Part shown: piece by piece, positions 1-64,000 of the stretch
How positions within the stretch are numbered: position 1 is the first letter of the stretch
Layout: each line of letters starts with the position of its first letter
Notes under the pieces: model-generated
Told to the model about the DNA's origin: nothing
Seen by the model: the letters and a program-made list of their open reading frames with translations, nothing else
The model's database searches: none
Origin: Desulfobacula sp.
GTDB taxonomy: Bacteria; Desulfobacterota; Desulfobacteria; Desulfobacterales; Desulfobacteraceae
Direction: 5' to 3'
Assembly: GCF_030611305.1 (NCBI RefSeq)
Contig: NZ_JAUWQB010000001.1
Location: 1 to 64,000 of the forward strand
Length of the DNA stretch: 64,000 nucleotides
Position numbers and translations under genes: made by a program

Positions 1-8
1 TTAAAAAT

Positions 9-75
9 CGACTCATTCGTTACTCCTTGATCATTAAGTTGTGGGGACAACTCGATCATAGAGTAACATGAGTCG
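9..75. repeat. Long imperfect hairpin (inverted repeat), non-coding
   Basis: CGACTCAT(9-16)/ATGAGTCG(68-75), GTTACTC(19-25)/GAGTAAC(61-67), TGATC(28-32)/GATCA(54-58), AGTTGT(37-42)/ACAACT(47-52), loop GGGG. Confidence 0.7.
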
Positions 76-103
76 TACAGATGGCAAAGCCTCTGCACTC
101 TGA

Positions 104-128
104 CCTGGCCCTGAGGGCCAGGGTTTTC
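104..128 (+). terminator. Terminator-like hairpin
   Basis: CCTGGCCC-TGA-GGGCCAGG perfect 8-bp stem followed by GTTTTC. Confidence 0.55.
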
Positions 129-220
129 ACATTAGACTAAAGAATATTTTATAAAAATTTTTTTCGAAATCACAACAACCAGGCAAATTTAGCAAAATTG
201 ATGATTTTAATTGAAAGGGT

Positions 221-236
221 TGGCATCAAGTATGCA
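221..236 (+). promoter_or_regulatory. Candidate sigma54 (-24/-12) promoter
   Basis: TGGCAT-CAAGT-ATGCA, with correct GG-to-GC spacing; no ORF directly downstream, but a terminator at ~310-352. Confidence 0.5.
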
Positions 237-246
237 ATAGTGTTTT

Positions 247-355
247 TCAGTTATCAGATAAAGTATGCATTTACTTACCTCCAGAATCTGAATAACCACC
301 TCACCGTCATCCGGGGCAGCTTAAATACCGCCAGTAGCTGCCCCGGATTTTTTTG
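247..355 (+). ncRNA. Candidate sigma54-dependent small RNA
   Basis: Lies between a sigma54-like promoter and a strong intrinsic terminator; contains ACCTCC (277-282), resembling an anti-Shine-Dalgarno seed; the overlapping 70-aa ORF looks spurious. Confidence 0.35.
310..352 (+). terminator. Rho-independent terminator
   Basis: CCGGGGCAGCT...AGCTGCCCCGG followed by ATTTTTTT. Confidence 0.85.
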
Positions 356-568
356 CAAAAACTCGATTAATCATATTGTAAATCTATTAATTGCCATTAC
401 ATATAATTAACAAATAGTTAATGTTATCCATACACTTTTTTATATTGTTATTGGTTTTAAAATCTATTTTGTTCTATAAAATTAAATGGTTACGAACTGC
501 TTTTTTATATTTACTATAATGGCACAGTGGGAAAGAATTTTTGAAAAAAAGAAAGATTCCCTTATGGG

Positions 569-1972
569 TTAAGGCTGAAGTGGTATATCCCACTTTTTCA
601 TGTATTTCCAGATAGATGCCCGGCTCAATCTCACACGTCTGGCCACTTCAGCCTTATTCCATTTACTGTCATGGAGAAGTTCAATCAATTTTTTCCTGGT
701 CAAAGGAGAAATATGTTGACTTGGTTTTTTATTATCAAAAGCGCTTTTTTGTGCAACAGGCTTTGAAATTATAGTTGGTTCCCTGATTTCAATGGGAAGG
801 TCTGCCAGGTCAATTTGCCTGTTGGAACATAAAACAAAAGCATGTTCGATGGCATTGGCCAGCTCTCTTATATTACCCGGCCATGCATAATCCATAAACG
901 CTTTTAAAGCTGTTTTTGCAATTCCTTTTACTTTAGCCGGTTTTTTATTGTTTGTTTTAATGAAGTGGTTGACAAGAAGAGGGATGTCTTCTTTCCTGTT
1001 TCTCAAGGGTGGCAGATAAATGGGAAAGACTTTAAGCCGGTAATAAAGATCCTCTCTAAAGTGTCCGGCATCTACCCGGGATTTAAGATCTTTGTTTGTG
1101 GCAGTGATGATGCGGATATCAATTTTGCGTTTTCTGGATTCACCCACCCGTTCTATCTCTTTCTGCTGCAGCACCCGAAGCAGCTTTACCTGTATATAAG
1201 GGGTTATTTCGCCTATTTCGTCTAAAAAGATAGTACCGCCGTCTGCCTGTTCAAATCGCCCGATACGGTCCTGGATGGCACCGGTAAAGGCACCCCTTAC
1301 ATGACCGAAAAGCTCACTTTCAAGCAGTGATTCCGAAAGGGCACTGCAATTTATGGTTATCAAGGGCTTATCTCTTCGTTCTCCGATGGAATGAATCGCA
1401 CCTGCAACAAGCTCTTTTCCGGTTCCGCTTTCTCCCAGAATGAGTATGGTTGCATCACTTGCTGCCGAGGCTTTGATAAAGGTAAATACGTTTTGCATGA
1501 CCTGACTTTTTGCAATAATACCTCCCAGACGATTTAATTCTCCAAGACGGCGAGTGGCTTCTTCCATTTTTACCCGGGCATTTCTCAGTTCTGTTAAATC
1601 TGTAACCACTTCAACAATTCCAATGATTTTATTTTGCTTGTTTTTTATCACCCTGGCATTCTTAGTTACAGAGAGGGCGTGTCCTTCTTTATGGCTCAAT
1701 AAACATTCTGTGGGTTCCACCTTTCCGTGTTTTAAAATACCACAATCCTTTATGTCTGTTGGGCAATCTTTATCAAAACACTGATTGAAGTTCAGAATTT
1801 TACAGGTCTGTCCCTTTATTTCGTTGGCTGAATAACCGGTTATTTTTTCCATGGCCGGATTCCAGGCAATGATCGTTCCGTGGGTATCAAGCACAAAAAT
1901 ACCGTCACCAATGGATTCAAGCAGTAATTTGACAAACTCATTGTTTTGTATTTCAAATTCTATGTCTTTCAT
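569..1972 (-). CDS. Sigma54-dependent Fis-family transcriptional activator with N-terminal Cys-containing PAS domain
   Basis: PAS motif; GESGTGKE Walker A; GAFTGA loop; Fis-type C-terminal HTH. Start placed at MKDIEFEIQ (ORF track begins at 2017). Confidence 0.93.
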   Translation of the reverse strand: MKDIEFEIQNNEFVKLLLESIGDGIFVLDTHGTIIAWNPAMEKITGYSANEIKGQTCKILNFNQCFDKDCPTDIKDCGILKHGKVEPTECLLSHKEGHALSVTKNARVIKNKQNKIIGIVEVVTDLTELRNARVKMEEATRRLGELNRLGGIIAKSQVMQNVFTFIKASAASDATILILGESGTGKELVAGAIHSIGERRDKPLITINCSALSESLLESELFGHVRGAFTGAIQDRIGRFEQADGGTIFLDEIGEITPYIQVKLLRVLQQKEIERVGESRKRKIDIRIITATNKDLKSRVDAGHFREDLYYRLKVFPIYLPPLRNRKEDIPLLVNHFIKTNNKKPAKVKGIAKTALKAFMDYAWPGNIRELANAIEHAFVLCSNRQIDLADLPIEIREPTIISKPVAQKSAFDNKKPSQHISPLTRKKLIELLHDSKWNKAEVARRVRLSRASIWKYMKKWDIPLQP

Positions 1973-1997
1973 AAAGGAATCCTTTTTATTCGGTCTC

Positions 1998-2015
1998 GGC
2001 GCCACTAGTGGCGCC
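1998..2015. promoter_or_regulatory. Perfect 18-bp palindrome upstream of regulator (candidate operator/UAS)
   Basis: GGCGCCACTAGTGGCGCC is its own reverse complement. Confidence 0.55.
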
Positions 2016-2031
2016 ACTTTGTCTGGGTGTC

Positions 2032-2061
2032 ATCATAAGTAACGGGGCAGCCATTTGTCAA
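2032..2061 (-). promoter_or_regulatory. Candidate sigma70 promoter of the regulator
   Basis: Minus strand TTGACA-N18-TATGAT. Confidence 0.45.
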
Positions 2062-2157
2062 TACGTAATATTTTTGTGAAAAACACTGGTTAAATATAAG
2101 TTTTTTTATCTGTAATTATAAATGGTTATAAATTTGGAAACGATTTTACCCAATGCC

Positions 2158-2173
2158 TGGCATAGTTGTTGAA
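2158..2173 (+). promoter_or_regulatory. Weak candidate sigma54 promoter of the 2252-5029 cluster
   Basis: TGGCAT-AGTTG-TTGAA; -24 element good, -12 GC degenerate (GA). Confidence 0.35.
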
Positions 2174-2251
2174 ATAATAGTTTTTAACTCAGTTTTAGAA
2201 TGCGCATTCGCTGGGAAAGCAAAAATAATAAAAAAATTAATAAAAAGGAGA

Positions 2252-2572
2252 ATGACAATGAGTAAACTTAATAAATATATGATGGTTCATAACAGCCCTG
2301 GAATTAATTGTGACGAAATTCAGGCCAATTGGAGAAAACTGGCTGAAGTTGAAGCCGGCACATGGATAAGAACATATTTCAATGAAGAAAAAGGGGTTCG
2401 TTATTGTATCTGGATGGCACAAAGTGAAGAAGATTTAAAAAATATTTTTACAGAAATCGGCATCAGCTGGGATTCCATTATACAGGTTGAAGAGACTGTT
2501 CCCGATCTTTGGGGCGAAAAGTGGAATGAGCACCTTGAGAAAGACGCCGTGGCTGATACCCTTGGTAACTGA
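2252..2572 (+). CDS. DUF4242-like small protein
   Basis: RBS AAAGGAG before ATG; sequence resembles the DUF4242/nickel-binding-like family. Confidence 0.6.
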   Translation: MTMSKLNKYMMVHNSPGINCDEIQANWRKLAEVEAGTWIRTYFNEEKGVRYCIWMAQSEEDLKNIFTEIGISWDSIIQVEETVPDLWGEKWNEHLEKDAVADTLGN

Positions 2573-2585
2573 TGTTGAATATATG

Positions 2586-2623
2586 AAGTGTGGGCAGCAA
2601 TTATTTGTGCCCGCACTTTAACC
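2586..2623 (+). terminator. Intercistronic hairpin
   Basis: AGTGTGGGCA...TGCCCGCACTTT inverted repeat between the DUF4242-like gene and the next ORF. Confidence 0.5.
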
Positions 2624-2671
2624 CATCGATTTTTAAGACAAACCATCGTGCAAAAATAAGGAGACCGGCTT

Positions 2672-2935
2672 ATGTATGCTTTAATTTATGATGATCATAA
2701 CCTGGACCAATCTCAAAAAAAAGTTATCTCAGCTCATGGAACCAGGGATGAATCAGACAAGGCTCTGATACAAAGACAAAACGAACTTGGAAGAAAAGTC
2801 TATGAGTGTAATACTCGCATTGTCTGGACAGATAAAGCTGTGGCTGCTAATGATGTGCTTGAAACAGGCGAATTTGTAACCTGGCATCCCTATGAAGATA
2901 TCCCTGAAGGTGAATTAAACAGTGATTCGGATTAA
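2672..2935 (+). CDS. Conserved-looking 87-aa hypothetical protein
   Basis: AGGAGA RBS upstream; collinear in cluster. Confidence 0.65.
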   Translation: MYALIYDDHNLDQSQKKVISAHGTRDESDKALIQRQNELGRKVYECNTRIVWTDKAVAANDVLETGEFVTWHPYEDIPEGELNSDSD

Positions 2936-2957
2936 TTATGTTATTTAGGAGGTTATC

Positions 2958-3620
2958 GTGGGAGAACAATCATTTAGTGATACTGCAATAGTGGCCTGTG
3001 GAACCATGAGCCCTGAAATGAACCATCTTGTAAAAGAAGGATTTCTTGATACCCGGCATATTTTTTATACAACACCCGGGCTTCACCAGGATATTCCTGA
3101 ACTTGAAACTCAGCTCATAAAATTTATAGAGAAAGCCAAGGCCGTTGCCACTGGTGTGATTGTTGTCTATGGCGGCAAGTATTGCTATGTCAATCCGGAC
3201 AATCCAACCCGGTTAATGCAGACAATTATCGAGGAACAAGGGTTGAAAGTTGTCAGAATTGAGGCCACACACTGCATGGGAATGCTTGCCAGTGATGATG
3301 AGATGAAACAGATAACAAATGAAGTTGCCGGCGGCGAACCGGTCTGGTTTATGACACCGGGCTGGGTTAAATATCGAAAACAGGTGTTCAATGGGTGGGA
3401 TAAAGCCATAGCCAATGAAAATTTTCCGAGACATACAGGGGGTGCTGTTGTTCTTGATGGTATTGGATACCTGGATCAATATATGGATGAAGACCCGGAG
3501 GGATTTCTTGAATATTGTGACTGGATGGGGATTCCCATGCAACCCTATCCCATAACCCTGGACCGGTTTAAGGGTCTGCTTATGGATCAATTGAAAGTAT
3601 TGAAAAATAAAACAATATAA
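2958..3620 (+). CDS. DUF1638 domain protein
   Basis: Motifs ACGTMSPEM, VVYGGKYC, THCMGMLAS, TPGWVKYR typical of DUF1638. Confidence 0.8.
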   Translation: MGEQSFSDTAIVACGTMSPEMNHLVKEGFLDTRHIFYTTPGLHQDIPELETQLIKFIEKAKAVATGVIVVYGGKYCYVNPDNPTRLMQTIIEEQGLKVVRIEATHCMGMLASDDEMKQITNEVAGGEPVWFMTPGWVKYRKQVFNGWDKAIANENFPRHTGGAVVLDGIGYLDQYMDEDPEGFLEYCDWMGIPMQPYPITLDRFKGLLMDQLKVLKNKTI

Positions 3621-3688
3621 TTTACCATGCCATTGCATGTACGCCTAATTCTATTTAAAACAGGTATACAAATAAAAACGGAGATCGT

Positions 3689-5029
3689 ATGAAATTTGTG
3701 ATTATCGGTGGTGATGCCGCAGGCATGAGTGCCGCAAGCAGGGCAAAAAGAAAAAATCCGGATATTGATATTATTGTGTTAGAGCAGACCCATGATGTTT
3801 CTTACAGTGCCTGTGGTATGCCCTATAACATTGCTGACCCCCAAAGGGATATGGAAAGGCTTGTTGTAAGAAAGGCTGAAGTGTTTATTGAAAAAAACAA
3901 GATAAATCTTCTGACGGGCCATAGAGTTACGGCCATAGACCATGCAGCCAAAAAAGTATCTGGAATCACGATTGAAGGAGAGCAGTTCAGTTTTGATTAT
4001 GATAAGCTGTTTATTGCAACGGGTGCCTCTCCAGTGATTCCCGACCTGCCGGGATTTGATTTGCCCCAGGTGATGTCCTTAAAAAGCCTTGAGCAGGGCA
4101 AACAGATAAAAGATTATATCCAGCAGAACAGGATCAAAAAAGCGGTAATTATCGGGATGGGATATATAGCGCTTGAAATGTGTGAAGCCTTTGAGAAAAG
4201 AGGTGTAAAAGTGAGTATGGTTAAGCCGGGACCGGTTTTTTTACCCTGGCTGTCCCCCGGCCTCGCAGATGTCATTTACGAGGAGCTGATTCATAAGGGT
4301 GTTGATATCTATTCAGGGCATGCCATTCAGAAAATTGAACCCCTGGGTAATGGTGTTCGGGTTGTATGTACAAATTTGACTTTAGATGCAGATATGGTCC
4401 TTGTGGCAATGGGGGTAAAACCCTGTAGTGGAATGGCAGAAGAAGCCGGTCTTGACCTGGGAATTTCAGATTCCATAGCTGTGGACAGGTATTTAAAAAC
4501 ATCAGATAAAGATATTTATGCGGCAGGAGACTGTGCTGATGCCTATCATATAGTGACGGATCAAAAATGCTGGATTCCTCTGGCATTAATAGCTAACAGG
4601 GCAGGGTGGGCCGTTGCCGATAATGTTACCGGGACTCACACGCGCCTTCAAGGTATTGCCGGGACATCTGTCTTTAAAGTTTTTTCCCTTGAGGTTGCCA
4701 GATCCGGTTTAAATTTTAAAGAGGCGATAGACGCAGGATTTGATCCTGTAGAAAACAGCGTTAAAACAAGATCCCGGGCTCATGGACACCCGGGATCAAC
4801 ACCGATTCATATCAATATGGTTGCAGACAAAAAGACCGGCCGCCTGCTGGGGGCTCAGATGGTGGGAAAAGAAGGAGTCGCCCACAGGATTAATGCTGTT
4901 GCTGTTGCTTTGCACAATAAAATGACGGTTGAGGATTTTTCTCAGACAGATCTGGCCTATGCACCACCTTTTGGACCGGTTTGGGATCCTTTGTTAACTG
5001 CCGCTAACCAGTTGGTAAAGAAAATATAG
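3689..5029 (+). CDS. FAD-dependent pyridine nucleotide-disulfide oxidoreductase, CoA-disulfide reductase/NADH oxidase family
   Basis: GGDAAGMSAASRAKR FAD motif, YSACGMPY active Cys, GMGYIALEMCEAF NAD motif. Confidence 0.88.
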   Translation: MKFVIIGGDAAGMSAASRAKRKNPDIDIIVLEQTHDVSYSACGMPYNIADPQRDMERLVVRKAEVFIEKNKINLLTGHRVTAIDHAAKKVSGITIEGEQFSFDYDKLFIATGASPVIPDLPGFDLPQVMSLKSLEQGKQIKDYIQQNRIKKAVIIGMGYIALEMCEAFEKRGVKVSMVKPGPVFLPWLSPGLADVIYEELIHKGVDIYSGHAIQKIEPLGNGVRVVCTNLTLDADMVLVAMGVKPCSGMAEEAGLDLGISDSIAVDRYLKTSDKDIYAAGDCADAYHIVTDQKCWIPLALIANRAGWAVADNVTGTHTRLQGIAGTSVFKVFSLEVARSGLNFKEAIDAGFDPVENSVKTRSRAHGHPGSTPIHINMVADKKTGRLLGAQMVGKEGVAHRINAVAVALHNKMTVEDFSQTDLAYAPPFGPVWDPLLTAANQLVKKI

Positions 5030-5054
5030 TTTTTTACCTCCAAAAAAATTGGGG

Positions 5055-6053
5055 TTATCCAAATGCCCTGTGGCACTGATCTGCCCATGCAAATAACTCA
5101 GGTGTGCCGCCCGTATGCCAGAACAACACTGTTTGGTCGTTTGTGAAATAGCCTTTTTGAATAAGGTCTATAAAACCGCCCATGGCCCGGGCCGTGTACA
5201 CGGGTCCCAAAAGGATTCCTTCATGATGTGCGAGATCTTTGATAGCATTGAATTCCAAATCCCCGGGCATGGCATATCCCGCCCCCAGATAGTCACAGTT
5301 AAGAGAAAAATCCGATTCCGTCATCCGGATATCAGACCCGATTCTTTCAGCAGTGGCATTGGTAATTTGGGTCAGGACAGGCGGAAAAGGATCAGGGCCG
5401 GTCTTGATCTGGTCAATGCTGATTCCCAGGATTTCGCCGTTGAATCCGGTGATTTTTCCCCCCAGAGTCAATCCTGCCTGTGTGCCTCCAGAACTGGTTG
5501 CAAATACAATGGCATCTGGTATAAACCCCATATCATTCATCTGGTTGGCAAGTTCCAGCATGGCACTAACATAGCCTACAGATCCGGTGCTGTTTGAGCC
5601 ACCCACAGGAATCACATAGGGTTTCTTTCCGGCTGTTTCCAATTCGTCCGCCACCTGGAACAGTCTCTCATCCCTATCTTTTCTGTCGCAAAAATGAACC
5701 TTGGCCCCGAAAATTTTATCCAGCAAAAGATTTCCATTGGGGACTTCAGGTTCAGTGCCGTTTAACACCAGATGGCAGTCAAGACCGGCCTTTCTTGCAG
5801 CAGCAGCAGTCAAACGGCAATGATTGGACTGTATCCCGCCGGCAGTGACCAGAGTGTCTTTCTGCTGTTCTAATGCTTCTCCAATGAGAAATTCAAGTTT
5901 CCGGGTTTTATTTCCCCCCATGCCCAGGGAGGTAAGATCATCCCGCTTCATGTAGATAGCAGGCCCTTGATATTTTTTGGTAAGAAAGTCAAGATATTGA
6001 ATTGGAGTTGGAAATTCGGCCAGATGAAATCTGGGCAGGGTATCTAATTTCAT
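5055..6053 (-). CDS. PLP-dependent D-cysteine desulfhydrase/ACC deaminase family protein
   Basis: KRDDLTSLGMGGNKTRKLEFL PLP-lysine motif; GGIQSNHCR. Confidence 0.85.
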   Translation of the reverse strand: MKLDTLPRFHLAEFPTPIQYLDFLTKKYQGPAIYMKRDDLTSLGMGGNKTRKLEFLIGEALEQQKDTLVTAGGIQSNHCRLTAAAARKAGLDCHLVLNGTEPEVPNGNLLLDKIFGAKVHFCDRKDRDERLFQVADELETAGKKPYVIPVGGSNSTGSVGYVSAMLELANQMNDMGFIPDAIVFATSSGGTQAGLTLGGKITGFNGEILGISIDQIKTGPDPFPPVLTQITNATAERIGSDIRMTESDFSLNCDYLGAGYAMPGDLEFNAIKDLAHHEGILLGPVYTARAMGGFIDLIQKGYFTNDQTVLFWHTGGTPELFAWADQCHRAFG

Positions 6054-6071
6054 GGGAATTCCTATTTTATT

Positions 6072-6800
6072 TTAATGGGTCAGAATTTTACTGATAAATT
6101 CTGCAGCACGATCGGTTTTAGGATTGTCAAAAAAATCATCGGGAGTACCGGTTTCAACAATCTTGCCCTCATCCATGAACAATACTCTGTGGGCTACTTT
6201 TTTAGCAAACCCCATTTCATGGGTGACTACACACATGGTCATGCCTTCTGACACCAGGTTAACCATAACATCCAAAACCTCTCCGATCATTTCCGGATCA
6301 AGGGCAGAAGTAGGTTCGTCAAAAAGCATGATCTCAGGAGACATGGTAAGCCCCCTGGCAATGGCCACCCGCTGCTGCTGGCCACCGGACAGTTGGGCAG
6401 GGTAGGCAGAAGATTTTTCGGTCAGTCCAACTTGTTCCAGTTTTTCCAGGGCAATTTTTTCGGCCTCAGATTTGGCAAGTTTTTTTACGTTTACCGGTGC
6501 CAGCATAACGTTCTGTAATACAGTCATATGAGGATACAAATGGAATTGCTGGAACACAAATCCGATCTGAGCCCGCAGTTTGGTCAGGTTGGTATGTTTA
6601 TCATGCACAGGGGTATTGTTAACAATAATTTCGCCTTTTTGTATCTTTTCAAGTCGGTTGATGCATCTGATCAAGGTGGATTTGCCGGAACCGCTTGGGC
6701 CGCAGATAACCAGCACTTCGCCCTTTGATATTTTTAAGTCGATATTGTTCAACACATGGAGCTTGCCAAACCATTTGTTTACATTTTTAAATTCTATCAT
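6072..6800 (-). CDS. Polar amino-acid ABC transporter ATP-binding protein (GlnQ-like)
   Basis: [34 protein letters not shown]. Confidence 0.93.
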
Positions 6801-6823
6801 GTTTTACTTGGGTCCTTTTTTTA

Positions 6824-7477
6824 TTAGATTGCCATTTTTCGTTCCAGGTAATTAGACAACAGGATCAGGGGATATGAGATTGAAAAATAGAGGGCTCCGA
6901 CCAGTGAAAATACCATAAGTCCTTCGGGAATTCTGACCACGGTCACCCATCCCACTCGAGTCAGCTCCATGACGCCGATTACCGACACAACGGAAGTGTC
7001 TTTAATCAACAGGACATACTGGCCTACAAGTGGCGGCAAAATTACTTTCATGGCCTGGGGCACGATGACAAGGCGAAGCTGCTGAATCATGGTAAGTCCG
7101 GATGAAGTTGCCGCCTCCCACTGGCCTTTGTGGATGGAATTAATTCCGCCGGCCACAATTTCGCATATAAAGGCTGAGCCCATGATGGCCATGGCCAGAA
7201 GGGCGGCAGGAAACGCATCCAATTGAAGTCCCCAATCCGGCAGGATAAAAAAGATGATAAAAATCTGGACCACAAAGGGTGTGCCTCTTACAAAGGCGAC
7301 ATAGACCCCGACAATGCGTTTTAGAATAATATTATTACTGGATCTGATAACACCCAGGACAAATCCAATTAAAGTACAGGTCACAAGGCTGATAAAAGCA
7401 ATCTTACTGGTCATCCACAGGCCTTTGAGGAAAAAGGGGTAAATCTCCACAAGTCGGCTGAAATAAAATCCCATCAT
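6824..7477 (-). CDS. Amino-acid ABC transporter permease (HisMQ family)
   Basis: EAATSSGLTMIQQLRLVIVPQA motif. Confidence 0.9.
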   Translation of the reverse strand: MMGFYFSRLVEIYPFFLKGLWMTSKIAFISLVTCTLIGFVLGVIRSSNNIILKRIVGVYVAFVRGTPFVVQIFIIFFILPDWGLQLDAFPAALLAMAIMGSAFICEIVAGGINSIHKGQWEAATSSGLTMIQQLRLVIVPQAMKVILPPLVGQYVLLIKDTSVVSVIGVMELTRVGWVTVVRIPEGLMVFSLVGALYFSISYPLILLSNYLERKMAI

Positions 7478-7478
7478 A

Positions 7479-8147
7479 TTAATACGCCTCCCTGAAGATC
7501 AGTTTTCGCTGGGACCAGTCTGCCAGGGCCTTGAGGCAAAAATAAATACACATATAGAAGAATGCCACAGTAAAAAATGCTTCTGCGGGCATAAAACGCT
7601 CGGATGTCATGGTCTGACCGCACCGGGTCAATTCCATGACTGATATCAGAGAGAGCAGGGCAGAATCCTTGACCAGGACAATGTTCTGACCCAGTAGCGG
7701 GGGAATGGTGACCCCCAGTGCCTGGGGAAGAATGATAAACCGCATTCTCTGAAAATAGTTAAGGCCCGAGGCCGTCCCAGCCTCAAGTTGACCATCATCC
7801 ACAGAGGTGATTCCTGCCCGGATGATTTCTGCAATATAAGCCCCTGAATTTAGCATCAATGCCAGGATTCCTGTCTGGAGTTCAGGGACTCTTAAGCCCA
7901 GGGTGGGAAGTCCGAAATAAAGAAAATAGATCTGGACCAGAAGGGGAGTGGACCGGATAATCTCAATATAGGCGATGGCAGGGTACTTAATGGCTTTGAC
8001 ACCTGAAATCCTGCATGCACAGGCAATGATTCCGGTTGCAAGGGCAAGGGCAATGGATACAACAGCAATGAAACATGTAGATCTCAACCCGGTTAAAAAC
8101 AAGGGCAGATACTCAAATATGATTCTGAAATTAAAATCAACCAGCAT
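7479..8147 (-). CDS. Amino-acid ABC transporter permease (HisMQ family)
   Basis: EAGTASGLNYFQRMRFIILPQA motif; start probably MLVDFNFRII (ORF track starts at 8201). Confidence 0.9.
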   Translation of the reverse strand: MLVDFNFRIIFEYLPLFLTGLRSTCFIAVVSIALALATGIIACACRISGVKAIKYPAIAYIEIIRSTPLLVQIYFLYFGLPTLGLRVPELQTGILALMLNSGAYIAEIIRAGITSVDDGQLEAGTASGLNYFQRMRFIILPQALGVTIPPLLGQNIVLVKDSALLSLISVMELTRCGQTMTSERFMPAEAFFTVAFFYMCIYFCLKALADWSQRKLIFREAY

Positions 8148-8242
8148 AGCGGCATCCGTTTTTTGGGGGTGTACGCCCCAAAAGGAAAGTTGCGGGCGCA
8201 CACCGGATTTGATTTTATTTACATCTTATGGATTCGATTCTG

Positions 8243-9043
8243 TTAATGATCTTTTTTCCACTCAATGCCTTCCATCCAATAGGCAATATTTTTATCATAG
8301 GCGCCATTGGAACGGATGGTTTCAAAATAGAGGTTGATCCACTGCCACAGGTTTACAGATTCATGAAGGACTGCAAAGGAAAGGGGGGCTTTACCTCCCA
8401 GACGTTTGTCCAAAAGGCGGATGGAGTTGGGTGGAAAATCCGGAAGTGCAGTGAGAACTGCCAGGTCATCATTGACACCTGCATCCACATGGCCTGCAAG
8501 CAGGGCCTGGATAATCATCCTGCCGCCGCCTTTATAAGATTTGATCTTGGCATTGGGCAGATATTGTTTTGCAATGGTTTCACCAGTGGATCCCAAAAGA
8601 ACTCCCACTGTGATATCTGGTTTATTCACATCTTCAAGGCTCTGATAGCCGGCACCTGTTTTAGTAAAAACACAGGTCTGAACAGACATCCAGGGATCTG
8701 CAAAGGAAATTTTAAGAGCGCGTTTAAGCGTTGGGGTCATGTCGGCTGCCAGGATATCGGCTTTTCCGGATAAAAGGGCAGGAATCAGACCGTCCCAGTC
8801 AAAATCGAGAATTTTAATCTTTACTCCCATGGCATCAGCCATTCCCCTGGTGAAGTCGACCATGGAACCGGTATGTTCTCCGTGTTTGTCAATAAAGGCA
8901 TAGGGTGCGGCTCCGGACTGCACTGCCACGCGGAGTTCTCCCCGTTTAACAATTTCGCTCAAAGTACTGGAAAAACTTATACCGGTTAAGAACAGTGTCA
9001 CCACAACGGCAAGTACAATTGAAACTAATTTTTTTTGAATCAT
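8243..9043 (-). CDS. Amino-acid ABC transporter substrate-binding protein
   Basis: Signal peptide; ELRVAVQSGAAPYAFID; SBP family 3-like. Confidence 0.9.
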   Translation of the reverse strand: MIQKKLVSIVLAVVVTLFLTGISFSSTLSEIVKRGELRVAVQSGAAPYAFIDKHGEHTGSMVDFTRGMADAMGVKIKILDFDWDGLIPALLSGKADILAADMTPTLKRALKISFADPWMSVQTCVFTKTGAGYQSLEDVNKPDITVGVLLGSTGETIAKQYLPNAKIKSYKGGGRMIIQALLAGHVDAGVNDDLAVLTALPDFPPNSIRLLDKRLGGKAPLSFAVLHESVNLWQWINLYFETIRSNGAYDKNIAYWMEGIEWKKDH

Positions 9044-9093
9044 GCTTTTCTCCTTTTTACGGGTTAGGGTTATTTGTTTTATTAATCCTCTTC

Positions 9094-10269
9094 TCAGTCT
9101 GCTATTTCCTCCATTTTTTCGGTTGTTATAATTCCTCTTTTTTTCAGGCGTTCCATAAAAGCCGCCACCGGGATATGGGTGACAGGGGACAATACCCCTT
9201 TTTCTTTTATTTCACCTCTGGCAATCATCTTTGCCACAATACAGGCGGTATAGGCAACCCCCTTGCTCATGGCCATGATTCCTGTTTCAAGATCTCTCTC
9301 AATAAGCATGCTGGAGGTAAACCGCATTTTTTTATTGTCTTTTTTACCTTCAAAAATGTTGATCATGGCGACAAGATCTTTTTCGTCATCCTGGTAGGCC
9401 AATCGAGGACCTAAATGTTTCTCCATGAAATCCATTGGAGATACTGTGCCGTCAAGGCCTTTAACCGGGTCTTCACTTAAAAAGTCCAGTTCCTTGAGGG
9501 GCCGCCAGAACGCACTCCATCCGGGCCATCGAAGGGAATACCTGCCTGTGTTAGCAATCGTTTTTGTCAGGCCCATGCGATCAGTGAAAAAAACCGCATC
9601 CCCGTTGGGAACAGCCTCCAGGGTACCAAGGTCCGGGAATTCAATTTCATGGACAAAGGATTCATCATGTTGTCTGGCACCGGGGATTTCGATAATCTGT
9701 CGATCCTTGATGATCCTTCCGTACCGCATGGTGGAGCTCAAGACCCCTCGCCAGATCCAGGACAGCTTGTAATTCAAGGGATTGGTGCAGGCCTTTCTTT
9801 CCGGGAATCCACCACAATAGGAATTGATCACTGACAGGCTGTCAAAACGACTTTTGGCATCTCCATAAATCACAAGATCTATTCCAGGATCCAGACCGCA
9901 CTCGGGCATGATGGTGATTCCGGCCTCTTTTGCTTTTTTGTCCAAGATTTTGGTGTCATACATATAATTGGTATTCACCACATGAACCTTTGCTTCCAGT
10001 GCCGCTTCATTGACATGGGTCTTGAAGTCTTTTGGCAGAAGATCAATGACCACATCCACTTTTTTGTACAGATTCAACAAATCTGATTTGTTTTGGGCAT
10101 CAATGCTGGCAGTGGTAATTTTTTCCATATCAGTAAAGTCTTTAATCTTTGACAATTCGTCAAACCGGATATCTGCGCAGATAATCTTAGAAATATTTGT
10201 ATCTGATGCCAGATCGTACAAGGCGGTCCTTCCCTGAATACCGCACCCGCCAAGGACAAGAATTTTCAT
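9094..10269 (-). CDS. Saccharopine dehydrogenase family protein
   Basis: LGGCGIQGRTALYDLA Rossmann motif; ECGLDPGIDLVIYGD motif of the saccharopine/lysine 6-dehydrogenase family. Confidence 0.85.
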   Translation of the reverse strand: MKILVLGGCGIQGRTALYDLASDTNISKIICADIRFDELSKIKDFTDMEKITTASIDAQNKSDLLNLYKKVDVVIDLLPKDFKTHVNEAALEAKVHVVNTNYMYDTKILDKKAKEAGITIMPECGLDPGIDLVIYGDAKSRFDSLSVINSYCGGFPERKACTNPLNYKLSWIWRGVLSSTMRYGRIIKDRQIIEIPGARQHDESFVHEIEFPDLGTLEAVPNGDAVFFTDRMGLTKTIANTGRYSLRWPGWSAFWRPLKELDFLSEDPVKGLDGTVSPMDFMEKHLGPRLAYQDDEKDLVAMINIFEGKKDNKKMRFTSSMLIERDLETGIMAMSKGVAYTACIVAKMIARGEIKEKGVLSPVTHIPVAAFMERLKKRGIITTEKMEEIAD

Positions 10270-10324
10270 AAAGGTCCTCTTTTAAATTTTTTTTATACAC
10301 TGTAGACTAAAGCCAGTATGGTTT

Positions 10325-10336
10325 AATGTATACATT
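10325..10336. promoter_or_regulatory. Palindromic candidate operator upstream of saccharopine dehydrogenase-like operon
   Basis: AATGTATACATT perfect palindrome near a minus-strand TTGACA (10354-10359). Confidence 0.35.
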
Positions 10337-10458
10337 GATAATTGCTGTTTTTTTGTCAAGTATTTTTATTCAAGCCGGTTGATGTTGAAGTGTATGAAAT
10401 TTTCCCCAGACCTCCCTTGACAAGACAGGAAGAAAATATCTATCTTACAAAGTAACAG

Positions 10459-10572
10459 GTTGCTAATAGAATAATGGATCAAGGTGAAATCGTGGAAGAA
10501 AATAATCCTGAAATGTTTTTTACCAGCCCGAAATATGACAGAACTCAAAAATTCTTAAGCCAGATTATCTAA
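10459..10572 (+). pseudogene. C-terminal remnant of a GlnQ-type ABC ATPase
   Basis: Reads VANRI-MDQGEIVEENNPEMFFTSPKYDRTQKFLSQII*, the characteristic C-terminus of amino-acid ABC ATPases; no upstream ATPase domain present. Confidence 0.75.
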
Positions 10573-10598
10573 ATAAGAAGACAGATTAAGGAATCCAA

Positions 10599-12191
10599 AT
10601 GTCAGATAATAAATTTCAAATTCATCTTTTGCCACATGGAAGGAAGGTTGAAGCAAAACCCGGAAGAAGCCTGATGGAATCGCTCATGGATCAGAGCATT
10701 TTTTTAAGATCTGACTGTGGCGGTAAAGGTGTCTGTAAAAAATGCCGGATCAAGGTTGTTGCAGAAAACGGTGATCTTGAACTGAAAAAGGCATGTACGC
10801 TCACTATTCTTAAGGATATCGCCATTGAAATCCCGGAATCCTCCATGTTATCCTCCCATATTATCAGCAAGGCGCCCATATCTCTTCCTGCAGTATTCAA
10901 GGACAGATTCAAGAATGTTAACGACAAAAAATGCTACGGCATTGCCACTGACCTTGGCACAACAACCATTGCTATTTACCTTTGCAATATAACCAGGGGC
11001 AGGGTGCTTTCTTCATTAGCCGTAAAAAACCCCCAGGCCCTGTATGGGGATGATGTCATGAGTCGGATTGGTGCCATCGGCCAAGAGGAGAAAAACCTTG
11101 GACATTTGCAAAGACTTGTCGTCAGGGCAATAGAATGGGGGATCAAAGAACTTTTAATATCTCTTGATCTTGAAGAGGAGATGATCTCTCAAATGGTGAC
11201 AGTGGGTAATCCAACCATGATTCATATATTGGCCGGGGTCGATCCAAAATCTATTGGTGTTTTCCCTTACCAGCCCGTTTTTAAAAAATCAAGAAATATC
11301 CGGTCAAAGGACTTGGGTTTTAAAATAAAAGATTTTTCAATTCAACTACTGCCCCAGGTATCCGGTTTTATTGGAGGAGATATCCTTAGTGCAGCCATAG
11401 CGGTTGATCTTGAAAATCAACCTGAAGGAACCCTGCTTGTGGATCTGGGTACCAACGGGGAATTGATGCTGAAAGGGGAAAACGGGTTCTTTGCAACTTC
11501 ATGTGCAACCGGCCCTGCCTTTGAGGGCGCATCCCTGTCCTGCGGGATGCAGGCAATCCCCGGTGCCATCAATAAAGTTAAAATAAAAAACTTGGAAGAC
11601 TTACCCGAATACTCAATTATTAATCCGTCAAATTCTTCAGGACTGAAGCCATCCGGAATATGTGGAACGGGCGTTATCAGTGCTGTGGCCCAGTTTTATC
11701 GAAAGAACATCATAACGTCCGACGGCGCTTTTAAAAAAGAGAGTCCAGAAAAAAAACAATTTGTTCTTGTACCGGAAAATTCTTCTGTAGATGGTTCTGC
11801 TGTTTTTATCACTCAAAAGGATATCCGTTCCGTCCAGCTTGGCAAGGCAGCATTGATTACCGGGATTGAATTTCTTTTAAAGGAAGCAGGGCTTGAAAAG
11901 GCGGAAAAAATTATCATTGCAGGAGCCTTTGGATCATTTCTCGATAAGGCGGATATGATAACCTTAGGAATGATCCCGGCAATGGATCTTGGCAGGGTGG
12001 ACGTCGCGGGGAACTCAGCCGGAGCCGGAGCCATTATGGTTCTGTGTGATAATGTCTTTCTTGAAAAAACGATACAGATAGCAAGTAAGGTTATGGTTGT
12101 GGATCTTGCCTGCAATCAGGATTTTCAAGACGTTTTTATTCAAAAGCTCAACTTTCCTAATTTGAAAAATCAGTTTGAAAAAAAGTTGTAA
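10599..12191 (+). CDS. [2Fe-2S]-ASKHA domain protein (RACo-like/DUF4445, corrinoid activation-type)
   Basis: CGGKGVCKKCRIKV ferredoxin motif; ATDLGTTTIAIY; DLGTNGELML; GAFGSFLDKADM. Confidence 0.87.
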   Translation: MSDNKFQIHLLPHGRKVEAKPGRSLMESLMDQSIFLRSDCGGKGVCKKCRIKVVAENGDLELKKACTLTILKDIAIEIPESSMLSSHIISKAPISLPAVFKDRFKNVNDKKCYGIATDLGTTTIAIYLCNITRGRVLSSLAVKNPQALYGDDVMSRIGAIGQEEKNLGHLQRLVVRAIEWGIKELLISLDLEEEMISQMVTVGNPTMIHILAGVDPKSIGVFPYQPVFKKSRNIRSKDLGFKIKDFSIQLLPQVSGFIGGDILSAAIAVDLENQPEGTLLVDLGTNGELMLKGENGFFATSCATGPAFEGASLSCGMQAIPGAINKVKIKNLEDLPEYSIINPSNSSGLKPSGICGTGVISAVAQFYRKNIITSDGAFKKESPEKKQFVLVPENSSVDGSAVFITQKDIRSVQLGKAALITGIEFLLKEAGLEKAEKIIIAGAFGSFLDKADMITLGMIPAMDLGRVDVAGNSAGAGAIMVLCDNVFLEKTIQIASKVMVVDLACNQDFQDVFIQKLNFPNLKNQFEKKL

Positions 12192-12274
12192 TTATTTTTT
12201 TGATAGTTATTTTTCAGAGAATTGTTTTAAAAAAATGGATTATACATACAAAATACATTTTAAAGGAGACGGTT

Positions 12275-12946
12275 ATGGCTCTGGTTCAAATCGAAAATGT
12301 TTCAAAAATATATCAGACAGGTGATATTGAGATCGCGGCGTTAAGTGATATTAACCTGTCCATAGAAAAATCAGCCTTTGTTTCCTTTGTGGGCCCGTCA
12401 GGAAGCGGAAAGACTACCATGTTAAACATGATCGGGTGTCTTGACAAACCGACCCACGGAAAGATTCTTGTTGACGGCAAACAGGTTGATAGTTTTAACC
12501 GGCAAAAAAGAGCCGCATTCCGGGGCGATGTGATCGGATTTATTTTCCAGTCCTTCAATCTTTTCCCGGTACTGACGGCTTATGAGAACATAGAATACCC
12601 CCTTGTTATGATAAAGGACGAACCGGCCGAAAAAAGAAAAGAAATGATTCTTACTGTTCTTGATTCCGTGGGCATGTTGAACCAGAAAGATAAATTTCCA
12701 GACCAGCTGTCCGGGGGGCAAAAGCAGAGAATTGCTGTGGCAAGGGCTTTGGTTACTCAACCAAAACTGGTAATGGCAGATGAGCCCACTGCAAACCTTG
12801 ATAAGACATCTTCAATCAATGTGATTCGCCTGATGCGGGATATGAAAGACAAGTTTGGCACCACTTTTATATTTTCCACCCATGATCCACGAATTATGGA
12901 AGAGGCAGAAATTACACATACACTTGTTGACGGGAAACTTTCATAG
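12275..12946 (+). CDS. ABC transporter ATP-binding protein (LolD/MacB type)
   Basis: GPSGSGKTT, LSGGQKQRIAVARAL, DEPTANLD; start at ATG 12275 with AAAGGAG RBS. Confidence 0.92.
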   Translation: MALVQIENVSKIYQTGDIEIAALSDINLSIEKSAFVSFVGPSGSGKTTMLNMIGCLDKPTHGKILVDGKQVDSFNRQKRAAFRGDVIGFIFQSFNLFPVLTAYENIEYPLVMIKDEPAEKRKEMILTVLDSVGMLNQKDKFPDQLSGGQKQRIAVARALVTQPKLVMADEPTANLDKTSSINVIRLMRDMKDKFGTTFIFSTHDPRIMEEAEITHTLVDGKLS

Positions 12947-12963
12947 ACAAAGGAGATAAGAAA

Positions 12964-14217
12964 ATGATTCGGATATTTAAAATCGCGCTTCGTAATCTGT
13001 TAAGATATAAACGAAGAACCATCTTGACCTCTCTTTTAATCACCCTTGGCATTGTTCTCGTCATCCTTTTTTCCGGTCTTGCCGGTTCTTTTAAAACCAT
13101 GATGATCGGACAAATTACGGATTCAAACCTGTCGCAAATGCAGATTCATAAAAAAGGATATGTATCTTCAATTGATACCATGCCCTTAAATCTGACTCTG
13201 GATACAAAGCGATATAAGAAAATTGAAGACTTGCTTTCAAGCCATAGTGAAATAAAAGCCTGGGCTCCCAGGATCAAACTCAATGCCATGTTAAGCAATT
13301 TTACCGACACCACTAATATCCGCCTGAATGCCATAAGTCCTGAAAAGGAGGTCCTTGTCTGTCCTGATGTGGGAAGCCGGATGACATTTGATGAAAAACG
13401 GGACCCCGGGATATTGTTAAATCCGGGTGAGGTAATTATTCCTGAAAAACTTGCCAAGGGAATGAAACTTAAAATTGGTGACCCCATCGTGCTGGTTGCA
13501 AACAACAAAGACGGCAGTGTGAATGGCTTGAACTTTCAAGTTGCCGGTATCATTGAAAGCATTTTAGGTCCCCAGGGCAAAGAGGGCTATATGCACATTA
13601 AAGATGCCCAGGAGCTTTTGCGGATGGATAACCCTGAAATGATTGAGGTGGCCATTCGATTACATGATTTTGATAAACTTGAAAAAGTATATGCAGTCCT
13701 ATCGTCAAAATTAGCAAAGTTTATAAATAAAAAAGGAATGCCAGAATTTGAAATCCACACATGGGATCAGCTTTCCCCATTTTCAAACATTGCTAAAATG
13801 ATTGATTTTATGACCATAACAATGAAAATTATTATGATTGCCATTGTATTAATCAGTATTCTAAATGTTATGATGATGTCTGTTTACGAGCGTGTCAGGG
13901 AAATCGGAACCATGTCGGCAATCGGGACTTCCCCTTCCAGGATCATGGGTCTTTTTCTTGCAGAAGGCCTTTTATTAGGGCTTATCAGTTCAATTGTCGG
14001 CAATATCATTGGATTGTCCGGCATATTTGTTTTAAATATTTATAAAATCAGTTTTGCTTTTGGCCGACAGGATAATTTATTATTGGCTCCCACTGTGAAT
14101 ATAACAGAGCTTTTGTGGGTATCCGGCATTGTTCTGCTTATCTCTGTCTTTGCCAGTTTGCAGCCGGCTTATAAAGCTTCAAGAATGGAACCGGTTGATG
14201 CACTGGGTCATGTTTAA
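12964..14217 (+). CDS. ABC transporter permease (FtsX/MacB/LolC family)
   Basis: C-terminal VYERVREIGTMSAIGTSPSRIMGLFLAEG FtsX motif. Confidence 0.9.
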   Translation: MIRIFKIALRNLLRYKRRTILTSLLITLGIVLVILFSGLAGSFKTMMIGQITDSNLSQMQIHKKGYVSSIDTMPLNLTLDTKRYKKIEDLLSSHSEIKAWAPRIKLNAMLSNFTDTTNIRLNAISPEKEVLVCPDVGSRMTFDEKRDPGILLNPGEVIIPEKLAKGMKLKIGDPIVLVANNKDGSVNGLNFQVAGIIESILGPQGKEGYMHIKDAQELLRMDNPEMIEVAIRLHDFDKLEKVYAVLSSKLAKFINKKGMPEFEIHTWDQLSPFSNIAKMIDFMTITMKIIMIAIVLISILNVMMMSVYERVREIGTMSAIGTSPSRIMGLFLAEGLLLGLISSIVGNIIGLSGIFVLNIYKISFAFGRQDNLLLAPTVNITELLWVSGIVLLISVFASLQPAYKASRMEPVDALGHV

Positions 14218-14236
14218 TTTAATATAGGTGGAAAAA

Positions 14237-14968
14237 ATGAAAAAAATAATCATCATCACTTTGCTTGGACTGCTTTCCTCAATGACAGCCTTTGCTCTGG
14301 ATGGAAATGAAATCTTAAAACAGGTGGATCGAAATCTGAATCCCGAAAGTTTTGAAATGTACAGGAAACTGATAAATATAGAGCCGGATGGCACAAAAAA
14401 AGAGTTTGTCATGTTTTCCTTAAAAAAAGGTAAAGAAAAAATTGCATCGGTTTTTCTTTTACCTGCCAGTGAAAAGGGAAGGAGCACCCTGCGTATTGGG
14501 GAAAACATGTGGCTATATATCCCTAATGTAGGAAAACCCCTCAGAATCACGAGCCTTCAATCTGTGACAGGGGGAGTTTTTAATAACTCTGATATCATGC
14601 GGGTGGACTACAACAGTGAATACAATTGTGAAAAAATAGAAACAATAGATAAAGGATACATCCTCTATTTAAGGGCTAAATTAAAGAGTGTGGCCTATGA
14701 AACCCTTACCATGTTCATTGATTCTGAAAAGTTGCTTCCATATAAGATTGAGGCCTATGCAGCATCTGGAATGTTAATAAAAAATCTATATTTTAAAAAT
14801 ATTAAGGATTTTGGCAATGGTGTCATCCGTCCGGAAATTATTGAAACAGACAGCCCTTTGTATAAGGGATATAAATCCTATATTGTTTTTGCAAATGTAA
14901 AAAAACGAGAGCTTGCCAGCGAAATATTCAGTTTGAATTATATGCATAAAATTGATGGACTGCGGTAA
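14237..14968 (+). CDS. Outer membrane lipoprotein-sorting protein (LolA-like)
   Basis: Signal peptide; MWLYIPNVGKPLRI and LPYKIEAYAASGMLIKNLYF motifs. Confidence 0.8.
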   Translation: MKKIIIITLLGLLSSMTAFALDGNEILKQVDRNLNPESFEMYRKLINIEPDGTKKEFVMFSLKKGKEKIASVFLLPASEKGRSTLRIGENMWLYIPNVGKPLRITSLQSVTGGVFNNSDIMRVDYNSEYNCEKIETIDKGYILYLRAKLKSVAYETLTMFIDSEKLLPYKIEAYAASGMLIKNLYFKNIKDFGNGVIRPEIIETDSPLYKGYKSYIVFANVKKRELASEIFSLNYMHKIDGLR

Positions 14969-14970
14969 TA

Positions 14971-16293
14971 ATGAAACAGGTTTTTTTCATTCTGGCCATT
15001 TTGGTTATGGTACTATTTTTCAACGATGGTGCGTTTTCACAAACCACTGATGACATATTGCTTGATCTTGATTTTAATGTTGAGGAAGTTGCAAAAAAAC
15101 CATATTCGATAAATGCGAATATTGAAACAAAAGAAACCATAAGATTTTTGGATCGGGATGCACTCTTGTTTAAACAGAAATATCTGGACAAGAAAAGTGA
15201 GGATGTCGCCTGGCAGACAGATCTTGATTTAACCATTGAAGCCCAGTATCAAAAGGATAGCTTTAAATTATATGGCCGTTTCAATGGTCTTTTCTATTAT
15301 AATGATGATGAAAATTTTGAATCCCAAAGAAAGGCTGAAGAAGCTTATGTGTCGTTTCAGCCTTCTTTCTCGTGGGCATTTGATGTCGGGAAAAAAGTAC
15401 ATAAATGGGGAAAGGGATATGCCTTCAGTCCCTCTGCATTCTTTTCCAGGCCCAAAGATCTTGATGATCCTGATGCAACCCTGGAAGGGTATTATTCCTT
15501 GAGTGCTGATTATATCAAGAGCATGGAAGGCGCCCTGCAGACGATTGCTATAACACCTGTTTTAATGCCGGTTACAAGAGATCTTAATCATGACCTTGGT
15601 CCAAAAGATGAGCTCATCTGGGGGGGGAAATTTTATTTTTTTGCCTTTGATACAGATATTGATTTCATGTTTTTAATCAGTGATAATATGGATGACCGCT
15701 TTGGGATCGATTTTTCTAAAAATCTTTCCCCTTCGTTTGAAATTCATGGAGATGCAGCTTTGGTTAAAGACTATCATCAATATATTATCGATGAATATGG
15801 AAATACCAGCGAGCAGGAATACACGGCATTTAATTTTTTGTTAGGCCTGCGGTATCTTTCAAGCCGGGACACGACCTATATATTTGAATATTATCGTAAT
15901 GGCCAGGGATATTCAGCCCGGGAATATGATAATTATTTATCATTAATTGAAAGAGGATTTGATCAGTATTTAAATACATCAAGTCAAACATTGATTTCTC
16001 AAAGTAAAACCATGTCAGTTTATTATAATCAACAGGCTGCCATGAGAGACTATCTGTATTTAAAAGTTTCTCAAAAAGACCCCTTTGATCTTTTATATTT
16101 TGTTCCGGCAATAACCTTAATTTATAACATGACCGATCAAAGTGCATCCATAACCCCACAGATCACCTATTCCCCATTGACCAATTTAACTTTGGACCTG
16201 AAAACAGGCCTTCTTTTAGGAGAAAGTAGAACCGAATATGGTGAAAAAATAAATAAAGCCAAGATCGTTCTATCCATTCAATATTATTTTTAA
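14971..16293 (+). CDS. Outer-membrane beta-barrel protein
   Basis: Signal peptide; alternating aromatic strands; C-terminal IVLSIQYYF. Confidence 0.7.
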   Translation: MKQVFFILAILVMVLFFNDGAFSQTTDDILLDLDFNVEEVAKKPYSINANIETKETIRFLDRDALLFKQKYLDKKSEDVAWQTDLDLTIEAQYQKDSFKLYGRFNGLFYYNDDENFESQRKAEEAYVSFQPSFSWAFDVGKKVHKWGKGYAFSPSAFFSRPKDLDDPDATLEGYYSLSADYIKSMEGALQTIAITPVLMPVTRDLNHDLGPKDELIWGGKFYFFAFDTDIDFMFLISDNMDDRFGIDFSKNLSPSFEIHGDAALVKDYHQYIIDEYGNTSEQEYTAFNFLLGLRYLSSRDTTYIFEYYRNGQGYSAREYDNYLSLIERGFDQYLNTSSQTLISQSKTMSVYYNQQAAMRDYLYLKVSQKDPFDLLYFVPAITLIYNMTDQSASITPQITYSPLTNLTLDLKTGLLLGESRTEYGEKINKAKIVLSIQYYF

Positions 16294-16432
16294 ACAAACC
16301 TCAGATTTTTTTAGTGGTTAAGATTTCACTGGTATGTATTTTGCTGTCTAATATATCAGGCCATACATTAGGTATAATATCGTATGATATATGGGATGTT
16401 TCCAAATTATAATAATAAAAATGGAGAAAAAA

Positions 16433-16980
16433 ATGAAATCATTGATTGTTTATTCCAGTCAGTCTGAAAATACCAAAAAACTTGCAGATACAATTTACAA
16501 GAGTCTGGAAGGTGAAAAGGATATTTTTTCTGTTGATAAGGCGCCTTCTACCAAAGGATATGGCTTGATCTTGGTTGGGTTTTGGCTCATGGCTGGAAAA
16601 CCAGATCCAAAATCCAGTGAGTATCTGTCAAAACTGGGAAAGGATGACCGTTTGTTTCTCTTTGCCACCCATGGCTCCTGTCTTGACATTATCGTACCTC
16701 CAGTTTATGAAAGGATGACCGTTTGTTTCTCTTTGCCACCCATGGTGCAGCCGCAGGATCAGACCATGTCAAAAACGCAGTTACCCATGCCATTGGTCTT
16801 ACAAATGGATCAAATATTGCCTGTGTGTTTACCTGCCAGGGAGAGGTGAATCCAAAAGTGTTGGAAAAAGTGAAGAAAAAATCAGAGCCTCCTGTATGGA
16901 TTGGTGATGCAGCTCATGCTGTCGGCCACCCCAATGAAGCTGATTTATCTGCTTTAAAGAAAGTGATCACCCAATTATAA
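16433..16980 (+). pseudogene. Flavodoxin family protein, interrupted (frame shift caused by internal direct repeat)
   Basis: SLIVYSSQSENTKKLADTIYKSL start; second half in another frame (ATHGAAAGSDHVKNAV...VFTCQGEVNPKVLEKVKK); 37-bp repeat at 16638 and 16709. Confidence 0.8.
16638..16745. repeat. 37-bp direct repeat with 34-bp spacer inside flavodoxin gene
   Basis: GAAAGGATGACCGTTTGTTTCTCTTTGCCACCCATGG at 16638-16674 and 16709-16745 (offset 71 nt). Confidence 0.9.
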
Positions 16981-16987
16981 TGATGAA

Positions 16988-17030
16988 AAAGAAGCTGAAT
17001 AATTTGTTGCTTTTATTATTCAGCTTCTTT
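16988..17030. terminator. Bidirectional Rho-independent terminator
   Basis: AAAGAAGCTGAATAAT/ATTATTCAGCTTCTTT perfect 16-bp stem between convergent genes. Confidence 0.9.
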
Positions 17031-17050
17031 GTAAATGAGTTAAGTTTCAA

Positions 17051-17374
17051 TTATTCCCTGGATTCGGATAGATTCTTCAACTGGTTTTTAAGTGCTGCAA
17101 GTTCTGTTTCAAGCCTATCCACGCTATTCTGTAATGTATCCTGATTGCCGGAAGCCGTTATCGGAGCTGGAGCTGCCCCTGCCCATCGGCCACCACCCAT
17201 TCCCTGACCGGGTGCATCCTGATATCCTCTCTTGCCTCGCTGCCTGCCCATTCCCATGACATTTCCCCGGCCTGCAAATCCCTGGTCGGGATTACCAGCA
17301 CCTGTGCAGTTGCCTCTTCCTCTGCCTGTCATGGCACCTTCATTCATTGGTCCTCTTTGATTAAATCCTGGCAT
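17051..17374 (-). CDS. DUF5320-like small Gly/Met-rich protein
   Basis: MPGFNQRGPMNEGAMTGRGRGNC motif plus C-terminal coiled coil. Confidence 0.75.
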   Translation of the reverse strand: MPGFNQRGPMNEGAMTGRGRGNCTGAGNPDQGFAGRGNVMGMGRQRGKRGYQDAPGQGMGGGRWAGAAPAPITASGNQDTLQNSVDRLETELAALKNQLKNLSESRE

Positions 17375-17402
17375 GATATTGCCTCCTTTTGTTTATGATA
17401 AA

Positions 17403-17762
17403 TCAATTTTTATTACCTCTGCCTCTCCTCCTGTTCCCTTTTCCGTGACCGTGTCGTCCATAACCCCGGCCATTTCCATGTAGCATATAACAGCCGCCTT
17501 CTATTTTGAGACGATATGCGTTTACAAGAGCTTTTGACAGGTTAAACCGACCAGCTTTCAGAATTCTTCCAAAGGTTTGTCGAGAGACGTTCATGATTTC
17601 TGCTGCCTGGCTCTGATCCAGTCCTTCAAAATCGATATGTCGGATGGCCTCAAACTCTTCAAGGGAGAGCGCTACTTCTCCTCTTTCTTCAACACCTACA
17701 GGCCTGAATTCTTTGATGATCGGGCGGGATCTGATACATCTTGGTCTCTTGGGTCTAGGCAT
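17403..17762 (-). CDS. DUF134 family HTH protein
   Basis: LSLEEFEAIRHIDFEGLDQSQAAEIMNVSRQTFGRIL; MPRPKRPRCI start. Confidence 0.85.
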   Translation of the reverse strand: MPRPKRPRCIRSRPIIKEFRPVGVEERGEVALSLEEFEAIRHIDFEGLDQSQAAEIMNVSRQTFGRILKAGRFNLSKALVNAYRLKIEGGCYMLHGNGRGYGRHGHGKGNRRRGRGNKN

Positions 17763-17781
17763 GGTGTCTCCTTAGTTTTGA

Positions 17782-17843
17782 TCATTTGACTATAATAATA
17801 ATGCTGCTGCGGAAGTATGTCAAGTAGAATTATGGTCAAATGA
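17782..17843. promoter_or_regulatory. Inverted repeat upstream of DUF134 gene (candidate autoregulatory operator)
   Basis: TCATTTGACTATAAT on + strand and TCATTTGACCATAAT on - strand (14/15 identical). Confidence 0.5.
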
Positions 17844-17947
17844 CTAAAAAAATGCGATGAGAAATAATTTTATTCCTTACCGCATTTATTATCAGCGTTA
17901 TTAAAGCTTTGTTTGTATTCTCAGAGTTTTGCTTACAGGTTCTTTTT

Positions 17948-19495
17948 CTAGGATGGTCTTGCCACAAGCACCGGTATTTTGGATTTAAGAATAACACCGC
18001 TGGCAGTACTTCCCAGCACCATCTCCTCAAATTGTCCATGGCCGTGGGTTCCCATGATTATCAGATCAAAATTGTTATCCTGTGCCGTTTTGACGATTTC
18101 ATTAACCGGGTTGCCTGCTGTAACAATCGTTCGATTTTCTGAAAGCGGACAATGGGGCATTTGTTCAAGAACTTTTCGTGAAGTTATTTTCATTCTTTCG
18201 TGGATGAGCTTCTTTGCCGTTTCAATATTTTTTCGGTTAAATTCATCCCATTTCTTTTTATCAATTGAGTGTGACAGATTAATCCCTGTTCCGGAAGAGT
18301 ATTCATCCAGTACATCAGGAACAACATGAATGGCATGAACCTGGGCGTTATATTTATTTCCAATGCTGCAGGCATATTTAACAGCGTATCTGGCGGTTTC
18401 AGATAGATCTGTTGCAAAAAGTATCTTTTTTACATCAATTATCATGGAATCATTTTTTTCAAATTCAGGAACTTTTAATATTTCATCCTTTTCAAATTCA
18501 GCTGTTTCTTTCTCCTTTGCCCTGGGTGCGCCAAACATATAATTGACAAACTTTACATACCATGCCGCAGTCTGAATCTGGATGATATAGGCAAGGGCGA
18601 TCAAAAGTGCTATGGTCATTCCTTGTTTACCAAAGGCCGTCATAGCGATAGCAAGCGCAATGGATAAATCACGCATAACAACACCGAAAACCATTGCAAT
18701 GGCATCCTCTCTTGAAAAGAAAAGTCTGCCGACTATTGTTAATAAAATATATGAGATGAGATAAAAAACGGCTAATGGGACTAGGATAATGATGATATCG
18801 CCAGGATTGGCAATGATATGTTTTGCTTTGAGAGACATGGCAAGAAATGCAATTAAAACGACCCCAAGGGCAGAAAATGGAGGGAATTTAGGTTTGATTT
18901 TTTCATTCCATACTTTTTTACCATATTTTTTCATTCCTAAAGTCTGGGTTAAGAGGCCTACAAATAAAGGGAAAAATACAAATATCGCAATTTGTTTAAA
19001 CATATGAAGCATATTTACTTCTATGGTCGCACCCATAAACACTTTGGTAAAAATCGGAGCAGCAAGAGACCCGATCACAAGTCCGAATACAACCATTTTA
19101 ATGGCAGCTTCCTTATTGCCTTTGGCAAATCCGGTCCAGGAAATGGTCATTCCTGATGTCGGCAAAACACCTATTAAAAAAAGCCCAACTGCCCAAAGAG
19201 CAAATTTGGGTGCTTCACCGGATAAAAATATTTTTCCAATGGAAAAGACAAGCAGAGGAACAAATATGAAATTGATGATCTGGGTTACCAGTTGCAGTTT
19301 AAAGTCATGACCTTTAAAAATGGTTTTCACATTTAATGTCACCATCATGGGGTAGACCATGATAAATGTTACCGGAATAATGAATTGTTTTAAGGGTGCC
19401 GCGTTAAACAGATATCCATAGATTAATCCGAACATCATGGAGATTGGGATGGCCCAGACGAGATTCTTTTGTATGACTGACAAAAATTTGAGCAC
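17948..19495 (-). CDS. BASS/ACR3-like permease fused to C-terminal universal stress protein (UspA) domain
   Basis: ~10 TM segments; ISWTGFAKGNKEAAIK; C-terminal KKILFATDLSETARYAVKYA...IIMGTHGHGQFEEMVLGSTA. Confidence 0.82.
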   Translation of the reverse strand: MLKFLSVIQKNLVWAIPISMMFGLIYGYLFNAAPLKQFIIPVTFIMVYPMMVTLNVKTIFKGHDFKLQLVTQIINFIFVPLLVFSIGKIFLSGEAPKFALWAVGLFLIGVLPTSGMTISWTGFAKGNKEAAIKMVVFGLVIGSLAAPIFTKVFMGATIEVNMLHMFKQIAIFVFFPLFVGLLTQTLGMKKYGKKVWNEKIKPKFPPFSALGVVLIAFLAMSLKAKHIIANPGDIIIILVPLAVFYLISYILLTIVGRLFFSREDAIAMVFGVVMRDLSIALAIAMTAFGKQGMTIALLIALAYIIQIQTAAWYVKFVNYMFGAPRAKEKETAEFEKDEILKVPEFEKNDSMIIDVKKILFATDLSETARYAVKYACSIGNKYNAQVHAIHVVPDVLDEYSSGTGINLSHSIDKKKWDEFNRKNIETAKKLIHERMKITSRKVLEQMPHCPLSENRTIVTAGNPVNEIVKTAQDNNFDLIIMGTHGHGQFEEMVLGSTASGVILKSKIPVLVARPS

Positions 19496-19515
19496 TATAT
19501 CAATTCCTTTGTGTT

Positions 19516-21588
19516 TTAATCTGTGTGAACGCTTGGAAATAAATTTGCATCGGTATGGGGTAGAAACTGGGCTCTTGTGAACTCTTCCATAAAGGCATTA
19601 TTACTTGAAAAATCAAGATATGTCATTGTATTTGAAATCGCAATAGCCTGCTGTCGATAAGTATTGGAAAGCAATGCCATATAAGCACCGGCAATGGAAC
19701 TGTTTCCCATATATTTAAATTTTTCTCTTTCAATATCCGGGAGCAATCCTATGGTTATTGCCTTTTCGATATTTAGGTATTGGCCAAAACCGCCGGTGAT
19801 AATCATCTGGCTGATGGAAGAAAAATCCATTCCAACCTGATCAAGAAGGATGCTGAATCCTGCATAGATGGCAGCTTTGCTTAGAATCAAACTCTTAATG
19901 TCTGACTGGGTAAAAATAATATCTTCTTCTGAGTCAATATTGTCTGCATATTCAATAATAAATGCGGGTTCTTCATTGAAAAGGACAAATCGCGGGTGAT
20001 TTGTATCAATCTGAAATTTACCATCCTGACCAATGACTTTCTTTAAAAGCATTTCAGATAAAAGATCAATCATTCCTGATCCGCAAATTCCCCTTGCCGG
20101 CTTGTTTTCTACAGTCAAATAGTCAGGCTCAAACGTTTTCGAGTCTATAGTAATCTTTTCAATGGCACCGTCTTCTGCACGCATGCCCCATCTGATACCT
20201 CCTCCTTCAAAGGCAGGACCTGCGGAGCAGGCTGCCGTCATGAGAAATTCATTATTACCCAGGACAATTTCTCCATTTGTTCCAATATCAATAAAAAGGG
20301 TAAGATCTTCAAACTGATTGAACCCTGTATATAGTACACCCGACACAATATCCCCGCCAACATAGCTGGCAGGTCCGGGCATAACAAAAACACCGGCATA
20401 ATATGCTGCCTTTAATCCGATTTCCCCGGCTTTAATAATGGGGAATTCAGAAACTGTCGGGATATAGGGTTCTCTTCTAATATACTTTGCATTGATTCCC
20501 AGCAATAGATGGATCATGGTTGTATTGCCGGATATAACAATGCTCTCAATCTGTTTATGATCTGCATTAATTGAACTGATGGCCTGTTTTGTCAGATCAT
20601 TGATAGTAGAGATGGCCATCTTTTTTAATTTTTTTACACCATCTTTTTCAGAACAGACAATGCGATTGATGACATCGTCACCACATGCTGCCTGACGATT
20701 ATGACCTGATGCAGTACTCAGTATGGCACCATCAGACATATCCACAATGTAGACAACGATAGAGGTCGTTCCCAGATCCACAGCCATGCCGAATGATTTT
20801 TTTTGATCCTTGGCCGGGCTGACATCAACAATTTCCGAAGAGCATTTTTTCCATAGTAAGGAAGCAATAACCTTCCATTCATCATTCCTTACAGACTCTG
20901 TCAGCTGACGCATTACTCTGATATTGCTGCTCATTTTGGACGTATCATATCCAAATTTTTTAAGCTGTCGTTTCAGCCGGTCAAAATCACTGACAGTATC
21001 TTCCATGGTCGGCAAATCAAGCTGCAGGGGAACTTTTTCGACGATGGGTTCAATTTTTTCCACAAGGCCTGAAAGTTTTTTTGTGGCAGTCTCTCCCATT
21101 CCGGCCGCTTTTAATTTTTTTTCGATTGTCTCTTCAGGTATTTTGACTATGATATTTTCAAAAATTTTTGATTGACAGGCAAGGACATATCCCCTTTCAT
21201 TTTCTTTTTCACTTAAAAGGGATGTTTTTTCAGAGTCTGCCTTACCGGATTCTATGATCAGTTTGCATTTCCCACATGATCCCTTACCATTGCAGGAGGC
21301 ATTGATATAGATATCGGTTTTTTGAGAGGCTTCCAATAAATTTGTCCCCGGGGTAACGGCAACTTTTTTTCCCCCTGGTTGAAAAGTGACGATACATTCT
21401 TCTTTATCAGGAACGTCCTCTGAAGATTCAAAACCTTTTTTTGTAATAAAATGAATCGGGCAGGAGGGTCTGAACTTGCAATATATATCAGGATCACGGC
21501 ATTCCATACAATCTTCGCAAAAATAAATGTTATGTTTCATGCAGATATAACCGGTTTCTCGATCAGGATGATTGACACATTTACCCAT
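19516..21588 (-). CDS. RACo-like [2Fe-2S]-ASKHA protein with N-terminal B-box-like Cys/His domain
   Basis: N-term CVNHPDRETGYICMKHNIYFCEDCMEC; CNGKGSCGKCKL; AVDLGTTSIVVYIVD; DIGTNGEIVLG. Confidence 0.87.
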   Translation of the reverse strand: MGKCVNHPDRETGYICMKHNIYFCEDCMECRDPDIYCKFRPSCPIHFITKKGFESSEDVPDKEECIVTFQPGGKKVAVTPGTNLLEASQKTDIYINASCNGKGSCGKCKLIIESGKADSEKTSLLSEKENERGYVLACQSKIFENIIVKIPEETIEKKLKAAGMGETATKKLSGLVEKIEPIVEKVPLQLDLPTMEDTVSDFDRLKRQLKKFGYDTSKMSSNIRVMRQLTESVRNDEWKVIASLLWKKCSSEIVDVSPAKDQKKSFGMAVDLGTTSIVVYIVDMSDGAILSTASGHNRQAACGDDVINRIVCSEKDGVKKLKKMAISTINDLTKQAISSINADHKQIESIVISGNTTMIHLLLGINAKYIRREPYIPTVSEFPIIKAGEIGLKAAYYAGVFVMPGPASYVGGDIVSGVLYTGFNQFEDLTLFIDIGTNGEIVLGNNEFLMTAACSAGPAFEGGGIRWGMRAEDGAIEKITIDSKTFEPDYLTVENKPARGICGSGMIDLLSEMLLKKVIGQDGKFQIDTNHPRFVLFNEEPAFIIEYADNIDSEEDIIFTQSDIKSLILSKAAIYAGFSILLDQVGMDFSSISQMIITGGFGQYLNIEKAITIGLLPDIEREKFKYMGNSSIAGAYMALLSNTYRQQAIAISNTMTYLDFSSNNAFMEEFTRAQFLPHTDANLFPSVHTD

Positions 21589-21620
21589 TTCAAACCTCCA
21601 TTTTTTTAATGATTCAATTT

Positions 21621-21920
21621 TTATAATGCGTCGTCCAGGCTCTTTACAATGGTGTTTTCGGATTGAAGACCAACGAACCGTTTAATCTCTTTGCCATCCT
21701 TAAAAAGGATTAAGGTAGGAATACTTTGGACCATATATTTTGTTGCTAAGGCTCTGTGTTCATCAATATTAATTTCAATAATAGATGCACGGTTCTGATA
21801 CGTGTTAATCAGCTTTTTGATGACAGGTTCCTGTGCCTTACAAGGAGCGCACCAGGTTGCATTAAAATCCATAAGTGTAACACCATTTTTTAAAGTTTCC
21901 TGGAATTGATCTATACCCAT
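21621..21920 (-). CDS. Thioredoxin family protein
   Basis: FNATWCAPCKAQEPVIKKL; SIPTLILFKDGKE. Confidence 0.92.
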   Translation of the reverse strand: MGIDQFQETLKNGVTLMDFNATWCAPCKAQEPVIKKLINTYQNRASIIEINIDEHRALATKYMVQSIPTLILFKDGKEIKRFVGLQSENTIVKSLDDAL

Positions 21921-21976
21921 TTTTAGTTAACCTCCATAGATGATTTGATAAAGTGGCGATTCTAAAAATTAGTATA

Positions 21977-21992
21977 GTCAAAAAGTATGCCA
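21977..21992 (-). promoter_or_regulatory. Candidate sigma54-like promoter for thioredoxin/RACo/permease-Usp operon
   Basis: Minus strand TGGCAT-ACTTT-TTGAC; -12 element degenerate. Confidence 0.35.
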
Positions 21993-22102
21993 TATATGTT
22001 TTTCCGGCAGTGTAATATGTTGTAATATATTGAAAATAAAGAACATAATAATAGAGAGCACCTGAATTTATTGTTTCTGGTGGTTTTGGTTAAAAAAAAA
22101 GG

Positions 22103-22140
22103 AACGTTACTTTATCGAAACGGTTTCGGTCTGTAACGTT
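22103..22140. promoter_or_regulatory. Nested palindrome (candidate enhancer/UAS) in divergent region
   Basis: AACGTTAC(22103-22110)...CGAAACGGTTTCG(22116-22128)...GTAACGTT(22133-22140). Confidence 0.5.
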
Positions 22141-22193
22141 TTTTTGACAAAGACCATATCATATATAAGTTATATTCAATAGAAATATATAGA

Positions 22194-22209
22194 TGGCACA
22201 ACCCTTGCT
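22194..22209 (+). promoter_or_regulatory. Sigma54 (-24/-12) promoter
   Basis: TGGCACAACCCTTGCT matches consensus TGGCAC-N5-TTGCW. Confidence 0.85.
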
Positions 22210-22258
22210 TTAATATACTTTGGTAATTATGTAATTAACCCGTAACCATGAGGTACAT

Positions 22259-22417
22259 ATGAAAGAAATGATTTATGTTTTTCTCTTCCTGGGAATTTAT
22301 ATCCTGGTACAAGTCTATATCCTGCCTAAAATGGGGATATCCACCTGAATGAGAGATGCCTGTCAGGTGACAGACAAGAAAAAAATTCAAAAAAAGATGC
22401 CTGAGGATAACTCATAG
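22259..22417 (+). CDS. Candidate small membrane selenoprotein (TGA at 22346-22348 read as Sec)
   Basis: MKEMIYVFLFLGIYILVQVYILPKMGIST-U-MRDACQVTDKKKIQKKMPEDNS*; GAGG RBS; one TM helix; frame continues past TGA to TAG with a C five residues after U; SECIS-like hairpin downstream. Confidence 0.6.
22358..22376 (+). promoter_or_regulatory. SECIS-like hairpin
   Basis: CTGTC-AGGT-GACAG (22360-22373), apical loop begins 16 nt after TGA, plus outer TG/CA pairs. Confidence 0.55.
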
Positions 22418-22450
22418 TGTTTAAAAATTTTCCTGGTATTGACTATAATA

Positions 22451-22460
22451 GTAACGTTAC
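22451..22460. promoter_or_regulatory. Palindrome GTAACGTTAC upstream of second sigma54 activator
   Basis: Perfect 10-bp palindrome sharing half-sites with 22103/22133. Confidence 0.4.
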
Positions 22461-22507
22461 CTATTCTTTGTGGTTAGGACAAAATGTGTTACACAAAAGG
22501 ATAAGAT

Positions 22508-23917
22508 ATGGAAACCCATCAATTATGGAATGTTAGTTTTTTAAACCAGATTCTTGATACGATGGCAGAAGGTCTTTTCACTCTGGATGACCAGGGCATA
22601 ATTACATCCTGGAACAAATCAATGGGAAAAATCACGGGCTATTCTGAACAGGAGGCTGTCGGCAATACCTGTAGTTTGATTGAATGCAGCCGGTGTTTCG
22701 GTAAAGAGTGCCCGGCCAATATTAATAAATGCGGTGTAATCAAGCATGGAAAAACAGAAGCTAAAGAATGTTTTATTAAGCATAAGGACGGACACAGTAT
22801 TGCCGTAATAAAAAACGCAAGGCTTGCCCGGGATGAAAATGATCAGATCTTGGGAATTGTTGAAACCATTACAGATCTGACCGAATTAAAAAAAATTAAA
22901 AAAACCGCTGAAGAGGCTCAAGGGAAACTTAAAAAAACTTACCGGCTTGGGAGTATTATCGGGAAAAGTGCTGTAATGCAGAATGTGTTTGATGCCATAC
23001 AGGCTGTAGCAAACAGTCGGGCCACAGTGCTGATCCAGGGTGAAAGCGGGACGGGAAAAGAACTGGTTGCCAAGGCCATTCATTATACAGGTGCCGGTTC
23101 CTCAAGCCCTTTGATTACGGTGAATTGTTCCGCCCTTTCTGAAACCTTGCTTGAAAGCGAACTATTCGGACATGTTAAAGGGGCCTTTACAGGGGCTCAC
23201 AAAGATCGAAAAGGCAGATTTGAGGAGGCGGACGGAGGGACTGTTTTTCTTGATGAAATTGGAGAATTGACCCCATATATGCAGATAAAACTGCTAAGAG
23301 TCCTACAGGAAAGAGAGATTGAAAGGGTAGGGGACTCAAAGAAAAGAAAGATAGATATCAGAATTATTGCCGCGACCCATAAAAACCTTTATGACTTGAC
23401 TCAGCAGGGTAATTTCAGAGAAGATCTGTTTTATCGATTAAAGGTTTTCCCCATTAATGTTCCATCCTTAAGAAAACGCCGTGAAGACATCCCAATACTT
23501 GTCAGACATTTTATTAAAAAAGGGAATAAAAGAGAGAATAAATCCATAGGAAAGGTTGATACACAAGGGATGAAACGATTGATGGAACATTCATGGCCCG
23601 GAAATATAAGGGAACTTGAAAATGCCATTGAACATGCATTTGTGATTTGTAATTCAAATCGGATTGAACTCAAAGATCTGCCTGTGGAGATCAGAGAAAA
23701 CCAGGGGCACATGAAAAGCATTCCTCCTATTACGAATCTGACCCAAACCAGATCATATAGTACAGATAAGGTTGCAAAGCTAACAAAATTGGATCTTGTA
23801 AAATTGCTCGAAGAGTGTAATTGGAATAAGGCAGAAGTGGGTCGACGAATTCAAAAAAGCCGAACCTCGGTGTGGAAATACATGAAAAAATGGGGCATCC
23901 CATTGCAAAAGCCCTAA
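22508..23917 (+). CDS. Sigma54-dependent Fis-family activator with Cys-containing PAS domain (paralog of 569-1972)
   Basis: PAS with C-x5-C-x4-C-x6-C; GESGTGKE; GAFTGA; Fis HTH. Confidence 0.93.
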   Translation: METHQLWNVSFLNQILDTMAEGLFTLDDQGIITSWNKSMGKITGYSEQEAVGNTCSLIECSRCFGKECPANINKCGVIKHGKTEAKECFIKHKDGHSIAVIKNARLARDENDQILGIVETITDLTELKKIKKTAEEAQGKLKKTYRLGSIIGKSAVMQNVFDAIQAVANSRATVLIQGESGTGKELVAKAIHYTGAGSSSPLITVNCSALSETLLESELFGHVKGAFTGAHKDRKGRFEEADGGTVFLDEIGELTPYMQIKLLRVLQEREIERVGDSKKRKIDIRIIAATHKNLYDLTQQGNFREDLFYRLKVFPINVPSLRKRREDIPILVRHFIKKGNKRENKSIGKVDTQGMKRLMEHSWPGNIRELENAIEHAFVICNSNRIELKDLPVEIRENQGHMKSIPPITNLTQTRSYSTDKVAKLTKLDLVKLLEECNWNKAEVGRRIQKSRTSVWKYMKKWGIPLQKP

Positions 23918-23931
23918 AATGAAAAAAGAGC

Positions 23932-23967
23932 AAAAGCCTTGATGGAAAGTTTTGGCAAGGCTTTTTA
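23932..23967. terminator. Bidirectional terminator
   Basis: AAAAGCCTTG...CAAGGCTTTTT between convergent genes. Confidence 0.8.
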
Positions 23968-23977
23968 TCGGTTTGGT

Positions 23978-24691
23978 TTAAGCCCCCAGGTACGCCTTTT
24001 TAACATCCGGGTTATTGAGCAATTCATCTGAAGGCCCTTTAAGGACAAGAGAACCATTCTCTATTACATAACCCCTCTGGGCGAATTTCAAGGCAAGCCG
24101 GGCGTTCTGTTCAACCAGCAAAATTGTGGTACCTAGCTTATTGATTTCTCTTAACGCATCAAACATTTCCATCATGAGAATCGGGGCCAACCCCATGGAG
24201 GGCTCATCTAAGAGCATGATTTTGCGACCGCTCATGTAACCTCTTCCAACAGCCAGCATCTGCTGCTCACCACCGGACAGAGTCCCTGCAAGCTGGTCTT
24301 TTCGCTCATTAAGCCTTGGAAACAGATCAAACACCCATTTTTTGTCCTTGTTGATCTGATCAGTGTCTTTTCTGGCAAAGCAGGCAAGGGCAAGATTTTC
24401 TGTTACCGTAAGGTTTCCAAAGACTCTCCTTCCTTCGGGTACATGAGATATGCCTAATTTTGAGACAACTTTATCCGTACTGTATTTAAGAAGATCTTCT
24501 CCTTCAAACTCAAGAACAGATCCAGGCTCAGCTGGAATCATCCTGGAAATTGCCCTTAAAGTAGTGCTTTTCCCGGCACCATTGGCACCGATAATGGTTA
24601 GAATTTCACCCGCTTCAACACTAAAGTCAATTCCGTGAAGCGCCTTGATATTTCCGTAAGAAACTTTTAAATTTTTAACTTTTAGCTGCAT
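23978..24691 (-). CDS. livF: Branched-chain amino acid ABC transporter ATP-binding protein LivF
   Basis: GANGAGKSTTLRAISRM; LSGGEQQMLAVGRGYM. Confidence 0.92.
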   Translation of the reverse strand: MQLKVKNLKVSYGNIKALHGIDFSVEAGEILTIIGANGAGKSTTLRAISRMIPAEPGSVLEFEGEDLLKYSTDKVVSKLGISHVPEGRRVFGNLTVTENLALACFARKDTDQINKDKKWVFDLFPRLNERKDQLAGTLSGGEQQMLAVGRGYMSGRKIMLLDEPSMGLAPILMMEMFDALREINKLGTTILLVEQNARLALKFAQRGYVIENGSLVLKGPSDELLNNPDVKKAYLGA

Positions 24692-25464
24692 CAGGTAAGA
24701 TCCTCCTTGCCAAGATAAGCCTCAATAACCTGGGGATTATTCTGAATTTCTTCGGGTGGTCCCTCTGCAATGAGTTCTCCAAATACCAGGGTCTGGATAT
24801 GCTGGCACAATTCCATTACAAATTTCATCCTGTGTTCAATCAGAAAGATGGCCACTTTAAAATCCTTATGGACCTGGCGGATAATTTTTATCATTTGAAG
24901 CAGTTCATCCGGTGTCATCCCTGCGGTGGGTTCATCAAGGAAAAGAATCTTCGGGTTGGTTGCCATGGCCCTTGCCATTTCTACCCGTCTTTGTGCCCCA
25001 TAAGGCAAGTTAGTAACTATTTGATCTGCATGCTGTTTGATATCAAATAATTCAAGCAGGTGATAGGAATTTTCTTCAATCTGGGTTTCCTGCTGTCTGC
25101 ATTTTGAGGTATTGAAAAATGATCCGATCAGCCCATAGGATAATTGTGAATAATGGGCCATTTTAATATGATCCAGAACATTCATGTGTCGCCACAACGC
25201 AAGGTTTTGAAATGTTCGGCCCAGCCCTTTGGCAGCAATTTCATTGGTTTCAAGCCCTTTGATATTCTCGTTTTCAAGGGTAATGGAGCCTTCTGTCGGC
25301 GTATAGACGCCTGTAATTAAATTAAATATGGTTGTCTTTCCTGCACCGTTAGGGCCGATAAGTCCTGTGATCTGCAGGGGTTCGATATTTAGATTATAAT
25401 TATATACAGCTCTAAGACCACCAAAATAATGTGTCATTTTATTTACATTGAGCAAAGCAGACAT
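24691..25464 (-). CDS. livG: Branched-chain amino acid ABC transporter ATP-binding protein LivG
   Basis: GPNGAGKTTIFNLITGVY; LPYGAQRRVEMARAMA. Confidence 0.92.
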   Translation of the reverse strand: MSALLNVNKMTHYFGGLRAVYNYNLNIEPLQITGLIGPNGAGKTTIFNLITGVYTPTEGSITLENENIKGLETNEIAAKGLGRTFQNLALWRHMNVLDHIKMAHYSQLSYGLIGSFFNTSKCRQQETQIEENSYHLLELFDIKQHADQIVTNLPYGAQRRVEMARAMATNPKILFLDEPTAGMTPDELLQMIKIIRQVHKDFKVAIFLIEHRMKFVMELCQHIQTLVFGELIAEGPPEEIQNNPQVIEAYLGKEDLT

Positions 25465-25469
25465 GGGTT

Positions 25470-26744
25470 TTAAGCTCCTTGTTCTCTTTTATGTTTGGCT
25501 CTTAAGAGTTTTTTGGCGTTGATTTCTTTAAAGGAAATCAGGCCGTAAGGACGGAAAATCATTACCAAAATTAAAATTAAAGGAATAATAATCCATTTAA
25601 AGAGTTCAAGCGGCCTTAAGGCTTCGCCCAAAACATTGATACTGACAGCCCCGACAATGGAACCAATAATAGAATTAAGACCGCCAAAATAAACCATGGC
25701 AAGTATTTCGGCAAGTCTGTTTATGCTGAACATACCCGGATTGATATAGGCCAGTACATGGGCAAACAATCCCCCTGCAATGCCTGCCCAGAATGCTCCG
25801 AACATAAAGGCGGTCATTTTTGTTTTCCGGGTTTTAACTGTCATGGATTCCGAGGCAGCCTCATCGTCTCGAACAGCATTTAATGCTTTTCCCATGATAG
25901 AGGTGACAAAATTGTGGACCACCCAGATGCAAAGCATGGTCCAGATGAAGATGATGGGCAGGGGCGCATAATCGGGCTGCCCTCCCATTCCCCTGGCCCC
26001 GCCAATGACATTGAGGTTTTCAATAGCACTCTTTATAATAAACATAAATGCAAGGGAGATAATGGCCAGATAATCCCCCCTGGTTCTAAAAGAAGGGATC
26101 GCTACCAGCAGCGAAGCAAGTGATGCTCCAATGCCACCTACTATAAGAGCAAAGGGAAATAGCCAGGGACCCAGGCCCTGGGATAAAACAGCGGCACCAA
26201 AGGTTTTGTCATTAACAAAAAAATATAGTGTTATGATTGAGGAAATATAGGCTCCTATAGCCATGAATCCGGGATGGGAACAGGAAAATTCTCCCTGGTA
26301 CCCATTAATCACATTGATACTGATGGTTAATATGATGGAAATCAGAGTCAGCTTAACAACAAGTACCCTGTAATCATTGATTCCAGCCCATAGATGAAGC
26401 ACGCCATAGAAAAAAATCAAATGAATAATGGCTGACATCCACAGAGGTGTTGTTTCCAGGATGGCTGCCATCGGATTGGTGAAAAAAATGCTTGCCTTTG
26501 CAATCAAAAGAATCGGAATAACATAAACGATAAGATCATACCCAATCACACCGGGTATCATCATTGGATCCTTAAGCACAATCAGAGCGCCGAATAAAAC
26601 CGGTATCTTGGGTAAGCCAAGATAGTATGAGATATAATCATAGCCCCAGTAATATTCGATGAGTACGGCGGTAAATACACCCAACAGCCATCCCAGCATC
26701 GGCACTGTAGAAAACATATTTTTAAATTTTCTTGCTATTTCCAT
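25470..26744 (-). CDS. livM: Branched-chain amino acid ABC transporter permease LivM
   Basis: Multi-TM; RTRGDYLAIISLAF; ALNAVRDDEAASESM. Confidence 0.9.
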   Translation of the reverse strand: MEIARKFKNMFSTVPMLGWLLGVFTAVLIEYYWGYDYISYYLGLPKIPVLFGALIVLKDPMMIPGVIGYDLIVYVIPILLIAKASIFFTNPMAAILETTPLWMSAIIHLIFFYGVLHLWAGINDYRVLVVKLTLISIILTISINVINGYQGEFSCSHPGFMAIGAYISSIITLYFFVNDKTFGAAVLSQGLGPWLFPFALIVGGIGASLASLLVAIPSFRTRGDYLAIISLAFMFIIKSAIENLNVIGGARGMGGQPDYAPLPIIFIWTMLCIWVVHNFVTSIMGKALNAVRDDEAASESMTVKTRKTKMTAFMFGAFWAGIAGGLFAHVLAYINPGMFSINRLAEILAMVYFGGLNSIIGSIVGAVSINVLGEALRPLELFKWIIIPLILILVMIFRPYGLISFKEINAKKLLRAKHKREQGA

Positions 26745-26776
26745 GTAACTTTCCTGTATTTGTTGAAGTTAAAGAA

Positions 26777-27712
26777 TTAAAGCCTTAATTTTGTGCTGTG
26801 TTCCATGCCAAAGAATCCCCTGGGTCTGAATGTCAGGATAAGAAGAATAATGGAATAGGCAATAAGATCCCTTAAGGTTGACGGGAAAATCGTTGCAACA
26901 AATATCTCGATAAATCCTATAAGGTATCCGGCAAGAGCTGCGCCCTTAATGGAGCCCCTGCCACCAAGAATAGCCGCAACAAATGCCTTCCATCCAAGGA
27001 TGACACCCATATAAGGATCCAGAATCGGATAGGCTTGTCCATAAAGAATTCCGGCAACTGCGGCCAGGCCTGCACCCACTGCAAAAGTTAAGGGTGCAAT
27101 AATATTTATGGATACCCCCATCAATGGAACGGCAAGAAAATCATATGACATTGCCCTCATGGCCATTCCCCATTTTGTTTTCTGGATGAATGTATGAAGG
27201 GCAACCATTAAAAGAAGTGATATGATAATAATCATCACTTTTACATTCGTAAAATAGATACCACCGACATTGTAGGAAATAGATTCCATCAATGGTGGAA
27301 AATTCAATCTTTTAGCACCCAGCAAGATTAAAATACCGGTCTCAAAGATAATGCCGATCATCAAACCTGTAATGGCTGCTGATGCACGGGGTGCGGATCT
27401 TAAAGGTCTGTATCCTGCAACTTCAACAAAAACGCCGACCCAGGATGCCAGAAACATGGTAACAACGACTGTGGCAAGGAAGATAAGGGGACCGGGTAGA
27501 AACCCTGTAAACAATGCAAGGAAGAGTGTTGCAATCCCAAAGCCGATATATGTGGCCACCATAAAAATATCGCCATGGGCAAAATTAAAGAGCATTAAAA
27601 CACCGTATACCATTGAATAACCAATGGATATCACTGCATAAAAACTGCCTCTCTGGAGTGCATTTATCAGGTTTTGAAGAATAAATTGACCTAATTCTAT
27701 CAAAGCTTCCAT
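26777..27712 (-). CDS. livH: Branched-chain amino acid ABC transporter permease LivH
   Basis: GSFYAVISIGYSMVYGVLMLFNFAHGD; AFVAAILGGRGSIKGAALAGYLIG. Confidence 0.92.
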   Translation of the reverse strand: MEALIELGQFILQNLINALQRGSFYAVISIGYSMVYGVLMLFNFAHGDIFMVATYIGFGIATLFLALFTGFLPGPLIFLATVVVTMFLASWVGVFVEVAGYRPLRSAPRASAAITGLMIGIIFETGILILLGAKRLNFPPLMESISYNVGGIYFTNVKVMIIIISLLLMVALHTFIQKTKWGMAMRAMSYDFLAVPLMGVSINIIAPLTFAVGAGLAAVAGILYGQAYPILDPYMGVILGWKAFVAAILGGRGSIKGAALAGYLIGFIEIFVATIFPSTLRDLIAYSIILLILTFRPRGFFGMEHSTKLRL

Positions 27713-27737
27713 TCACCAGCTCCTGTTCTATAGAGTT

Positions 27738-27772
27738 ATGACTGCCATGCACACAAGTTGCATGGCAGTCAT
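27738..27772. terminator. Intercistronic hairpin between livK and livH
   Basis: ATGACTGCCATGC/GCATGGCAGTCAT perfect 13-bp stem. Confidence 0.75.
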
Positions 27773-27805
27773 ATGATTACTTAAACGATACCATTTGGCT
27801 TAAAT

Positions 27806-28981
27806 TTATGGACAACTGGATTTGTAAAATTCATATTCGCCGCTATCATTGATTTTTACGATAACAGCACATTTGATTGGGTCACCTTCAGGGGTAAACG
27901 TCATATTTCCTGTAATACCGGAAAAATTCTTGATGTTGGCCAGGGCATTTTTAACAGCTACTCTGTCTTTTTCAATTTTACCGGTAATTTTACCGGCATC
28001 CTGAATAGCCTGCTGGGTAAGACGAAGTGCATCCCAGGTTAAGGCTGCAACATCATCGGGAACATAGCCGAAATTGGCGGTATATCTGTCAATAAATGTT
28101 TTTGTTGCTCCTTTGGCACCTGCCGCTGCATAGTGTGATGAAAAATATAGTCCGTAACATGCTTCACCGCATAATTCTACAGTTTCAGCAGACCCCCAGG
28201 AGTCAGATCCAACGATGGGGCCTTTCCATCCAAGTTCCTTTGCCTGTCGAACGATAAGGGGAACTTCATTGTAATACTGGGGAGTAAAAAGAACTTCGGC
28301 ACCTGATCTAACAATCTGAGTTAACTGAGAAGAAAAATCCGTGTCTTTTGTCGTAAAGCTTTGATAAGCAACAACAGATCCTGCGCCATGTTTTTTCTCC
28401 CATGCTGCTTTAAACACTTCAGCCAATCCTTTTGGGTAGTCAGAGGCAACATCATAAAGAACAGCAGCTTTTGTAAACCCAAATTCATCAGTAATAAAGT
28501 TGGCTATAACAGGACCCTGAAAAGGATCAAGGAAGCAGCCGCGAAATACATATGGTCTGTCAAGTGTTGTGCTTGGATTGGTAGACCAGGGGCTGATCAT
28601 AACGGTTTTATATTTATTGGCAACTTCACCGGCAGGAATCGCCTGTTTGGAAGACTGGGGACCAACGATGGCAAGAACATCATCCTGGCTAATCATTTTC
28701 ATATTTGCTTTTACTGCTGATTCTGCTTTTGCCTCATTATCTTCAATAACAAGTTCAACATCATATTTTTTACCGCCAACTTCAAGTCCACCGGCTTTTT
28801 CAATGTCTTCAAGCCACAACATGGCAGCAAATTTAGTCCCTTCACCCACCTTTGGAATGTCTCCGGTCATGGGGGCATTAATACCAATTTTGATAATCGT
28901 TTTTCTTGCACTATATGCTGATGTAGAAAACATCATGGCAAAGGCAAAGGCCACAACCACTAAACAAGCAAGCTTTTTCAT
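27806..28981 (-). CDS. livK: Branched-chain amino acid ABC transporter substrate-binding protein
   Basis: Signal peptide; IKIGINAPMTGDIPKVGEG; Leu/Ile/Val-binding fold motifs. Confidence 0.92.
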   Translation of the reverse strand: MKKLACLVVVAFAFAMMFSTSAYSARKTIIKIGINAPMTGDIPKVGEGTKFAAMLWLEDIEKAGGLEVGGKKYDVELVIEDNEAKAESAVKANMKMISQDDVLAIVGPQSSKQAIPAGEVANKYKTVMISPWSTNPSTTLDRPYVFRGCFLDPFQGPVIANFITDEFGFTKAAVLYDVASDYPKGLAEVFKAAWEKKHGAGSVVAYQSFTTKDTDFSSQLTQIVRSGAEVLFTPQYYNEVPLIVRQAKELGWKGPIVGSDSWGSAETVELCGEACYGLYFSSHYAAAGAKGATKTFIDRYTANFGYVPDDVAALTWDALRLTQQAIQDAGKITGKIEKDRVAVKNALANIKNFSGITGNMTFTPEGDPIKCAVIVKINDSGEYEFYKSSCP

Positions 28982-29253
28982 GTTACCTCCTTTAAATATT
29001 AATTATTTTTTAAAAGCATCATGGAATACGCTTTTAAAACACATACGAGTTTAATTTATATGTAAAAATATAGGTTAAGTAAAGGATAATAACGCAAAAT
29101 TAATAAGTGTCGATCATATTGCTGCAAGCATATCTTCAATTTTAATTTTGTTTAAGGTTCTTGCCTAATTCAAAAATTAATACTATAAAACGTGCATACA
29201 ATAGCAGAATAGAATATTTATCAATCTGATAATTCTTAATTAAGGAAATTTCA

Positions 29254-30267
29254 ATGAAAAAAAGCATCATAAAAAGTAGTGGGATGTTTGTACCGCCCAA
29301 CGTCATTACCAACCATGATCTTGAAGAAATATTAGACACCTCGGATGAATGGATAAGACAAAGGACGGGGATTGAGCAAAGATACTGGATCGATTCGGAG
29401 GGGGTAACCGGTTCATCTGATTTAGGGTTTGAAGCTTCCAAAAAAGCTTTGGACAATGCCGGATGGACACCTGAAGATCTTGATTTTATTATATTTGCTA
29501 CGCTAAGTCCTGATATTATGTTTCCAGGCTCAGGATGTCTGCTCCAGGCAAAACTGGGGCTCAACTCAACTCCTGCATTAGATATCAGACAGCAGTGTAC
29601 AGGATTTCTTTACGGCCTTGCCACAGCAGATGCCTATATAAAAACAGGCCTTGCCAATAAAATTCTTCTGGTTGGTGCAGAAGTACACTCTTCAGGTCTT
29701 GATAAATCAACCAGGGGGCGGGATGTTACGGTTATATTTGGTGATGGGGCAGCAGCCGTGTGCATTGAAGGAGTTGAAACCGATGAAACGGCAGGAGTAC
29801 TTGCTTCAGCTCTTCATGCAGATGGCAATTTTGCCGAGGCATTAATGACTGAACTTCCTGCATCAAGACTTCCTTTGCGGATGCCGCCGGATGTACCACT
29901 TGATGATGCAAGATACTATCCTGTTATGGATGGCCCGGCTATTTTTAAAAAAGCGGTTAGAATGCTGCCCAAGGTTATAAAGGAATCCCTTGAAAAAGCA
30001 CAAATCAGTCTTGATGAAATTGATTTGATTATCCCGCACCAGGCCAATATGAGAATCAATCAAGCCCTGGGGCAGTTTTTAAAATTAGATGATGATAAAA
30101 TTTTCCATAATATTCAGAAATATGGAAATACCACTGCAGCAAGTATTCCGCTTGCACTTCATGAAGCCATGGAACAGGGACGTATCGGTAAATCCGGTGA
30201 TATCGTTATTTTAACGGGTCTTGGTGCCGGCCTTACCTGGGGCAGTGTAATTTATAAGTTTTTATAA
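29254..30267 (+). CDS. fabH: 3-oxoacyl-ACP synthase III
   Basis: DIRQQCTGFLYGL active Cys; IIPHQANMRINQA; GNTTAASIPLAL. Confidence 0.93.
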   Translation: MKKSIIKSSGMFVPPNVITNHDLEEILDTSDEWIRQRTGIEQRYWIDSEGVTGSSDLGFEASKKALDNAGWTPEDLDFIIFATLSPDIMFPGSGCLLQAKLGLNSTPALDIRQQCTGFLYGLATADAYIKTGLANKILLVGAEVHSSGLDKSTRGRDVTVIFGDGAAAVCIEGVETDETAGVLASALHADGNFAEALMTELPASRLPLRMPPDVPLDDARYYPVMDGPAIFKKAVRMLPKVIKESLEKAQISLDEIDLIIPHQANMRINQALGQFLKLDDDKIFHNIQKYGNTTAASIPLALHEAMEQGRIGKSGDIVILTGLGAGLTWGSVIYKFL

Positions 30268-31890
30268 TGATCCTTTAAACAGGGTATCAAGATAAAATTT
30301 TGATGCAGGATCAAGGGAACTAAAATCATAGGTTTCATCAATATTTTTTCTTTTTATTTGACCCCTGATATCGGTCGCAAGAACTTTGCCCAGTTCCACA
30401 CCGAACTGATCAAAAGGATTTACACCGAGTATAAACCCTTCATATATGGTTCTTGCTTCATAGAAAGCCAGGAGCAAACCAATGCTTTCAGGTGTCAGGT
30501 CATTGATGAGGATGGTGGAAGAGGGCCTGTTTCCTGTAAAATATTTTGCCTTGTTATCATTATCCCTTCCCATCGCCAGGGCATTAGCCTGTGCAATCAT
30601 ATTGGCCCATAATTCCTGGTGATTGTAAACCCCTTTTGATTTAGCCTGGTCCTTATTATAAATCGGTTTTACAACCCCGATAAATTCTATGGGAAACGGA
30701 CTTCCCTGATGGGCAAGCTGGAAAAATGAGTGCTGTGCATTGGTCCCGGGCTCACCAAAAATGATAACTCCGGTCTTATGATCTGTAATTTTACCGTCAG
30801 ATGTTACTCCTTTTCCAAGGCTTTCCATAGATAGCTGCTGTATATGAGGCACAAGTTTGGACAAGGCACTGGAATAGGGAATAATGGCCTGAGCCGGATA
30901 CTGTAAAAAATTGGAATTCCATATGCTGATCAAAGCTGCTGTCAAAGGGATATTTTTTTTCTCCGGGGCGTTTAAAGCATGTAAGTCCATATCATGACAG
31001 CCTTTCAGGAAACGGCTGAAAATATCAAATCCAAAGGCAAGACTTAAGGGGAGACCTCCGACTGCAGAGGTCACAGAATACCTTCCTCCAATAAAATCAA
31101 ACATATGAAAAGCACCTAAACCCGAGCTTGAGGGATCATCCCCAGGGCTGCCTTTCGCAGTAACCGTCACAAGATGTTTTAAAGGATCAAGGTGATTGTT
31201 TTTTAAAAATAACAGGGCCTGGTTAAGATTGGCCATGGTTTCGGTTGTGGTATATGATTTTGAAATAACAATCCAAAGGCAAGTTTCAGGGTCAATGGCT
31301 TTGATGACCTGCCCAAAATTGTCAATATCTACATTGGGTAGAAAATGAAGATTAATAACCGGCTCAATAGTATGTTTTAATGCAGTATAAACAAATTCGC
31401 ACCCAAGATAAGAACCGCCGATTCCGATGATAATCGCATCGGTAAAAGATCGCCCCGTAGAACCTTTCAAGTCATTATTATGAACTTTTTGGGAAAAATA
31501 TTTTATCTGTTTGTTCACACGGTTGATTTCCGAAATAACATCCAGATCATCCAATAGGACGGGGCCATGGGTAAAATCTCTTGCGGCAGTATGAAGGGCG
31601 GCTCTATTTTCAATTACATTAACGATTTTGCCCGACATCATTTTTGAAAAAGAATCTTTTGCTCCGGTTTCTCTGGCAAGGTCCAACAATTCATTGAGCA
31701 GAATATCATCTATTCTTTGTTTGGAAAAATCATAGAAAAACTCCTCCAGTTTTAATGAAAAATTTTCAAGTCTGTCCTTATTTTGAATTAAATTTTTTAA
31801 ATGGAATTTTTTGTCCTCAAAGGTTTTTGAAAGACGTTTTAGATTTTGACAGGCGGTATGAGTACTAAATGTTTTCCGGCCCATTCCCAT
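30262..31890 (-). CDS. pgi: Glucose-6-phosphate isomerase
   Basis: GIGGSYLGCEFVYTAL; VISKSYTTTETMAN; FDQFGVELGKVLA. Confidence 0.93.
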   Translation of the reverse strand: MGMGRKTFSTHTACQNLKRLSKTFEDKKFHLKNLIQNKDRLENFSLKLEEFFYDFSKQRIDDILLNELLDLARETGAKDSFSKMMSGKIVNVIENRAALHTAARDFTHGPVLLDDLDVISEINRVNKQIKYFSQKVHNNDLKGSTGRSFTDAIIIGIGGSYLGCEFVYTALKHTIEPVINLHFLPNVDIDNFGQVIKAIDPETCLWIVISKSYTTTETMANLNQALLFLKNNHLDPLKHLVTVTAKGSPGDDPSSSGLGAFHMFDFIGGRYSVTSAVGGLPLSLAFGFDIFSRFLKGCHDMDLHALNAPEKKNIPLTAALISIWNSNFLQYPAQAIIPYSSALSKLVPHIQQLSMESLGKGVTSDGKITDHKTGVIIFGEPGTNAQHSFFQLAHQGSPFPIEFIGVVKPIYNKDQAKSKGVYNHQELWANMIAQANALAMGRDNDNKAKYFTGNRPSSTILINDLTPESIGLLLAFYEARTIYEGFILGVNPFDQFGVELGKVLATDIRGQIKRKNIDETYDFSSLDPASKFYLDTLFKGSL

Positions 31891-32455
31891 TATAATCTCC
31901 CATTTTAATTTCTTGTGTCATGCATTCAGATAATTGGCCGGGGGTTATATCGAGGCGGCAAAAAATTTTATTTTCCAGGTCCAATGTGTTTGCCCACATC
32001 ATCTGAATACGGTCTTTAAATTCTTTCCTGGTTCCGTATCGTAATTTGATGTATTCAAGTCTTTTTTTCAACGGCACCACCTTATCATGTAATACTCTTT
32101 TATCGGAATAATTAACTATTTCCTGCTCCGAAACAGGGGAATCGTTTTCATAAGAATCCAGAATGACATGCTGACGTATGATATTACCTACTTCGGGATA
32201 TCCCAATCGGGTTAACATCAGGCCGCCGGTTTCGGGATGGGACTCTTTTGTATCAAAGCTTCTGGTTTTTGTTATATCGTGAAGCAACGCTGCAGAAGTT
32301 GTTAACCGGATATCAAGATCGGGAGAATGTTTTTTAAGCTTTAGACATATAAACAATGCAATATTGGAAACCATGATAGAGTGGTCGATAATATGATCCA
32401 TCATCTCTATTTTTTTTATCAGTTTAAAACATTCTGTTCTAGAAGGTATGTTCAT
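31865..32455 (-). CDS. HD domain phosphohydrolase
   Basis: HSIMVSNIAL...AALLHDITKTRSF HD motif. Confidence 0.82.
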   Translation of the reverse strand: MNIPSRTECFKLIKKIEMMDHIIDHSIMVSNIALFICLKLKKHSPDLDIRLTTSAALLHDITKTRSFDTKESHPETGGLMLTRLGYPEVGNIIRQHVILDSYENDSPVSEQEIVNYSDKRVLHDKVVPLKKRLEYIKLRYGTRKEFKDRIQMMWANTLDLENKIFCRLDITPGQLSECMTQEIKMGDYNGNGPENI

Positions 32456-32575
32456 AGATCCTTATTTTAATTTAATCAGGTTAAATTATTTTAAATGATA
32501 AAATAGTATTGAAGTTATACCCCTTACTGATATGATATAAAAGGATTTTTTTTTAAAGGCGGTGATACGGTTAAA

Positions 32576-33394
32576 ATGTTGAAAAAAATCATTTCAGGCG
32601 GACAGACAGGTGCAGACAGGGCAGCACTTGACGTTGCCATTAAATTCAATATTGAACATGGCGGATGGCTTCCAAAAGGTCGCAGAACGGAAAAAGGACC
32701 ATTGCCAATGAAATATCAATTGAATGAAATGGATACGGGTGATTACAGGGCCAGAACAGAGCAGAATATCGTTGATTCCCATGGTACCGTGATTATTTCC
32801 CGTGGTAGACTTACCGGGGGATCAAAGCTTACCCAAAGTTTTGCAGAATTTGTCGGCAGGCCGAATTGTTATATTGATTTGTTAAACACAGAAGAGTTTG
32901 AAGCATCTATTATTTTAAAATCCTTTATAATGGAAAAGGAAGTTCAAACTTTGAATGTAGCAGGTCCCAGATTGAGCCATCATCCCGGGATTTACATGGA
33001 TGTCAAAACGATTCTCGAAGCCACGCTCTATCTTCTCTTTTTAGATACGCGGAAGGATAGGGGTATGAGAAAATATATACCTTCCTGTCCTGTTAAAGAG
33101 GATTTTCCTCAAACCCTGGAAGAGTCCATTGATTTGCTGTGTGACGATTTGCCGCTGAAGACCAGAACATTTATTGCAAAACTTGAACCTCACAATATCC
33201 ACATGCTCTATTTTACACTGCTGGAATATGTTAGACAGCGTGTGGGATTTGACATGGAAAATCAACCCCTTTTAAAAGATTGTTCCGTCAGGATGAAGGA
33301 TGACAGGTGTACCATTGAAGATGTTGTCATGGAGATTTTAAAACGGTTTAAACAACATCTTGAAAAAGATCATATATTGAGGATGGTGCAATGA
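32576..33394 (+). CDS. Putative molybdenum-carrier (SLOG/YpsA-like) protein with extra C-terminal domain
   Basis: IISGGQTGADRAALDVAI and GTVIISRGRLTGGSKLT; C-term ESIDLLCDDLPLKTRTFIAKL domain of unknown function. Confidence 0.8.
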   Translation: MLKKIISGGQTGADRAALDVAIKFNIEHGGWLPKGRRTEKGPLPMKYQLNEMDTGDYRARTEQNIVDSHGTVIISRGRLTGGSKLTQSFAEFVGRPNCYIDLLNTEEFEASIILKSFIMEKEVQTLNVAGPRLSHHPGIYMDVKTILEATLYLLFLDTRKDRGMRKYIPSCPVKEDFPQTLEESIDLLCDDLPLKTRTFIAKLEPHNIHMLYFTLLEYVRQRVGFDMENQPLLKDCSVRMKDDRCTIEDVVMEILKRFKQHLEKDHILRMVQ

Positions 33395-34368
33395 TACCCA
33401 TTCGAGATACTCAACCCTCCAATTGTATTCCTGTCGTGACTTATATTCTCATGGGAATTAACCTGCTGGTATTTATCCTGCAAATTCAAACCGGATTAGA
33501 TAATGAGGTCTTTTTTTATTCTTACGGGTTGGTTCCGGCCAAATATACGGTACATGAAATGTCGAGGCATTTTTCAACAGGCAATCAGTTGTTTTCCATT
33601 TTTTCATATATGTTTCTGCATGGCGGGTTTTTACATTTCATTGGGAATATGTGGACCCTGTATATTTTTGGAGACAATGTCGAAGAACATTTCGGTTCGT
33701 TAAGATTCTTAGGGTTTTATTTGATTTGCGGCATCATTTCAGGATTGTCCCACTTTTTTTTAAATCCCGTATCCATGGTGCCGACCATTGGTGCCAGTGG
33801 GGCGATTGCCGGTGTCATGGGCGCTTATTTCCTCTTGTTTCCAAAATCACGGATTTTAACTGTTATTCCCATCATTATCATACCCTTGTTTATTGAAATA
33901 CCGGCATTTATTTTTCTCGGGGTCTGGTTTTTTATTCAGTTTTTAAATGCAGCAGGCGCAAGCGCCGGATCGGGTATTGCCTGGTGGGCACATATCGGGG
34001 GATTTATAGCTGGGCTCGTATTAGTCAAGCTGAACAAAAAACTGCCAAAAACAGGCACAAAGCAGAAGATCAGTCAATTTACCGCTAAAAAGCGCACCCC
34101 AAGACTTCAAATGATTGTTGCATCCGGCAAGGCGGACAGCCCTGATCTTTATGGAAATATTGATATTACATCTATTGAGGCCATTGCCGGCACAAATAAA
34201 ACAGTGACGATTCCCTGGGGATTTTATAAACCCCTGTACAAGGTTAAAATCCCTTCAGGGGTGAAACACGGAACCAGATTAAGGCTTTCCGGAATGGGGA
34301 AATCCGTTCCAGATGGAATAAAAGGGGACATGTACCTTACGGTGAATGTTAAAAATACAATTTTATAG
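33391..34368 (+). CDS. Rhomboid-family intramembrane serine protease fused to DnaJ C-terminal-like domain
   Basis: HFIGNMWTLYIFGDNVE, GASGAIAGVMG, WWAHIGGFIAG; C-term YKVKIPSGVKHGTRLRLSGMGKSVPDGIKGDMYLTVNVK. Confidence 0.87.
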   Translation: MIPIRDTQPSNCIPVVTYILMGINLLVFILQIQTGLDNEVFFYSYGLVPAKYTVHEMSRHFSTGNQLFSIFSYMFLHGGFLHFIGNMWTLYIFGDNVEEHFGSLRFLGFYLICGIISGLSHFFLNPVSMVPTIGASGAIAGVMGAYFLLFPKSRILTVIPIIIIPLFIEIPAFIFLGVWFFIQFLNAAGASAGSGIAWWAHIGGFIAGLVLVKLNKKLPKTGTKQKISQFTAKKRTPRLQMIVASGKADSPDLYGNIDITSIEAIAGTNKTVTIPWGFYKPLYKVKIPSGVKHGTRLRLSGMGKSVPDGIKGDMYLTVNVKNTIL

Positions 34369-34513
34369 AAAATAGGGGTTTGCCCCGATTGATTTTTCCA
34401 ATATCCTCTTATATAGATGAAGGGGCACAAAAAATTGCTTTCTCACAAATATCTTGACCAGTGATATAGTAATCGAAAGGGCGGAGCTGTGCCTTAGCCC
34501 TGGAAAAGAAAGA

Positions 34514-34569
34514 CTGCTGATCACTCCTGAGGCGGCATTCTGTGTTTCATGTGCTGAAAAGATCAGCAG
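34514..34569 (+). other. Non-coding region with long-range stem upstream of S1-domain gene
   Basis: CTGCTGATC(34514-34522)/GATCAGCAG(34561-34569) in a ~310-nt intergenic region. Confidence 0.35.
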
Positions 34570-34684
34570 GAGCCATACCTCAAAAAAATAGCTTAGCGTT
34601 CAAAGGAAGGTGATGGACGTGTGGCGGTATATTCTTTAGTATGGTGGTATGATGGCTGGATAAATTTACAGAGAGGTAAGGCCA

Positions 34685-35554
34685 ATGTCAGACACTAAAA
34701 ATGCGTGGAAGAACTTTAAAAAAAATGAGTTTAAAATTGGAAGATATAATTATCTGGTTATTGAAAGCAGGTCTGATTTTGGTTTGTATTTAAGTTATGA
34801 TGAGGGCAGGATTCTGCTTCCCAATAAATACGTTTCTGACGATCTAATTATTGGTGATACTCTTGAAGTGTTTGTATACACCGACTCTGAGGATCGGTTG
34901 GTTGCTACCACTTTAAAGCCTGCCGGTATTGTTGGAGATTTTGTTTTTCTTAAAGCAAAAGATGCGGCTCCATTTGGAACATTTATGGAGTGGGGGCTTG
35001 AAAAAGACTTGCTGGTGCCCAAAAATGAGCAGCAGGACAGAATGGTGCCCGGAAAAAAATATCTGACAAAGATCTGTTTGGATAACGAGACACAGCGAGT
35101 GTGTGGCACAACTCAAATATCTGCGAATTGCGATAAAAATATTAAGGACCTTAAAGTAGGCCAACAGGTCGATCTTATTATCCATTCTATTACCAAAATT
35201 GGTATTATGAGCGTAATAGACAATCGATACTTTGGTATGCTGTATCTCAACGAAATTTATCAGGATCTGTCAATTGGAGATACGTGTACAGGCTATATCA
35301 TGCGGCTCCGTGAAGATAAAAAAATTGACCTGACTTTGAAAAAACCAGGGTATATGTCTGTGAAAGGATCTACCCACAAAATTGTAAATATTTTAAAAGA
35401 GGCCGGAGGATTTATACCCTGTCATGATAAAAGCTCTCCTGAAGATATCAAAAGGGTTTTCTCCATGAGCAAAAAAGAATTTAAAAGAGCGGTTGGAGGA
35501 TTGTACAAAAAGGGGATTTTAGAGTTGAAAAAAAACGGGATTAGCCTGAAATAA
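34685..35554 (+). CDS. S1 RNA-binding domain protein (CvfB/YitL family)
   Basis: YLSYDEGRILLPNKYVSDDLIIGDTLEVFVYTDSEDRLVATT and C-terminal winged helix. Confidence 0.88.
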   Translation: MSDTKNAWKNFKKNEFKIGRYNYLVIESRSDFGLYLSYDEGRILLPNKYVSDDLIIGDTLEVFVYTDSEDRLVATTLKPAGIVGDFVFLKAKDAAPFGTFMEWGLEKDLLVPKNEQQDRMVPGKKYLTKICLDNETQRVCGTTQISANCDKNIKDLKVGQQVDLIIHSITKIGIMSVIDNRYFGMLYLNEIYQDLSIGDTCTGYIMRLREDKKIDLTLKKPGYMSVKGSTHKIVNILKEAGGFIPCHDKSSPEDIKRVFSMSKKEFKRAVGGLYKKGILELKKNGISLK

Positions 35555-35631
35555 TGAATAAGAATGATATCTTACGCCGTATTCGGTATGTTTTTGATTC
35601 AGTCAATGCGCAAAAAAAGTTGGTAAAATGA
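35554..35631 (+). pseudogene. Truncated N-terminal fragment of a DUF1456 (YehS-like) protein
   Basis: MNKNDILRRIRYVFDSVNAQKKLVK*; resembles the DUF1456 N-terminus; overlaps neighbours at both ends (TAATG / ATGA). Confidence 0.6.
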
Positions 35632-36353
35632 GTTTGATGTACGAGGAATTAGATTTTCGACCAACGCCTATCGGAGACTTGATGTTGCGCCGTCGCCGTT
35701 TGATTCAACTCGGGGGGCTTGATATTTATGAGGTCAAGCTTGGAGAGTATTTTCTGATGACCAGCTTGTTTCATGAGGCAGAGGTTCAGCTTTCCAAGCT
35801 TGGGCTTGGCGGGTTGGATAAAAAAGACCTCGACGTTGTAGTCGGTGGCCTCGGGCTTGGGTACACAGCTGTTTCCGCATTGGAAGATAAGCGTGTAACA
35901 TCGCTCGTTGTTGTGGAGTATTTAGAGGGGGTGATCGAGTGGCATCAAAACGGGCTTGTCCCGCTGGGCAAGGTGTTGACGGGAGATCCTCGCTGTCGAC
36001 TGGTGCATGCCGATTTTTTTGCCCTGTCCCGAGACGTGTCGAAAAGCTTTGATCCGGAGTATCCTGCAAATAAACATGATGCCATTCTTTTAGATATAGA
36101 TCACACTCCGACGAACGTATTACACCAAACAAACACGCGTTTCTATACTGAGGAAGGGCTTGAGGAGCTTGCACAGCATTTGAAACCTGGCGGGGTGTTT
36201 GGTCTCTGGGCAGATGGTTTCCCGGAGGAATCTTTTACCGACCTTTTGGCTATGGTTTTTGAAAGCGCTGAGTCGCACACCATTGAGTTTGATAATCCTC
36301 TAACCGGTGGCTCGTCTGAAGGTGCTGTTTACGTGGCACGAGTGAGCCTGTAA
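35628..36353 (+). CDS. Spermidine synthase-like methyltransferase-fold protein
   Basis: DVVVGGLGLGYTAVSALED...VVVEYLEGVIEWHQ; HDAILLDIDHTP. Confidence 0.75.
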   Translation: MSLMYEELDFRPTPIGDLMLRRRRLIQLGGLDIYEVKLGEYFLMTSLFHEAEVQLSKLGLGGLDKKDLDVVVGGLGLGYTAVSALEDKRVTSLVVVEYLEGVIEWHQNGLVPLGKVLTGDPRCRLVHADFFALSRDVSKSFDPEYPANKHDAILLDIDHTPTNVLHQTNTRFYTEEGLEELAQHLKPGGVFGLWADGFPEESFTDLLAMVFESAESHTIEFDNPLTGGSSEGAVYVARVSL

Positions 36354-36394
36354 CGAAAATATGAGGCATGAAATGAAGATATGGGAGGATGTGC

Positions 36395-36976
36395 ATGAAA
36401 GAATCAAAAAAAATGGTTCTGGTTTTAATCGGTTGTTTCCTTCTGTTCCTGCTTCCATTTTCTGTTGCCTTTGCAGATGATGACAACCACAAGGACCCAA
36501 AAAAATGGTACGAGAAAATTTTCGATGACGACGATCATGATGATGATCATGAAAGCAAATATCTTACGCCTGTAAACAATGAAACATTCAAACAGGAATG
36601 TGGGGCCTGCCATTTCGCTTATCAACCAGGCCTGCTGCCGGCCGGGTCCTGGGGGAAAATTCTTTCTAACTTACCCGCTCATTTTGGAGAAGAAGTTTCA
36701 TTAGATCAAGAATCAAAAAATATTATTAATGAATACCTTCAATCAACTGCTGCCGAGAATTCATCTGCAAAAAGAGCAAGAAAGATTTTGAAAAGCCTTG
36801 GAGAAAAAACGCCGTTACGAATAACAAAAACGCCTTACATACAAGAAAAACACCACGAGTTGGATTCGAATATTTTCAGCAGGCAATCAATTGGTTCCCC
36901 ATCCAACTGCATTGCCTGTCATCCTACTGCCGAGCAAGGCAACTATGATGATGATTTTGTGAAGATACCAAAATAG
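36395..36976 (+). CDS. Periplasmic diheme cytochrome c (DHC family)
   Basis: Signal peptide; two CxxCH motifs (CGACH, CIACH); Asp/His-rich linker. Confidence 0.85.
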   Translation: MKESKKMVLVLIGCFLLFLLPFSVAFADDDNHKDPKKWYEKIFDDDDHDDDHESKYLTPVNNETFKQECGACHFAYQPGLLPAGSWGKILSNLPAHFGEEVSLDQESKNIINEYLQSTAAENSSAKRARKILKSLGEKTPLRITKTPYIQEKHHELDSNIFSRQSIGSPSNCIACHPTAEQGNYDDDFVKIPK

Positions 36977-37002
36977 AAAAATTACATAGCGAATAAGGTT
37001 AG

Positions 37003-37437
37003 ATGAGGGAAATGATAGAAACGATCGTTATTAAGTTTGATGAGCAATATGCTCTCAGGATTAAGAATATAAGGAATGCCGTATTCACGGATGAGCAGCA
37101 TATTGACCCGGATATGGATTTTGATGGTCAAGACCGTGATGCTGTTCATGTGTTGAGCATCTGCAATGAAAATTATGCGGGCACAGGCCGCATGCTGAAT
37201 GATGGACATATTGGCAGATTGGCAGTGCTTAGAGAATATCGGGGACAGGGATTGGGTGCAAAAATGGTTCTATCATTAGTTAAAGAGGCAGAAAATAGAG
37301 ATATGGAAAGAGTCTATCTTGGTGCTCAAAAACATGCCGTAGGTTTTTACAAAAAGCTGGGCTTTTCTGTCTATGGTGAACCCTATACCGAGGTCAATAT
37401 TGAACATATATATATGGAAAAAATCAGCATGGGCTGA
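37003..37437 (+). CDS. GNAT family N-acetyltransferase
   Basis: IGRLAVLREYRGQGLGAKMVLSLVKEA; QKHAVGFYKKLGFSVYGEPY. Confidence 0.9.
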   Translation: MREMIETIVIKFDEQYALRIKNIRNAVFTDEQHIDPDMDFDGQDRDAVHVLSICNENYAGTGRMLNDGHIGRLAVLREYRGQGLGAKMVLSLVKEAENRDMERVYLGAQKHAVGFYKKLGFSVYGEPYTEVNIEHIYMEKISMG

Positions 37438-37496
37438 ATTCATAGAAAAAGTGGCACAAACAGCTATAACAAACTCTTAGACAATAAGGATTTACA

Positions 37497-38681
37497 ATGA
37501 ATGGTCGAAATATTTCCTGTCATTTGAATGACATACAACACAAGTATGATCCGTCATTATTTGATTTTGCTAATGACAAGATAGCCATGCGTGTTGTTAA
37601 TTTCCATAAAAGCCTGCCCGACTATAAGCCGACACCGCTTATCCGGTTATCTTCACTTGCGGATAAACTTGGAATTGACGAACTGCTCATCAAAGATGAA
37701 AGCCAGCGCTTTGATTTAAATGCATTTAAGGTTTTAGGTGCAAGTTATGCTATCGCTAAGGTTCTGGGAAATAAATTGAATTTGAGTAACGATGAATTGA
37801 CCTTTGAAAGAATCGTGTCTGAGCAATTTAAATTTAAAAAAATCATATTTGCTACTGCAACAGATGGTAACCATGGCAGGGCCGTCGCCTGGACAGCGGA
37901 AAAATTTGGCTGCAAAGCTGTTGTGTATCTGCCTAAAGGTTCCTCTTTAGCACGCTTAAAAGCAATAAAGCAATTTGGAGCTACGGCATCAATTGTAAAT
38001 CAAAATTTCGATGATACGGTTATTTATGCTGAAAAGATGGCAAAAGAGAACGGGTGGATTTTGTTACAGGATACCTCATGGGCCGGGTACGGGGAAGTAC
38101 CGATACATATTATGCAAGGTTATTTCACGTTGATAACTGAATTTCTTTACCAGGCACAAGAAATATGGCCAACACATGTTTTTTTACAAGCGGGTGTCGG
38201 GTCTTTTGCTGCGGCCATTTTAGCCTGCTTATGCAGTTTCACTAATAAAACGACACCAATATTTGTAATAGTTGAACCTCACGGTGCACCCTGTCTCTAT
38301 GAGTCGATTAAATTGTGTGATGGTGAGCCTTTTAAGGTGAAGGGTGATTTGCCGACTATTATGGCTGGTCTTGCTTGTGGTGAGCCCAGCCATATAGGGT
38401 TGCGAATACTAAACGCTGCTGCAAGTGCTTTTATTAAATGTTCAGATGATGTGGCTCGGCGGGGAATGAGGGTTCTTGGAAACCCTTTGGCCGGTGACCA
38501 GGCTATTATATCAGGTGAGTCTGGTGCTGTAACTCTTGGACTGGTTTACGAACTATTTTCCAATAAGCGGCATGGCAATTTAAAAGATGACCTGTGCATA
38601 ACGGGCAATTCTAAAATATTACTATTTTCGACAGAGGGAGATACTGACCCAGAGGCTTATCGTGAGGTTGTCTGGTCTTAA
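37497..38681 (+). CDS. dpaL: Diaminopropionate ammonia-lyase (PLP-dependent)
   Basis: PTPLIRLSSLADKLGIDELLIKDESQRFDLNAFKVLGASYA; ATDGNHGRAVAWTA. Confidence 0.85.
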   Translation: MNGRNISCHLNDIQHKYDPSLFDFANDKIAMRVVNFHKSLPDYKPTPLIRLSSLADKLGIDELLIKDESQRFDLNAFKVLGASYAIAKVLGNKLNLSNDELTFERIVSEQFKFKKIIFATATDGNHGRAVAWTAEKFGCKAVVYLPKGSSLARLKAIKQFGATASIVNQNFDDTVIYAEKMAKENGWILLQDTSWAGYGEVPIHIMQGYFTLITEFLYQAQEIWPTHVFLQAGVGSFAAAILACLCSFTNKTTPIFVIVEPHGAPCLYESIKLCDGEPFKVKGDLPTIMAGLACGEPSHIGLRILNAAASAFIKCSDDVARRGMRVLGNPLAGDQAIISGESGAVTLGLVYELFSNKRHGNLKDDLCITGNSKILLFSTEGDTDPEAYREVVWS

Positions 38682-38712
38682 CGGAGATGGCAGAAATATT
38701 TCAAAGGGGTCA

Positions 38713-40053
38713 CTATTGGCGTATCCACCTTCTGCCTGCAATCATATAGACAAGAACAGACCCCAGAATCAGATATCCAAACATCTCGGCATTTTTTGTT
38801 TTGAAAATAAAAGAAAGTATAAGGATAATTGCTGAACTGATCAGAAAAAATACGGGTTTAGGGATCTGCTTGAGGATCACCCGTCCAAAATGGACAAAAC
38901 GAATATGACTCACCATTAAGCTGACAGAGACACTGGTCAGTCCCCACAATATGCCCGGAGTTGCAATAAGAGATGCACCCAGAACGATCAACGCTCCCGC
39001 AGGACTTGGAAGCCCGTTGAATATACCTTCAGGCAGGTCGGTCCGGGTTTTATCCATCGCAATAAACCGGATGAGGCGAAAAGCAACCCCGATAATAAAG
39101 ACACCACCGACAACCCATGCCAGTGAACCGCCTATTTGCACAATCACATAGGCTGGCGCCAGTCCAAAGCTGACAAAATCAGCAATATCATCCAGATAAG
39201 GACCATATTTGGTTCCGCCATGCTTTAGAGCCATTCGTCCATCAAACAAGTCAAACAACTGCCCGGTGATGATGATACAAATTGCCCAGGCAAAATGATG
39301 ATGATGGGTCAGGATAAGGCTGGTTACACCACAACCAAAATTAAGCACGGAAAGGATATCTGCATAGAGCCGGTTGGGAATAAATTTAAAGACCACAGAT
39401 GCGGAAGAAAGTACAATGCAGGCGATGAGCACTTCATCGGTAATGTTTATGAATTCCGGGTTTTTATCCATCAATGCACATAAAATAACAAGGCCAAAGC
39501 AGATGATGGCCTTTATTTTTCCAAAATTATTGGCAGCCCCGGAGAATTTGATCCAGGTCAAAATCCGCCGGGCAAAAAACTGGCCCACAAATTCAATGGT
39601 CACAAGGACCCATATCAATTCTATTGATATAATTCCTGCATAGGCAAATCCAATCAATGGCGGCAAATAGGTCAATTTATCACACATGGGATCCAGCCAT
39701 TCTCCCCAGAGGGACGAAAGATTGCATCCTCTTGCCACAACACCGTCAGCCCCATCAAGGATTGCTGAAAAGGTAAATATAAATATAGCAACGGATTGAT
39801 AAGGGGTAAAAAAGTAGAGGATAAATCCAAAGGCAGCCATGGCTGTTCGCCAGTAGCAGATTGAGTTCGGGTGCAAAAGCCATTGGTGTGACATGATGTA
39901 GTCGCGCATAGATTGCTTTTTAACAGCCCGGGAAAACCATAAGAAAAAAGCAGTTCCAATAGCAGCGGAAACAGCAATAACAAAAAATCTTTCCATTTTT
40001 TGGCAACAGCCTCCTTTTTTTAGTTCCTGTCTATTTATCATTTTAGCCGTCAA
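38713..40053 (-). CDS. Tandem (two-domain) CDP-alcohol phosphatidyltransferase
   Basis: Two signatures: DGADGVVARGCNLSSLWGEWLDPMCD and DLFDGRMALKHGGTKYGPYLDDIAD. Confidence 0.82.
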   Translation of the reverse strand: MTAKMINRQELKKGGCCQKMERFFVIAVSAAIGTAFFLWFSRAVKKQSMRDYIMSHQWLLHPNSICYWRTAMAAFGFILYFFTPYQSVAIFIFTFSAILDGADGVVARGCNLSSLWGEWLDPMCDKLTYLPPLIGFAYAGIISIELIWVLVTIEFVGQFFARRILTWIKFSGAANNFGKIKAIICFGLVILCALMDKNPEFINITDEVLIACIVLSSASVVFKFIPNRLYADILSVLNFGCGVTSLILTHHHHFAWAICIIITGQLFDLFDGRMALKHGGTKYGPYLDDIADFVSFGLAPAYVIVQIGGSLAWVVGGVFIIGVAFRLIRFIAMDKTRTDLPEGIFNGLPSPAGALIVLGASLIATPGILWGLTSVSVSLMVSHIRFVHFGRVILKQIPKPVFFLISSAIILILSFIFKTKNAEMFGYLILGSVLVYMIAGRRWIRQ

Positions 40054-40101
40054 TAGTCCATCATCTAAGAAGAACTCAAAAAGAAAAATGAATCATTCGG
40101 A

Positions 40102-42522
40102 ATGTTCAAAATGCTTTTTAAAAAATTCATAAAAATAATCGTCTGGCTTTGTCTGGTTTTTACGCTTGTCTGCCTTTTGGCGTTCATCAGTCTTCCCGGT
40201 ATTGTGGAGTCACAGATCGAAAAGAGACTGCCTCAATTTTTAAATCCAAATGATGTTGAGTTTGATATCCAAAAGATAGGGCTTTTCAATACATTTGTTT
40301 CCAAAATTCGTGTCAATAAAGGGATTTCAATTGATTCGATAAATATTGATTATGATATTAAAAAGTTGCCGTCTATTCATCTTAGTAAGGTGACCATATC
40401 AGGATTAAGTGTTCATGCGAGCCTTGATGAAAATAATCAAATTAAAATTCAGGGATTGGAATTTCCCAAGACATCAAAAGATAAAATCGGGCAACCTGAT
40501 TTGTCTGATCTGTTCTTTTTACCTGAAAAAGTTGTCTTGCAGAATGGTAAAATAATCTTACGTACAGTGGATGATGAATTTTTAATTCCTTTTGATGTGT
40601 TATCTACCATCAGCTCAAAGAATGGAAAAATAGTCGCCCGGACCCTGGTGTATCCTTTTGGAGAAAAAATCAGCACCCTTGTCACTTATGACATGAATAA
40701 GGGCATAGAGTTCTTAAAGATTGAAGGGGAATCCTTTGATTTAGGGCATATTGACCCGTTTCTTTCAAAAAAAACCCAAAAGATACAATTAAAGGGACCG
40801 GTTGATTTCATTCTGGAAACATCTTCACCTCAAAAAAAATGGAACATAAATGTTTCTCAAATCGGGTTTGTTCAACCTATTGAGGCGGCCATTCAAGATT
40901 TGTCCACGACTCTTCTGATAGACCATCAGAAGATAAGCGCCAGCGGCACCTTTGGCATAATTCATTCGCTGCATCCAGTAACATTTAATGCCCGGTTCAG
41001 CGGTACTTCGTCAAAAAGCAAAGGGAAAATAACCCTGGGTTTGAAAGAAGGCCGTATTGAAAATCAAAAAGAGGTTCTTCTTTTTGGCGATACAAAAATA
41101 ACCTCGGATATTGTCGCAGATTTTACCGATCGCGGAAAAGGATTGAACTTAAAATGGGCATTAACTGCAAATAACATCAGTATAAAATCAGAGTCAATGG
41201 CGTCATCATTTCCTCTTGCAGGTGTTTCAGGGTGGTTCCGTCTCAACAAAAACAACAGGCCGTCCCTTGGCATGATATTAAAAGCTTCTGACGGAAAAAT
41301 AACATCCTCGGAATTTAAGACAAAAGCTGCAGGCATTAACATTGAAATCCCGGTTTCTTATCCGAATACCAAAAGCAAATTATATGGAAAGTATTCTGTC
41401 CCGAATATTTCATACAATAATCAATATAACTTCAGCACAAATGGTAAAATTCTTCAAACAGGTTCAAAAGAATTCCAGATCACCGGGGGGGCAACCTTTA
41501 AAACACTGCCGGATTTAAAAGCCCAGTTTAAATCAATCATCGGGTTTGAAAAAGGGCTTCGTGCATCTCTGGATTTTAAAACAAATCCTGTCAAATTAAA
41601 TTATGCAGATATTGAAAAATTGATCCCGCAAAAACTTCAAGCCGCAGATATTGAGGTGACCGTTTCTGCTAAAGGGCAGGCCAGTTATATTAATCATCAA
41701 CTAAAAACTTCCATGCGGATTAAGATAAATAATGGGGGAATCTCGATGCCGGATGTTAATTTCAGCGTGTCCGGGATCAACACCACAGTCGATTTTAATG
41801 ATCTGCTGGTGCTGGAAAGTGTTCCTGGGCAGATTTTAACGATTGATGCAATTAAAGTAAATAAAATCAAAATAGATGATGCAAAAGTTCGATTCAGCAT
41901 AGAAGATGCCAGAACCCTTCTTGTCGAAAATATACGGTTTAAGTGGTGCAACGGACTTGTTTCAACGGAATCCATCCGGTTCCCTCAAGACAATAATACG
42001 TATTCTCTGAACCTCTATTGTGATCGGTTGGAACTGGCACAACTCTTAAAACAGATGGGGGCGTTTCATTCTGAAGGAACCGGCACATTGAACGGCCGGA
42101 TTCCCGTGATTTATTCTGAGGGCAATATTTCGTTTGACAATGGATTCTTGTTTTCAACCCCGGGCAGCGGTGGAAAAATTGTTATTGAAAATTCAGACAT
42201 GATAACCGCAGGTATCCCAATGGATGATCCGCAGTTTGCACAACTTGATCTTGCCCAGGAAGCGTTAAGGGATTTTGATTACAAATGGGCAAAATTAATA
42301 TTCAACACCTTTGAAGACATCCTTTATGTGAATATGGAGCTTGATGGAAAACCTTCTAAACTCCTGCCCTTTGAGTACCGGAAAGAGCTGGGAGGATTTG
42401 TCAGGGTGGATGCGTCAAGTCCGGGATCACACTTTCAGGGAATAAAACTTGATGTGAATTTAAAACTTCCCTTTAATGAAGTGATGAAATTTGGTAATAA
42501 ATTAAAATCAATCTTAAATTAA
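40102..42522 (+). CDS. ydbH: YdbH-family AsmA-like envelope protein
   Basis: N-terminal TM; repetitive beta-rich AsmA-like architecture; synteny with YnbE-like and YdbL-like genes. Confidence 0.75.
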   Translation: MFKMLFKKFIKIIVWLCLVFTLVCLLAFISLPGIVESQIEKRLPQFLNPNDVEFDIQKIGLFNTFVSKIRVNKGISIDSINIDYDIKKLPSIHLSKVTISGLSVHASLDENNQIKIQGLEFPKTSKDKIGQPDLSDLFFLPEKVVLQNGKIILRTVDDEFLIPFDVLSTISSKNGKIVARTLVYPFGEKISTLVTYDMNKGIEFLKIEGESFDLGHIDPFLSKKTQKIQLKGPVDFILETSSPQKKWNINVSQIGFVQPIEAAIQDLSTTLLIDHQKISASGTFGIIHSLHPVTFNARFSGTSSKSKGKITLGLKEGRIENQKEVLLFGDTKITSDIVADFTDRGKGLNLKWALTANNISIKSESMASSFPLAGVSGWFRLNKNNRPSLGMILKASDGKITSSEFKTKAAGINIEIPVSYPNTKSKLYGKYSVPNISYNNQYNFSTNGKILQTGSKEFQITGGATFKTLPDLKAQFKSIIGFEKGLRASLDFKTNPVKLNYADIEKLIPQKLQAADIEVTVSAKGQASYINHQLKTSMRIKINNGGISMPDVNFSVSGINTTVDFNDLLVLESVPGQILTIDAIKVNKIKIDDAKVRFSIEDARTLLVENIRFKWCNGLVSTESIRFPQDNNTYSLNLYCDRLELAQLLKQMGAFHSEGTGTLNGRIPVIYSEGNISFDNGFLFSTPGSGGKIVIENSDMITAGIPMDDPQFAQLDLAQEALRDFDYKWAKLIFNTFEDILYVNMELDGKPSKLLPFEYRKELGGFVRVDASSPGSHFQGIKLDVNLKLPFNEVMKFGNKLKSILN

Positions 42523-42535
42523 TAAAGGAGAGCAG

Positions 42536-42736
42536 ATGACCAGAAATTTATTTTTCATCGTATTGTTCCTTATTCTTTTTATTTTTGCAGGCTGCCAGTC
42601 AAGCCATCAAGTTGAAGTAAAGCCTGTTGAAATAAAACCTATCCATATCACCATTGATGTAAATATCAGGGTTGAAAAAGCCCTTGATGACTTTTTTGAT
42701 GATCTTGAAGACGCTGAAGACAAAATAAAAGAATAG
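42536..42736 (+). CDS. ynbE: YnbE-family small lipoprotein
   Basis: Lipobox IFAGC; VKPVEIKPIHITIDVNIRVEKALDDFF. Confidence 0.8.
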   Translation: MTRNLFFIVLFLILFIFAGCQSSHQVEVKPVEIKPIHITIDVNIRVEKALDDFFDDLEDAEDKIKE

Positions 42737-42744
42737 GAGGAAGT

Positions 42745-43116
42745 ATGAATATACGCAATGTTTTTAAAATACATGTTTTGATAATCGTGTGTCTGGTTGT
42801 TTCGTCCCAGTTTGCTCTTGCCGATGGAATTAAAGAGAGAATGAAACAGCGACTCCCCGTGATTGCCGATTTAAAAGCAAAAGGTATTATTGGAGAAGAC
42901 AACAAAGGCTATCTTGGATTTGTCACTGACACAAGGGTCCACGAAGGGGTTATCGCAGCTGATAATAAAGATAGAAAAATGATCTACAGCCATTTTGCAA
43001 AACAGCAGAACACCTCGCTGAATGTAGTTGAAAAAGTCCAGGCCAAACGAAAGGCCGAAAGGGCAAAACCGGGAGAATTTTTCCAAAATCCAGATGGTTC
43101 GTGGCATAAAAAGTAA
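42745..43116 (+). CDS. ydbL: YdbL/DUF1318 family protein
   Basis: Signal peptide; MKQRLPVIADLKAKGIIGEDNKGYLGFV; KPGEFFQNPDGSWHKK. Confidence 0.85.
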   Translation: MNIRNVFKIHVLIIVCLVVSSQFALADGIKERMKQRLPVIADLKAKGIIGEDNKGYLGFVTDTRVHEGVIAADNKDRKMIYSHFAKQQNTSLNVVEKVQAKRKAERAKPGEFFQNPDGSWHKK

Positions 43117-43134
43117 ATCTTACAACCTGTTCCG

Positions 43135-43166
43135 TTCAGGCCGGACAGTTCCGGGCCCGGCCTGAA
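43135..43166 (+). terminator. Hairpin after ydbL
   Basis: TTCAGGCCGG/CCGGCCTGAA perfect 10-bp stem; weak T-tract. Confidence 0.55.
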
Positions 43167-43327
43167 TGAATTAAAATCGTTCCTTTTTGCCGTCCAAATC
43201 CTTACCCTTTTCAAGTTTAGATTTTGCAGTGGTCAATGAAAAGGGAATTGCATCTCACAGGGCTAAGGTAACGGTAGTAAGAAGTATATTGGCAGCATTA
43301 TATGGTATGTAGAAAAAAGGAGATGTT

Positions 43328-45232
43328 TTGAATTCTTCAAGCTACGGTTGGTGGGGAAAAATTTTAAGAGTCGACCTTTCCTCAGAAACCATCACAGAAA
43401 TTGACACTCATCCGTATGCGGATCGGTTTTTAGGCGGACGAGGAATCGCTACCCGCCTTTATTGGGAATATGTCCCTGTCATGGCAAAGGCCTTTGATCC
43501 GGAAAATCATTTGATTTTCATGACAGGTCCATTGACGGCAACAGGTGCTCAAGGCGCATCACGGTTTGAAGTTGTGGGTAAATCACCTATGTTGATGCCG
43601 GAAGGCTTTTGCTACGGCAATATGGGCGGATATTGGGGGCCTGCATTAAAAAGAGCCGGCTTTGATGGACTGATGGTATTCGGAAAAGCTAATCGCCCTG
43701 TTTATTTATTCATTTCAGATGGAAAAGCAACTCTTCAAGATGCAGCCGAAATTCATTTTGAGGGGGTTAAGCGGGTGGGGGAGTATTTAAAACAAAAACA
43801 TGGTAAAAACACACATTTCATTACCACTGGTCCGGCCGGGATGAACCTGTGCCGCAATGCCAATCTGATGACGGATAATGAGGGTAGTGCAACCGGTGGT
43901 TTTGGAGCGGTTTTGGGTGCTAAAAATTTAAAAGCCATCGCTGTGATAGGCACTCAATCTCCTCTGGTAAGTGATCCTGAGGCGTTAAAAGAGCTTAATC
44001 ATTTGACAATAAAATTAAATCAGCGTGATACAACATTCAATCCATACCCACCGGATCAGATTTCCCGTAAAGGCAAGGCGTCTTGTTTCCAGTGTGGTCT
44101 GGACTGTATCATGCGATCCACCTTTAAAACCAAATCGAATAAGGAGGTTGTTAGAAAGTGCCAATCCATATTTGTATACTTTCCATGGGTGATGGGACGT
44201 CCGGGGGAGCCAGCCGAAACTGCTCTGGATGCAACGGGACTTTGCAACGATCTATCTTTGTGTACCATGGAGATGGCCAATATCGTCCAGTGGATCAGCG
44301 CCGGTTACGAGGCAGGTTATCTGAACGACTCCCAGACCGGTCTTGAAATTGACAAACTGGGGGAGTGGGAGTTTTTTGAAAATCTCTGTAATATGATCGC
44401 TTATCGACAGGGATTTGGTGATCTTCTGGCTGAAGGACTCTTGAGGGCTGGAGAAACCCTCGGCACAGAAGCCCAAAAACTTTTTGCCAATGAAGTTGCA
44501 GGCGTTGGCGATGGCGCCACCTATTCGGCAAGAGAATATTTGATGAACGGTTTGCTGTATGCCTTTGAACCCCGGCAGCCCATTGCCATGCTGCATGAGA
44601 TCAGCAGGATTATCGGTTACTGGGTCATGAACTTGCAATATCCCGGATCAACACCGGTTTCTGCGGATGTGTACCGAGCTGCTGCAGCCAAATTCTGGTG
44701 CCATGACAAGGCCTGGGACCTGAATACCCATGAAGGCAAAGCCATAGCTGCCTCACGTATCATAGATCGTACCTATGTTAAGGACAGCCTGGGCCTGTGT
44801 GATTCCTGCTGGCCATTGATGTTTTCAAACCATACGGAAGATAAAGTGGGCGATACAACCTTGGAGGCCCGCATATTTAATGCAGTAACCGGAAAAGATC
44901 TGGATGAGAATGCTCTGCACAAATTTGGTGAAATTATTTTTAATCAACAGCGTGCCATTCTTTTGCGGGAAGGCTGGGACCCAAAAACAGATGATACGGT
45001 TGCGGAATTCAATTTCACTGATCCGGTTCAATCCGTTTTTATGAACCCCGATGTGCTTGTACCCGGCGAAGGTGATACCATTTTGAGCCGTAAAGGCCAA
45101 ACCTTGGACCGGGAAGTCTTCAAAAAAATGCGGGATGAATTCTATCAATTACGAGGGTGGAATCCCGAAACCGGCTATCCAACAGCAGAAAAACTTTTTG
45201 AACTGGGGCTTTCGGACCTTAGCAACATTTAA
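43328..45232 (+). CDS. Tungsten-containing aldehyde ferredoxin oxidoreductase family protein
   Basis: GWWGKILRVDLSSETITEI; GPLTATGAQGASRFEVVGKSP; CFQCGLDC cluster motif; TTG start with AAGGAG RBS. Confidence 0.88.
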   Translation: MNSSSYGWWGKILRVDLSSETITEIDTHPYADRFLGGRGIATRLYWEYVPVMAKAFDPENHLIFMTGPLTATGAQGASRFEVVGKSPMLMPEGFCYGNMGGYWGPALKRAGFDGLMVFGKANRPVYLFISDGKATLQDAAEIHFEGVKRVGEYLKQKHGKNTHFITTGPAGMNLCRNANLMTDNEGSATGGFGAVLGAKNLKAIAVIGTQSPLVSDPEALKELNHLTIKLNQRDTTFNPYPPDQISRKGKASCFQCGLDCIMRSTFKTKSNKEVVRKCQSIFVYFPWVMGRPGEPAETALDATGLCNDLSLCTMEMANIVQWISAGYEAGYLNDSQTGLEIDKLGEWEFFENLCNMIAYRQGFGDLLAEGLLRAGETLGTEAQKLFANEVAGVGDGATYSAREYLMNGLLYAFEPRQPIAMLHEISRIIGYWVMNLQYPGSTPVSADVYRAAAAKFWCHDKAWDLNTHEGKAIAASRIIDRTYVKDSLGLCDSCWPLMFSNHTEDKVGDTTLEARIFNAVTGKDLDENALHKFGEIIFNQQRAILLREGWDPKTDDTVAEFNFTDPVQSVFMNPDVLVPGEGDTILSRKGQTLDREVFKKMRDEFYQLRGWNPETGYPTAEKLFELGLSDLSNI

Positions 45233-45297
45233 CAACCTAAATTATGAGAAAACTATAACACACCCAGATATATTAAAAACGAATGGGTTCTATTCTT

Positions 45298-46578
45298 ATG
45301 AAGGTTCTATTAGTATCTGCCAATACAGAAATGATCAATATGCCCGTGCTGCCTTTGGGAATGGCTTTTGTGGCCAGAGCAACAGAAGATGCCGGTCACG
45401 AGGTGTCACAAATTAACCTGATGGCAGAACCAGAAGCGCTGAAAACGTTAGCCGCGCGCATTCAAAAGGTTCAACCTGATATAATCGGTATATCAGTCAG
45501 AAATATTGATGATCAGGTTTCTGCTCAGCCTCGGTTTCTTCTCGATCCAGTGAAAAAGATCGTTTCTGTGTGCAGGCAGAACTCTGAGGCCAAGATAGTT
45601 CTCGGTGGTGCCGGCTACAGCATTTTTCCCCGGCACGCATTAACATATCTTGCTGCAGACATGGGTATCCAGGGGGAGGGCGAACAATCTTTTGTCACTC
45701 TTCTGGACAGGTTAAAAAACGATGATGATTTATCAAATATTCCCGGCCTGTATCATGCCGAGCAAGGCATTGGCAACCCTCCTTCTACTTTCAAGGAAAT
45801 TGATCAGAATCCTTTTCCTCAACCTGGCAAGCATATCTTTGCCTTGGAACATATTGGAGATGAGATCATCTGGTTGCCGTTTCAAACCCGCAGGGGCTGC
45901 CCTTTAGACTGTAGCTATTGTTCAACCCCATTGATCGAAGGAAAAATCACCCGCAAGCGTGCTCCAAGTCGAATCATCGAGGCATTGACCGCTTACGTGT
46001 CTGCCGGATTTGATCATTTCTTTTTTGTGGATAACACTTTCAACCTGCCGTCCGGTTATTCAAAAGACCTTTGCGATCAAATGATCCAATCAGGTTTGAA
46101 TATTACCTGGAGAGGTATTCTCTATCCCTGGAAACTGGAAGAAGAACTCGTAACTAAGATGGCAAGATCCGGTTGCGTAGAGGTTAGCCTTGGATTAGAA
46201 AGCGGTTCGGATATCATACTGAAAAAGATGAATAAGCAGTACCGTATAGTAGATATACGCCGTGCTTCAGATCTGCTGAAAAAATGCGATATCCGCCGGA
46301 TGGGATTCCTTCTTTTGGGCGGTCCAGGTGAAACCCGGCAAACTGTGCTGGAAAGTCTCGAATTTGTGGATTCTCTTGCATTGGAAATGGTCAAAGTGAC
46401 CATCGGCCTTCGAATTTATCCGGGTACCGGGTTGGCCTCCCATGCAAGACAGATTGGAAAAATATCATCTGATGACAACCTCCTGCTTCCTAAGTTCTTT
46501 ATTGAAAATGGAATGGAGGCATGGATTCGAAAAACGGTTGAAGTATGGATGAAAGACAGGCCCAACTGGATTCAATAA
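45298..46578 (+). CDS. B12-binding domain radical SAM protein
   Basis: N-terminal cobalamin-binding-like domain; RRGCPLDCSYCSTP radical SAM motif. Confidence 0.88.
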   Translation: MKVLLVSANTEMINMPVLPLGMAFVARATEDAGHEVSQINLMAEPEALKTLAARIQKVQPDIIGISVRNIDDQVSAQPRFLLDPVKKIVSVCRQNSEAKIVLGGAGYSIFPRHALTYLAADMGIQGEGEQSFVTLLDRLKNDDDLSNIPGLYHAEQGIGNPPSTFKEIDQNPFPQPGKHIFALEHIGDEIIWLPFQTRRGCPLDCSYCSTPLIEGKITRKRAPSRIIEALTAYVSAGFDHFFFVDNTFNLPSGYSKDLCDQMIQSGLNITWRGILYPWKLEEELVTKMARSGCVEVSLGLESGSDIILKKMNKQYRIVDIRRASDLLKKCDIRRMGFLLLGGPGETRQTVLESLEFVDSLALEMVKVTIGLRIYPGTGLASHARQIGKISSDDNLLLPKFFIENGMEAWIRKTVEVWMKDRPNWIQ

Positions 46579-46608
46579 TACAAATAGTACGCCATCAAAT
46601 TTAATTAA

Positions 46609-47517
46609 ATGAATACCTGCATTCCCAAATATATCAAGGCAAAACAGAAGGGCTGGTTATTGAAAAAAATTAAACAATCCTCAGCTCTTTTGACCTCGTG
46701 TACTTTGTGTCCAAGGCAGTGCAGGGTGGATCGGACAAGACAAGAAAAAGGATATTGTTCAACAGGGAAAAATGCGGTTGTATCAAGCTTTGCACCTCAT
46801 TTTGGTGAAGAACCGCAACTGGTTGGTAATAAAGGTTCAGGAACCATTTTTTTCTCCCATTGCAATTTGAAATGCATTTTTTGCCAAAATTATGACATCA
46901 GTGTTCAAGGCATGGGGCAGGAGGCTGATGATGAGCAAATCGCATCTATCATGCTGTATCTGCAAAAGAAAGGGTGCCACAATATCAACCTTGTTACCCC
47001 CAGTCATGTGGTTCCACAGATTTTAAAAGCATTGGATATAGCAGTCGGTTACGGATTGAATATCCCGCTGGTTTACAATTGTTCGGGGTATGAAAGCATT
47101 GATACCCTGCGTATTTTAAAAGATATCATTGATATTTACATGCCGGATTTTAAATTTTGGGACCCTGAGATTTCCAAATTATGCTGTCATGCCCGGGATT
47201 ACCCTCAGACAGCAAGGAAAGCAATCAAGGAAATGGTTGATCAGGTGGGGGATTTAAAAGTGGATAAGACCGGCATTGCTTGTTCAGGGCTTATGGTCAG
47301 GCATCTTGTCATGCCGGGAAACCTGGAGGGGACCTATCATATTTTAAAATTCCTTAAAGAAAAAGTATCCCCCCATACCCATGTTAATATCATGTCCCAA
47401 TACCGCCCCATGGGAGATGCCTGCAGGGTCAAAGAGCTTTCAAGACCGGTGACGCCTGAAGAGTTCAGAAAAGCAGTGTACATGGCCAAAAATTTCAATC
47501 TGGAAATTATCCATTGA
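46609..47517 (+). CDS. Radical SAM protein (PflA-like activase family)
   Basis: CTLCPRQCRVDR; FFSHCNLKCIFCQNYDIS. Confidence 0.87.
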   Translation: MNTCIPKYIKAKQKGWLLKKIKQSSALLTSCTLCPRQCRVDRTRQEKGYCSTGKNAVVSSFAPHFGEEPQLVGNKGSGTIFFSHCNLKCIFCQNYDISVQGMGQEADDEQIASIMLYLQKKGCHNINLVTPSHVVPQILKALDIAVGYGLNIPLVYNCSGYESIDTLRILKDIIDIYMPDFKFWDPEISKLCCHARDYPQTARKAIKEMVDQVGDLKVDKTGIACSGLMVRHLVMPGNLEGTYHILKFLKEKVSPHTHVNIMSQYRPMGDACRVKELSRPVTPEEFRKAVYMAKNFNLEIIH

Positions 47518-47598
47518 CATATTGGGTGTGAAAAGATAATTAAAATTTAATTTCAGGCAGAAGTCTGAAGAAAAACAAAAAAAATTAATAGACAATTT

Positions 47599-47659
47599 AA
47601 ACCATGAAGGTTGCAATGTCGGTAAAAGAATACCGACACCTTTTGTGGTTTTTTAATTT
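47599..47659 (+). terminator. Long hairpin plus U-tract in leader of Ni/Co transporter operon (terminator or attenuator)
   Basis: GTCGGTA(47618-47624)/TACCGAC(47631-47637), outer AAGGT/ACCTT and AACCA/TGGTT, then TTTTAATTTTT. Confidence 0.6.
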
Positions 47660-47673
47660 TTAGGAGATGTAAA

Positions 47674-48450
47674 ATGAAAAGCTTTAAACTGATTTGTATT
47701 GTAAGTCTAATGATTTGTTTTTCCTATGGCCTGTCTTCAGCACATTTTGGAATGGTTATTCCTTCAGATAATATGGTCATGCAGGAGGATTCAAGAAAAC
47801 TTGAACTTCAACTTTCTTTTTCCCATCCCTTTGAAATTGTCGGGATGCCGCTTGTAAAACCGGAAGATTTTTTTGTGATCAACGATGGGGAAAAACAGGA
47901 TTTAAATGCAACGCTTAAAGAAACAAAAGTTATGGATCACAAGGCCTGGAAAACAGGGTATACCATAAAAAGACCCGGGGCATATACATTTGTAATGGAA
48001 CCCAAACCCTATTGGGAACCGGCTGAAGATTGTTTTATTGTTCATTATACAAAAACCGTGGTAGCCGCTTTTGGTGATGATGAGGGCTGGGACAGCGAGC
48101 TGGGACTGAAAACCGAAATTGTTCCGTTGTCCAAACCTTTTGGTCTTTATGCCGGAAATGTGTTCCAGGGAATCGTAAAGCTTGATGGTAAAGCAGTTCC
48201 CTATGCAGAAATAGAAGTGGAATTTTTTAATATTGATAAGAAAGTCCATGCGCCATCTGACTATATGATAACCCAGACCATAAAGGCTGATGGAAACGGT
48301 GTGTTTACCTATGCCGCACCTGTTGCCGGATGGTGGGGGTTTGCCGCATTAAATACATCTGATAAAAAATTGATGCATAATGGTGAAGAAAAGGATATAG
48401 AGTTGGGTGCAGTTTTATGGGTAAACTTTGAGAGTTGGCAGGAAAAATAG
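47674..48450 (+). CDS. DUF4198 domain protein (NikK-like, metal-transport associated)
   Basis: Signal peptide; AHFGMVIPSD; precedes CbiM-like gene. Confidence 0.8.
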   Translation: MKSFKLICIVSLMICFSYGLSSAHFGMVIPSDNMVMQEDSRKLELQLSFSHPFEIVGMPLVKPEDFFVINDGEKQDLNATLKETKVMDHKAWKTGYTIKRPGAYTFVMEPKPYWEPAEDCFIVHYTKTVVAAFGDDEGWDSELGLKTEIVPLSKPFGLYAGNVFQGIVKLDGKAVPYAEIEVEFFNIDKKVHAPSDYMITQTIKADGNGVFTYAAPVAGWWGFAALNTSDKKLMHNGEEKDIELGAVLWVNFESWQEK

Positions 48451-48451
48451 T

Positions 48452-49057
48452 ATGCACATTTCAGAAGGCGTTCTTTCAGGTCCGGTATTGGCCTCCGGCG
48501 CAGTTCTGGCCATGGCCGGGACCGCAATAGGGTTAAAAAAAATTGATTATGACCGCATTGTTCATGTGGCCATTCTGGCATCGGCTTTTTTTGTGGCATC
48601 ATTGATCCATGTAAATATCGGGCCTGCAAGTGCCCATCTGATTTTAAACGGGATTATGGGATTGCTGCTGGGATTTGCAGCAGTTCCGGCAATCCTGACC
48701 GCACTGCTTTTGCAGTCAGTCTTTTTTCAATATGGAGGCCTTACGACATTGGGGGTTAATGTTGTGGTGATGGCTGCTCCGGCAGTACTTGTACATTATC
48801 TTTTTTTACCATTGCTGGGAAAATCATCTCCCCTTAATTTCACTGCGGGATTTTTGGCCGGTCTGTTTTCCATATTGTTCTCATCCCTGTTATTAGGGCT
48901 GGCCTTATGGTTCACTGACGAGAATTTTTTTGAAACAAGCCTTGTTATTATTACGGCCCACATTCCCGTAATGATCATTGAAGGAATTGTGACAGGATTT
49001 TGTGTCACATTTCTTTTAAAAGTATATCCTGAAATTATACCGGTGAGAAAAAAATGA
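48452..49057 (+). CDS. CbiM/NikM-type ECF transporter S component
   Basis: MHISEGVLSGPVLASGA N-terminus (conserved His); HVNIGPASAHLILNGIMGLLLG. Confidence 0.92.
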   Translation: MHISEGVLSGPVLASGAVLAMAGTAIGLKKIDYDRIVHVAILASAFFVASLIHVNIGPASAHLILNGIMGLLLGFAAVPAILTALLLQSVFFQYGGLTTLGVNVVVMAAPAVLVHYLFLPLLGKSSPLNFTAGFLAGLFSILFSSLLLGLALWFTDENFFETSLVIITAHIPVMIIEGIVTGFCVTFLLKVYPEIIPVRKK

Positions 49058-49530
49058 AAATAAAACATACCATCCTCTTTGCACTCATATTAGCTATGAT
49101 TCCTGCAAGCTTCGCCTTTGCTCACAAGGTCATCATTTTTGCATGGGTTGAGGATGGCATGATACATACGGAAAGCAGTTTTGGTTCAAAAAGAAAAGCA
49201 AAAAAATCTACTATAACTATCGTTGATGAGAAAGGTTTGGTTGTTCATAAAGGAATTACAGATCAGGAAGGAAACTATTCATTTAAAATTCCTGATAAAA
49301 TCGATTCTGACCTTATATTAAAGCTTGATGCAGGAACAGCCCATCAAGCCCAGTGGAAAATTTCTAAAAATGAGCTTGTGACCGTTCATTCAGCCAAAGA
49401 TACCCGGGCAGCAATGAAGGAAAAAGAAAAACTGGAAGAACGTCCTTCTATCTTTAAAATAATCACAGGCATTGTCATAATTTTTGGACTGGCCCTGGCT
49501 GTAAAGTTTTTAAAAAGGAAATTTTTTTGA
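49054..49530 (+). CDS. NikL-like accessory protein
   Basis: AHKVIIFAWVEDGMIHTESSFGSKRKAKKSTITIVDEKG; C-terminal TM. Confidence 0.82.
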   Translation: MKIKHTILFALILAMIPASFAFAHKVIIFAWVEDGMIHTESSFGSKRKAKKSTITIVDEKGLVVHKGITDQEGNYSFKIPDKIDSDLILKLDAGTAHQAQWKISKNELVTVHSAKDTRAAMKEKEKLEERPSIFKIITGIVIIFGLALAVKFLKRKFF

Positions 49531-49531
49531 A

Positions 49532-50287
49532 ATGATTGAAGAAAAATTTGCATCAGGTCGGTCTTTCATCCATCAGCTTGATCCTAAAATACGCATCATT
49601 GCTTCGATTATTTTATCTTTTGCTGCGGCACTTTGTGATAATCTTTACATTGCAGGATTCTATTTTATTATTTCATCCATTTTAATCACAATGGCTAAAT
49701 TAAAATGGATGGATGTCGTTAATCGGTTAAAACCCCTTTTCTGGTTCCTTTTGATGATCTGGATTATCCTTCCCTTAACCTTTGACGGAGAAACTGTGTA
49801 CCAATATTATGGGTTAAGAATAACAGTTTCCGGTGTCATATTATGTTGCAAGATCACCATTAAATCGATAACCATATTACTAATATTCACCGCCCTTATT
49901 GCCACAATGACCGTGGCTTCCCTTGGAAATGGGCTTCACAGGCTTTATGTGCCCGACAAGATGGTCTTCCTTTTATTGATGTCATATCGATACATTGCAG
50001 TCATTGAGGAAGAATACAAAAGGCTTTTGCGGGCTGCAAAATTCAGGGGATTTAACCCTAAGACCAATCTGCATTCCTATAAGACATTTGCTTATCTTGC
50101 CGGCATGCTCTTTGTCCGGGCATCACTTAGAGCCCAAAGAGTACACCAGGCCATGTTGTGCCGTGGATTCAATCAAAAGTTTCATACCCTTGACGTTTAC
50201 CAGCCAAATAGATTAAACTCGATTTTTTTAATGGGTATATTTGCGGCAAGCTTAAGTCTTGTCATATTTGAAATTATGTGGATCTAA
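49532..50287 (+). CDS. cbiQ: CbiQ-type ECF transporter T component
   Basis: HQLDPKIRIIASI; ARAAKFRGF-like and HQAMLCRGF motifs. Confidence 0.9.
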   Translation: MIEEKFASGRSFIHQLDPKIRIIASIILSFAAALCDNLYIAGFYFIISSILITMAKLKWMDVVNRLKPLFWFLLMIWIILPLTFDGETVYQYYGLRITVSGVILCCKITIKSITILLIFTALIATMTVASLGNGLHRLYVPDKMVFLLLMSYRYIAVIEEEYKRLLRAAKFRGFNPKTNLHSYKTFAYLAGMLFVRASLRAQRVHQAMLCRGFNQKFHTLDVYQPNRLNSIFLMGIFAASLSLVIFEIMWI

Positions 50288-51021
50288 CAGTGACTGACAA
50301 TTCCAGTGTAATCAGATTAGAGGATATTTCTTATTCTTATCCGGGATCAAATACAAATGTCTTGGATCATCTGAATCTTGAGATCAACAAAGGTGACAGA
50401 ATTGGAATGATGGCTCCCAACGGGTCCGGCAAAACCACGTTGCTGCATACGATCATGGGGCTTTGCAAGCCTGAATCCGGCACCATAGAAGTGTTTGGAA
50501 AGTTGTTGAAAAATGAGAAAGACTTTATTCCGGTTCGTTCCAAAATCGGGTTATTATTCCAGGATTCTGATGATCAGTTGTTCTGTCCAACAGTACTGGA
50601 CGATGTGGCATTTGGACCGTTGAATCTTGGATTTTCTCCCCAGGATGCCATTGATACTGCAAGAAATACCCTTGAAAGGCTTGGAATACAAATTTTGGAA
50701 GGGCATGTAACCCACAGGCTGTCAGGTGGACAGAAACGCCTGGTCGCATTGGCTGCAGTCCTTGCCATGGAGCCTGAGGTTCTTTTGCTTGATGAGCCGA
50801 CAGCAGGGTTGGATCACAAGGTTAAGGAAAAATTGATTCATATTCTCAATAGTCTTGATATTTCTTACTTTGTCATTTCACACGAATTTGATTTTGCCAA
50901 AGCTGTAACAGATAAAATATATTCCATGGAAGATGGTAAGATTTTAAGAGATGATGAAATTCATATCCATCGCCATGAGCATGTCCATAAACATGGAAGA
51001 CATCCCCACAATCACAAATAA
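50278..51021 (+). CDS. cbiO: CbiO-type ECF transporter ATPase with His-rich C-terminal tail
   Basis: APNGSGKTTLLHTIMGL; LSGGQKRLVALAAVLAMEPEVLLLDEPTAGLD; tail HIHRHEHVHKHGRHPHNHK; GTG start. Confidence 0.92.
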   Translation: MDLTVTDNSSVIRLEDISYSYPGSNTNVLDHLNLEINKGDRIGMMAPNGSGKTTLLHTIMGLCKPESGTIEVFGKLLKNEKDFIPVRSKIGLLFQDSDDQLFCPTVLDDVAFGPLNLGFSPQDAIDTARNTLERLGIQILEGHVTHRLSGGQKRLVALAAVLAMEPEVLLLDEPTAGLDHKVKEKLIHILNSLDISYFVISHEFDFAKAVTDKIYSMEDGKILRDDEIHIHRHEHVHKHGRHPHNHK

Positions 51022-51060
51022 CGCTTAGGTAAATTGCTAATAGGCCTGATATGTCTTTTA

Positions 51061-51555
51061 TCAGACACCAAGTTCTTTTCGAAATGATTTCATATTGGCT
51101 TTGTATTGTTCAAATTCATCTGTTGAGAGTTCATCAGGAAAAACAAGCTCGACAGAGGTTAGTAACTCAATTACATTATTGGCATGGGGAGCCACAGCAA
51201 GCACACCAATTTTGCTTCCCTTTTCAAGCTTGATTTTTCCCAGCATAAACTCTGTGATAAATTTACTTTCTTTTTTTAAGATCTTTTTCCAGACCTGGGG
51301 TGTGGCTCCCATAAGGAATTCAGCCTCTTTTTTACCCTTTTCTTCTGATACCAGTTCAAGCCTGATGAGTTCTCCTTGTTCAAAAAACAGGCAAAAAAAT
51401 ACGTCCTTTTCAATCCCCCATGAGGGCTCTGCTTTGACTCGATAAACCATTTTTCCGGAAAGTTTTTTCAGTTTTTCTTTGGCCTGCGGATTTGACCGGT
51501 AAATCCTGGCACTTTCTTTCAACCATTCCGGTGTGCAGTAATAAAAGGTTGCCAT
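51061..51555 (-). CDS. SCP2-like sterol carrier domain protein
   Basis: FFCLFFEQGELIRLELV...FLMGATPQVWKKILKKESKFITEFMLGKIKLEKG architecture. Confidence 0.65.
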   Translation of the reverse strand: MATFYYCTPEWLKESARIYRSNPQAKEKLKKLSGKMVYRVKAEPSWGIEKDVFFCLFFEQGELIRLELVSEEKGKKEAEFLMGATPQVWKKILKKESKFITEFMLGKIKLEKGSKIGVLAVAPHANNVIELLTSVELVFPDELSTDEFEQYKANMKSFRKELGV

Positions 51556-51567
51556 GAATTTTCTCCT

Positions 51568-53280
51568 TTAGTAAACAATATGATTCATTTGATTTTTTTT
51601 TTGTGAAATTTTATCTATGACTTCATCCCGCAAAACTTTTTTAAAAAGTTTTTCCGTAACGGTCATGGGAAGTTCATCCCTGAACTCCACAAACTTTGGC
51701 ACGGCATAGGGAGCCAGGTGTTCACGGCAAAAACTGCGGATATCATCTTCAGTTACAATTTCAGGATAGTCTTTATGCAGCTTGATTACCGCTGCGATTC
51801 TTTCACTTCCCGGGATCTTGGGATCAGGAACTCCAAATGACGCTGCCATGAGCACAGCAGGATGCTTAAAAATCACCTCATCTACCTGGGTGGAATAGAC
51901 CTTGTTACCTGACACATTGATCATATCTTTGATCCGGTCTGTCATATGAAAATAACCGTCTTCATCCATGTAGGCAATGTCCCCGGTTTTCAGCCACCCG
52001 TCTTTAGTAAGACCGGAACCTGTTTCAGGCCAATACCCTTTCATGACCTGTGGGCCTTTCACCAGGATTTCTCCGGGCTCTCCAAAGGGCGTTTCCTCCC
52101 CGGTATCCTGGTCTATGATTTTACATTCCGTGTCAGGGGCAGGCACACCAAGCCCTGTTTTTTCCTTGAGCATGAATCCTGTGATTTTAGAAAAACCAGA
52201 GATATTAAAATGTGTTAAAGGTCCGGTTTCGGTAAGACCATAGCCTTCAGATACAGGGTTTCCAAGTTCATCTTTGATGGAATCTGCTACATCCTTTGGC
52301 AAAGGAGCGGCTCCGCTCATGGGGATCGCATTGATTCTACCGACTTTTTTCTGTGCAATGCGCATGAATTGCGTGGGTACGGCCGTAATCATGAATGGCC
52401 TGTACTCCTTTATGGTTTCCACAATAAATTCAATGTCCCTGGGATCAGGCATCAGAATCAGGCGCATCCCAAGATATGCGGCAGACTGGGACATATACCG
52501 GCCGTAGGAGTGAAACAGAGGCACTGGTAAAAGAATCGAGGATTTACCTTGAATGCCCTTGATCATGGGTTTCATCATCCAGGGAAGCCCCATGCGGATA
52601 CAACAAGCCCGGTTGAAATGGGTGATCATGACACCTTTTGGCACCCCTGTGGCACCTCCGGTAAAGGCCAGTTCACACAAATTGTTTTTAGGGTCTATTG
52701 TTATGTCGGGTGGTATAGCCTCGCTGTCCTCAAGAAGCTGTCTGAACTCATAAACGCCGTCAGGTATGTCTTCTTCTACGGGTTCTATGTCAAACCCCTC
52801 TTTTGAAGTCACAATGACAGAGGAAAACCTGCATTTCTCCTTGAGATTTAAAACCCTTGTTAGCTGGTCTTCACGGCAGATCAGTACTTTGGCTTTTCCG
52901 CTGCCTGCTTCATGGACCAGTCCATCATCCGTACGCAGAATACTGGTTGGGATAGCTGCCGCACCTGTTTTTAAAATACCCCAGTCTGCAATAATAGCTT
53001 CAGGGCAGTTGGGCAGGAAAACACAGACCTTGTCTCCTTTTTTCACGCCGAGACCTGTCAGGGCGTTGGCAAGTTTGTCTGCATAAATCTTGAGATCCTT
53101 GTAGGTAATGGTGCGCTTAAGAAACAGAATTGCAGTCTGGGCAGGATATTTTTTGGCAGCATTGTCCAGAACATTGAAAAGAGGCTCTTCAGGATAGGGT
53201 GCCAGGCTGTGGTCCAGCTTATAGGGACCCAGTTTATAGCTTTTTAACCAGGGTTTATCTAAATAACTCAAAATTTTCAC
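51568..53280 (-). CDS. AMP-binding acyl-CoA synthetase
   Basis: LAFTGGATGVPKGVMITH; EGYGLTETGPLTHFN; WLKTGDIAYMDEDGYFHMTDRIKDMINVSGNKV. Confidence 0.92.
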   Translation of the reverse strand: MKILSYLDKPWLKSYKLGPYKLDHSLAPYPEEPLFNVLDNAAKKYPAQTAILFLKRTITYKDLKIYADKLANALTGLGVKKGDKVCVFLPNCPEAIIADWGILKTGAAAIPTSILRTDDGLVHEAGSGKAKVLICREDQLTRVLNLKEKCRFSSVIVTSKEGFDIEPVEEDIPDGVYEFRQLLEDSEAIPPDITIDPKNNLCELAFTGGATGVPKGVMITHFNRACCIRMGLPWMMKPMIKGIQGKSSILLPVPLFHSYGRYMSQSAAYLGMRLILMPDPRDIEFIVETIKEYRPFMITAVPTQFMRIAQKKVGRINAIPMSGAAPLPKDVADSIKDELGNPVSEGYGLTETGPLTHFNISGFSKITGFMLKEKTGLGVPAPDTECKIIDQDTGEETPFGEPGEILVKGPQVMKGYWPETGSGLTKDGWLKTGDIAYMDEDGYFHMTDRIKDMINVSGNKVYSTQVDEVIFKHPAVLMAASFGVPDPKIPGSERIAAVIKLHKDYPEIVTEDDIRSFCREHLAPYAVPKFVEFRDELPMTVTEKLFKKVLRDEVIDKISQKKNQMNHIVY

Positions 53281-53345
53281 TCCTGCGATTATTTTTTTTA
53301 ATTAATAAAGGACAAGATAATTTATTTTGCAGCTTTTCCGCGGAT

Positions 53346-55211
53346 CTACTTGGCAATATCTTCTTGAATTCCAAGTGCTAAAAGTTTATCAGATCCGGGG
53401 TTGCCCGTTGTCTTGTCCCAGCCCCTGAAATCGTAATAGGCATCTTTCATCATTTCCAGGGTTTCTTCATCTATGACCATGCCCTTTGCCGGACCTTCAG
53501 GCAAAGGATCTTTCATTAAGCGACCAGGAAGCGTATCATGGGTCCTGTCCATGCCGACTTTTGCATTATACAGCCGTGCCAGGTTGTAAATACGCTCGCC
53601 GCAGCGGCGGAAGTCATCCACATCCATGTCCCAGCCCAGGGCATAATTTATCAGCTCCGTATAGTCTGATGCTGGAAGCAACATACCCATGAATTTGCAG
53701 GCCCCGATTGCATCAAAAGCGGTCAAGGCGTTTTCCAGGTCCACAACAACTTTTGTTTCTCGGGGGTCTGCAACAAAAGGATCTTTTATTTTGCTGTCAT
53801 CCACTAAAACAAAGGGAGAATCAATAAAAGTAGGGCCTTCTATAAAAGCTGTGATATGATCTCCTCCTCTGTTGGCTGTCACATACCCCAGTCCGCATAT
53901 CTTTGCGGCACGCGGATCATAGGCCGGCAGTTCCATGCCTTTGACGTTCATGGCAAAATGGCTTGAATTTTTTCCAAGTTTTTGAGCTGCAATGCGGGAA
54001 CCTTCTGCCAGAAGATCACCAATACCTTCTCTTTTAGCAATTTTTTTCACCAGATCAATGACCAGGTCTGCATTACCAAATTTAAGTTCCAGTCCATGGG
54101 TCATTTCTTTGGTCAAAATACCCTTTTCATAGCACTCCAAAGCAAAAGCAATGGTGGAGCCTGTAGATATGGTATCAAGTCCGTTTTCATTGCAAAGATA
54201 GTTAGCCATGGTTATGGCATTCATGTCAGATACACCGCACAGGGCTCCTAAAGTGTTGGCAGATTCGTATTCAGGGCCTTCACCGGTTTTTCCGGCATAC
54301 TTTCCTTCTTTAATCGTTGTGCCGCGACCGCAGGCGATTGGACAGGCAAAGCAGGATACACCCTTATCCAGAACCGTGTTGGTCAATGCCTCGCTGTTGA
54401 CTTTTTCGATGTCATCAAACACACCCGTCTGCCAGTTACGGGTAGGATAGCCGCCCCGTGCATTGACCATGTCCGATACCATGTTTGTGCCAAAAGCTTC
54501 AAACCCCACTTTGAGCATGGATTCATCCAGAAAATCAATCTGACGTCTGGCAGTTGTTTTAAATTTTTCAGGATCTGCAATATCGAATTTGGCTTTTCCT
54601 GCACAAACAATGGCTTTAAGCTTTTTAGACCCCATGACGGCGCCCATACCTGTTCGGCCGACCGCACGGTGCTTGTTGTTCATAATGGCAGCATATCGTA
54701 CAAGATTTTCTCCGCCAGGACCGATGGACGCAATAGTAACTTTGTTGTCACTCGTCTCTTCGAGGATGTCTTCGGTTTCCGGAACGGTTTTGCCCCATAA
54801 ATTTTTGGCAGGCAGCAATTTAACTTCTCCGTCCAGAATTTCAAGGTATACCGGAATTTCAGAACTTCCTTCAATTATAAACCCGTCAAAACCAGCCCGT
54901 TTCATGGCAGGTCCAAAACTTCCCCCTGAGTTTCCATGACCCCATAAGCCTGTGAGAGGGGATTTTGCAACAACCGAGTATCGACTGGCACTTGCTGATG
55001 AGGTGCCTGTCAAAGGTCCCGTCATGAAAATAAGCTTATTATCCGGACCTAGGGGATCGGTATCAGCAGGTACTTCTTCGAACAGATATTTTGTTGCCAG
55101 CCCAGCACCACCCAGGTAATCCCTGGCCCATTGTTCTGGAATTGTTTCAATAGCTGTTGTGCCGCTGGTGAGATTAACCCTTAAGATTTTATCCATAAAT
55201 CCGTATTTCAT
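53346..55211 (-). CDS. Tungsten-containing aldehyde ferredoxin oxidoreductase family protein
   Basis: GFMDKILRVNLTSGTTAIETI; GPLTGTSSASASRYSVVAKSPLTGLWG; CFACPIACGR. Confidence 0.92.
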   Translation of the reverse strand: MKYGFMDKILRVNLTSGTTAIETIPEQWARDYLGGAGLATKYLFEEVPADTDPLGPDNKLIFMTGPLTGTSSASASRYSVVAKSPLTGLWGHGNSGGSFGPAMKRAGFDGFIIEGSSEIPVYLEILDGEVKLLPAKNLWGKTVPETEDILEETSDNKVTIASIGPGGENLVRYAAIMNNKHRAVGRTGMGAVMGSKKLKAIVCAGKAKFDIADPEKFKTTARRQIDFLDESMLKVGFEAFGTNMVSDMVNARGGYPTRNWQTGVFDDIEKVNSEALTNTVLDKGVSCFACPIACGRGTTIKEGKYAGKTGEGPEYESANTLGALCGVSDMNAITMANYLCNENGLDTISTGSTIAFALECYEKGILTKEMTHGLELKFGNADLVIDLVKKIAKREGIGDLLAEGSRIAAQKLGKNSSHFAMNVKGMELPAYDPRAAKICGLGYVTANRGGDHITAFIEGPTFIDSPFVLVDDSKIKDPFVADPRETKVVVDLENALTAFDAIGACKFMGMLLPASDYTELINYALGWDMDVDDFRRCGERIYNLARLYNAKVGMDRTHDTLPGRLMKDPLPEGPAKGMVIDEETLEMMKDAYYDFRGWDKTTGNPGSDKLLALGIQEDIAK

Positions 55212-55395
55212 ATTTTCCCTCCATTTAAATTAATCGGTCTTAATTTTATTTCTTCTGATGAGTGTCATCGAATAATAGCTGAATGGATCGAAAAATTTAA
55301 TGATTAAAAAAAATAACAGGTGTTGTGTAAAGAGGTTTTTAAACCATTAAACTCAGATTAAACTTTTCAACAAAGGCAGGATGGAATATCTTGTA

Positions 55396-55821
55396 TCAGG
55401 ATTTTGGCAATAGGTTTGCAAGTTCTTTCTGAATACAATAATAAATGTCTTCGTCACTGCCATAAACATCAATGACATCTCTGTGATTGATTAGTTTTTC
55501 CACAATAAATGTTGTCAGGTACAGGCTTGCAATGTTAGGATTTGAAATAAGCGTCCTAAAAGGGGCGACCATAAAATCAATATCAAAATCGTCTGCTTTA
55601 CAAAGAGTATCAAGACACCTTGCTATTTGCTTTTCAATGCTGGATTTGGAGACTGTTTCAACGAGGCCTGTTTCAATGAGTTTCATGGAGATTTTATTGC
55701 TAAAGGCATCTACGTTGTCCCGGATGGTGCTGATGGTTCTGATTCTTTCCCGTTCTTTGGATGATTCGATTTTTGAAAGAAGTTTTGCTTCCCTGTTTCC
55801 GGTATAAAAAATTTTAGCCAT
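55396..55821 (-). CDS. Hypothetical protein
   Basis: Long ORF upstream-adjacent to recJ in the same orientation; start MAKIFYTGN. Confidence 0.65.
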   Translation of the reverse strand: MAKIFYTGNREAKLLSKIESSKERERIRTISTIRDNVDAFSNKISMKLIETGLVETVSKSSIEKQIARCLDTLCKADDFDIDFMVAPFRTLISNPNIASLYLTTFIVEKLINHRDVIDVYGSDEDIYYCIQKELANLLPKS

Positions 55822-55902
55822 AAAATTATCCTTACTTATCAAAATCATAAAATATTAATCTATATTTATATAATAAAAACAGGACGTTTTTCAAGCTAAA
55901 AA

Positions 55903-57612
55903 TTAAAAATCCTCGATAATAATCTGAGCCGTGTTTGTTTTGAATTTATTAATTTTAATCTTAAATGCAATTTTAGGATAATAATCAGGGGAATTATCTG
56001 GATCATTGATATTAAAATGAAACGCCTCAACCCGATGCCGGGAAATGGAAGCGGCTTTTTCAAGAACCATTTTCCTGTGGTTGTTTCCAATAATATAAGA
56101 AGAGGTTACCCGGATGTCTTCACAGATAAATACCGGTTCAGGGTTTGCCACACCAAAAGGCCTTAACCGGTCAAGTTCTTTGGCCAGGTTGTAATCGATA
56201 TCTTCTAAATCAAGAATGGCATCAATGGTCAAGGTTTTTTGAAAATCTTTTTCAGAATAAACTTCTTCCATATGCCGATTCAAACTTTGACAAAGCGCTG
56301 GTAAATTACTTTTTTTCACCGTAAGTCCCGAAGCCATGGCATGACCGCCGAATCTCTCAAGCAGCGTCTCATTTTCCATGAGTGCCTGATGGATATTAAT
56401 ATGATTGATACTTCGACCGGAACCAATGGCATATTCACCGCTGCTTCCCAGTAAAATAACCGGGCAAAAATATTTTTTTGACAGCTTTGATGCGGCAATC
56501 CCTAAAACACTCGGGTTCCATTGATCATCCCATAAAAACAGGAGGTTGCTGTCTAACAGGTTGGGATTTTTGAGCAGGCGGCGTTCAATATCAACTATAA
56601 TTTCTTTCTCGATCTTTTGTCGTTTTGTGTTTAACTGGTCAAGAAGAGATGCTGTTTTTTCGGCATTAACGATATCCGGGCTGGTAAGTTGTGTAACACA
56701 GATTCTGGCATGGGAAATTCTGCCGGCAGCATTGATCTTTGGGACAATTTTAAATGAAATGTCATCTGAATCAATCTTTCGGGAATCAATTCGGCAGATT
56801 TCGACAAGCGATTTTATTCCAAGCCTTGTCCCCTGTCTGATTCTTTTAAGCCCTGCAATACAAAGCACACGATTTTCATTGATTAACGGAACCATATCTC
56901 CGATGGTTCCAATGGTAAAAAGATCCAGATAGTCTATGAGATTGGGTTCAGTGATGTCACCCCAAAAATTTTTTTCTCTAAAAAATTTTCTTAAACCCAT
57001 GACAAGAAAAAAAGCAACGCCCACACCAGCAAGAAAGTTTAAACCGGATGGACAGTCTTCTCTTTTGGGGTCAACCACTGCCACAGCAGAGGGCAGGGTG
57101 GCAGAAGGCTCATGATGATCGGTGATGATGACGTCGATATCTTCAAGATTGGCATCCTTGACTGCTTCATGGCTGCTCACACCGCAGTCAACCGTAATAA
57201 TCAAATCAATCTCCTGATCCAAGGCCATTTGAATATGATCTGGCTGGAGGTTGTAGCCCTCTTTGATCCGATGGGGAATATACCATGAAACATTTGCACC
57301 TGAATATTCAAGAAAATCACTGAGAAGCGCTGTGGCGGTGACACCATCCGCATCAAAATCTCCAAAAACAAGTATTTTTTCCTGATTTTCAACCGCAGTA
57401 AAAATCCGGTCCACAGCCTTGTCCATATCCTTTAAAAGGAAAGGATCGGTAAGATTTTTAAGGTTTGGATTTAAGAAGAAAATGGCATCCTCTACCGTGG
57501 AAATGCCTCTTGCTGAAAGCAGTGTAGCCAAAAGAGGATGGCAGTCCAAGCCTTTGGCTAACAGCTCAACGGTTTTCTGATCAGGGTCAAAATGTTTTAG
57601 TATTGTATCCAT
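55903..57612 (-). CDS. recJ: Single-stranded-DNA-specific exonuclease RecJ
   Basis: VFGDFDADGVTATALL; VDCGVSSHEAV; ITDHHEP; GGHAMASGLTV. Confidence 0.93.
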   Translation of the reverse strand: MDTILKHFDPDQKTVELLAKGLDCHPLLATLLSARGISTVEDAIFFLNPNLKNLTDPFLLKDMDKAVDRIFTAVENQEKILVFGDFDADGVTATALLSDFLEYSGANVSWYIPHRIKEGYNLQPDHIQMALDQEIDLIITVDCGVSSHEAVKDANLEDIDVIITDHHEPSATLPSAVAVVDPKREDCPSGLNFLAGVGVAFFLVMGLRKFFREKNFWGDITEPNLIDYLDLFTIGTIGDMVPLINENRVLCIAGLKRIRQGTRLGIKSLVEICRIDSRKIDSDDISFKIVPKINAAGRISHARICVTQLTSPDIVNAEKTASLLDQLNTKRQKIEKEIIVDIERRLLKNPNLLDSNLLFLWDDQWNPSVLGIAASKLSKKYFCPVILLGSSGEYAIGSGRSINHINIHQALMENETLLERFGGHAMASGLTVKKSNLPALCQSLNRHMEEVYSEKDFQKTLTIDAILDLEDIDYNLAKELDRLRPFGVANPEPVFICEDIRVTSSYIIGNNHRKMVLEKAASISRHRVEAFHFNINDPDNSPDYYPKIAFKIKINKFKTNTAQIIIEDF

Positions 57613-57714
57613 TGGTTTAGAAGGAATTTATATAAACAAACCACCATAATGTCAATTTGTACCTTTAATAAAATACCTTGACAATTCAACCTATAGACAA
57701 TTATTTATAATTTC

Positions 57715-58893
57715 ATGGAAAACAATATTGTTAAGGCACTCATAAAAAAAGGGATAAAAGTTCCCAATCCCGAATCAGTCTATATATCAGAGGATGTCAA
57801 TCCAGACAGAATCTCAAGTGAAAATGTTATCATTTACGGCGGTTGTAAGATCATTGGAGAAAGCTGCCTGATTATGAGGAACTCCCAAATCGGATATGAA
57901 GCACCGGTTACACTTGAGAACACTTTAGTCGGAGAAAATACAAAATTAAAAGGGGGCTTTTTTAAAGGTGCTGTCTTTGCCGGTGATAATTCATTTGGCT
58001 CCGGAGCACATGTAAGGGAAGGCACTATATTTGAAGAAGAAGCCAATGCAGCCCATACGGTGGGTCTCAAGCAGACCATCCTGTTCCCATTTGTAACCCT
58101 GGGCAGCCTGATTAATTTTTGCGATTGTTTTATGGCCGGTGGAACAAGCCGTAAAAATCATTCTGAAGTCGGGTCTTCTTTCATCCATTTTAATTATACG
58201 CCAAATCAGGACAAGGCCACGCCTTCCATGATGGGGAATGTCCACCATGGTGTCATGCTGAATTCAGATCCGATTTTTTTAGGAGGGCAGGGGGGTCTTG
58301 TCGGGCCTGTCAGGATAGGATATGGCTGTATTACAGCAGCCGGTTCCATTATCAGGAAAAATGAATTGAAAAATAACCGGCTTATACTTGGCGGCGCTTT
58401 TAAGGATGTATCCATTCCAAAACAATTTTATGTTTATAAAAATGTGGCTCACATTTTGAATAACAATATTTATTATATAGCAGGGCTTATTTCCTTAAAA
58501 TTCTGGTACAAGCATATACGCCCGCTTTTTGTTTATGATGATTTTTCCCAAGGCTTGATCAAGGGCATGCAGTATAATTTAGATCAATGTATTGAAGAGA
58601 GAATTCAGCGGTTAAAGATTTTTTGTGAAAAATTGAAGTTGTCAAAAAAAACACTCCATGAAAAAGCAATGGATAAATTTAAACTGGCCGATGAAATTTT
58701 TAAAACCGAATGTGGAAATGATAATTTAAATAAAGAGGGCGAAATATTTATTCAGGTTATTGAAAAAAAAATAAGCCGGGTAGAAAAAAAATATATAAAA
58801 GTCATTCAGAGCCTGGAACCTGATGAGTGTGAAAAAGGCAGTCAGTGGTTGTTTCATATTGAACAGAGAATGATTGAAAAGTTAATAATATGA
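57715..58893 (+). CDS. Left-handed beta-helix (GlmU C-terminal-like) protein
   Basis: Hexapeptide-type repeats; VRIGYGCITAAGSIIRKNEL; precedes glmM. Confidence 0.72.
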   Translation: MENNIVKALIKKGIKVPNPESVYISEDVNPDRISSENVIIYGGCKIIGESCLIMRNSQIGYEAPVTLENTLVGENTKLKGGFFKGAVFAGDNSFGSGAHVREGTIFEEEANAAHTVGLKQTILFPFVTLGSLINFCDCFMAGGTSRKNHSEVGSSFIHFNYTPNQDKATPSMMGNVHHGVMLNSDPIFLGGQGGLVGPVRIGYGCITAAGSIIRKNELKNNRLILGGAFKDVSIPKQFYVYKNVAHILNNNIYYIAGLISLKFWYKHIRPLFVYDDFSQGLIKGMQYNLDQCIEERIQRLKIFCEKLKLSKKTLHEKAMDKFKLADEIFKTECGNDNLNKEGEIFIQVIEKKISRVEKKYIKVIQSLEPDECEKGSQWLFHIEQRMIEKLII

Positions 58894-58918
58894 ACTAATA
58901 ATCTGGCAGGACTAAAAA

Positions 58919-60274
58919 ATGGGAAGACTTTTTGGGACAGATGGGATCAGGGGAGTTGCCAACCGATACCCCATAACGTGTGAAATTGCCTTGAAAACAG
59001 GAAGGGCGGTTGGACTCTTCGCCAAAGAGGGCGGTTATAAAACCGTAATTATTGGGAAAGACACACGGATTTCAGGAGATATGCTGGAGTCTGCCCTTGC
59101 GGCAGGTGTCTCATCAACAGGTATAGATGTCTTTCTGGCCGGTGTCATACCAACACCGGGGGTGGCATATCTGTGTTCTGATATTAAAAATGCAGGCGCA
59201 GGAATCGTCATATCCGCTTCCCATAACCCATATCAGGATAACGGGATTAAGATTTTTAAGCATGGGGGAGAAAAGTTATCAGAGGAACAGGAAAATAAAA
59301 TTGAAGATTATATCCTTGGCGGCGATAGTGTTCCACGGGGAAACGTTGGAAAAATAGCTGTAATTTCAGATAGTTTGGAAAGGTACTCCGCATTCTTGCT
59401 GTCCATGTTTCCTTTTAAGAAACTCGATAAAAAATTAAAATTGGTTATTGATAGCTCAAATGGGGCTGCGTCAAAAATTGCGCACATGGTCTTTAATGAT
59501 AAATTGTTTAACGTCCAATTTATTTATGATTCTCCTGATGGAAAGAATATTAATGATAGTTGCGGATCCCAGCACACACAAGAGTTGCAACGGTTGGTGG
59601 TCAAAGAAAAAGCAGACATTGGACTCGCATTCGATGGAGATGCCGACCGATTTATCGCTGTTGATGAAAATGGCAACGAGATTACAGGGGACAGAATTCT
59701 TGCTGTTTGTGCAAAGTTTGCAAAAGAGCGGGAAAATCTGAATAAAAATGTAGTTGTAAGTACAATTATGAGCAATATTGGTTTGGGCAAGACACTTGCC
59801 AGTCTTGGGATTGACCATATTAAATCTGATGTCGGAGATCGCAAGGTCCTTGAGGAGATGAAGAGATCCGGTGCTGTCATTGGTGGCGAGGATTCCGGCC
59901 ATATGATCTTTTTAGATTACCATACAACGGGAGACGGGATGCTTTCAGCTTTAAAGCTGCTTGAGGTAATGATGGAAACAGGCCAGTCATTATCCAGCCT
60001 TACTTCAGTTATGACAGTCTATCCCCAGGTACTCATGAATGTGGAAGTGGATGAGTCCCGCCCGGATTTTATGAAAATCAAAATAATTGCAGATACAATT
60101 AAAGCCGTTGAGAGAAAACTGGGCGATAGGGGTAGGGTATTAATCCGTTATTCAGGCACCCAGCCCTTGCTTAGGGTAATGGTGGAAGGACCCGATCAGA
60201 GCCAGGTTGAAAGGTATTGCCAGGATATATGCAAAAGCATTAAAAAAACATTTAAACGAAAAACGGGTATTTAA
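58919..60274 (+). CDS. glmM: Phosphoglucosamine mutase
   Basis: GRLFGTDGIRGVAN; VISASHNPYQDNGIKIF; FDGDADRFIAVD. Confidence 0.95.
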   Translation: MGRLFGTDGIRGVANRYPITCEIALKTGRAVGLFAKEGGYKTVIIGKDTRISGDMLESALAAGVSSTGIDVFLAGVIPTPGVAYLCSDIKNAGAGIVISASHNPYQDNGIKIFKHGGEKLSEEQENKIEDYILGGDSVPRGNVGKIAVISDSLERYSAFLLSMFPFKKLDKKLKLVIDSSNGAASKIAHMVFNDKLFNVQFIYDSPDGKNINDSCGSQHTQELQRLVVKEKADIGLAFDGDADRFIAVDENGNEITGDRILAVCAKFAKERENLNKNVVVSTIMSNIGLGKTLASLGIDHIKSDVGDRKVLEEMKRSGAVIGGEDSGHMIFLDYHTTGDGMLSALKLLEVMMETGQSLSSLTSVMTVYPQVLMNVEVDESRPDFMKIKIIADTIKAVERKLGDRGRVLIRYSGTQPLLRVMVEGPDQSQVERYCQDICKSIKKTFKRKTGI

Positions 60275-60300
60275 TATAAATTTAAATACCCGTTTGTATT
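60262..60300 (+). terminator. Terminator after glmM
   Basis: CGGGTATTTA/TAAATACCCG hairpin followed by a T-rich tract. Confidence 0.7.
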
Positions 60301-60322
60301 TTTGGTTATTGGTGCTGGAAAA

Positions 60323-61030
60323 CTAGTCTCTGTTACCGCCAAAAATGAAAAGCATCATGATAAAAAGGTTGATAAAGTCAAGATAAAGGGTAAGCGCTCC
60401 CATCAATGCACCTTTTCGAATTATTGCACCTGTAGCGTTATTGGGAATAGTGGCTGACATGGTTTTTAATTTTTGGGTGTCATAGGCTGTAAGGCCGATA
60501 AACACAACAACACCGATATAGGAAATGATCATTTGCATGGCTGAGCTTTGCAGAAAAATGTTTACTACAGAGGCGATGATAATTCCGATTAAGCCCATAA
60601 ACATAAATCCGCCAAGAGATGTCAGGTCTTTTTTGGTGACCATTCCGTAAACACTGCAGGCAAGAAATGTTACAGCGCAAATCATAAATGTAGAGACAAT
60701 GGATGTAGCGGTATAAGCAAGAAAAATAAAAGATAAGGTTATCCCATTCAAAATCGAGTAAATGGTAAATAGGGCAGTCGCAGTCGCAGCATTAATCTTT
60801 TGAATTCTTGCGCTTAGAAAAAACACAAATCCAAGCTCTGCAAAAATCAGCATCATAATTAAGCCGGGGGTTCCGTATAGAAGTTGAACCAGGGTTTCAT
60901 TGTGAGACACATAGTAGGCAGTAAAACCAGTAAGTGCCAGCGCAATGGCCATCCAATTGTATACGCTTCTAATAAATGAATTTGTTTTTACCAGGACAGC
61001 GTTTTGTGAAACCGAAGAGTATGAATCCAT
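60323..61030 (-). CDS. Bax inhibitor-1/YccA family membrane protein
   Basis: 7 TM pattern; ALTLYLDFINLFIMMLFIFGG C-terminus. Confidence 0.92.
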   Translation of the reverse strand: MDSYSSVSQNAVLVKTNSFIRSVYNWMAIALALTGFTAYYVSHNETLVQLLYGTPGLIMMLIFAELGFVFFLSARIQKINAATATALFTIYSILNGITLSFIFLAYTATSIVSTFMICAVTFLACSVYGMVTKKDLTSLGGFMFMGLIGIIIASVVNIFLQSSAMQMIISYIGVVVFIGLTAYDTQKLKTMSATIPNNATGAIIRKGALMGALTLYLDFINLFIMMLFIFGGNRD

Positions 61031-61182
61031 TTTGTTCCTCCAAATAAGTTATTATTTAAGATGTAATATAACACGAAAGGGGGAGATTTCAAGATTATAA
61101 TTTGGTTAGGTGTTGAAATAAGGCCTGTTTTGATCAATATAATAAAAAGTTTACATAATATATATTATCAGACCTTAGGGAA

Positions 61183-61208
61183 AATATTGTGATTGCAGTC
61201 ACAATATT
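61183..61208. promoter_or_regulatory. CRP/HcpR-like binding site
   Basis: AATATTGTGA-TTGCAG-TCACAATATT, perfect inverted repeat with TTGTGA-N6-TCACAA core. Confidence 0.65.
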
Positions 61209-61325
61209 CATTTGTTGTATGATGACTGCCAATGGTTTTTAAAACAAAAATTTTATTGTTAAAAAAGCTTCTTTGTTTTATATATATTAATTTTGCATTA
61301 GAACTAAACTTTGTAACGGATAAGA

Positions 61326-62531
61326 ATGGCAGAAAAAAAGACAGGACATATTTATACTGTTTCTAAATTAACAAGGGAAATTAAATCTCTTTTAGAAGAG
61401 ACCTTTCCTTTTATATGGGTGACCGGAGAAATTTCCAACTATATGGTTCCTGCTTCCGGCCACTCTTATTTTACATTAAAAGACCCGCAAGCCGCCATAA
61501 GCGGCGTGATGTTTAAAAATCAAAAGCGTAACCTGAAGTTTGAACCTGAAAACGGCATGAATATTATTGGCCTTGCACGACTTTCCCTGTATGAACCCAG
61601 GGGATCTTATCAGATCATTTTTGAACATCTGGAACCGGAAGGCGTGGGTTCCATGCAGGTCGCATTTGAACAACTTAAAAAAAAATTATCCGGCCAAGGT
61701 CTTTTTGATGAGAAACACAAAAAGCCAATTCCGTTTTTACCTTCTCAAATCAGCATTATTACTTCCGGTACCGGTGCTGCGGTCAGAGATATTATTAATG
61801 TTGCCCAAAGGCGGTTTTCAAACTGCCCGCTTGAAATTATTCCGGTTAAAGTCCAGGGAAATGGATCACAAAATGAAATCTGTGATGCTATAAACCTTGT
61901 CAATCAATATCAAAAATCTGATTTGATCATACTGGCACGCGGTGGCGGTTCTTTGGAAGATTTAGCCGCATTTAATTCAGAGATTGTTGCAACTGCAATT
62001 TTTGATTCTCACATACCGATTATCACGGGTGTAGGCCATGAAACTGATTATACCATTGCAGATTTTGTTGCCGATCTGAGAGCTCCTACCCCTTCTGCAG
62101 CAGCAGAATTGGCGCTTCCGGATAAAAAAAATCTGGTTCAAAGGATTTCAGGCTTGCAGAAAAGTCTGAATACATCATTGAATAAGAAAGTTGTTTTGTT
62201 CAACCAGACCGTCTTTTATTTGATTTCAAGATTAAAAAGTCCTGTGGCAATTGTTTCTGATTTGAGGTTCAGGCTTGAAGATTATGAATCAAGGTTAACC
62301 AGCATGATGAAGCATTATATGCAATTGATAAAAATAAATCATTTAAAGCTTGACTCTAAACTTCAAGCGCTGAATCCGGAATCGATTTTAAAAAGAGGAT
62401 ACAGTATTTCAAGATTTGTTTCAGATAAAAAAGTGATTACAGAGTCAGGTGATGTAAAAAAGAACGATCAAATAGAAGTGATTCTTTCTAAAGGACGACT
62501 GATTACAAGGGTGGAAAAAGCAAATGGCTAA
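61326..62531 (+). CDS. xseA: Exodeoxyribonuclease VII large subunit
   Basis: GEISNY...GHSYFTLKD; ARGGGSLEDLAAFN; GVGHETDYTIADFVADLRAPTPSAAAE. Confidence 0.95.
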   Translation: MAEKKTGHIYTVSKLTREIKSLLEETFPFIWVTGEISNYMVPASGHSYFTLKDPQAAISGVMFKNQKRNLKFEPENGMNIIGLARLSLYEPRGSYQIIFEHLEPEGVGSMQVAFEQLKKKLSGQGLFDEKHKKPIPFLPSQISIITSGTGAAVRDIINVAQRRFSNCPLEIIPVKVQGNGSQNEICDAINLVNQYQKSDLIILARGGGSLEDLAAFNSEIVATAIFDSHIPIITGVGHETDYTIADFVADLRAPTPSAAAELALPDKKNLVQRISGLQKSLNTSLNKKVVLFNQTVFYLISRLKSPVAIVSDLRFRLEDYESRLTSMMKHYMQLIKINHLKLDSKLQALNPESILKRGYSISRFVSDKKVITESGDVKKNDQIEVILSKGRLITRVEKANG

Positions 62532-62751
62532 GAAAAAAACGTTTGATGCAGCTTTAAAAGAACTTGAAAAAATTGTAAAGGAAATGGAATCCGGGAATCT
62601 TTCGCTTGAAGGTGCTGTAAAAAAATATGAATCAGGGATGAAGCAATCAAAATATTGTCTCGATCTTTTAGATAAAACTGAAAAAAAAATAGCGATGCTT
62701 ACAAAAGACTGTGATGGTAATGTAAAAGAAGAACCCTTTAAAGATGAATAA
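62524..62751 (+). CDS. xseB: Exodeoxyribonuclease VII small subunit
   Basis: FDAALKELEKIVKEMESGNLSLEGAVKKYESGM. Confidence 0.95.
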   Translation: MAKKKTFDAALKELEKIVKEMESGNLSLEGAVKKYESGMKQSKYCLDLLDKTEKKIAMLTKDCDGNVKEEPFKDE

Positions 62752-63657
62752 TATGGATTTTAATCTGAAGCAATACTTGATGGAAAAACAGGAACTGGTT
62801 AACCGGTATCTGAAACTTATTCTTGAGCAGTTTAATCAAAAACATAAACTGATTATGGCGATGGACCATTCTCTCATGGCCGGGGGAAAAAGACTGCGCC
62901 CTATCCTGTCAATGGCTGCCGCCCAGGCCTGCGGAAAAGATTTTTTAATCGCCCTGCCCGCTTGCTGTGCCATTGAAATGATCCATACCTATTCCTGATT
63001 CATGATGATTTGCCTGCCATGGATAATGATGACTTAAGACGCGGATTGTCGACCTGTCATAAGAAATTTTCCGAAGCCACTGCCATTTTGGCCGGAGACG
63101 CATTACTGACCCATGCCTTTAATATTATTTCTCAACCAGAACAAGTTTTTAAAATATATCCGGATACTCAGACAAGAATTAAATTGATTTCCAGGATTTC
63201 TTGGGCTGCGGGTATTAAAGGTATGGTTGAAGGGCAGATGCTTGATATGCAGTCGTATCAATCGGAACAAAGAGACAACTTAACCCATCTGAAGAAAATA
63301 CATGCCCTTAAAACCGGTAAAATGATCACAGTCAGTGTTGAAGCAGGTGCTATAAGTGTGGATGCTGATACTGAAACAATTGAAAAATTAATTATTTATG
63401 CAGGCAAAATCGGTCTGGCGTTTCAGGTTGCGGATGATATTTTGAATATTGAAGGTGACCCAAAAATAATGGGGAAGGCTGCCGGGTCTGATGCATTGAA
63501 TGATAAAATGACCTTTCCGGCAATTATCGGTCTTGCTGAGTCAAAAAAATATGCAAAAAAACTCATTGATGATGCCATCGAGACAATTTCGCAATTTGAT
63601 GAAAAGGCAGTCCCCTTAAGAGCAATTGCCAACTATATTATTAACAGGGATCACTAA
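62744..63657 (+). pseudogene. ispA: Polyprenyl (farnesyl/geranylgeranyl) diphosphate synthase, frameshifted near 62995
   Basis: MAGGKRLRPILSMAAAQACG...EMIHTYS* then, in the -1 frame, (LIHD)[13 protein letters not shown]...FQVADDILNIEGD; continuous domain if one C is restored. Confidence 0.88.
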
Positions 63658-63677
63658 CCTATTGAGGTTGATAAATT

Positions 63678-64000
63678 TTGAGTCTTCTTGAACAAATAAA
63701 AACATCCAAAGACATTAAACAACTCTCCAGAAAAGAGTTGAAACTCCTGGCCGGAGATATTCGTGAAAGAATTATTGATGTGGTATCAAAAAATGGTGGG
63801 CATCTGGCCTCAAGCCTTGGTGCGGTGGAGTTGACGCTGGCCATTCACACTGTTTTTGATCTGCCAAAGGATACATTGATATGGGATGTCGGGCATCAGT
63901 CTTATGCGCATAAGCTGATTACCGGAAGGAATGATGTTTTTGACAGTCTCCGTCAGTATAAAGGCATATCAGGATTTTCAAAAATTAAAGAGAGCCCCTA
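63678..64000 (+). CDS. dxs: 1-deoxy-D-xylulose-5-phosphate synthase, N-terminal part (runs off the window)
   Basis: TTG start; [39 protein letters not shown]...[16 protein letters not shown]. Confidence 0.93.

Follow-up and report, generated by a model that had tools for sequence, protein, structure and literature searches.

The locus

The stretch of DNA analysed here (the window, 64,000 nucleotides from contig NZ_JAUWQB010000001.1 of a Desulfobacula sp.) carries on its plus strand a short gene of 52 codons plus TAG (22259..22417), the frame of which contains a TGA as codon 30; a sigma54-type promoter precedes it, and the gene for a sigma54 activator (22508..23917) follows. On the minus strand, oriented divergently, lies a thioredoxin gene (motif WCAPC, 21621..21920), which in relatives recurs beside the activator and the short gene. 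It is joined there by two further members of a neighbourhood recurrent in relatives, a RACo/AcsV-like protein with an extra Cys-rich N-terminus (CVNHPDRETGYICMKHNIYFCEDCMECRDPDIYCKFRPSCPI; 19516..21588, minus strand) and an SBF-type sodium symporter fused to a universal stress protein domain (17948..19495, minus strand).

The sigma54 promoter

At 22194..22209 (plus strand) the sequence TGGCACAACCCTTGCT matches the consensus TGGCAY-N5-TTGCW exactly, with the GG at 22195-22196, the GC at 22207-22208, and a spacing of 10 nt; transcription is predicted to start around 22220, and the ATG at 22259 is immediately preceded by GAGGT. The strict pattern (TGGCAYNNNNNTTGCW) occurs 35 times on both strands of the 3.57-Mb genome versus 0 times for the pattern read backwards, and at this genome-wide rate the probability of a strict match within 350 nt of one strand is 0.0017. 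When one mismatch is permitted, the window contains three matches versus 2.6 expected; as this is chance level, the weight rests on the exactness of the match of TGGCACAACCCTTGCT. An exact site is found 47-79 nt 5′ of the start codon in 10 of 13 orthologous loci of the genus, the other three being without a sigma54 site. Consensus match, genome-wide count and orthologues thus argue well for a real promoter, as the earlier note had proposed from its -24 GG and -12 GC; only the span given there, 22194-22211, was 2 nt too long at its end, as the site closes at 22209.

Conservation in related genomes, which the same note had put forward as a check, holds for the genus but not beyond the lineage. 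A sigma54 score of at least 4.5 is reached by 12 of 92 members of the order (shuffled sequences 0.0, reverse strand 0) and by none of 40 family members from outside the order; by this measure the site is confined to Desulfobacula, Desulfobacter and close relatives, and sigma54 control as a family-wide trait was rejected. Three loci of the Desulfobacter type (L035, L100 and L111) have a strong sigma54 site too, located 91-99 nt 5′ of the short gene, and in L100 a homolog of the activator lies 87 nt downstream.

The in-frame UGA

The earlier note regarded a membrane mini-protein as the target of the promoter, which with a stop at the TGA at 22346..22348 (plus strand) would have 29 residues. This does not hold up; in the window and in the relatives of the genus the ORF continues past the TGA with an open frame, a conserved Cys and a hairpin of the bacterial SECIS type. 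The read-through product (MKEMIYVFLFLGIYILVQVYILPKMGIST-U-MRDACQVTDKKKIQKKMPEDNS) has 52 residues, a single transmembrane helix, and a UxxxxC motif in the context ...QVYILPKMGIST-U-xxxx-C..., residue 30 being the putative selenocysteine. All 150 loci inspected, 110 from the collections for the order (with a few repeated entries among them) and 40 from the rest of the phylum, have TGA, never TAA or TAG, at the identical position. The Cys follows five residues after the Sec position in the members of the order shown and five or six in the phylum set.

A Cys version at the Sec position was found in none of the 150 loci; a Cys homolog is a common support for a selenoprotein, not its defining feature. 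Before the UGA, 41% of changes are non-synonymous versus 78% expected, which indicates strong constraint at the protein level, while after it the codons of close relatives change without such constraint except at the hairpin and the Cys. In two of the 13 loci of the genus the ORF is deleted or frameshifted.

The bSECIS-type hairpin

The hairpin at 22358..22375 (plus strand) consists of a stem of CTGTC (22360-22364) and GACAG (22369-22373) with the loop AGGT (22365-22368), which begins 16 nt past the UGA. The published bSECIS model describes a stem-loop with a G within the first two loop positions, followed by G/U, the loop lying 16-37 nt past the UGA, and applies an energy cut-off of -7.5 kcal/mol (PMC13188914). 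In loop (AGGT) and distance (16 nt) the hairpin agrees with this model; its energy in a folding window of 39 nt is -6.6 kcal/mol versus the cut-off of -7.5, and a longer stretch around it folds differently (z -1.25). Rfam gave no match at the hairpin.

Comparison across relatives makes the structure well supported. The 91 distinct sequences of the order have the stem CTGTC/GACAG or one of the variants CTGCC/GGCAG, TTGTC/GACAA and GTGTC/GACAC, and have the loop AG[G/T]T, 16 nt past the UGA, in common. In an alignment of 39 distinct sequences 89% of the stem cells are paired, versus 28-63% when the stem is slid by 1-3 columns; compensatory changes amount to 15 double-changed cells versus 4.7 ± 1.8 in shuffles, a number reached in none of 500 shuffles. 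Outside the order the hairpin differs in sequence, most members still having a stem with a GGA, GGU or GUC loop 16-24 nt past the UGA. For the phylum-wide set the mean hairpin energy is -9.5 kcal/mol versus -4.5 for shuffles, and the cut-off of -7.5 kcal/mol is passed by 72% of members versus 21% of shuffles.

Distribution and selenocysteine machinery

The read-through protein is encoded in 189 of 243 genomes of the order, almost always as a single copy with one internal TGA, and a profile search found the family in 163 of 395 genomes of the phylum; a named genome collection yielded 172 matching stretches, which condensed to 80 loci, most of them titled Desulfobacteraceae, Desulfobacterales or Deltaproteobacteria. 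The carriers include the culturable relatives Desulfobacter latus and Desulfosarcina widdelii. The Desulfobacula genome itself encodes selA, selB and a tRNA-Sec (76.5 bits). Comparing the presence of selB with that of the ORF gave too much noise with the threshold applied, and selA and tRNA-Sec were used instead. Among the 163 ORF-positive genomes of the phylum selA is present in 156 (association: Fisher p = 0.001, uncorrected for relatedness), and in each of the seven without a selA match a tRNA-Sec scores 70-86 bits; conversely, the ORF is present in none of the six genomes without selA and without a strong tRNA-Sec match (G352, G453, G454, G404, G462 and G296).

These data bear on the simplest alternative, namely that the TGA is an ordinary stop, that the product is a membrane peptide of 29 residues, and that the hairpin serves the activator gene as an mRNA attenuator or stability element. 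The short ORF alone, with its ribosome site, would make a plausible peptide of this kind, and both the weak hairpin of the window and the scarcity of amino acid constraint past the UGA in close relatives would agree with it. However, it leaves unaccounted for that the codon is always TGA at the same position, that an open frame and the conserved Cys persist despite very different hairpin sequences, that the hairpin persists where the downstream gene is unrelated, and that every ORF-positive genome of the phylum sample has Sec machinery. We consider an ordinary stop highly improbable, and the mini-protein reading was dropped because the frame beyond the TGA is open and conserved in the genus. 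With frame and machinery likewise well supported by comparison, the TGA at 22346 is almost certainly a selenocysteine codon and the product a selenoprotein of 52 residues.

Relation to described selenoprotein families

No fitting model for the 52-residue protein exists in Pfam or NCBIfam 20.0; its matches to two models, PrxQ with E 0.006-0.02 and DMAC1 with E 0.04, fall well short of the cut-offs and were dismissed as chance. None of the 119 prokaryotic selenoprotein families listed in a 2026 review (PMC13188914, Table 1) fits, as judged by names and motifs only. An earlier survey used an ORF minimum of 80 residues even after reduction (PMC1242214), and the deep-Sep finds DG, DW and DF all have Cys homologs (PMC12013277); with such limits, that is, long ORFs and Cys homologs, a short family occurring only with Sec would escape. 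The family is apparently undescribed so far, an earlier description being conceivable. Surveys would then appear to have overlooked a selenoprotein family that about 40% of the Desulfobacterota sampled, and about 78% of its order, possess; the reasons would be too short an ORF, a TGA taken as a stop and the lack of Cys homologs. The product would rank among the smallest selenoproteins known, and the apparent absence of Cys versions suggests that selenium is indispensable to its function.

The neighbouring activator and its candidate binding sites

The activator (22508..23917, plus strand; 469 residues) has the order PAS - AAA+ - HTH, as deduced from domain search and alignment. Pfam detects PAS, Sigma54_activat (PF00158, 239 bits) and AAA lid domains; the HTH-like region at the C-terminus is conserved as judged by eye in the alignment. 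An identity as PrdR or NifA was rejected, as the scores are far under the equivalog cut-offs. The PAS domain (22670-22790) contains a cluster of Cys residues (CSLIECSRCFGKECPA..KCGV..ECF) which is conserved in the genus and partly lost in other families; its role may lie in metal binding or redox sensing. A second PAS-sigma54 activator, 57% identical to the one at 22508, is encoded in the window at 569-2017 on the minus strand.

Two candidate half-sites for the activator lie upstream of the sigma54 promoter on the plus strand, AACGTTAC at 22103..22110 (inside GGAACGTTAC, 22101-22110), which precedes the predicted start by about 110-117 nt, and, inverted with respect to it and 30 nt downstream, GTAACGTT at 22133..22140. 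The pair is separated from the sigma54 site by 55-90 nt and from the predicted start by about 80-117 nt, and half-sites at a fitting distance upstream of the site are found in most members of the genus, in several of them placed similarly; two loci (L010 and L012) have no clear ones.

Upstream of the activator gene, TTGACT-17-TATTCT (22439..22467, plus strand) resembles a sigma70 promoter, an arrangement which is clearer in relatives, for example TTGACA-GTAACGGTAACGTTACC-TATATT. Its 17-nt spacer contains, between -35 and -10, the palindrome GTAACGTTAC (22451..22460, plus strand), which is the probable autoregulatory operator. The palindrome occurs once in the whole genome versus 14 times for the backwards control; it is kept 5′ of the activator in 12 of 13 loci of the genus, and GTAAC-type sites are also present 5′ of activator orthologs from other families. 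Between the selenoprotein gene and the activator gene no terminator-like site was found, so transcription may read through into the latter.

The uniqueness of the palindrome in the genome, together with the half-sites ahead of the promoter, gives good support to a dedicated local activator, in agreement with the link to the adjacent PAS activator that the earlier note had drawn. Alternatively, the promoter might be served by another of the many activators of the organism; 37 matches to the activator query in its genome, together with the two loci wanting clear half-sites, would be in line with this. Against it stand the location of the only genomic copy of the palindrome at this very locus and the half-sites upstream of the promoter in most relatives, and we regard service by another activator as unlikely. 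The neighbouring activator is, on these comparisons, the probable dedicated regulator of the sigma54 promoter; from the position of the sites we infer that it would bind GTAACGTTAC and the half-sites and that it probably represses its own sigma70 promoter via the palindrome. NtrC represses in this manner at glnAp1.

An ECF sigma gene overlapping the selenoprotein ORF

In the lineage of the window the sigma54 activator, instead of an ECF sigma factor, is encoded by the next gene. At 13 related loci, from Desulfosarcina and others (L086, L090, L093-L095, L104, L105, L119, L122, L125, L128, L131 and L136), a gene for an ECF sigma factor starts at an almost constant position, 31-37 nt past the UGA, in another frame, in several of them followed by a zf-HC2 anti-sigma gene. 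The ECF sigma frame has an in-frame stop just 5′ of its start, and in 11 of the 13 loci this stop terminates at one common position within the hairpin; the ECF sigma gene can therefore not start before the UGA. If translation is coupled, the ECF sigma factor would need Sec decoding for its synthesis, and ribosomes would reach its start mainly by way of a UGA read as Sec. That a phylum-wide, Sec-only family of mini membrane selenoproteins also gates a regulator by selenium is a tentative proposal, which in our estimate is rather doubtful.

A related possibility, a refinement of the selenoprotein reading and not its opposite, is that read-through of the UGA is partial and regulatory, so that forms of 29 and 52 residues coexist and their ratio reports selenium status. 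Bacterial Sec insertion is generally inefficient, the peptide encoded before the UGA already forms a complete transmembrane helix, and the ECF sigma gene of the 13 related loci begins within the part after the UGA, all of which would suit this idea. Sec and the later Cys are both conserved, however, as is to be expected if the long form is the one that works, and we think partial read-through possible but not probable.

Possible role and mechanism

Around activator orthologs of other families, thioredoxin, the SBF transporter, a Cys-rich N-terminus of the RACo type and a small membrane protein recur; near the selenoprotein gene within the order, thioredoxin, SBF transporter, RACo-like protein, MobB and a Tat Fe-S protein are recurrent, as are a small membrane protein and ECF sigma/anti-sigma pairs. 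Outside the lineage of the window the selenoprotein gene lacks both this promoter and this activator as a neighbour. No neighbour of the selenoprotein gene is constant across the phylum, for which reason the neighbourhood was rejected as a clue to function; the neighbours recurrent within the order suggest, but do not prove, a connection to redox processes. Two individual arrangements may be mentioned: at one locus (L052) a short protein encoded upstream of the selenoprotein has an N-terminus resembling the Cys-rich one of the RACo-like protein, and in other families, too, the SBF transporter adjoins the activator (L018 and L019).

Judging by the charges of the lysine-rich tail, both it and the Sec-x4-Cys pair would face the cytoplasm, the pair probably being positioned beside the membrane. 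A redox role of the selenoprotein appears likely, a membrane-anchored redox relay being the best guess.

The following scheme, which comprises the sigma54 promoter, the neighbouring activator, the selenoprotein of 52 residues, its redox role and autorepression, is as a whole very probable in our judgement. Sequence comparison gives good support to its sigma54 site, read-through frame, hairpin, Sec machinery and unique palindrome; binding by this activator, autoregulation, topology and redox role are deduced. Most likely, the paired GTAAC/GTTAC half-sites (22103-22140) serve as docking sites for the activator, which would remodel the sigma54 polymerase at 22194-22209 once its PAS domain receives a signal. 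The resulting transcript would encode the selenoprotein, with SelB and tRNA-Sec decoding the UGA at 22346, aided by the hairpin at 22358-22375. The predicted product, a single transmembrane helix with a lysine-rich tail and the Sec-x4-Cys pair beside the membrane, most likely serves as a small selenol/thiol redox partner anchored in the membrane; candidates for its counterpart are thioredoxin and the redox proteins encoded nearby. Finally, repression of the sigma70 promoter of the activator gene by its own product probably acts via the palindrome between -35 and -10. With a single promoter, activator and target, the locus offers itself as a test system.

Comparison with known systems

The predicted regulation resembles that of the NtrC/NifA type in its PAS-AAA+-HTH activator, -24/-12 promoter, paired upstream sites and probable autoregulation; it differs in that this activator has, by the criterion of the palindrome, one local target in the genome, and the equivalog models for NifA, PrdR and NtrC are matched only far below their cut-offs. 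Like other bSECIS selenoproteins, the protein has an in-frame UGA, a G[G/U] loop 16-24 nt further on, a nearby Cys and Sec machinery in the genome; unlike them, it has only about 50 residues, one transmembrane helix and a Sec-x4/5-Cys motif, without a thioredoxin-like fold and with no Cys homolog found. A third comparison is with the hypothetical proteins DG, DW and DF, which are likewise new predictions from sulfate reducers of the same phylum (PMC12013277); the set includes Desulfosarcina widdelii, which also bears the gene for the 52-residue selenoprotein (L086). Whereas DG, DW and DF correspond to the NCBIfam models NF049953, NF041197 and NF049942, the 52-residue protein matches none of these.
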